A program made the position numbers and the translations under genes. Positions 1 through 25,708 of a DNA stretch of 25,708 nucleotides are shown here, one piece after another. How positions within the stretch are numbered: position 1 is the stretch's first letter; each line of letters starts with the position of its first letter. The stretch spans positions 1 through 25,708 of IMG/VR virus record IMGVR_UViG_3300025687_000289; one strand, written 5' to 3'. A model generated the notes under the pieces. That model ran no database searches. It was not told where the DNA came from and saw only the letters and a list, made by a program, of their open reading frames with translations. The DNA is from a virus.

Positions 1-53
1 TTACAAGCTCTGGCACTGCCGACTTGTACATTACGCCGGGAGATGGACTCTAA
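1..53 (+). CDS. C-terminal end of a small virion-type protein (partial)
   Basis: An open frame enters from the left edge (codons from base 3) and stops at TAA 51-53. Only the last 16 residues are visible, ending LYITPGDGL. This closely resembles the end of the 115-residue protein at 11002-11349 (VYVCPGEGL), so the two are probably paralogues or share a fold. The stop overlaps the AAGGAG Shine-Dalgarno site of the next gene. The function is unknown; a small structural protein is an inference from the position just before a fibre-like gene. Confidence 0.6.
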   Translation, partial: TSSGTADLYITPGDGL

Positions 54-63
54 GGAGTAGATC

Positions 64-813
64 ATGCTTAAGGCGCTTGGGGGCTTTGCAGTAACAGGTG
101 GTGGCGGCGTAGGCGCTGTTACCTACAAAGGCACATGGGATGCCGATACAAACAATCCCAATTTGGTTACTGGCACTCCAACGCAAGGTGATTACTACGT
201 TGTTAATGTCGCTGGAAACACCGATTTAGACGGAATTACCGACTGGGAGATTGGCGACTGGGCCATTTACAACGGTTCGGTATGGGAAAAGGTCGATAAT
301 ACCGACTCGGTAAGCTCGGTCAACGGGCAGGTGGGCACGGTTGTGCTAACCGCTGCCAATGTCAATGCTGCGGCAAGCAATGTTTATGTGACCGCAGGCA
401 CAGGATTGGGCGGTGGTGGCAATCTAGAAGCCAACGTCAACGTATTTCTTGCCAATACTGCCGTATCGCCTGACGACTACGGTGGTGCAAACACGGTAGC
501 CACGTTTACTGTAGACCAGCAGGGTAGGCTTACCGCCGCCTCTAACGTCACGATTGCCATTACCACGGCTGAAGTCTCTGGCCTTGGCACCATAGCTACG
601 CAAGATGCAGACAACGTAGCCGTTACTGGCGGCGTTATTGAGGTTTCTAATGTCACGGCAGCCAATGTCACGGTAACAAGCAACGTCTTTGCCAACCTTG
701 CTACTGCCGCAACAGCCACCTTCGCCACGGACGAGCTTCCGTTGGTGCCCGAAGGCTACGTTTCCATTGTTATCAACGGTACAACCAAGAAAATCCCTTA
801 TTACGGAGTGTGA
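64..813 (+). CDS. Tail-fibre / receptor-binding-like protein
   Basis: A 249-residue protein preceded by AAGGAG at 52-57. Residues about 20-80 carry YKGTWDA, GDYYVVN and GDWAIYNGSVWEKVD, followed by SVNGQVGTVVLT at 85-96. This combination is common in phage tail-fibre and baseplate proteins. The middle and C-terminal parts are rich in Ala, Asn, Thr and Val, with recurring short 'SNV' and 'AANV' pieces, as expected of a trimeric beta-rich shaft. It ends in a short basic tail. No enzymatic domain is visible. The likely role is host contact at the outside of the virion. Its relatively small size means it could be an accessory or short fibre. Confidence 0.65.
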   Translation: MLKALGGFAVTGGGGVGAVTYKGTWDADTNNPNLVTGTPTQGDYYVVNVAGNTDLDGITDWEIGDWAIYNGSVWEKVDNTDSVSSVNGQVGTVVLTAANVNAAASNVYVTAGTGLGGGGNLEANVNVFLANTAVSPDDYGGANTVATFTVDQQGRLTAASNVTIAITTAEVSGLGTIATQDADNVAVTGGVIEVSNVTAANVTVTSNVFANLATAATATFATDELPLVPEGYVSIVINGTTKKIPYYGV

Positions 814-814
814 T

Positions 815-1036
815 GTGGATATTCAGTTCCTAATCAATGCTGGTTTTGCTATTGCCGGTGGACTGGCTATGTGGATTCTCAACCGTCTTAGTCGGTCAGT
901 AGAAAAGATCGAGGACAACATTAAAGAAATGCCGCATAGGTATGTGACGGCGGTGCAGTATCAGCGTGATATTGACGAGATTAAAGCGATGCTTGGCAAG
1001 ATATTTGACCGTTTGGAGAGCAAGGCCGACAAATGA
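815..1036 (+). CDS. Small membrane protein with a coiled-coil tail (possible holin-like or lysis accessory)
   Basis: A 73-residue protein. I place the start at GTG 815 because GGAG lies at 805-808, six bases upstream; a longer frame upstream overlaps the fibre gene out of frame. Residues about 5-22 form one hydrophobic segment (FLINAGFAIAGGLAMWIL). The remainder is a charged amphipathic helix ending IFDRLESKADK. One N-terminal membrane segment plus a cytoplasmic or periplasmic helix fits several small phage proteins, including pinholin-like and anchor proteins. The recognised holin is elsewhere (12074-12505), so a lysis role is only a guess. Its stop overlaps the next ATG. Confidence 0.6.
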   Translation: MDIQFLINAGFAIAGGLAMWILNRLSRSVEKIEDNIKEMPHRYVTAVQYQRDIDEIKAMLGKIFDRLESKADK

Positions 1037-1380
1037 GTGGATACAACATGGATGCCCTGTCTCAAGTCCGTTTTGGCGACCCTGACGGACTTAATGAGTT
1101 CCTATTTGAGAATGGTATCCAGCACCAGTCCTTTGCCGAGCGTTTGCAAGACCTCGGTTTTCAGGTGCCACGCTACCCCTTGATTGATGCCGATGTGGAA
1201 GATTTAGACGATTGGCTAGCCATTCATCAGATTGAGCATCAATCGTTTGCCACGATTCTTGATTTAGACAACCCGTTCAATCTTCTTGACAGCGATTGGA
1301 ACCAAGAGGATGACTTTTATGACTGGATTCAGCAGCACTTGCTAATCCATGAGCAGATTGCTCGACGCTTAGGAGCTTAA
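1033..1380 (+). CDS. Hypothetical acidic protein with three internal helical repeats
   Basis: A 115-residue acidic protein whose ATG overlaps the previous stop; ATG at 1048 is an alternative. I see three diverged copies of one unit: residues 20-41 (LNEFLFENGIQHQSFAERLQ), 58-77 (LDDWLAIHQIEHQSFATILD) and 95-113 (FYDWIQQHLLIHEQIARRLG). The shared pattern is an aromatic-hydrophobic start, a His-Gln or His-Glu pair and a final Leu. This suggests duplication of a helical hairpin of about 38 residues. No family is recognised. Its place between the fibre and the large structural genes suggests a virion-associated or assembly role. Confidence 0.65.
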   Translation: MSGYNMDALSQVRFGDPDGLNEFLFENGIQHQSFAERLQDLGFQVPRYPLIDADVEDLDDWLAIHQIEHQSFATILDLDNPFNLLDSDWNQEDDFYDWIQQHLLIHEQIARRLGA

Positions 1381-1381
1381 G

Positions 1382-4300
1382 ATGGCGCTTGCACCGGGTC
1401 AACAACAAATCACGTTTGATACGTTTCAAAGAGAAATCAATAAGGCGTATGAACAAAATCTTGGCCGACCTGCCGATATTGCGGGCCTCAATTACTACAT
1501 GGGAGAAATCGCTAGCGGTAATAAAAATATCAATGAGGTTATAGCCGATTTGGAATATGCAGGTAGTCAACTAGCCGCTAGTGGGCAACAGGAATACATT
1601 GATCCGGGTGCTACTTATTATGAGCCTCCCGACGAACAGCAACAAACTTACATAGATACACGCATACAGGCGCAAGAACAAGCGCCTGTTGAGCAAATGA
1701 GTTTTGAAGAGTTGATGCAGGCAACAACAGAAAAAAAAGAAATTAAAAACATTAACGATCTTTACGATGTTTTGTTAGATCGACCTATAGATGCAAGTGG
1801 CGTAAGAGCGTGGAAAAAATTTGGCTCTACTATTGAGCCTGATGAAATAGTTGACTTTGTTCGTGGCGCTATAAAAAGCGGAGAAATCACATCAGATCGG
1901 GCTAGTGAAATTGTTTCTACTTATGCTCCTGAAGCTGCTGATCTTGCTAGCCGTGAATTTAAGCTAACAGAAGAGCTTAGGAATATGTATGGGATTGTGG
2001 TTGATACAAGCCCAACAGCCAAATATGGTGGCAGACAGAGCGATTTAACGACAATACATTCAGAAACAGCCAAGAAGCTAGCTGAAAAGGGTGTAGCCAA
2101 CCTTGCACAGCTTACTGAGGCAACGGATGACCGTGGACGCAGGTTTGTTGTTAACAAAGATACTGGCGAAAGCCTTTTTCAAATTACAAAAGACCGAGAC
2201 ACGGGTGCCGATAAGTGGGGTGGCATCTATGGTGGCGTTAAAGACAGTGCCAACCTTTCGATCTACTTTGACAGCACAGGCAGAGCCGTTCTTTTTCCCG
2301 TCCATGAAAAAACCAAAGGACTTGCCCAACAGCTACTAGGGCGTGATCTAGCAGCACTTGTTGAACCTGTTGCCACGGTTGTTGGCGCTTATTACGGTGG
2401 CCCTGCTGGTGCCGCCATAGGAAGTTCTTTAGGTCAATTAGCCACCACAGGGAAAATTGAGCCTGAAAAGGTGGCTTTAGCGGCAGCTACAACCTACATA
2501 AGTAGCGAGATTGCCAGTGCAGACTATGCAACCAAGGTCGGCAATGCCATGTTACCTACCGAGCTTGCTAACAGTGCAACCGCAAAGATTGTCGGCAATG
2601 CAGTGGTTAACTCAGGCGTTAGTGGCCTGATTGCAAGCGTGACAGGTGGTAACGTCGAACAGTCAATGGTAACGGGTGCAATTGTTGGCGGTGCTATTGC
2701 AAGCGCCCCTGACATTGCCAATACGCTCATGGGTGGCGAAGCAAACGTCAAAGCTGTTGCCGATGCGACGGGCTTAGGCTTGCGCCAAACACAAGACATT
2801 ATTGCTAGTTCCATTGCCGATGCGGTGGTGGCTGACGCTCAGAACCGTGATGGTTTTGGTTCTGCCCTCGGTGCTAGCCTTGTAGCCCGTGGAGTGGGTA
2901 CGGCTGCTGCTAATAAAGCGGTTGAGTTTGTCGGCAACAACTTCACACAAAACCCAGACGCATTGAAGGTCGTGTTTAATGGCACGAAAGGCATTGCTCA
3001 GGTGGCTACAGAGGCCGCTGTGAGAGGACAAGACGTTGAGGATGCCGTCAAGTTTGCTGCCCCCGGCATTGTCTTACAAGCAGGTTTAAGTGGTTTGGAG
3101 CAACCACAAACGGATGCTGACCGCATTGCCGCTATTCTTGAAGAACAGTTGCAGCAGGGCGGCATACCGGGAGAGGGTGTGCAAGTGGCTGGTGCCGATG
3201 GCGTAAGTGGCTTATTCGGTGTGCCGCCAGAGCTAGAAGGCGAAATTAGCGTCACAGAAGACGCTATTGCTAATGCTCAAGATGCGCTTGAGATGATGCC
3301 TAATATGTCTGAGGCTGATCGAAGCAACCTCATGCGGTTTATTAACGAAACGCAAAGCTACCTTGATGGCTTGTATCAACAAGTATCTCGCATCAATGTT
3401 GGCTATGATATGCGGCAATTTAGTGGTGATGCTGGTGGTAAAGGCTATGCGCTTGTCGGGGGTGGTGGTACTGCCTCAGTAGGAAACGCTGTTGGCTGGA
3501 ACTTTATTGGCGTTGATTCGGGTGGCAACCAGCAATTTAATGTTGGCGACGAGGTGTTTACCTTATTTGTTATGCCAAACAACCGTCCCGTGCTTGCCTC
3601 TACCACCTCTGAGTTAGTTTTTTACCCCGACTTTGTTGAGAATCCCGCTACTGCCGAGACTGAGCTTGTCCTTAATCCCACCAATGTGGAGCAAGTGCAG
3701 GTGGATGTGCAAGAGCAACGGCCACCAGAGCCAGTAAAACTAGAGCCGGGGCCAAGAGCAGAGGACGAAGAGGGAGCTACAGGTGCAGAAGGTGCTGCTG
3801 GTACCCCCGGCGGTGCTACACCGGGCACTTTACAAGAGGCGCTTGCCCTTGAACTGCGTGTTTTAGAGAATCGCCTGCAAGATGCTGCAAGAGAGCGCCA
3901 ACAGGCGGCACAAAACCTTGCCAATGCTGTTTCTCAACGTGAAAGACTTAGTTCACAAGGCTTAGAAACGGCTTTAGGCCCGGATTTAACTGAAATGTTG
4001 GACGCTGAAATCGCCACTTTGGAGGCTGCCGAGCGCAGTGCAGCCGAAGCAGAATCGGCTATCGGAACCCAAATAAGAGGGATTGGTGCAACGCAACAAG
4101 AAGAAGGTGAAGAAGGCGGTAGGACACGTCCGAGTAGCGAGGTCATTGGTGATCTAGTTCGTGGCGGTTTTGGCGATGCATTTCCAAGCCGTGAGGGTGA
4201 TGGCACGGGTGGCGTAGGTGGTGGCGAAGGATCGGGAGCCGGTACGGAAGGTACGGGGCCGGGAGCCGGTACGGAAGGCACTGGTCTTGGCGCTGGAGAA

Positions 4301-4552
4301 ACGGGCACTGGCCCCGGAGGGGGTGGCGAAGATGGCGCTGGTGGTGGCGAAGAAAGCACTCCATTACGCCCAGTAACTATTTTTGATACACCTACTGATA
4401 GACCTGCTGCGCCCTTTGCGAGTAGAGTGACAGGTGAGGCATTAGCGGGTATTCTAGGGGCTAAAGAACCGCTGTTTGGCGGTGATCCAGACGAACAAAG
4501 GGCCGTTTGGAACCGCCGTTCATTGCGATTGCGAAGGGCGTTAGGACTATGA
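1382..4552 (+). CDS. Large virion protein with DUF4214-like repeats and a Gly-rich linker
   Basis: A 1056-residue protein with TAGGAG six bases before the ATG. Residues about 15-60 (YEQNLGRPADIAGLNYYMGE) resemble the DUF4214 repeat, and a second, weaker copy begins near residue 125 (LYDVLLDRPIDASGVRAW). DUF4214 is found in large surface and structural proteins. Residues about 325-360 (GAYYGGPAGAAIGSSLGQL) form a glycine-zipper-like hydrophobic stretch that may insert in membranes. Residues about 815-905 are predicted coiled coil (LENRLQDAARERQQAAQNLA). A Gly/Glu/Thr-rich linker follows at about 940-990. No catalytic motif was found. An internal or ejected virion protein is the best inference. 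Confidence 0.6.
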   Translation: MALAPGQQQITFDTFQREINKAYEQNLGRPADIAGLNYYMGEIASGNKNINEVIADLEYAGSQLAASGQQEYIDPGATYYEPPDEQQQTYIDTRIQAQEQAPVEQMSFEELMQATTEKKEIKNINDLYDVLLDRPIDASGVRAWKKFGSTIEPDEIVDFVRGAIKSGEITSDRASEIVSTYAPEAADLASREFKLTEELRNMYGIVVDTSPTAKYGGRQSDLTTIHSETAKKLAEKGVANLAQLTEATDDRGRRFVVNKDTGESLFQITKDRDTGADKWGGIYGGVKDSANLSIYFDSTGRAVLFPVHEKTKGLAQQLLGRDLAALVEPVATVVGAYYGGPAGAAIGSSLGQLATTGKIEPEKVALAAATTYISSEIASADYATKVGNAMLPTELANSATAKIVGNAVVNSGVSGLIASVTGGNVEQSMVTGAIVGGAIASAPDIANTLMGGEANVKAVADATGLGLRQTQDIIASSIADAVVADAQNRDGFGSALGASLVARGVGTAAANKAVEFVGNNFTQNPDALKVVFNGTKGIAQVATEAAVRGQDVEDAVKFAAPGIVLQAGLSGLEQPQTDADRIAAILEEQLQQGGIPGEGVQVAGADGVSGLFGVPPELEGEISVTEDAIANAQDALEMMPNMSEADRSNLMRFINETQSYLDGLYQQVSRINVGYDMRQFSGDAGGKGYALVGGGGTASVGNAVGWNFIGVDSGGNQQFNVGDEVFTLFVMPNNRPVLASTTSELVFYPDFVENPATAETELVLNPTNVEQVQVDVQEQRPPEPVKLEPGPRAEDEEGATGAEGAAGTPGGATPGTLQEALALELRVLENRLQDAARERQQAAQNLANAVSQRERLSSQGLETALGPDLTEMLDAEIATLEAAERSAAEAESAIGTQIRGIGATQQEEGEEGGRTRPSSEVIGDLVRGGFGDAFPSREGDGTGGVGGGEGSGAGTEGTGPGAGTEGTGLGAGETGTGPGGGGEDGAGGGEESTPLRPVTIFDTPTDRPAAPFASRVTGEALAGILGAKEPLFGGDPDEQRAVWNRRSLRLRRALGL
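4234..4280 (+). repeat. Short tandem repeat in the Gly-rich linker of the large virion gene
   Basis: The 19-base sequence GGGAGCCGGTACGGAAGGY occurs at 4234 and again at 4261, a 27-base period encoding the nine-residue unit GAGTEGTGP. A diverged third unit follows (GTEGTGLGAG). This looks like recent in-frame slippage and should vary in copy number between relatives. Confidence 0.8.
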
Positions 4553-5709
4553 GAACTTTAACCGGCATGGGCGGTACTGGAAGCGCCCGAGAACTCGCAG
4601 AAATGCTGCGTCAAATGGGCCGTGGCCCAGACACTATGTTGGCTCATATTACACCAGAAGAAGCGCAAATGCTTCTTGAGTCAGGTGGTAGTGGCCGAAT
4701 CAACCCGATGACAGGTTTGCCAGAGTTTCAACCTGAAGACGATTACCTTGCTCAACTCAGAGCAAGCGAAGCCCCCGGTTACTACGGAACAAGCCAAACA
4801 GGATTTAATGAAGCAATAGAGGCTGCCGAGCAAATCCCGTTTGAACAAATGACACCACGTCAGCAATACGATATGCCGCAAGTGCTTGGCGATCAGCTTA
4901 TGGGTGGGTTTGAGTACACTGGTGGACAAGATTTGCAACGATTTCCAAGGGATTTTGGCCCTCAATATACGCCGGGTGGCGAATTTATGGGCGTAACACG
5001 ACTTCCAATGGAAACTCCCGCAGAATCATTACGCTTACAAGAGTACGCACAAGGCTTACGCACGCCACAGGAAGTGCAGCCGAGTATTCTTGACCGCCTT
5101 ACTACAGGCATAGGCGAAGGATTGCAGGCCGCAGAAACCCGCTACCGTGATTTTAGTCAGCAATACCCGATGCTTTCTCGATTGCTTACGACTGGCGCAT
5201 CAAGCCTGCCAGCTATTCTAGCTGCTAGAAGTGCAAGGCAAGAAGGTAGGGCGGCGGCTGAAGAGTTGCGTCGTCTTGGCCAACCATTGCGTGAGCAGGG
5301 TGAGGCATTGCGTCAGCAGGCTCTTACAGGCGGTTTAACGCCTTCTCAAGCCCGTCAGCAAGAGGCACGCAAAGCACAGCTACTTCAGTCAGCTTCTAAC
5401 CGTCAAGCAACTACTGGCACCCAAGAAGCCATGATTGAGAACACACTGGGTAGAGAGCGTGCTGGTTTAGCTGAAGTTAACCTTAACAATGCAATTAAGC
5501 AGCTAAACCTTGCTAACGCTTATGACGAGGCTGCTATCCGTGCCAAGCTACAGTCGGATGCACAGTCTGCACAGATTCTTGCAAGCATTATGGGTGACTT
5601 GATAAGAACAGCGGCAGGGCAGCCAAGGGGACGTGGTGGACAGCCACAACCCCAGATGCAGTCCATCATGCCAGAGCAACCCGTAACTCAACGTCCACAG
5701 GTGACATAA
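4549..5709 (+). CDS. Hypothetical structural protein, Gln/Arg-rich helical C-terminal half
   Basis: A 386-residue protein. ATG 4549 overlaps the previous stop (ATGA), so I prefer it to the longer frame beginning at 4507. The N-terminal 150 residues are Gly- and Pro-containing with short motifs (MGGTGSARELAEMLRQMG, TPEEAQMLLESGG). From about residue 210 the protein is almost wholly alpha-helical (LLTTGASSLPAILAARSARQ, then REQGEALRQQALTGG). It ends in a Gln/Pro tail. I do not recognise the family. Its place in a run of four large overlapping genes suggests an internal core or ejection protein. Confidence 0.6.
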   Translation: MRTLTGMGGTGSARELAEMLRQMGRGPDTMLAHITPEEAQMLLESGGSGRINPMTGLPEFQPEDDYLAQLRASEAPGYYGTSQTGFNEAIEAAEQIPFEQMTPRQQYDMPQVLGDQLMGGFEYTGGQDLQRFPRDFGPQYTPGGEFMGVTRLPMETPAESLRLQEYAQGLRTPQEVQPSILDRLTTGIGEGLQAAETRYRDFSQQYPMLSRLLTTGASSLPAILAARSARQEGRAAAEELRRLGQPLREQGEALRQQALTGGLTPSQARQQEARKAQLLQSASNRQATTGTQEAMIENTLGRERAGLAEVNLNNAIKQLNLANAYDEAAIRAKLQSDAQSAQILASIMGDLIRTAAGQPRGRGGQPQPQMQSIMPEQPVTQRPQVT

Positions 5710-7293
5710 ATGGCTGAGTTAGCAAGCACCCTTAACCGTTCTATCAACCCACTTGATTTGGTGGGTCAGGTTTCAAAGGAATCTAAACCACGTCGTCGTG
5801 CTTCTATGGTGCGTGAAGCACAACCTGAGCTATTGCGGCAAGAATCGGAGGCTGCACGCCAAAAGTCTGAAGCAGAACGTGCTGCAAAACGGCTGCAAAT
5901 TGAAGAAGAAACTAAACTTGAACAAGACTATGCCGCTGGCATGGGCAAAGCAAGACAAGAGTTGCAAGGCGTTATGGAGCAGGTTCCAGAACGTCGGGTA
6001 GAAGAATTTGATCCTGATGCTGGCATCGAGTTGGCTGGATTGGTAGCAATCTTGGGCGCTTTTGCTGGCTCTATAAGTGGCCAAGCCGCACTTCAGTCGA
6101 TGAAGGGCATTACTGAGGGCTATCGTGCAGGCAAACAAGACTTGTATGAGCGATCAGTTAATCAATTTGAAGCAGAGCTTGCAAAATACAAGCAAAAGGT
6201 TTCAAACGCTAAAAGCGTATACGAAATGGCTATGAAAGAAGAGGCGGCAAAGCGTGGTGCTGGTATAGCACGGCTCAAGGCTTTTGCCCCCGAGCTTTCT
6301 GATAGTGTGGCTGCCGCCCACTTAAAGGCCAACGATATAAAAAGCTATGGAAATGCCTTAAATGAGATGGGAAAGCTCGGCGAACAGATGGAGCTTAAAG
6401 CATTTGAGGCCGGGATTAAGCCTAAAACCACAAAGCCGAGGCTTACTACCATTGAAGGTACTGACAGTGAAGGCAACACAATTCCTTTGGTAGTTGACAT
6501 TAACGCACCCGGTTTTGACCCTGCTAATGTAAGAGTTGGCGCACCGGGAGTGCTTGGTAAGGCGCCTCCTAAAGCAGCGCAAGCCGGTGTGCGTGAGCGT
6601 AGTTTTGCTTTGCGTACTTACACGGCTTTGGTGGGCGTAGTTCAAGACTTCAAAAACCTGCTTGATTCACCTCAAACAGCCGCTATGCCTGCACTTGCTG
6701 GAGTTATTGCATCTGACCCCAATACAATCACAGGAAGCATTATTGCCGCTGCCTCCCGTGATATGACCACAGAAGATGAGCGTGCGTTCCAACAGCTAAC
6801 TGAGCAGATTGCTGCATCACTTGCACGAATTGAGGCTCAGGGCTTGGCTAGTGGCACGACGCAAGCAAACATTCGCTCATTTGATGCATTGCGTCCAAAG
6901 GCGGGTGACAAGGCTATCAACATGGCGCTCTACCTTGCACGCCTTAAGCAAGAGATTGAGATTGGTTTGCAAGTTTTTGAAACAAACTCAGGCGCCAATG
7001 AAAAGCAATTGCAAACGGTTAAAAATCTTCAACAAGAAATTGGTGGGTTACTGCCTTATACGGTTGATGACGTTCTAAAGAAACTTCCCGGTGCGGATGA
7101 AACATTAAGTAAACGAACTCAACAATTGTTGCGGCAGCCCGTAGGTAGCATTGTTGACCCTGCGCCGCCAGATCAGACCCAACCAATGCCGTCAGCGCAA
7201 CCGACTCAACAGCAATTAGTTGAAGGTCAAAAAGGGTTCTCTAAAAGCGGTAAGCCGATTATCGTTAGAAACGGTGAGTGGGAGTACGAATAA
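5710..7293 (+). CDS. Hypothetical structural protein with coiled-coil N-terminal half
   Basis: A 527-residue protein starting directly after the previous stop (TAAATG). Residues about 25-90 are basic and strongly coiled coil (RQESEAARQKSEAERAAKRL). A short hydrophobic stretch follows near 109-128 (LAGLVAILGAFAGSISGQAA), then another long helix (FEAELAKYKQKVSNAKSVYE). The C-terminal quarter has a Gln/Pro linker and ends in a compact motif (KGFSKSGKPIIVRNGEWEYE) of a type seen at the ends of phage virion proteins. The overall helix, hydrophobic patch, helix design fits an internal virion or DNA-ejection protein. No enzyme motif is visible. Confidence 0.6.
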   Translation: MAELASTLNRSINPLDLVGQVSKESKPRRRASMVREAQPELLRQESEAARQKSEAERAAKRLQIEEETKLEQDYAAGMGKARQELQGVMEQVPERRVEEFDPDAGIELAGLVAILGAFAGSISGQAALQSMKGITEGYRAGKQDLYERSVNQFEAELAKYKQKVSNAKSVYEMAMKEEAAKRGAGIARLKAFAPELSDSVAAAHLKANDIKSYGNALNEMGKLGEQMELKAFEAGIKPKTTKPRLTTIEGTDSEGNTIPLVVDINAPGFDPANVRVGAPGVLGKAPPKAAQAGVRERSFALRTYTALVGVVQDFKNLLDSPQTAAMPALAGVIASDPNTITGSIIAAASRDMTTEDERAFQQLTEQIAASLARIEAQGLASGTTQANIRSFDALRPKAGDKAINMALYLARLKQEIEIGLQVFETNSGANEKQLQTVKNLQQEIGGLLPYTVDDVLKKLPGADETLSKRTQQLLRQPVGSIVDPAPPDQTQPMPSAQPTQQQLVEGQKGFSKSGKPIIVRNGEWEYE

Positions 7294-10073
7294 TGGCAGC
7301 AGTTCCATTCGATGACTTGCCAGATGTAGCGCCAAAACAAAGGGCAATTGTTCCCAAAGATGATTTGCCGGTCTTTGATTTTCCGTCAACTGAAGTTCCA
7401 CGCCCTGCACAGCCACAGCCCGAGCCTGCACCACGTCGTAAGCCGCTTATGGAAAGCGTCAAAGATGTAGGTCGGGAAAGTAGTTTTGGAGCCGCAGCAG
7501 GCTTTTTGGCCCCAGAAATTATGACTGCGGCAAGTTTAGTTCCCACCCCCTTATCGCCTTTTTTGTTCGCTGGTGGACAGCTTCTTAGAGGGCAGCGGTT
7601 AGCCAGTGCTGGTTATGGTGCCCTTGGCGGTGGTTTAGGAGAAACTTTTGGCCAAATAGCCGAAGCAAAAGGTGCAACGCCAACAGAAGCCGAAGTTACT
7701 CGATTCCTTGCTGGCACGTTTGGCCCTGCACCCGTTCAATATCTAGGCAGAGTGGGCGGCACAGTTGTTGGACGTGGCTTATCAGCATTAGGTTTTCCCG
7801 GCGCATCTCGCATGGCCACCATTGGTCAGATGATGGAGCGTGAAGCAGGGCAGACTGGTTCTTTGACTGCCGAGCAGCGTGCCTTTATCCAAAGCAAGAT
7901 TAACGAAATTCGTGGTGGCAAAGACGCTCTTACAGCGCAAAAAGAAGTGGCCGATATGCTTGCTCGTGGCGCTCAAGCCCGAGTGTCGCAAGCCGAAACG
8001 CAGGCCGCTGCACTAGAGCGACAGGCTCAAGATTTGATCTCGCAGGCACAAGCTCGTGCGGGACAGTTGGACGTAACCAGCCAACAACGTGTTGCTGCAC
8101 TGCAAAGCCAGTTTGAAAACGCCGCTATGCGGTTGCAAGAAGATGCGGCAAGCAGGGCGCAGGCTGCTGTTATTGCTGGCCGAGAGCGTGCCAATCAGAT
8201 CATGCAACAGGTGCAGAACCAATCGCCTCAATTGCAGGCTGTGGCTAGGATTGATGCTGACCAAGCCATTGCTCAAGCACAGGCTCAAGCAGACCAGATT
8301 GCCGCCCAAGCCACGCAACGTATTAGCCGGTTGCGTCAGGTGCGTGACCAGTTACGCACAACAGGTCAACAGCGAGTGCAAGCAGCCCAGTTCCAAGTTG
8401 GCGAACCCAAGAAGATCAGCAATATCGGCCAAGACATACGGCAGGGCTTTACGGACGTATTGGATCGGTTGCGTGCTACTCGCTCAGAAAATGCCAAGAC
8501 TTATGCTCAAGAAGCCTTTGGCGAGGCATTTGAAAAAGAGGCGGCAGGTGCAAGCATTAACCAGACTAAGGCAGCGCAAAACGCCGTTCAAGAGCTTAAT
8601 ACCATCCTGAAAAATCCCGTGACGGGTCTTGCTGGCGTACCTGAAGGCACAATACGCAACCAGATCAAATCCATCCGTGATGTATTGCAGGGCACTCGTG
8701 CGGGAGAAATGGGCGGTCAAATAGTTGAAGTGCCTTTGCGTACATCGTTTGAGCAACTAGAAATTATTCGCAGAAGTCTGCGTGATCGTGCGGCTGGCTT
8801 GCCTGCTGAGGGCTATGACGCCATTGGGCAACAACAGGCTGGCCGTCTTGCCGACTTAGTTGAAAACACTCAGCGTGAGTTTGCTCCTAAGTTTGCAGCC
8901 TTCTTAGAAAAGTACAAGGCAGATTCCGAGCCTATCAACCGTTTTGCTAACAATTTGTCCAGACGCATTACAGGACGAGAAGAGGCCGACTTTGCTCAGT
9001 TTAAGTTCGACCCTGCTAGCCTTGCCGACAATGTGTTTGCCTCCCAACAGGGTGTAGCGCAGCTTGTTGAAACCATTGGCCAAGACCGTGCTGAAGCAAT
9101 CGCCCGTAGCTATGTTGCAAATACGCTACGAAATGCTGATGCACCAGCCTATGAACGATTCTTGATGGATCGTAAGACACAGGACTGGATTGATACATTC
9201 CCACGGCTGCGTGACGAGCTTATGGCAGGCGCTAGACGTTTAGGCATAGCCGAGCGTGTATCTGGCCGTCGTGGAAAGTTGGCTGAAGCCTTGGGCACTG
9301 AGATGCGTGCTGTTCCCCGTACTGCCGAAACCGCTACTCGCCGTGCTGAAGAGGCTGGTGTACGAGAGGCGCAGCGTGCAGAGCGTGCAGGTGAACGTGC
9401 CGTATCCGAGTTAACCCGTACTGGTGAGCGCAAAGCAGGTGAAGCCATTAGCGCAGCCGAGCGTGAGTTTGCTGACATTACTGCTGGCACAGAACGACAA
9501 ATTGGCGCTTCTGCTAAGGCCGTAGAACGGCAGCGCAGGGCACTGGAAGAGCAGGCACGCAAAGCTGGTGAGGCTGAGGTTAAAACCGCTGAAACGGCTG
9601 CTGGTGCCCTAACTAAAGAAGCAGAGGCAGCACGCAAAGAAGGACAGCGTGTGGCTGAACTGCTGACTAGAGGCGATCAGTCAGGCGCATCCCGTGTCCG
9701 TGACTTAGTGACTACCGAAAAGAACGACGAGCTTGTCGAGGCGGCTAGAGTCATTATGGACAATCCACAAGGCCGTGAACGATTTGCCGAAGCCGTATCG
9801 CAAGTAGTGGCTGACATGGTTGCTCAAAGCCCGAAGAGCGCAGCCCAGAAGTGGAAATACATTAGTGACCGCATGATCGAGGCAGGGCTTCTTGACAAGC
9901 CTTTTACAGACCGTATTTCCCGCCAATTGCAAGAAATATTGGTTACGCCTATGGCTGCCGCACAAAGGCTGTCAATGGCTCAAAACTTGGTTAGAAACGC
10001 ATTGGTGTTTGAGGCTGGCCGACTTGGTGGTGCCGCAGCACAAAGCGGCTTAGAACTAATCACAGGAAAATGA
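7293..10073 (+). CDS. Very large Ala/Gln/Arg-rich helical virion protein
   Basis: A 926-residue protein. ATG 7293 overlaps the previous TAA (TAATG), five codons inside the longest frame. The first 40 residues repeat an acidic motif (VPFDDLPDV, then VPKDDLPVF) before a Pro-rich linker. Residues about 65-180 include a Gly-rich, moderately hydrophobic region (SFGAAAGFLAPEIMTAASLV). Two long coiled-coil tracts follow, one near 215-375 with many ALERQAQ-type repeats and one near 675-790 (AEEAGVREAQRAERAGERA). The composition matches core or ejection proteins that line the path of DNA entry. No lysozyme or transglycosylase motif was found, so I do not claim a cell-wall activity. Confidence 0.6.
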   Translation: MAAVPFDDLPDVAPKQRAIVPKDDLPVFDFPSTEVPRPAQPQPEPAPRRKPLMESVKDVGRESSFGAAAGFLAPEIMTAASLVPTPLSPFLFAGGQLLRGQRLASAGYGALGGGLGETFGQIAEAKGATPTEAEVTRFLAGTFGPAPVQYLGRVGGTVVGRGLSALGFPGASRMATIGQMMEREAGQTGSLTAEQRAFIQSKINEIRGGKDALTAQKEVADMLARGAQARVSQAETQAAALERQAQDLISQAQARAGQLDVTSQQRVAALQSQFENAAMRLQEDAASRAQAAVIAGRERANQIMQQVQNQSPQLQAVARIDADQAIAQAQAQADQIAAQATQRISRLRQVRDQLRTTGQQRVQAAQFQVGEPKKISNIGQDIRQGFTDVLDRLRATRSENAKTYAQEAFGEAFEKEAAGASINQTKAAQNAVQELNTILKNPVTGLAGVPEGTIRNQIKSIRDVLQGTRAGEMGGQIVEVPLRTSFEQLEIIRRSLRDRAAGLPAEGYDAIGQQQAGRLADLVENTQREFAPKFAAFLEKYKADSEPINRFANNLSRRITGREEADFAQFKFDPASLADNVFASQQGVAQLVETIGQDRAEAIARSYVANTLRNADAPAYERFLMDRKTQDWIDTFPRLRDELMAGARRLGIAERVSGRRGKLAEALGTEMRAVPRTAETATRRAEEAGVREAQRAERAGERAVSELTRTGERKAGEAISAAEREFADITAGTERQIGASAKAVERQRRALEEQARKAGEAEVKTAETAAGALTKEAEAARKEGQRVAELLTRGDQSGASRVRDLVTTEKNDELVEAARVIMDNPQGRERFAEAVSQVVADMVAQSPKSAAQKWKYISDRMIEAGLLDKPFTDRISRQLQEILVTPMAAAQRLSMAQNLVRNALVFEAGRLGGAAAQSGLELITGK

Positions 10074-10074
10074 T

Positions 10075-10236
10075 ATGTCGTTAATAAAAGGATATAGCAA
10101 GAAGTCGGTTAGTAGTAATATAAGTAAAGAAATGAGAAGCGGTAAGCCTCAAAAGCAAGCCATTGCCATTGCTTTGAACACGGCACGAAAAGCCGAGGAA
10201 AGGAATCGTAGAAGTGGGCGAACAAAAAGAGCGTAA
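10075..10236 (+). CDS. Small basic protein of a family common in phages
   Basis: A 53-residue protein, 20 of whose residues are Lys, Arg, Gln or Asn, starting ATG 10075 with AGGA at 10064-10067. It begins SLIKGYSKKSVSSNISKEM and continues with GKPQKQAIAIALNTARKAEE. I recognise this pattern from many small phage ORFs, where 'KGYSKKSVSxNI' and 'GKPxKQAxAIAL' are constant. The function is unknown. The strong positive charge would fit nucleic-acid contact in the head, but this is inference. The gene overlaps the next one by 23 bases. Confidence 0.75.
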   Translation: MSLIKGYSKKSVSSNISKEMRSGKPQKQAIAIALNTARKAEERNRRSGRTKRA

Positions 10237-10369
10237 CTACGAAGAAATGCGTAACCCTGACCGCAACTTGAGGCAGGGTGCGCCGATGCCAGTGCGCTCC
10301 AACAATGGTGGCGAGGTCTTGGCACGCATAAAACGTGATAAACGCTCTGGGAGAAAAATGGAGCGATGA
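10214..10369 (+). CDS. Small basic hypothetical protein, GTG start
   Basis: A 51-residue frame from GTG 10214 to TGA 10367-10369. An AGGA sits at 10201-10204, and the stop overlaps the next ATG (ATGA at 10366), as at most gene junctions here. The sequence reads GEQKERNYEEMRNPDRNLRQ, then GAPMPVRSNNGGEVLARIKR, ending in basic residues. It fills the gap between two well-supported genes and keeps the translational coupling chain, which is the main reason to call it. A shorter start at ATG 10247 is possible. No function is recognised. Confidence 0.6.
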   Translation: MGEQKERNYEEMRNPDRNLRQGAPMPVRSNNGGEVLARIKRDKRSGRKMER

Positions 10370-10566
10370 AGAGGGTTAAGGGGCTAAATCCAGAGCTTGA
10401 AGAGGCAGTCGGCAAGTTACTCAAAGAGGTCATGGCCGACCCTACTGCAAGCCTGACTGACAAAACAAAAGTCCTAGATCGGGCACTGAAACTTGAGCAG
10501 ATCAAGCAAAAGATCAGTGACGATGAATGGGGCAAAGGATTTTATAACGATGACGAAGGGGATTGA
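10366..10566 (+). CDS. Small helical phage protein (possible small-terminase-like or head accessory)
   Basis: A 66-residue protein starting in an ATGA overlap. It is helical and charged, with LTDKTKVLDRALKLEQIKQK followed by an acidic C-terminus (DDEWGKGFYNDDEGD). I recall similar small ORFs with a 'DRALKLExxKxKxxDDEWG' pattern in other aquatic phages, usually of unknown function. The length is too short for a full small terminase subunit. Two bases separate its stop from the next ATG. Confidence 0.65.
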   Translation: MKRVKGLNPELEEAVGKLLKEVMADPTASLTDKTKVLDRALKLEQIKQKISDDEWGKGFYNDDEGD

Positions 10567-10568
10567 GG

Positions 10569-10796
10569 ATGGAAGAAGCTATGTTGTTGAAGATCGTCCG
10601 TGTGGCGGTGCAGACTATCTCTATGCGGTTGTTGACAATCCTGTCGATGGTCATGTCGTTTGCTCTGGCCGTATGGACGATGTTAGAGCCTACTTACGAG
10701 AGAATGGCGATGGCAGCGTTTTTTGCCGTGTGCGTGTATATCCCTTGCATTAGCATTGAAAGGAAAAAAGATGAAGGTAAGCATCAAGAAGACTGA
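10569..10796 (+). CDS. Small membrane protein with two transmembrane segments
   Basis: A 75-residue protein from ATG 10569, the GAGG of its ribosome site overlapping the previous stop. Two hydrophobic segments lie near residues 17-38 (SMRLLTILSMVMSFALAVWTM) and 47-63 (MAMAAFFAVCVYIPCIS), with a charged tail ERKKDEGKHQED. A two-helix hairpin of this type with a Pro-Thr turn between helices is seen in other phages, sometimes near lysis or head genes. A competing frame in the same DNA (ATG 10550 to 10753) gives a soluble 67-residue product. I prefer the membrane protein because its stop overlaps the next gene and its segmentation is coherent. Confidence 0.55.
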   Translation: MEEAMLLKIVRVAVQTISMRLLTILSMVMSFALAVWTMLEPTYERMAMAAFFAVCVYIPCISIERKKDEGKHQED

Positions 10797-11001
10797 GGTG
10801 TACGCCTCTGCTATGAACACGGGCAGCGCCGGTAAGCCCATTCGCCAAGCCTCCATTGCCGATACCTACGGCATGGGCAAGCCTAGTCGTACAAACCCTG
10901 TAGGCGGCTTTATGGCCATGCAATGCTTTTCTGGCTCACCTGACCAGAAGAAGTCGCCCACCATGCCGGGTGTAACAGGATTCAAGAAAAAGGGGTACTA
11001 A
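10771..11001 (+). CDS. Hypothetical basic Gly/Pro-rich small protein
   Basis: A 76-residue protein. I choose ATG 10771 because AAAGGAAAAAAG lies directly upstream; the frame could extend back to 10723 without a ribosome site. The sequence is KVSIKKTEVYASAMNTGSAG, then short Gly/Pro turns (GMGKPSRTNPVGGFMAMQCF) and a basic end (TGFKKKGY). It has no hydrophobic segment. The next gene begins immediately at its stop (TAAATG). A structural or scaffolding accessory role is possible, but nothing in the sequence proves it. Confidence 0.6.
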   Translation: MKVSIKKTEVYASAMNTGSAGKPIRQASIADTYGMGKPSRTNPVGGFMAMQCFSGSPDQKKSPTMPGVTGFKKKGY

Positions 11002-11349
11002 ATGGCCAACAATATCCCCTTTCAACCAATGGGGCCGACGGTCAGGATATTTGCTGCCACAGCCAATACGCAAGGCAATGTGGTGGCAATCAATGCTGTT
11101 AGCCCTTGCCAACAGTTTTGGGTTATCAATCCTGACAAGAACGATCCTGTCTTTGTAGCCTATGGTGATACTGACCAGATTACGGCAACGATTCCTGATG
11201 GTTCTGCGGCTAACGTGGTGGCAATAGCCCCATACGAAGCTAAGGTATTTACTGGCCCACAGGTTAGTAGCACCAAGACGGTTTACGCCCGTTGCATTGC
11301 ACCTCACAATAACGCTACGGTCTACGTTTGTCCCGGCGAAGGATTGTAA
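11002..11349 (+). CDS. Small beta-rich virion-type protein, paralogue of the partial protein at the left edge
   Basis: A 115-residue protein starting directly after the previous stop. The pattern (VRIFAATANTQGNVVAINAV, QFWVINPDKNDPVFVAYGD, APHNNATVYVCPGEGL) is beta-strand rich with no catalytic motif. The final nine residues match the visible end of the partial protein at 1-53 (VYVCPGEGL against LYITPGDGL). Phage head-decoration and fibre-base proteins often look like this and occur in more than one copy. The role is inferred from composition and position only. Confidence 0.65.
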   Translation: MANNIPFQPMGPTVRIFAATANTQGNVVAINAVSPCQQFWVINPDKNDPVFVAYGDTDQITATIPDGSAANVVAIAPYEAKVFTGPQVSSTKTVYARCIAPHNNATVYVCPGEGL

Positions 11350-11394
11350 CAATAGGCTAGTAACGTAGGGGCTAAGTTTCAATGGGGGTGAATC

Positions 11395-11886
11395 ATAGAC
11401 CCGATTACGGCATTAGCAACCATCTCAACCATTTGGGGTGGCATCAAGAAGGCTGTCGAAGTAGGCAGGGAGGTTTCCGACGTTTGGAGCCAACTGTCTG
11501 CTTGGGCACAAGCCGCTGATGTACTTGAGCAAGTATCCGATAAGCCAAAGAAACCACCGCTTTTTAAGAAGCTAACCTTTGGTGATGACACCAAGCAAGC
11601 CTTTGATGCCTACGCCGCCAAGGTAAAGCTGCGTGAAATGGAAGCAGACATTCGGCACCAGTTCCTTTACGGTGGCCTTTGCCATCTTGGTATGGACGGT
11701 CTGCGGGAGTTTTACAGCATCCGACGCAAGATTCGTGAGCAACGCATCAAAGCTATTCAAGACCAGCGTATACGCCAACGTGCTTTCTTTGAGGCTTGCT
11801 TTGCAGGTGGGCTGATCCTTGCAGGTGCGGCTGCGGTCATTAGTATCCTCTGGGTGACAATTCAACTTATTTCAAACGGAGGCTAG
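11395..11886 (+). CDS. Conserved phage protein with C-terminal membrane segment and apparent ATA start
   Basis: A 163-residue frame opening after TGA 11389-11391 with ATC then ATA. No ATG, GTG or TTG occurs in frame until well inside the conserved part. The encoded sequence (DPITALATISTIWGGIKKAV, then KPKKPPLFKKLTFGDD and YGGLCHLGMDGLREFYSIR) matches a family I know from aquatic phages whose members begin 'MDPITAL', so ATA 11395 sits where Met belongs. A GGGGG run at 11384-11388 gives a six-base spacing. Calling only ATG 11638 would halve the protein. Residues about 134-158 form one transmembrane segment (FAGGLILAGAAAVISILWV). The function is unknown; its place before the lysis genes suggests a membrane role. 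Confidence 0.75.
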   Translation: MDPITALATISTIWGGIKKAVEVGREVSDVWSQLSAWAQAADVLEQVSDKPKKPPLFKKLTFGDDTKQAFDAYAAKVKLREMEADIRHQFLYGGLCHLGMDGLREFYSIRRKIREQRIKAIQDQRIRQRAFFEACFAGGLILAGAAAVISILWVTIQLISNGG

Positions 11887-11888
11887 TA

Positions 11889-12077
11889 GTGTTTATTGCG
11901 GTTGCCTTTATCTGCCTTTTGAATGGCGAATGTCGTTTTGTGGTGGACAGGCAGATCACAACCCTAACCGTATGTGAGCTACGAAACTCTGACATATCAA
12001 GGTTATTTGAAATTGACGATAACGTAACAGCCTATCGAACAACCTGCATAAAAATACCTGAAGGACAACCTACATGA
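11889..12077 (+). CDS. Small cysteine-containing protein with a signal-like N-terminus
   Basis: A 62-residue protein from GTG 11889 with GGAGG at 11878-11882. The first 12 residues (MFIAVAFICLLN) are hydrophobic, followed by GECRF and two further cysteines (TVCELRN and TTCIKIP). The size, signal-like start and paired cysteines suggest export to the periplasm. Similar short cysteine proteins sit beside holin genes in aquatic phages. A spanin-like part is possible, but I see no lipobox of standard form. Its stop overlaps the holin start (ATGA). Confidence 0.65.
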   Translation: MFIAVAFICLLNGECRFVVDRQITTLTVCELRNSDISRLFEIDDNVTAYRTTCIKIPEGQPT

Positions 12078-12505
12078 TCGGACTGGACGCAATTCTCAGC
12101 ATTGGTGAAAAGGTACTTGATAGGGTCATGCCTGACCCCGAGGCCGCTGCCAAGGCAAAACTTGATCTTGCTCGACTTGCCCAAGAGGGTCAGTTAAAGG
12201 AGGTAGAACTGTATGCAAAGGACTTGGACTCAGCCAGACAGCGAGAAGCTCAGATCGCAATGTCTGAATATGCACCTTTGCTCAACAAGATTATTACTCC
12301 ACTACTGGCTCTTTGCGTTACAGGCTTATCGTTTGCCCTATTTGTGGTCATCATATTTGTGGAAGTCACCGCAGAAGCCAAAGATATATTGATCTACATA
12401 CTTGGCGTTTTGAGTGCCCTAGTGACGCAAGTAGCAAGCTACTATTTCGGCAGCAGTATGGGCAGTAAGGACAAATCTGAAGAACTTAAAAAGGCGCTTA
12501 AATGA
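12074..12505 (+). CDS. Holin of the GTA 3TM-type family
   Basis: A 143-residue protein. The N-terminal half carries the 'MPDPEAAAKAKLDLARLAQEG' type helix typical of the holin family first described from gene transfer agents (GTA_holin_3TM). The C-terminal half has two strong hydrophobic segments near residues 69-97 (ITPLLALCVTGLSFALFVVI) and 104-124 (ILIYILGVLSALVTQVASYY), ending with a basic tail. It would form lesions in the inner membrane to release the endolysin encoded next. The stop overlaps the endolysin start by four bases, so the two are translationally coupled. Confidence 0.85.
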   Translation: MIGLDAILSIGEKVLDRVMPDPEAAAKAKLDLARLAQEGQLKEVELYAKDLDSARQREAQIAMSEYAPLLNKIITPLLALCVTGLSFALFVVIIFVEVTAEAKDILIYILGVLSALVTQVASYYFGSSMGSKDKSEELKKALK

Positions 12506-12966
12506 ACCTGACCAAGAACTTTACTTTTGCTGAGATGACCAAAAGCGAGACTGCGCTGCGGTTCAACATGGGCAACTACCCGGGCGATACCGAGCTTGAG
12601 AACCTGAAGGTTCTTTGCGAGAAAGTATTGCAACCCGTAAGAGATCATTACGGCAAAGGCGTGAAGGTCAATAGCGGTTACAGGCATCCGCTAGTCAATG
12701 CCAAGGTGAATGGCAGCCCCCGATCAGACCATTGCAAGGGCATGGCAGCCGACATAGAAATACCCGGTGTGGCCAATGCTGACCTAGCCGAATACATTAG
12801 GGATAACCTTAAGTTCACGCAGTTGATATTGGAGTTTTATACCCCCGGCATACCTGATAGCGGGTGGGTGCATGTGTCTTACAACCCTTACGACCTCAAG
12901 ATGCAGACCTTGACGGCAATGACGAAGGACGGTAAAACACAGTATGAAGACGGATTGGTGGCGTAA
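12502..12966 (+). CDS. Endolysin, peptidase M15-type (D-Ala-D-Ala carboxypeptidase-like)
   Basis: A 154-residue protein of usual length for a single-domain M15_3 endolysin. The zinc-site motifs are present: SGYRHPLVNAKV at about 58-69, SDHCKGMAADIEI giving His77 and Asp84, and WVHVSY giving His124. Such enzymes cut peptide cross-links of peptidoglycan at the end of infection. No signal peptide or separate cell-wall-binding domain is present, consistent with release through the preceding holin. The stop overlaps the next ATG (TAATG). Confidence 0.9.
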   Translation: MNLTKNFTFAEMTKSETALRFNMGNYPGDTELENLKVLCEKVLQPVRDHYGKGVKVNSGYRHPLVNAKVNGSPRSDHCKGMAADIEIPGVANADLAEYIRDNLKFTQLILEFYTPGIPDSGWVHVSYNPYDLKMQTLTAMTKDGKTQYEDGLVA

Positions 12967-13232
12967 TGGCTGACAAGAAGGGTGTCTCTTTGTCTGTTGG
13001 ACGGGGTGAAAAACAATCCGTCAAGCAGGGTGCTGGCCTAACGGCTAAGGGTCGTGCCAAGTACAACCGAGAGACAGGCAGCAAACTCAAGGCACCTGCC
13101 CCCAACCCCAAGACTAAGAAGGACGAAGGCCGTAAGAAGTCGTTTTGTGCCCGTATGCGAGGCGTGGTGGCCAAGGCCAAGGGGCCAGCAACAAGGGCTA
13201 GGGCATCGCTAAGGAGGTGGAAATGTCGGTAG
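12966..13232 (+). CDS. Highly basic small phage protein (DUF6321-like)
   Basis: An 88-residue Lys/Arg-rich protein. The pattern GAGLTAKGRAKYNRETGSKL, then KKSFCARMRGV and a final RRWKC, is one I recognise from many phages and associate with DUF6321; the number is from memory. The function is unknown. With no acidic balance and a late-operon location, DNA or RNA contact in the virion or during lysis is plausible. It overlaps the next gene by ten bases. Confidence 0.75.
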   Translation: MADKKGVSLSVGRGEKQSVKQGAGLTAKGRAKYNRETGSKLKAPAPNPKTKKDEGRKKSFCARMRGVVAKAKGPATRARASLRRWKCR

Positions 13233-13384
13233 ATAAAAGCAAGCGAGGACTGTATGCAAACATTCACGCCAAGCGTGAGCGCATCAAGGCAGGCAGCGGT
13301 GAAAGAATGAGGGAACCCGGTGCTAAAGGTGCCCCAACAAAAATGGCTTTTGTACGTTCAAAAAGAACGGCAAAGCGCAGCTAG
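13223..13384 (+). CDS. Small basic conserved phage protein
   Basis: A 53-residue protein with the strongest ribosome site in the window (AAGGAGGTG at 13211-13219). It reads KSKRGLYANIHAKRERIKAG, then SGERMREPGAKGAPTKMAF. The 'RGLYxNIHAKRxRIxxGSGExMRxPGxKGAP' pattern is a recurrent small phage family of unknown role. It is the last gene of the late operon; the terminator follows about 30 bases later. Its last four bases overlap the end of the convergent minus-strand gene. Confidence 0.8.
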   Translation: MSVDKSKRGLYANIHAKRERIKAGSGERMREPGAKGAPTKMAFVRSKRTAKRS

Positions 13385-13872
13385 ATCATTCCTCCCCCTG
13401 AAGTCACAGGGTTGACCCGGCGGTGTTTACCCCACCCGTCGGGTTTTTTTTCGAGATCGACCAACATGCAGTATTCAATGGGCACGATGAAGAACGGCTC
13501 TTGGAAGCAAAACTTGTTGTCTTTCATCTCCACGGGGCACTGCGTCACAATCTCCCCCGGCACAAACACCGCCCACTTGCAATCTTTACTCACGGCAAAC
13601 AGTAGGCTTGGCTGATCGAGTGTAAAGAACTTGCGCTTGCGCTCAGGGATATGCAGGGTATCGAACGGGAAGACTTCGGTGCTCCAGTTATGCCGACGCT
13701 CCACCTCGACATAGCCGCAAATCTTGTCTTCTTCGTAGATGACTAGATCAACCTCGTACTGGCCGCCCTCTTCGACGGGGTAGCCCCAAATGCGCTCTAA
13801 AAAGCCTTTCACGGCCTCCTTTGCTATGGCGTCGTTCTCGTCGTGCAGGGTTTGGCTAAACTCTTTACGCAC
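13381..13872 (-). CDS. Hypothetical protein, possible PD-(D/E)XK-like nuclease fold
   Basis: A 163-residue protein starting GTG inside the end of the upstream gene (eight-base overlap). Residues about 37-60 read GGQYEVDLVIYEEDKICGYVEVERR. This resembles the core of restriction-like nucleases, with Asp42 and a Glu56-x-Glu58 where Glu-x-Lys is usual. The usual lysine is absent, so the protein may be inactive, use a variant site, or only share the fold. The C-terminal half (CKWAVFVPGEIV, FFIVPIEYCMLVDL) looks like a compact beta-rich domain. Being last in a recombination operon makes a DNA role reasonable. Confidence in the gene is high, in the fold low. Confidence 0.75.
   Translation of the reverse strand: MRKEFSQTLHDENDAIAKEAVKGFLERIWGYPVEEGGQYEVDLVIYEEDKICGYVEVERRHNWSTEVFPFDTLHIPERKRKFFTLDQPSLLFAVSKDCKWAVFVPGEIVTQCPVEMKDNKFCFQEPFFIVPIEYCMLVDLEKKPDGWGKHRRVNPVTSGGGMI
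13415..13451 (+). terminator. Rho-independent terminator of the late operon
   Basis: The stem ACCCGGCGG (13415-13423) pairs with CCGTCGGGT (13436-13444) with one G-U pair, followed by a run of eight T. It sits 30 bases after the last plus-strand gene and inside the 3' end of the convergent gene at 13381-13872, whose final residues it encodes. Confidence 0.85.
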
Positions 13873-14089
13873 TGTTTACATGCTCCACAATCACAGCAGC
13901 GGCTAGGGCTGCGTACTCAGGGCTACGGGAGTCGATCTTAAAGACGGGTACGCCATCCTTATCAATAATCATCATGGCTCCGTCTTTGCCGATCTCTGCG
14001 GCCCACGGGGTATTTAGCATGTCATGCACCCATTCTTGCTCACTTTGTACTTCGTGCATAAAACGCTCTTCATCACTTTGGTTTTCCAT
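13865..14089 (-). CDS. Small acidic hypothetical protein
   Basis: A 74-residue protein from ATG 14089 with GGGAG seven bases upstream. It overlaps the end of the glycosyltransferase gene by 17 bases and the next gene by eight. The sequence is acidic at the start (MENQSDEERFMHEVQSEQEW) and then forms what may be a small alpha-beta unit (GAMMIIDKDGVPVFKIDSRS). No family is recognised. Confidence 0.65.
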   Translation of the reverse strand: MENQSDEERFMHEVQSEQEWVHDMLNTPWAAEIGKDGAMMIIDKDGVPVFKIDSRSPEYAALAAAVIVEHVNSA

Positions 14090-14855
14090 TGCTTACTCCC
14101 GGCTCTTCGATTAGTTGACCTTCAAATAGGTAGGTGCCAAAGTGCCCGATCCTACCCCACGGGGCACCCCAGACTTTGCCCTTGAGTTCCCGCCACTTGT
14201 GGCAAAAGTGATAATCCTCACTAAGCAGCCTGCCTGTCTTGGGGCAAATGCTCTCAGTGAAGTATTGGCTGATTGGCTTGCCACCCGGCAAATGGCTCAT
14301 GTCGTTCCTAAAGAACGGCACCTTCTTCTTCATCTTCTCAAAGACCTTGCGCTTAATCAGCATGATGCCCGTGCCACCTGCTGCGATCTCAAAGGGCTGG
14401 TTCTGCGGCACCGAGATATGCGCCGTGTTTTCCTTGAGGTTCACGACAAAGCTACCCGTGAACTTGCCAAGGTTCTCTTGCCCTGCCAAGGCTGCCTCAC
14501 GCACGCTATTCCAGTTGATCTCTTTCTTAGGACAGATACCCACGATAATGTCCTTGTCGGCCAAAATCATGTTGAGAATGTCGATGGCTCTGAACTTCAT
14601 GTCTGCGTCGATGAAGAGCAAGTGCGTGTTATCGGTCTGCAAGAACTGGTCAGCAAGGTTATTGCGTGCCCTAGTGATAAGCGATTCATTGAACATGAAG
14701 GCGCATGTCAGGCGTATGTTTTGCGACGTGAGCATCCCTGACAGCTCAAGCAATGACTGGACATAGACCCCCGTGCATTGGCCGCCGTACATGGGCGTGG
14801 CAACCTGCACTCTGATCTCTGGTAACTCGGGTTCTACTTTCTTTTTGCGTGGCAT
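14073..14855 (-). CDS. GT-A-type glycosyltransferase
   Basis: A 260-residue protein. After a basic start, a Rossmann-like opening (VQVATPMYGGQCTGVYVQSL) leads to LLFIDADMKFRAIDILNMI. Its Asp-Ala-Asp at 83-85 sits where the metal-binding DxD of GT-A enzymes lies. GGTGIMLIKRKVFEKM at about 158-173 and SEDYHFCHKWRELKG at about 217-231 match the acceptor-side and catalytic regions of phage GT2-like enzymes. The product could glycosylate phage DNA bases, virion proteins or host surface sugars; the sequence does not decide. A second GT-A-like gene lies at 17740-18528. Confidence 0.75.
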   Translation of the reverse strand: MPRKKKVEPELPEIRVQVATPMYGGQCTGVYVQSLLELSGMLTSQNIRLTCAFMFNESLITRARNNLADQFLQTDNTHLLFIDADMKFRAIDILNMILADKDIIVGICPKKEINWNSVREAALAGQENLGKFTGSFVVNLKENTAHISVPQNQPFEIAAGGTGIMLIKRKVFEKMKKKVPFFRNDMSHLPGGKPISQYFTESICPKTGRLLSEDYHFCHKWRELKGKVWGAPWGRIGHFGTYLFEGQLIEEPGVSNGKPK

Positions 14856-14911
14856 GTCATCCTCTTTAAGTTGGGTGGGGGGTGCCAGAATCGCTGCCCC
14901 CCGGCAACGTC

Positions 14912-15274
14912 CTAATCTGTCCCTTTTGCGGGGACTCCCTGCTCTGGCTCAGGTGGGGTTAATTCATTCCCCATAAGTTTTAATGCATCCTCTAGGTGGA
15001 ACATGGCCATGCTTTTCTTCCCATCCCCCCTAAAAATTACGACTGGGGTGTGATCTACGTCACACGCCTTGTCAGCTTGTTCCATCCATTCGTACACGGC
15101 TATGTTACGTCTGCGCTTGCACTCAATGAGGAAAGGGCCAAGCTCAAGATCGCCGTGGTCGGCTTCTTGGTACTGCTTGAGGTTGCGCTTGATCCTGATG
15201 CCCAAAGCATCAAAGACGGCTGCGGCAACCTCTCGCTCGTACTGTGCCCCTCTGTTGCGTGCTAGTTTCGACAT
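14912..15274 (-). CDS. Holliday-junction-resolvase-like PD-(D/E)XK nuclease
   Basis: A 120-residue protein. The start (RNRGAQYEREVAAAVFDALG) supplies the first acidic helix (Glu13, Glu15). GDLELGPFLIECKRRRNI gives Asp42 and the Glu51-x-Lys53 pair, the standard metal site of small phage resolvases and VRR-type nucleases. It probably cuts branched DNA produced during recombination or before packaging. Its ATG overlaps the stop of the SSB-tailed gene (TAATG), so the two are coupled. The C-terminal 20 residues are a Pro/Glu-rich tail. Confidence 0.8.
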   Translation of the reverse strand: MSKLARNRGAQYEREVAAAVFDALGIRIKRNLKQYQEADHGDLELGPFLIECKRRRNIAVYEWMEQADKACDVDHTPVVIFRGDGKKSMAMFHLEDALKLMGNELTPPEPEQGVPAKGTD

Positions 15275-15549
15275 TAAAAGGGCACGTCGCCGTCAATGTC
15301 GTCAAAGCTCTTGGAAGGCGTTGGCTGCCGATTCTGCTTGTAGTTAGGGTCAGGCTTCCAAGTGTCCTCTTTGATGCTGATTAGCGGCCCTTTGGCGGTA
15401 CTCTTAATCCAGCCTGCCATCTTAAGTGTGTCGCCTGCCTTGTAGTCTTGGTCAAGCAATAGCTCCCCTTTCCAGTCTGGCCCCTTGCTTCCGTCAGGTT
15501 TGTTTTGTGCGAATAGGGCACCTGTGCCCGGTGGTCTTTCATACGCCAT
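15274..15549 (-). CDS. ssDNA-binding-like protein with SSB-type acidic tail
   Basis: A 91-residue protein. ATG 15549 is preferred over a TTG two codons earlier because AAAGGAG lies seven bases before it. The body (GTGALFAQNKPDGSKGPDWK, then GDTLKMAGWIKSTAKGPLIS) resembles the small OB-fold-like family common in phages. The end, FDDIDGDVPF, is the acidic 'DDxPF' tail by which SSB proteins recruit partners. It is flanked by resolvase and recombinase genes, so binding of single-stranded DNA intermediates is likely. Confidence 0.75.
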   Translation of the reverse strand: MAYERPPGTGALFAQNKPDGSKGPDWKGELLLDQDYKAGDTLKMAGWIKSTAKGPLISIKEDTWKPDPNYKQNRQPTPSKSFDDIDGDVPF

Positions 15550-15721
15550 GTCCAACTCCTTTCACCAAATGATAACGGGCGAACGACTTACCGCCCTCCT
15601 GTACTTCTTCTGTCACGATGTTGTGACCCTTCTTACGCAAATCCTCAATGCGTGCCGCCAGCCTGAACACGCCCATCATTTGAAGCGCCTCCAGCGCAGT
15701 CAGAGTGTGGCCCTTTTGCAT
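15539..15721 (-). CDS. Winged-helix (HTH_39-like) protein, maybe translated as a fusion with the RecT-like protein
   Basis: From ATG 15721 the product is 60 residues: HTLTALEALQMMGVFRLAAR, then IEDLRKKGHNIVTEEVQ, matching the phage winged-helix family HTH_39. Family members usually have about 14 residues before the LTxLEAL motif, but this start leaves only six. The frame stays open upstream and encodes FSQSELILRYMQKG, which looks like the missing first helix, yet no ATG, GTG or TTG lies between the in-frame TGA and 15721. The open region runs back to the slippery site at the end of the RecT-like gene. Translation by -1 frameshift, by a rare start such as GTA, or from the short ATG are all possible. 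Confidence 0.7.
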   Translation of the reverse strand: MQKGHTLTALEALQMMGVFRLAARIEDLRKKGHNIVTEEVQEGGKSFARYHLVKGVGHGV

Positions 15722-15774
15722 ATAACGTAGGATTAACTCTGACTGACTGAAACGGGTGCCGTTGACTGGCTCGG

Positions 15775-16608
15775 CTACTTTTTTGCTTCTTCATCTATTG
15801 AGCGCCGTGCCCTACCAATTCCAGTGCTAAATACTTGGTAAAGCCCCTCATGGTTACGGGCAAGCTCATGCACGTTCTTGCTGTTGCACTTCTCAAAGTC
15901 GCTCATTTTGAGCAGCTTCGTGCCTGCGTCCATCTTTTGATTGGCTGCGATCTTGTCGATCATGGTTAGAAAGGCATCGGCCCACTTGTCCATGTTCTCG
16001 TAATAGGCATAAGGTTCGTCACTCCCGGGCACCATCAAAGCAATGCCGGTGGTAGGCTGCTCAACGACTGCTGCAACCGACGGGGCGGCTTCTTCTTGAA
16101 TTGAAACCACTGGTTCCATTCTGGCCCCGGGGATTGTTTCGGCTTCGGTTTCGTCGAGCATCCCGAGGCCACAGTGTGCGAGGACTGCACGCCTGATCGC
16201 TTTCGTGGTGGCTTTAAGGACTGCATTGGCGAGGGCGTCCCCTTTGAGGTGTGCAACTGCCACTGCCCCTTGGTTCTCAGAAAGTCTACCGTCAGCCCCC
16301 GTAACTCTGACGCTGACAAGGTATATGTCATCCATCTTTTCTCGGTGCGTGACTTGGGTGCTAAGTTTATGGATAGCACACAACTGCTGAGTACACTGTG
16401 CGTTGGCATATAAAATTTCCTTCCCATTGAGTCTGAGCAAATCAAACGGCTTGGCTGCGGGGTCTAGCCCTGCCTGCTGGCACCTGTAGTTGTAATACGC
16501 AACTTTCTGCGGTGGCTGTAGCTTGCTCAAATCGCCGTTAATGACGATGCTCTCGATTACTTTCGGGTCTAAGACTTCGCCCTGTTTCATGTTGACTACG
16601 TTTGTCAT
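15775..16608 (-). CDS. RecT/Red-beta-like single-strand annealing protein
   Basis: A 277-residue protein. I choose ATG 16608, preceded by AAAGGGGA, over a GTG five codons upstream. Residues 34-62 (QKVAYYNYRCQQAGLDPAAK, then PFDLLRLNGKE) and 131-162 (LKATTKAIRRAVLAHCGLGM, then LDETEAETIPGA) match phage single-strand annealing proteins of the RecT or related type. It would pair complementary single strands made by the exonuclease encoded just upstream. The C-terminal part after residue 165 is variable and helical. The gene ends in the slippery sequence described separately. Confidence 0.7.
   Translation of the reverse strand: MTNVVNMKQGEVLDPKVIESIVINGDLSKLQPPQKVAYYNYRCQQAGLDPAAKPFDLLRLNGKEILYANAQCTQQLCAIHKLSTQVTHREKMDDIYLVSVRVTGADGRLSENQGAVAVAHLKGDALANAVLKATTKAIRRAVLAHCGLGMLDETEAETIPGARMEPVVSIQEEAAPSVAAVVEQPTTGIALMVPGSDEPYAYYENMDKWADAFLTMIDKIAANQKMDAGTKLLKMSDFEKCNSKNVHELARNHEGLYQVFSTGIGRARRSIDEEAKK
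15778..15784 (-). other. Candidate -1 ribosomal frameshift site A AAA AAG
   Basis: On the minus strand the RecT-like frame ends GCA AAA AAG TAG. The heptamer A AAA AAG is phased exactly as in known -1 sites such as dnaX, and the zero-frame stop follows at once. A slip of -1 enters GTA GCC GAG CCA and continues without a stop through the winged-helix gene to 15539. A weak stem GCCG/CGGC lies just downstream. No clear stimulatory Shine-Dalgarno lies at the usual distance upstream. Confidence 0.5.
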
Positions 16609-16619
16609 AACTTCCCCTT

Positions 16620-17513
16620 TCACTTGACTAGGAATCGGCGACTGCCGGGTGTTTCAACAACAAACTGGTGGTAAATGTCAGGCATTGCAGACTTCAATAA
16701 CTCGGCACTAAACCGCTTAGAGGGCTTGGCCGTCTTCCAAGTGCAAAGCACCGAACCATCAAACGATGTAACCGTGGCTTTTTCCTTCATCCAGCTTTGG
16801 ACGAACTCTTTAAGCCCGTCTTCGGCCTCTTCAAACTCCTTCATCTTGGCCTTGAGTTGTTGTAGCTGAATACATGCCTGCTCGATGCTGGCGTTGGCCA
16901 CGATAGAGCTACCGTCATCAACCTTATAAACGTCCTTCACTACGTCGGCCATCGTCTGCGGGTTGAAACTACGGGTCTGGCACTGTGCCCAGAACTCAGC
17001 CATTGCTCGGATATGCGCTTCTTGCTCTAGCTCCGTCACGGTCTGCGGGAACCTGCAAAGCTCTTGCCCCCCAAAAAGAACGATAAGCTCGATACGCTCG
17101 ACTTGATGAACAACAAGCTCATGCATACACTGTGCCCTGTAGCGGTCAGAAACCTGCTCTGTGCCGTTATCGCCATAGTGCTTGCGTTGATGCACCCCCA
17201 AGTTTTTGATCTCATAGAGCGTTTTACCGTCTGCACTAATGTAGTCAAAGTGGCTGGCCATCCAGTCATGCTTGGGGTGCCTTAAGGCATAGTCAGCCTG
17301 TTTGAACTCAAGCCCCCAACGCCCTGCTGCGGCCCTCATAATCGGCTCTTGCAGTAGCGTGCCCATTTGCACTGCTTCATTGTCGCTAAGGTCTTCTGGC
17401 TCTTTTTGGCCCGTCTTGAGCATAAAGACTTCGCCTGCCTTGCCTGCCGCTATCTGCCCTGCGTCAGTGGCCCAAATCGCACTGGCTCTGGTTTCTGGTG
17501 AAAAGTCGGACAT
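16620..17513 (-). CDS. YqaJ-type viral recombinase exonuclease
   Basis: A 297-residue protein, a little longer than the family core. The PD-(D/E)XK site is clear: MGTLLQEPIMRAAAGRWG (Glu56), ASHFDYISADG (Asp90), YEIKNLG (Glu101-x-Lys103) and YRAQCMHEL (Gln128). It resembles lambda exonuclease and YqaJ enzymes, which resect double-stranded ends so that an annealing protein can act. Residues about 205-235 form a coiled coil, and the C-terminal 60 residues add an unrecognised module. The annealing gene follows after 11 bases, giving the standard exonuclease-annealase pair. Confidence 0.85.
   Translation of the reverse strand: MSDFSPETRASAIWATDAGQIAAGKAGEVFMLKTGQKEPEDLSDNEAVQMGTLLQEPIMRAAAGRWGLEFKQADYALRHPKHDWMASHFDYISADGKTLYEIKNLGVHQRKHYGDNGTEQVSDRYRAQCMHELVVHQVERIELIVLFGGQELCRFPQTVTELEQEAHIRAMAEFWAQCQTRSFNPQTMADVVKDVYKVDDGSSIVANASIEQACIQLQQLKAKMKEFEEAEDGLKEFVQSWMKEKATVTSFDGSVLCTWKTAKPSKRFSAELLKSAMPDIYHQFVVETPGSRRFLVK
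16626..16634 (-). promoter_or_regulatory. Leader motif TTCCTAGTC before the RecT-like gene
   Basis: A copy of the shared motif, here inside the last codons of the exonuclease, six bases before AAGGGG. It is very similar to the copy at 17718-17726 over 21 bases. Confidence 0.4.
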
Positions 17514-17515
17514 GA

Positions 17516-17698
17516 TTATTCCTCCCCTATAATGACGGGAATACTGTATTCATTGCTGTTTACAGTGATCTCGATGCACTGCTTGTGTTCGCCCTGTATG
17601 CGAATGACACGGTAGCTGTTCATCTTGTCTTCGCTGCGGAACACCTCGCCGATCTCAATGCGAGTGACGTTTCTAAAGTCGAATGATGCTTCTGTCAT
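17516..17698 (-). CDS. Small hypothetical protein
   Basis: A 60-residue beta-rich protein (ASFDFRNVTRIEIGEVFR, then SYRVIRIQGEHKQCIEITVN). AAAGGGG precedes ATG 17698, and its stop is two bases from the exonuclease start, so the two are coupled. The family is not recognised. A role in the recombination operon is likely only from position. Confidence 0.65.
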   Translation of the reverse strand: MTEASFDFRNVTRIEIGEVFRSEDKMNSYRVIRIQGEHKQCIEITVNSNEYSIPVIIGEE

Positions 17699-17717
17699 TT
17701 TGGAACCCCTTTCAGAT

Positions 17718-17726
17718 GATTAGGAA
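17718..17726 (-). promoter_or_regulatory. Leader motif TTCCTAATC before the 60-aa gene
   Basis: A copy of the shared motif, six bases before AAGGGG, in a short intergenic gap where no coding constraint applies. Confidence 0.45.
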
Positions 17727-17739
17727 AGTACTACGTTTA

Positions 17740-18528
17740 CTAGTTTACAGCAAAATAAAGTTTGTGCAAGTGTGGTCTGTTGCGTTTTAGCCACGGCTCT
17801 GCGTCTGCATGATTCTTGGCACTGGCTTCTTGGCTTCTGCCAATGGTTTGAGAGCAAGCGTGGTGGACATAAGACCGGCTAATAAAGTGCATGTAGCCGT
17901 CCTTGGCCATGTCATCGCACGCTACATTGTCGCTGTACCAGTTCAAGGGCGGGAACCCCGGCCAGCCATCAATACCTACGCTAGCAAATATGGGCGCAAC
18001 CCAAGGTACCTGAATAATCAACTGCTCACTGGCCCACTGCATACCGTTCCAATGGTCTTCAGTCAGCCTATTCCTCACGTTCATGTGCAAGCTCGACATG
18101 TTGGTTCTAGCACCCAAGAAGCCTACCTTTACATTCTTAGCCTGCAACTGCTTACGGTCTTCAATGAGTAGGTTATAGCTGGTCGGGTCTAGCACAATGT
18201 CGTCATTAGCTACGATGACTTCTTGGTGGCCATCAAGAAACGCCTCCTTCATACAGGCGTTGTAAGCCTCCCCGAACGATTTATAGGTGTTAGGTATCCA
18301 TTTCAGGGGGGCAGGGCTTAGGCGGGGCTTAGAGGGGCTTGAAAGATATATCGGTACTCCATCAGGCAAGTAGAGTGACATGCTTTTGAAGAACAACTCT
18401 AAGCCCTTCTTGTTGGTTGTGGAACACACACAGATTGGAGTCATAGGAATAGCTTTCTGCACTTCTTGCAATAGGGTTTGCGGGGTTCCCAGTGGTACTT
18501 CTGACAGCAACGCTTGCACAGCCGCCAT
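17740..18528 (-). CDS. GT2-like glycosyltransferase
   Basis: A 262-residue protein. The GT-A opening TPICVCSTTNKKGLELFFKS begins at about residue 30, and VIVANDDIVLDPTSYNLL at about 104-121 supplies the acidic Asn-Asp-Asp metal motif. FGEAYNACMKEAF and SDNVACDDMAKDGY fit the donor and acceptor parts of GT2 enzymes. ATG 18444 at residue 29 would give a more typical length, and the first 28 residues may be a leader or a mis-start. The target is unknown: DNA, virion protein or host glycan. It is a second, different GT-A-like enzyme in the same operon. Confidence 0.7.
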   Translation of the reverse strand: MAAVQALLSEVPLGTPQTLLQEVQKAIPMTPICVCSTTNKKGLELFFKSMSLYLPDGVPIYLSSPSKPRLSPAPLKWIPNTYKSFGEAYNACMKEAFLDGHQEVIVANDDIVLDPTSYNLLIEDRKQLQAKNVKVGFLGARTNMSSLHMNVRNRLTEDHWNGMQWASEQLIIQVPWVAPIFASVGIDGWPGFPPLNWYSDNVACDDMAKDGYMHFISRSYVHHACSQTIGRSQEASAKNHADAEPWLKRNRPHLHKLYFAVN

Positions 18529-18529
18529 C

Positions 18530-18760
18530 TCACTGCTTGTTTGCCCAGATTGTCAGACATGTCTGCTCCAATTCAAATGAAACTGGATTGGTCTTGAGAG
18601 CGTCTTGCTTGCCCCTTTCATACATCTTGATTAGTTCCTCGGCCCTCACCGCCTCAATGTCAACTAGCTGCGGGTCAGCAAGGAAACGATTAGCACCAAT
18701 AACGGTAAGAGCGCCCATGCAAGCGCCAAGCAACCAAGTCGTGAACTTTTCCTCATTCAT
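18530..18760 (-). CDS. Small single-pass membrane protein
   Basis: A 76-residue protein. ATG 18760 is chosen because GGGGGAAAAAG precedes it. Residues about 8-24 are hydrophobic (TWLLGACMGALTVIGANRF), followed by an amphipathic region (VRAEELIKMYERGKQDALK) and a C-terminal tail. The start overlaps the end of the coiled-coil gene by eight bases. Function unknown. Confidence 0.65.
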   Translation of the reverse strand: MNEEKFTTWLLGACMGALTVIGANRFLADPQLVDIEAVRAEELIKMYERGKQDALKTNPVSFELEQTCLTIWANKQ

Positions 18761-18905
18761 CTTTTTCCCCCGCCTCAAGCTCTAACCGATGGTCTTTTAG
18801 CTTCTGCACAGCTTCTTCAAGCAAGGCTACGCTGTCTTTGGCACGGTTAAGGGCTTGGGCTAGCTCTATTTCTAGCTGCCTGATCTGGTCTAACAGTTCG
18901 TACAT
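18753..18905 (-). CDS. Short coiled-coil protein
   Basis: A 50-residue protein starting ATG 18905 with GGAGG five bases upstream. It is one continuous amphipathic helix with regular leucines (YELLDQIRQLEIELAQALNR, then VALLEEAVQKLKDHRLELEA), consistent with a short dimeric coiled coil. It is the first gene after the minus-strand promoter near 19044-19070. Because it overlaps the next gene by eight bases, the pair may act together at the membrane. Confidence 0.7.
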   Translation of the reverse strand: MYELLDQIRQLEIELAQALNRAKDSVALLEEAVQKLKDHRLELEAGEKDE

Positions 18906-18918
18906 GAAAGCCTCCACT

Positions 18919-18927
18919 GACTAGGAT
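18919..18927 (-). promoter_or_regulatory. Leader motif ATCCTAGTC before the coiled-coil gene
   Basis: One of six copies of the YCCTARTC-type motif found a few bases before the ribosome site of minus-strand genes. Here three bases separate it from GGAGG. Confidence 0.45.
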
Positions 18928-18936
18928 TAACGGGTG

Positions 18937-18985
18937 CCGGGTCATCAAGGTGAGAGCCTAAAATGAAAGGCGATCTTGACCCCGG
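18937..18985 (-). promoter_or_regulatory. Inverted repeat in the minus-strand leader
   Basis: CTTGACCCCGG (18975-18985, plus strand) can pair with CCGGGTCATCAAG (18937-18949) with a small bulge, giving about ten base pairs around a loop of about 25 bases in the RNA. It lies between the promoter and the first gene, so it could be an RNA control element. No known riboswitch was recognised. Confidence 0.35.
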
Positions 18986-19043
18986 CTGCGGATGTTTTTT
19001 GGTCGTTAAACCTAAGTCACCTTCCGCTGGACTCATTGATAAA

Positions 19044-19070
19044 CTAATACACGTTCTATAGGCTTGTCAA
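19044..19070 (-). promoter_or_regulatory. Putative sigma70-type promoter for the recombination operon
   Basis: The minus strand has a perfect TTGACA (19070-19065). TATTAG follows after 15 bases (19049-19044), or TAGTTT after 18 bases. It lies upstream of ATG 18905 with a leader of about 130 bases, the first long gap before the operon. Confidence 0.5.
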
Positions 19071-19100
19071 CATCTTTTTTCCCCTCTTATATTTATAATA

Positions 19101-19250
19101 TAGGTATACGAAGAATCTAGGTTCTAAGAAGAACTGTAGCTATACGAAGAACGTAGTCGTAAAGCAAACCTATACCTAAATAAAAACATATACGACAGTT
19201 TTATACGTCTACCTTAGTTCTACGATGTACCTACATTCTTCTATCTATAG
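19101..19250. repeat. Iteron-like repeats in the AT-rich intergenic region
   Basis: TAGGTATACGAAGAATCTAG at 19101-19120 recurs at 19137-19156 with 17 of 20 bases identical, 36 bases apart. A diverged copy (AGAAGAACTGTAG) lies between them at 19127-19139. The core GAAGAATGTAG recurs in inverted orientation within 19231-19250. The arrangement resembles protein-binding iterons or operators. Confidence 0.65.
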
Positions 19251-19328
19251 GGGCATGGCCCTTTTGGGCCTTGGGGCCGTTGGGCCAATGGGGTCAAAGG
19301 ACTAGCACAAAAGGGTTCCGATTAGGGA

Positions 19329-19363
19329 CTATTAGGAAGTTTCTGGTTCCTATTAGGAAGTTT
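19329..19363 (+). repeat. Direct repeat CTATTAGGAAGTTT
   Basis: The 14-base sequence occurs at 19329-19342 and 19350-19363, a period of 21 bases, which would place both copies on the same face of the helix. Confidence 0.75.
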
Positions 19364-19367
19364 GGGG

Positions 19368-19438
19368 TGCCGTATCCAACCCGGGCACGGGCGTGCGCAC
19401 GGGTAAACGTACTGTCCAATCTGCTATGCCGTATCCAA
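19368..19438 (+). repeat. Direct repeat TGCCGTATCCAA
   Basis: The 12-base sequence occurs at 19368-19379 and 19427-19438, flanking a GC-rich palindrome (CGTGCGCACG at 19392-19401). Confidence 0.7.
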
Positions 19439-19503
19439 TTGACCACAGCAAAACCAAATGACCATAACGCCTAGAAGCCCCCCACAAAGGGGCGCTGGTA
19501 GGC

Positions 19504-19517
19504 TTGCAGTGCTGCAA
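19504..19517. repeat. Inverted repeat TTGCAG-TG-CTGCAA
   Basis: Perfect six-base arms around a two-base centre. This is the usual form of an operator for a dimeric regulator; no binding protein can be assigned. Confidence 0.5.
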
Positions 19518-19644
19518 TAGTGTGGAAATGGGTCAGATGATGACGGCCAAGGCCTAGCCAATGGCTAAAGCCTAGCTAAAAGCCCCTTATAAGCCCTTAT
19601 AAGGCTTTTATATGCTCAGGGTATAGGGTAGCCCTAGCCCATAA

Positions 19645-19667
19645 GAAAAAAGCCCCTAAAGGGGCTT
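19645..19667 (-). terminator. Rho-independent terminator of the ArdC cassette
   Basis: On the minus strand AAGCCCC, TTTA, GGGGCTT forms a seven-base stem with a four-base loop, followed directly by more T. It begins about 25 bases after the stop of the last micro-ORF of the cassette. Confidence 0.8.
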
Positions 19668-19690
19668 ATAAAGGGTTTAGTGATTAGTCA

Positions 19691-19783
19691 TTAAAACCCG
19701 GCTACCGAGCCAAGGGTTAACATAAGCCAAATAGAGCCATAGAAGACTACAGCGCCTAAAATAAACTTAATTGCATTAAGCAT
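19691..19783 (-). CDS. Membrane micro-protein (30 aa), last in the ArdC cassette
   Basis: ATG 19783 to TAA 19691. The product is almost one transmembrane helix (LNAIKFILGAVVFYGSIWLM, then LTLGSVAGF). AAGGGG lies seven bases upstream and overlaps the stop of the preceding gene. The terminator follows at once. The leader AAGGGGCTTAATCATG is nearly identical to that of the 24-residue ORF at 21120-21194, which supports both as genuine. Function unknown. Confidence 0.5.
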   Translation of the reverse strand: MLNAIKFILGAVVFYGSIWLMLTLGSVAGF

Positions 19784-19785
19784 GA

Positions 19786-20127
19786 TTAAGCCCCTTGATT
19801 GTGATGGTTGGACAATTTGACCCCGGCCAATTGCATAGCCTTAATCCAGTACTTAACCTTACGGCTAGGGTTGTCAGGGCTAAAGTGGATTGACTCACTG
19901 CGATATTCCCCGGTCATATAGTCTTGCTCGGGTTCACTGGTAAACCAGACACGGCTAGACCGATTAGCCGGGGATTGTGATGGGTGAATGTATAGCCCTT
20001 TGAGAATTAAGACCAATTCTTTAAACGTGTACTTTTCACCAATGGCCGAGAATCCAGCATCCGCAATATCGCCATGCTCGGCGCTTTCATTAGTGACTAT
20101 TTCAAAGGTTTTATCAATTAAAAGCAT
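19786..20127 (-). CDS. Hypothetical protein of the ArdC cassette
   Basis: A 113-residue protein from ATG 20127 with AAGGGG upstream. The sequence (LLIDKTFEIVTNESAEHGDI, then YTFKELVLILKGLYIHPSQS) appears to be a small alpha-beta domain, with a serine-rich charged middle and a C-terminal WIKAMQLAGVKL helix. I do not recognise a named family. Being placed directly after ArdC and sharing its leader type, it is probably expressed early with it and may aid protection or entry. Confidence 0.7.
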   Translation of the reverse strand: MLLIDKTFEIVTNESAEHGDIADAGFSAIGEKYTFKELVLILKGLYIHPSQSPANRSSRVWFTSEPEQDYMTGEYRSESIHFSPDNPSRKVKYWIKAMQLAGVKLSNHHNQGA

Positions 20128-20147
20128 GGTAAGCCCCTTATAGGATT

Positions 20148-20156
20148 GACTAGGAA
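20148..20156 (-). promoter_or_regulatory. Leader motif TTCCTAGTC before the 113-aa gene
   Basis: A copy of the shared minus-strand motif, eight bases before AAGGGG. Confidence 0.45.
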
Positions 20157-20179
20157 TTGATAAGGTTAACCCTTATCGC

Positions 20180-20201
20180 ATAGCCCCCATAAAGGGGCTA
20201 T
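20180..20201. repeat. Hairpin between ArdC and the following gene
   Basis: ATAGCCCC (20180-20187) pairs with GGGGCTAT (20194-20201) around a six-base loop. No T-run follows on the minus strand, so it may be an RNA stability or partial-readthrough element, not a full terminator. Confidence 0.5.
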
Positions 20202-20211
20202 ACGCTAAAGG

Positions 20212-21105
20212 CTAGGCTGCTAAGGTTTCCTCTACTGGCTTTGCTACTGTAAGCCAGTCTAGGGCTTGTTGGGCTTTAGCGGCTGCGGTCAGTATGGCTT
20301 TTTTGTCATTCTTGAGAACCTTTAACCAATTCCCGATATAGGCGACATGGTTAGAGTCTAGCCCTTGACCGTTAACCCCGACATGAGCGCATAGCATGGC
20401 GGCTCCAAGCTCGGCTATTAGTTCTTCAAAAGCGTATGCTTCATCCCCGAAGCGTTTAGCCTTACTAAAATCCCGGTCTAGCCTATGATGCGCCCCGGTA
20501 GCATGTACGCTTTCATGCAAAAGGGTTGCATGGTATGCATCCGCATCATTAAAGGCGGCCATTGGGGGCATTACAATCTCATCCCTGCTAGGCCTATAAA
20601 AGGCGCTGTTACCGGCGTGCGTTAAGCCATTCAACTCTAGTTTGTCAACAATGGCCATAACAGCCGGGTTAGCGTCAAAGTCGGGCTTAGGCGGCTCGGG
20701 TATAGCGGGAATGACTAGATCGTCGCATTGTTCGACATTGAAAACATAGTAGTGCTTGATAAACGCATAGGCACTGGTTACGGTTTCCCCGGCACTATCC
20801 TTTGATTCTTTTTTGTTTACTGACCAGTAAACCACTGGTAAGCCTTTAGACCCGGCCTTTACGGTAGCCCCTAGGCTTTGGGCTTGCTTAAAGGTCAACC
20901 AGTAAGGGCTTGTATAAGAACCCTGAGCCATTGAAAGCCAAAAATGGTTGATACCCCGGTAAAGGGTGCCTGATACCGGGTTGTAGGGCATACCATCGCC
21001 CGGAGTGCCCCTTAGATTCTTCCAAGGTTTAACCCAAGGGGTAGAGCCCTTTTCAAGCTCGGCGATGATTCGATCTGTAATGATTTGTGCAATATCAAGT
21101 GACAT
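20212..21105 (-). CDS. ardC: ArdC-like antirestriction protein
   Basis: A 297-residue protein; ATG 21105 is chosen because AAGGGG precedes it, although the frame extends 20 codons further. The N-terminal half is the ArdC ssDNA-binding domain (IIAELEKGSTPWVKPWKN, YNPVSGTLYRGINHFWLS, YWLTFKQAQSLGATVKAGSK). The C-terminal half is a zincin metallopeptidase: LLHESVHATGAHHRLDR gives His197-Glu198 and His201, with EELIAELGAAM at 227-237. ArdC proteins bind incoming DNA and help it escape host restriction. They are best known from plasmids, and here the gene heads towards the end of an early operon in a phage. Confidence 0.9.
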   Translation of the reverse strand: MSLDIAQIITDRIIAELEKGSTPWVKPWKNLRGTPGDGMPYNPVSGTLYRGINHFWLSMAQGSYTSPYWLTFKQAQSLGATVKAGSKGLPVVYWSVNKKESKDSAGETVTSAYAFIKHYYVFNVEQCDDLVIPAIPEPPKPDFDANPAVMAIVDKLELNGLTHAGNSAFYRPSRDEIVMPPMAAFNDADAYHATLLHESVHATGAHHRLDRDFSKAKRFGDEAYAFEELIAELGAAMLCAHVGVNGQGLDSNHVAYIGNWLKVLKNDKKAILTAAAKAQQALDWLTVAKPVEETLAA

Positions 21106-21119
21106 AGTAGAACCCCTTT

Positions 21120-21194
21120 TTAGACTAGGAAAAGAAAAACCATGACTTTTAGCCATGTAAGCCAAGCAACAAGAAAGAAAAGAAAGCCTTGCAT
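21120..21194 (-). CDS. Membrane micro-protein (24 aa) between two ArdC-cassette genes
   Basis: ATG 21194 to TAA 21120. The product is wholly hydrophobic (QGFLFFLVAWLTWLKVMVFL, then FLV), long enough to cross a membrane once. AAGGGGCTAATC precedes the ATG. The end of this ORF contains the TTCCTAGTC motif and its stop joins the ArdC ribosome site. Too short for ordinary gene callers. The matching leader with the ORF at 19691-19783 is the main support. Confidence 0.45.
   Translation of the reverse strand: MQGFLFFLVAWLTWLKVMVFLFLV
21123..21131 (-). promoter_or_regulatory. Leader motif TTCCTAGTC before ArdC
   Basis: A copy of the shared minus-strand motif, four bases before AAGGGG. Confidence 0.45.
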
Positions 21195-21204
21195 GATTAG
21201 CCCC

Positions 21205-21504
21205 TTAACAATAGTAAGGCTTGGAATCGGGGAAAGCCTTGGGCTTGCCAGTGCAAACATAGGCGTGATATTCCCCTTGGCTTGCTACGCTATACATGCT
21301 CGGGCCTTGCTCATTCAATCGGTCTAATCTTGATTGAATCCTTGCTCTATAACCTTTAGCCTTGGCCAAAGTCTTAAAGCGCCGGGTAACCTTAAAGCCT
21401 AGCTCTTGATCTGCTACCGGGTAGCCATAGGTAAAGTACCAACCGCCTTCTTCTGAACCGCCATAAGCCTGATCTACGTTAAACAATTGAACCGTGTATG
21501 ACAT
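21205..21504 (-). CDS. Hypothetical protein, first gene of the ArdC cassette
   Basis: A 99-residue protein. ATG 21504, with AAGGGG upstream, is preferred to a start 21 codons earlier. It reads SYTVQLFNVDQAYGGSEEGG, then WYFTYGYPVADQELGFKVTR, a compact aromatic-rich fold. A similar 'FNVDxAYGGxEEGGW' start is familiar from small proteins on plasmids and phages, but I cannot assign a function. Its stop overlaps the ribosome site of the 24-residue micro-ORF. Confidence 0.7.
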   Translation of the reverse strand: MSYTVQLFNVDQAYGGSEEGGWYFTYGYPVADQELGFKVTRRFKTLAKAKGYRARIQSRLDRLNEQGPSMYSVASQGEYHAYVCTGKPKAFPDSKPYYC

Positions 21505-21524
21505 GGTGAACCCCTTATTAGTTT

Positions 21525-21534
21525 GATATAGGAA
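21525..21534 (-). promoter_or_regulatory. Leader motif TTCCTATATC before the 99-aa gene
   Basis: A variant copy of the shared minus-strand motif with one inserted base, eight bases before AAGGGG. Confidence 0.4.
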
Positions 21535-21539
21535 TGTAT

Positions 21540-21567
21540 AGGATAGTACGTTTAGGCTGTAGTTCAA
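21540..21567 (-). promoter_or_regulatory. Putative promoter of the ArdC cassette
   Basis: The minus strand has TTGAAC (21567-21562), a 16-base spacer and TATCCT (21545-21540), about 35 bases before ATG 21504. Confidence 0.45.
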
Positions 21568-21605
21568 TCCTTTAGCGATTCTTTTTTTTTATAGGCTTGC
21601 TCTAA

Positions 21606-21668
21606 CCTATAGGCTATAGTTAAAATATTCCTATAAGTAAAATCTAGGCCTATAGTCCTACCTATAGG
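21606..21668. repeat. CCTATAGG palindromes
   Basis: Identical eight-base palindromes at 21606-21613 and 21661-21668, 55 bases apart, with partial copies (GGCCTATAG, TTCCTATAAG) between them. These are candidate operator sites. Confidence 0.55.
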
Positions 21669-21970
21669 GGTAACCTTAGTTATATAAGCATATAGGCTAA
21701 GGTCTAGCATCATGGGGCTATGCTTGTAGATGGGTAACCATCCGCTTCCCTTGCAGCCCTTTTTTAGCCCCGCTATGGCGATGGGGACATGGGGTTATAG
21801 CCAAGGGTCAACCAGCCAGTGCAAACCCTTTACGCAAAGCCTGAGCGCCTAGGCTTGCATTGATCTAGTTCGTTATCAATTCGGCGTGCAATGTCGGGAA
21901 ATCGAATGGGACATGGCTTGCTTGTTTGCGTGCCCCACTACCGTCCCCGCCCCAAAGAAAATCTATGTTT

Positions 21971-21999
21971 TTGCCATAGCGATAGTTTGCGTTTATAGT
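21971..21999 (+). promoter_or_regulatory. Strong sigma70-type promoter for the packaging operon
   Basis: TTGCCA (21971-21976), a 17-base spacer and TATAGT (21994-21999): five of six matches in each box. Transcription should start near 22006, leaving a short leader with GGAGG at 22015-22019 before ATG 22025. Confidence 0.75.
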
Positions 22000-22024
22000 T
22001 CAACCATCGTGTATGGAGGACTAG

Positions 22025-22237
22025 ATGTATAAGGTAGAAAAGGATGTACCGTTACCGCAGCCCAAGGTGAGGCATAACTACCCGTATGAGCAGATGCAGG
22101 TGGGTGAGAGTTTTTGGGTAGAGGGGTTGAGCCTGCAAGCCTTGTGCAACAGTAATAACCGATGGAGTAAGAAGTTAAACCGTCGGTTTATATGCCGCAG
22201 GGAGGGTGAGGGAATACGGGTGTGGCGACAGGCGTAG
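22025..22237 (+). CDS. Small conserved phage protein (DUF7303-like)
   Basis: A 70-residue protein with GGAGG before ATG 22025. It reads YKVEKDVPLPQPKVRHNYPY, then EQMQVGESFWVEGLSLQAL, ending RREGEGIRVWRQA. The order 'VPLP...YPYExMxVGxSFxV...GxRVWR' is a widespread small phage family I associate from memory with DUF7303. The role is unknown. It is the first gene behind a strong promoter and overlaps the next gene by 16 bases. Confidence 0.75.
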   Translation: MYKVEKDVPLPQPKVRHNYPYEQMQVGESFWVEGLSLQALCNSNNRWSKKLNRRFICRREGEGIRVWRQA

Positions 22238-22407
22238 ATATACCGAAGCTGGCTCAGGAGTATGCCAAGTTTACGCTCAAAAGGAATTGGCCCCAGATTG
22301 AAGAAACCATGCGTCTGTATGCGGGGAAGCCTTCGGATGACCCGTGGTATGGCCTCTATCAAGAGACATTGAAGATATTGAAAAAACAATACAGGAGGCC
22401 TGCCTAA
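22222..22407 (+). CDS. Small hypothetical protein, GTG start
   Basis: A 61-residue helical protein from GTG 22222, GAGGG lying about eight bases upstream. It reads DIPKLAQEYAKFTLKRNWPQ, then IEETMRLYAGKPSDDPWYGL. No family is recognised. The stop overlaps the methyltransferase start (TAATG), so it belongs to this operon. Confidence 0.65.
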   Translation: MATGVDIPKLAQEYAKFTLKRNWPQIEETMRLYAGKPSDDPWYGLYQETLKILKKQYRRPA

Positions 22408-22940
22408 TGGCGCATCCACAGCAAGCAGAGTTTGTAGCTTATTGCAGACTTCAGTATCCGCAGAACTTTAAGGACTGCAAGGTGCTTGAGGTTGGCAGTT
22501 TGAATATCAATGGTTCAATCCGCACGTTTTTTGAAGACTGCCAATACATTGGGGTGGACTTGGGTGAGGGTAAAGATGTTGACCTAGTGGCCCGTGGTGA
22601 AGACCTTGACTTTGCAAGCAACAGCTTTGATACCGTAGCGTCTTGCGAGTGTTTTGAACACAACCCAGAATGGGTAAAGACGTTTGAAAACATGCACAGG
22701 ATGTGCAAGCCCGGTGGGTTGGTGTTTATGTCGTGCGCCACAACGGGAAGGCCTGAGCATGGTACGCCAAGAACAACACCTGCTGACTCGCCTTTTACAT
22801 CGTTGACTTCCGAGTATTACCGCAACCTAACGGAAGATGACTTTAAGGATGCCTTTAGCTTGTCCACCATGTTTAGCAAACACCATTTCTTTGTGCAGCA
22901 CCAGACCCACGATCTATACTTCTATGGGATTAAACCGTGA
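22407..22940 (+). CDS. SAM-dependent class I methyltransferase
   Basis: A 177-residue protein from ATG 22407. Motif I is CKVLEVGSLNINGSIR at 24-39, with Asp51 of GVDLGEG as the likely ribose-binding acid. FDTVASCECFEHNPEWVKTF at 74-93 and MHRMCKPGGLVFMSC at 96-110 complete the Methyltransf_11-type fold. The substrate is not evident; there is no DNA-methylase (D/N)PPY motif, so small molecule, sugar or protein targets are more likely than DNA. The stop overlaps the terminase start (GTGA). Confidence 0.8.
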   Translation: MAHPQQAEFVAYCRLQYPQNFKDCKVLEVGSLNINGSIRTFFEDCQYIGVDLGEGKDVDLVARGEDLDFASNSFDTVASCECFEHNPEWVKTFENMHRMCKPGGLVFMSCATTGRPEHGTPRTTPADSPFTSLTSEYYRNLTEDDFKDAFSLSTMFSKHHFFVQHQTHDLYFYGIKP

Positions 22941-24694
22941 AGTTTGACACCCAGAAGTTCTACAATTTCTGCCGACACCTAAAGATTGAGTCCAAAGAGC
23001 AGGGGATGATTACCCTCGGGGAAACCCTACTGGGTACCCAGACCTATGTGATTGACGAGGTGGCCAAAGGCTTAGAAGACAACATCCACTTCTTTATTGT
23101 TCTCAAGGGTAGACAGCTTGGTATCACGACGATTAGTCTGGCGATGGACTTGTACTGGCATTTTCTTAATCCCGGTATGCAAGGCACCTTAACCACAGAC
23201 ACCGAGGAAAACCGTGAGCAGTTCCGAAGCACACTCCAAATGTACATGGACGGATTGCCCAAACAGTACCGAATCCCTCTCATGTCTCATAACCGAAATC
23301 AAATGGTTCTCAAAAACCGAAGTCGGATGTTCTATCAGGTTGCAGGCACACGATCCAAAGGAACTCTGGGACGTGGTAAAGGAATTACATTCCTACATGG
23401 GACAGAGACTTCAAGTTGGGGAGATGAAGAAGGACTAGCCTCCCTGCTAGCCTCCCTCGCTGAAACCAACCCCCTGCGCTACTACATGTTTGAATCCACC
23501 GCCCGTGGCTTCAACATGTTTCACGACATGTGGGTCACAGCTAAGAAAGCACGCACCCAACGGGCGATCTTCTGCGGCTGGTGGCGCAACCAACTTTATT
23601 CTGCCGACCCTAACGGCGACATTTACCGCACCTATTGGGATGGCAAGCTGTCTGCCGAAGAAAAGGAATGGACTCGGGAGATCAAGAAGATTTACAACTT
23701 TGAGATCAACAGCCGCCAAATGGCGTGGTGGCGCTGGAAGCTGCACGAAGGACTCAAAGACGATGGCCTGATGTACCAAGAGTTCCCGCCCACTGAAGAC
23801 TACGCTTTTGTGATGACGGGCAGCAGCTTCTTTAGTACGGCTCGATGCACCGACTCAATGAAAGAAGCCAAACGCTTAGATGCAAGCTATTACCGCTTCA
23901 GCATGGGTGCCAACTTCCAAGACACCGAGCTACTCAAGAGCAATGCCAGACTGTCCACCATGACCATCTGGGAAGAGCCGGTGGCCCAAGGCTACTACGT
24001 CATTGGTGCCGACCCTGCCTATGGCAGTAGCGACTGGGCTGACCGTTTCTGTATCCAAGTCTACCGAGCCTATGCCGACGGGCTGGATCAGGTGGCCGAG
24101 TTCTGCACGTCCGAACTCAATACCTACCAGTTTGCATGGGTCATTTGCTACCTTGCCGGTGCCTACCGCAATTCCACGCTCAACCTTGAGGTCAACGGCC
24201 CCGGGCAAGCCGTGATTAACGAGATGCGTAACTTGAAGCGCCAAGCCACCAGCATGGGCGGTCAAGAAGGCAAAAGCCTGCATGACGTGCTTGGCAACAT
24301 GCAGCACTATTTATGGCGGCGCAACGATTCCTTTGGCAACGTGTCCAATAGCATTGGATGGGTCACGACACACAGCAGCAAAGAACGGATGCTTAACTAC
24401 TTCAAAGACTATTTTGAACGCAACATGTGTATGGTCAGAAGCATTGACCTGCTTGACGAGATGAAGGGGATTGTGAGAGATCAGGGAACCATTGCCGCTT
24501 ATGGGAGGGGAAAAGATGATCGGGTTATTGCTTCAGCGTTGGCCTGTGCAGCCTTTGCAGAACAAGTCCAACCAAGACTCATTGCCGCCAGAGTTACCCG
24601 AGAACAGAAGTCCATCGCCGACGAAGCAGAAAGTGCCGAAGTTGCTCAAGTCCAACGACAGGTCGGGAATTACCTTAAGGCGCTTGGTTTTTAG
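22937..24694 (+). CDS. terL: Terminase large subunit
   Basis: A 585-residue protein from GTG 22937. The ATPase part has the phage-type Walker A KGRQLGITT (57-65) and a probable Walker B region ITFLHGTE (150-157) followed by Asp163-Glu164. The nuclease part shows VIGADPAYGSSDWADRF (Asp359), LNLEVNGPG (Glu418) and GKDDRVIASALA (Asp527 or Asp528), the three acids of an RNase H-like site. It drives DNA into the prohead and cuts the concatemer. Its location two genes upstream of the portal is standard. No separate small subunit is certain. Confidence 0.92.
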   Translation: MKFDTQKFYNFCRHLKIESKEQGMITLGETLLGTQTYVIDEVAKGLEDNIHFFIVLKGRQLGITTISLAMDLYWHFLNPGMQGTLTTDTEENREQFRSTLQMYMDGLPKQYRIPLMSHNRNQMVLKNRSRMFYQVAGTRSKGTLGRGKGITFLHGTETSSWGDEEGLASLLASLAETNPLRYYMFESTARGFNMFHDMWVTAKKARTQRAIFCGWWRNQLYSADPNGDIYRTYWDGKLSAEEKEWTREIKKIYNFEINSRQMAWWRWKLHEGLKDDGLMYQEFPPTEDYAFVMTGSSFFSTARCTDSMKEAKRLDASYYRFSMGANFQDTELLKSNARLSTMTIWEEPVAQGYYVIGADPAYGSSDWADRFCIQVYRAYADGLDQVAEFCTSELNTYQFAWVICYLAGAYRNSTLNLEVNGPGQAVINEMRNLKRQATSMGGQEGKSLHDVLGNMQHYLWRRNDSFGNVSNSIGWVTTHSSKERMLNYFKDYFERNMCMVRSIDLLDEMKGIVRDQGTIAAYGRGKDDRVIASALACAAFAEQVQPRLIAARVTREQKSIADEAESAEVAQVQRQVGNYLKALGF

Positions 24695-24696
24695 AC

Positions 24697-25077
24697 ATGG
24701 ATACGGTGCTAACCAAAGAAGAGATTATTAGGCGCTGTGATGCTATGCGGAAAAACCGCAGAAAAGGCTTTAGCATGAAGATGTTTGCCGAGTTCGCCTG
24801 CATGAACTACCGGCACTTTGAGGCGGTACTGCGTGACCGTAAGGACACCTTTACAGAAACCAGCCAACGCAAGCTATCCCGTGCCCTGCTTGCCCTTGAG
24901 AGGGGCGAGGCTGGCCCGAGGATCGACATTCTGGGCAACCGCTTTGTGGGCTACCACCCCAAGGCCAAACCCGTCTACCGGCGCTCCATGAGCCTTGAAA
25001 AAACCGGCGACGGATTCAAAATTTCTATCGGTTTGCGAAATAAATACGATTTTTCTAAACCAAGACTTGATGACTGA
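24697..25077 (+). CDS. HTH-like DNA-binding protein
   Basis: A 126-residue basic protein two bases after the terminase stop. LTKEEIIRRCDAMRKNRRKG, FSMKMFAEFACMNYRHFEAV and TETSQRKLSRALLALERGEA at residues 5-72 look like an XRE-type helix-turn-helix with a following helix. The C-terminal half (YHPKAKPVYRRSMSLEKTGD) is basic and less ordered. It may be a regulator, or could serve as a small-terminase substitute by binding DNA next to TerL. The sequence does not decide. Confidence 0.7.
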   Translation: MDTVLTKEEIIRRCDAMRKNRRKGFSMKMFAEFACMNYRHFEAVLRDRKDTFTETSQRKLSRALLALERGEAGPRIDILGNRFVGYHPKAKPVYRRSMSLEKTGDGFKISIGLRNKYDFSKPRLDD

Positions 25078-25094
25078 CAAAGAAAGGGGCTAGT

Positions 25095-25514
25095 ATGAGC
25101 GTGACGCATGACTATAAATGCCCGGCGCACGGGTTTTTTGAGTCGAAAGAGCCGGTCTGTCCACATGGATGCACCGACGTGTCAATGGTTTTCTTGCAAC
25201 CACCGGGGACGATGAGTGATCGAACCAAAGGCAGCGATAAAACGGTAAGGCAATTGGCAATGGACTTTAATATGAGCGATGTGAAGTCAGTGCGAGAGGG
25301 CGAAGCCCAACCGCCACGCTTTGCCAACAAGAAGCCTGACAACCCGTTTGCGCCACGTTGGGGTAGCCCCGGCGACCTGTCTGGGTTTAACCTCAACCCG
25401 GTTGCAGGCGAGAATGTCAGTGGAATCGGGGCGCTTAAACAAGATGCAAAGCTATCAGGGCCGAAAGTCGGCTCCTACATTGCTGACCATCAGAATTTGC
25501 AGATCAAAAAATGA
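25095..25514 (+). CDS. Zinc-ribbon phage protein
   Basis: A 139-residue protein with AAAGGGGC before ATG 25095. Its N-terminus holds DYKCPAHGFFESKEPVCPHGC: Cys9, His12, Cys22 and Cys26 form a likely zinc site. FLQPPGTMSDRTKGSDKTVR follows, and the C-terminal half is Gly/Asn-rich. I recognise the combination from aquatic podovirus-like genomes, where it sits between TerL and portal. Its role is not known; a head-assembly helper or DNA-contact protein is possible. Its stop overlaps the portal start (ATGA). Confidence 0.7.
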   Translation: MSVTHDYKCPAHGFFESKEPVCPHGCTDVSMVFLQPPGTMSDRTKGSDKTVRQLAMDFNMSDVKSVREGEAQPPRFANKKPDNPFAPRWGSPGDLSGFNLNPVAGENVSGIGALKQDAKLSGPKVGSYIADHQNLQIKK

Positions 25515-25708
25515 GAATCCCTCAAAATCCGCTGGAACGTGAGTTTTTCTACATCGACATTATGCAAAAGTGCATGGTGTCACTGGAAAACCGTAAGACA
25601 GGCTACGAAGGACTGCGTTCCTACTACCTGTTTGGTGCTGGCCCTGAAGAAGCACCGGCCCAGTACAACAAAATCTTCCCGCACATCGACCAGTTGTCGG
25701 CCTTTATG
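25511..25708 (+). CDS. Portal protein (N-terminal part, runs off the right edge)
   Basis: Only 66 residues are visible: RIPQNPLEREFFYIDIMQKC, then YEGLRSYYLFGAGPEEAPAQ and YNKIFPHIDQLSAFM. The 'YYLFGAxxEEAPAxxNKIFPHIDQLxxF' stretch matches the start of phage portal proteins I know. The gene order after TerL supports the call. The portal forms the ring through which DNA is packaged and ejected. Confidence 0.75.
   Translation, partial: MRIPQNPLEREFFYIDIMQKCMVSLENRKTGYEGLRSYYLFGAGPEEAPAQYNKIFPHIDQLSAFM

Follow-up and report, generated by a model that had tools for sequence, protein, structure and literature searches.

Evidence for a programmed −1 ribosomal frameshift that would join a winged-helix domain to phage single-strand annealing proteins

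The window, that is the whole stretch of viral DNA analysed here, is 25,708 nucleotides long (IMG/VR record IMGVR_UViG_3300025687_000289, positions 1 to 25,708). On its minus strand, the 3′ end of a gene for a single-strand annealing protein is followed in the −1 frame by an open stretch encoding a winged helix-turn-helix (HTH) domain. The features at and around this junction are:

16620–17513, minus strand: RecE/YqaJ-like exonuclease, upstream in the cassette (PF09588, E=3.1e-9; phrog_434, E=2.4e-48)
15775–16608, minus strand: Rad52-like single-strand annealing protein in the zero frame, 277 aa (ATG at 16608, TAG at 15777–15775)
15778–15784, minus strand: slippery heptamer A_AAA_AAG in the −1 phase, read from the sequence (an in-phase heptamer is present in 85/86 of the relatives' junctions)
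15775–15777, minus strand: zero-frame stop codon TAG directly 3′ of the heptamer, read from the sequence
15539–15778, minus strand: −1 frame extension by translation, 79 codons plus stop, made up of a linker (VAEPVNGTRF) and the winged helix
15560–15748, minus strand: HTH_39 winged HTH domain (PF14090, 50.3 bits with a cut-off of 21.3, E=2.1e-13, profile positions 1–69 of 70)
15539–15721, minus strand: ATG-started open reading frame as an annotator would call it, with its start inside HTH_39 at profile position 12 of 70
15277–15549, minus strand: SSB-like protein, downstream, with the acidic tail DDIDGDVPF (weak phrog_18154 match, E=0.002)
14912–15274, minus strand: PDDEXK/Holliday-junction-resolvase-like nuclease (PF24608, E=1.7e-8; phrog_244, E=2.4e-20)

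Judged from these sequence matches, the exonuclease, the annealing protein, the SSB-like protein and the resolvase-like nuclease together are a recombination cassette. A gene for a glycosyltransferase-like protein (14073–14855, minus strand; weak Anp1 match, below the cut-off) adjoins the cassette in the window and in relatives, and an ArdC-like anti-restriction protein with a zincin metallopeptidase domain is encoded at 20212–21165 on the minus strand (PF08401 and PF18818).

The minus strand at the junction reads GAT GAA GAA GCA AAA AAG TAG CCG, in which A AAA AAG stands in the −1 phase (X_XXY_YYZ) with the TAG at once after it, as the preliminary description of this locus had pointed out. 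The −1 frame is shut just 5′ of the heptamer by a TGA (15793–15791), and at the other end it stops at 15541–15539; the extension of 79 residues in between starts VAEPVNGTRFSQSELILRYM and remains open through the winged helix, for which approximately 80 residues had been predicted. The long −1 fusion proposed earlier exists as an open reading frame, and its length is 356 aa rather than about 357. From the heptamer to the winged-helix domain there is no ATG, GTG or TTG in the window. The stretch between the two genes had been proposed to supply the first helix of the domain; the −1 reading matches HTH_39 profile positions 1–69, and a start at 15721, the only ATG, would drop positions 1–11, which lie in the first helix. 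No Shine–Dalgarno (SD) sequence was found before ATG 15721, and the equivalent ATG is missing in relative L007/L023. This ATG is probably not used as a start.

The annealing protein had been labelled RecT-like, a label that could not be kept for the window. Its zero-frame protein was matched by the Pfam profile Rad52_Rad22 (PF04098) with 21.8 bits (cut-off 20.3), and the RecT profile PF03837 gave no match to it. An AlphaFold model, built from an alignment of the window and IMG/VR rows only, with GenBank and bacterial rows left out, had a mean pLDDT of 74.5. The best Foldseek matches of the model core were human RAD52 chains (best E=8.8e-5, prob 1.00), with a TM-score of about 0.4 by target and a VIA-align Z of about 7–8.1 over 95–110 residues. 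A PDB sequence search with the SSAP profile returned chance matches only. Thus the zero-frame protein is Rad52-like and not RecT-like, although some of its relatives are RecT-like; its annealing activity and its assembly into rings or filaments are inferred. In the model, the C-terminal part is a separate domain, and the heptamer falls where its final helix ends.

Relatives were collected from IMG/VR by searches that took the annealing protein, the winged helix or an alignment of either as the query, which together with three GenBank loci gave 241 loci; junctions were counted over those annealing genes whose 3′ end was intact, 143 distinct ones in all. The winged helix lay in the overlapping −1 frame in 86 of these 143 genes, and all but one of the 86 distinct junctions had an in-phase slippery heptamer (AAAAAAG in 48, CCCAAAG in 31, CCCAAAA in five and AAAAAAA in one). 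No in-frame fusion of an annealing protein with an HTH was present among the 143. The junction set comprised 26 clusters at 80% amino acid identity and 16 at 70%. Across 22,133 other positions of the same genes, only two such in-phase heptamers occurred, and approximately 0.002 would be expected by chance per 20-codon overlap. The zero-frame stop lay 0–18 codons past the heptamer across the relatives, and it is therefore the heptamer and not the stop that is the kept element. Just 5′ of the heptamer, almost every codon in the window clade showed synonymous change, with none in the heptamer codons; the EEAKK stretch of five codons, which ends in the heptamer, had no synonymous change in this clade. 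The preliminary description had asked whether heptamer and phase are kept while neighbouring synonymous sites vary; heptamer and phase are kept over the 26 clusters, and the synonymous variation next to them was observed in the window clade. The carriers are mostly uncultured phages. A DNA-level search of GenBank phages gave no match; the GenBank genome MW202825.1 has the same layout, with GAA CTC CCA AAG CCG at the junction and HTH_39 in the −1 frame.

The layout was not restricted to Rad52-like proteins. In 21 junctions, the annealing protein was of a second type whose core matched RecT (PF03837, E=1e-6 for L029), and the Rad52-like profile matched L028–L030 and L072 in the region of the C-terminal domain only. 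A structural model of a RecT-like relative was of low confidence (pLDDT 62) and gave no significant fold match. In alignments, the C-terminal domains of the RecT-like and Rad52-like proteins were alike, and both were followed by the heptamer and HTH_39, suggesting that the annealing cores have been swapped ahead of one shared module. RecT-like cores with this C-terminal domain, heptamer and HTH_39 were seen in L028–L030, L064–L068, L072–L074, L180–L202 and L323. A tree built from the Rad52-like core requires at least eight changes of the C-type heptamer label, five of them forced by well-supported branches. A switch from A- to C-type alters the encoded amino acids from KK to PK and keeps the in-phase slipperiness, and thus retention of the heptamer cannot be put down to amino acid constraint. 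Recombination between core and tail could be behind some of these switches. Of the −1 motifs measured in E. coli, C_CCA_AAG, A_AAA_AAG and G_GGA_AAG ranked as the top three in efficiency (PMC4066793; see also PMC5009743).

To be read by shifted ribosomes, the −1 linker should be constrained as protein. We analysed codons 2–16 past the heptamer in the window clade, a stretch that follows the zero-frame stop and in most members precedes any possible start. The dN/dS was 0.14 in the −1 frame compared with 0.95–1.25 in the other frames, and the remainder of the winged-helix domain gave 0.15, equal to the linker. The impression recorded earlier that this inter-gene stretch looks like real protein was thus borne out by purifying selection in the −1 frame only. 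For the RecT-like relatives, in which both frames are open for 17 codons, dN/dS was 0.47 in the −1 frame versus 1.24. The −1 linker was also tested in the L151 and L157 clades and was not constrained there. In L149–L153 and L157–L169, acidic zero-frame tails that recall SSB tails run past the heptamer (VTLEAEEDEVFE), and the −1 linker is unconstrained.

Relatives without the winged helix served as controls. The heptamer was absent in 50 of 51 such phage relatives, and both heptamer and winged helix were absent in all 79 complete bacterial relatives. L164 (around 3230–3290) has kept the heptamer with the winged helix gone, probably as a relic of recent domain loss. Genes that have the winged helix and genes that lack it mostly fell into different clades, and an independent-pairs test found only 3–5 independent contrasts, which were too few. 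According to the preliminary description, the proposal would be refuted by relatives with an ordinary start for the winged helix, or with the heptamer lost and both genes intact. Among the relatives, an ordinary ATG start was confined to one small clade of its own (L138, L139, L142 and L143). These four have no heptamer, and their winged helix, set in a different register, opens at an ATG that overlaps the annealing gene (ATGAGCCAAAACAATGA). The heptamer was missing from an intact pair of genes once, in L129: its junction, GCC CAA AAG TAA, retains the −1 arrangement, but C CAA AAG does not make a good heptamer. This sole −1 junction without a good heptamer may be a true loss or a contig error.

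Elements that might stimulate slippage were less uniform. No downstream stem-loop within 65 nt was common to 31 representatives (mean z −0.07 compared with −0.27 in control windows). SD-like stretches 5′ of the heptamer were enriched in the RecT-like group (p=4e-6) and weakly in the Rad52-like group (p=0.001), and none was found at this position in the window. The window does have one candidate stem:

15686–15754, minus strand: candidate stimulatory stem (arms 15754–15736 and 15706–15686), 23 nt past the heptamer, fold z=−2.09

In the window clade, none of ten codons in the core arms was synonymously variable compared with 32 of 63 elsewhere (p=0.002; arms picked after folding). This stem is clade-specific, and its 23-nt spacing exceeds the usual. 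The best heptamers without stimulators reach around 0.3% in E. coli (PMC4066793). With no stimulator common to all junctions, the efficiency of frameshifting is not predictable.

Because of the in-phase heptamer, the constrained −1 coding, the missing starts (see below) and the conservation over two annealing-protein types, we consider it very likely that programmed −1 ribosomal frameshifting operates on the annealing gene. This rests on comparative sequence data: the slippage, its rate and its purpose are inferred, and the fusion protein has not been observed. Most ribosomes would presumably terminate at the TAG and release the 277-aa Rad52-like protein, and a fraction would slip one base back on A_AAA_AAG, with the P- and A-site tRNAs re-pairing in the −1 frame, to make a protein of 356 aa, which would share the annealing core and C-terminal domain of the shorter form and carry the winged helix in addition. 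The fusion would be the minority form, and we infer that both forms mix in the annealing oligomer, some subunits having the winged helix. Annealing proteins of this superfamily assemble into rings or filaments, and a binding arm would therefore be present on a set fraction of the subunits.

The purpose of such an arm is far less certain. That it binds DNA or a partner, perhaps placing the complex on duplex ends or forks, or contacting the neighbouring exonuclease or SSB-like protein, is our leading suggestion, held at slightly under an even chance. A broader conjecture, on which we would place a little less weight still, is that a widespread class of phages sets recombination by frameshift stoichiometry, a fixed share of winged-helix subunits targeting or loading the complex, with the C-terminal domain, heptamer and winged helix as a module moving between Rad52-like and RecT-like cores. 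The main alternative to a binding arm accepts the frameshift and assigns the fusion to autoregulation, the winged helix controlling the cassette by binding either its own mRNA or an operator. Winged-helix proteins are often regulators, and the FseA regulator (msi172–msi171) of Mesorhizobium ICEs is made by a programmed frameshift at the 3′ end of a small gene that fuses the next gene (PMC5882170). FseA thus shares with our junctions a 3′-end frameshift fusing adjacent genes on a mobile element; however, it is a transcription regulator of excision and contains no annealing protein. Moreover, HTH_39 occurs here solely as an extension of annealing proteins within an exonuclease–annealing–SSB cassette, and C-terminal HTHs are common to annealing families of other phages, where they are in frame (PMC8093625). 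Neither point is decisive, and we regard autoregulation as unlikely but by no means dismissed. The extra DNA-binding HTHs in distinct families of Firmicutes annealing proteins, and the C-terminal domain of Redbeta, have been credited to domain shuffling (PMC8093625). They resemble the present case in adding a C-terminal HTH to otherwise distinct annealing families, without implying homology of the domains, but are present in every copy, whereas the −1 frame winged helix would be on some copies only. Adding a C-terminal HTH to annealing proteins is thus a recurring solution.

If frameshifting is set aside, the two parts could be made as separate proteins, the winged helix arising by coupled re-initiation at a non-standard or internal start and the heptamer being incidental. 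The window has its ATG at 15721, the L138, L139, L142 and L143 clade has a plain ATG, and L057–L059 and L149–L169 have ATGA/TTGA overlaps with SD-like stretches. In all, an overlapping ATGA/TTGA start, or a start nearby, is available in 18 junctions (L057–L059 and 15 within L149–L169); frameshifting is not required there, and the other 67 junctions are the firmer set. Against separate proteins, 43 of the 85 heptamer junctions have no ATG, GTG or TTG ahead of the domain, so that, as in the window, an independent start for the downstream part is absent, and the candidates in the remaining junctions are not conserved in position and mostly lack an SD sequence. By comparison, stand-alone HTH_39 genes (16 checked) have an ATG and a good SD sequence. 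In addition, the linker is constrained as protein ahead of any start, and a real ATG is seen in precisely the clade that lacks the heptamer. We therefore consider this explanation very improbable.

Polymerase stutter on the A run, giving the fusion from altered mRNAs, is harder still to sustain. The window has a run of six A residues, which is short for such stutter, but 31 junctions have CCCAAAG in the same phase with a longest run of three, which argues against both polymerase stutter and base-calling error, and the X_XXY_YYZ phase, unneeded for stutter, is kept. Finally, an artefact of sequencing or assembly, or an indel that has split a gene in decay, can for practical purposes be discounted: these are metagenomic contigs, homopolymers are error-prone and L004 does have a broken annealing frame, but one register recurs in 85 distinct junctions from many samples with two different heptamers and purifying selection on the −1 coding, and the layout is repeated in a separately deposited GenBank genome.

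Programmed −1 frameshifting thus remains the preferred reading, and its parts have precedents. The dnaX gene of E. coli (tau/gamma) uses A_AAA_AAG to make two DNA-metabolism products with different C-termini, which may occur together in a single oligomer. The heptamer and the two C-termini are shared with the annealing gene; however, the shift gives the shorter product in dnaX and the longer one here, the genes are unrelated, and the SD-like element of dnaX is absent in the window, although RecT-like relatives have SD-like stretches. In IS3-family OrfAB transposases (IS911 and IS3), a −1 shift on A_AAA_AAG joins an HTH part to another functional part. The likeness lies in linking a DNA-binding HTH through the same motif, but there the HTH is in the zero-frame product, whereas in the annealing fusion it is the added part, and the proteins are unrelated; the work on −1 motifs is relevant to this family (PMC4066793). 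The tail assembly chaperone G/GT is likewise a phage gene with a −1 shift near its 3′ end that puts a C-terminal domain on a fraction of copies, but it serves morphogenesis and not recombination, and the proteins are unrelated. In one large phage set, 2,397 of the 2,476 frameshift genes that had been joined are tail chaperones (PMC10885494).

In the open-access papers searched, we found no description of frameshifting with annealing or recombination proteins. What appears to be new is a conserved family of −1 frameshifts in phage recombination proteins. If true, two families of annealing proteins would bring recoding into the machinery of homologous recombination in phages, whereas the annotated phage frameshifts examined are nearly all in tail assembly. 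It also makes testable the idea that annealing proteins act as oligomers of both forms, in which a set proportion of the subunits bears the domain, and, as annealing proteins are recombineering tools, a natural targeting arm would be of practical interest. The junction has escaped annotation: in MW202825.1 the HTH gene is given a truncated internal start (L323 1576–1689; MW202825.1 3442–3555), and the conserved reading starts upstream of it, at the slippery site.
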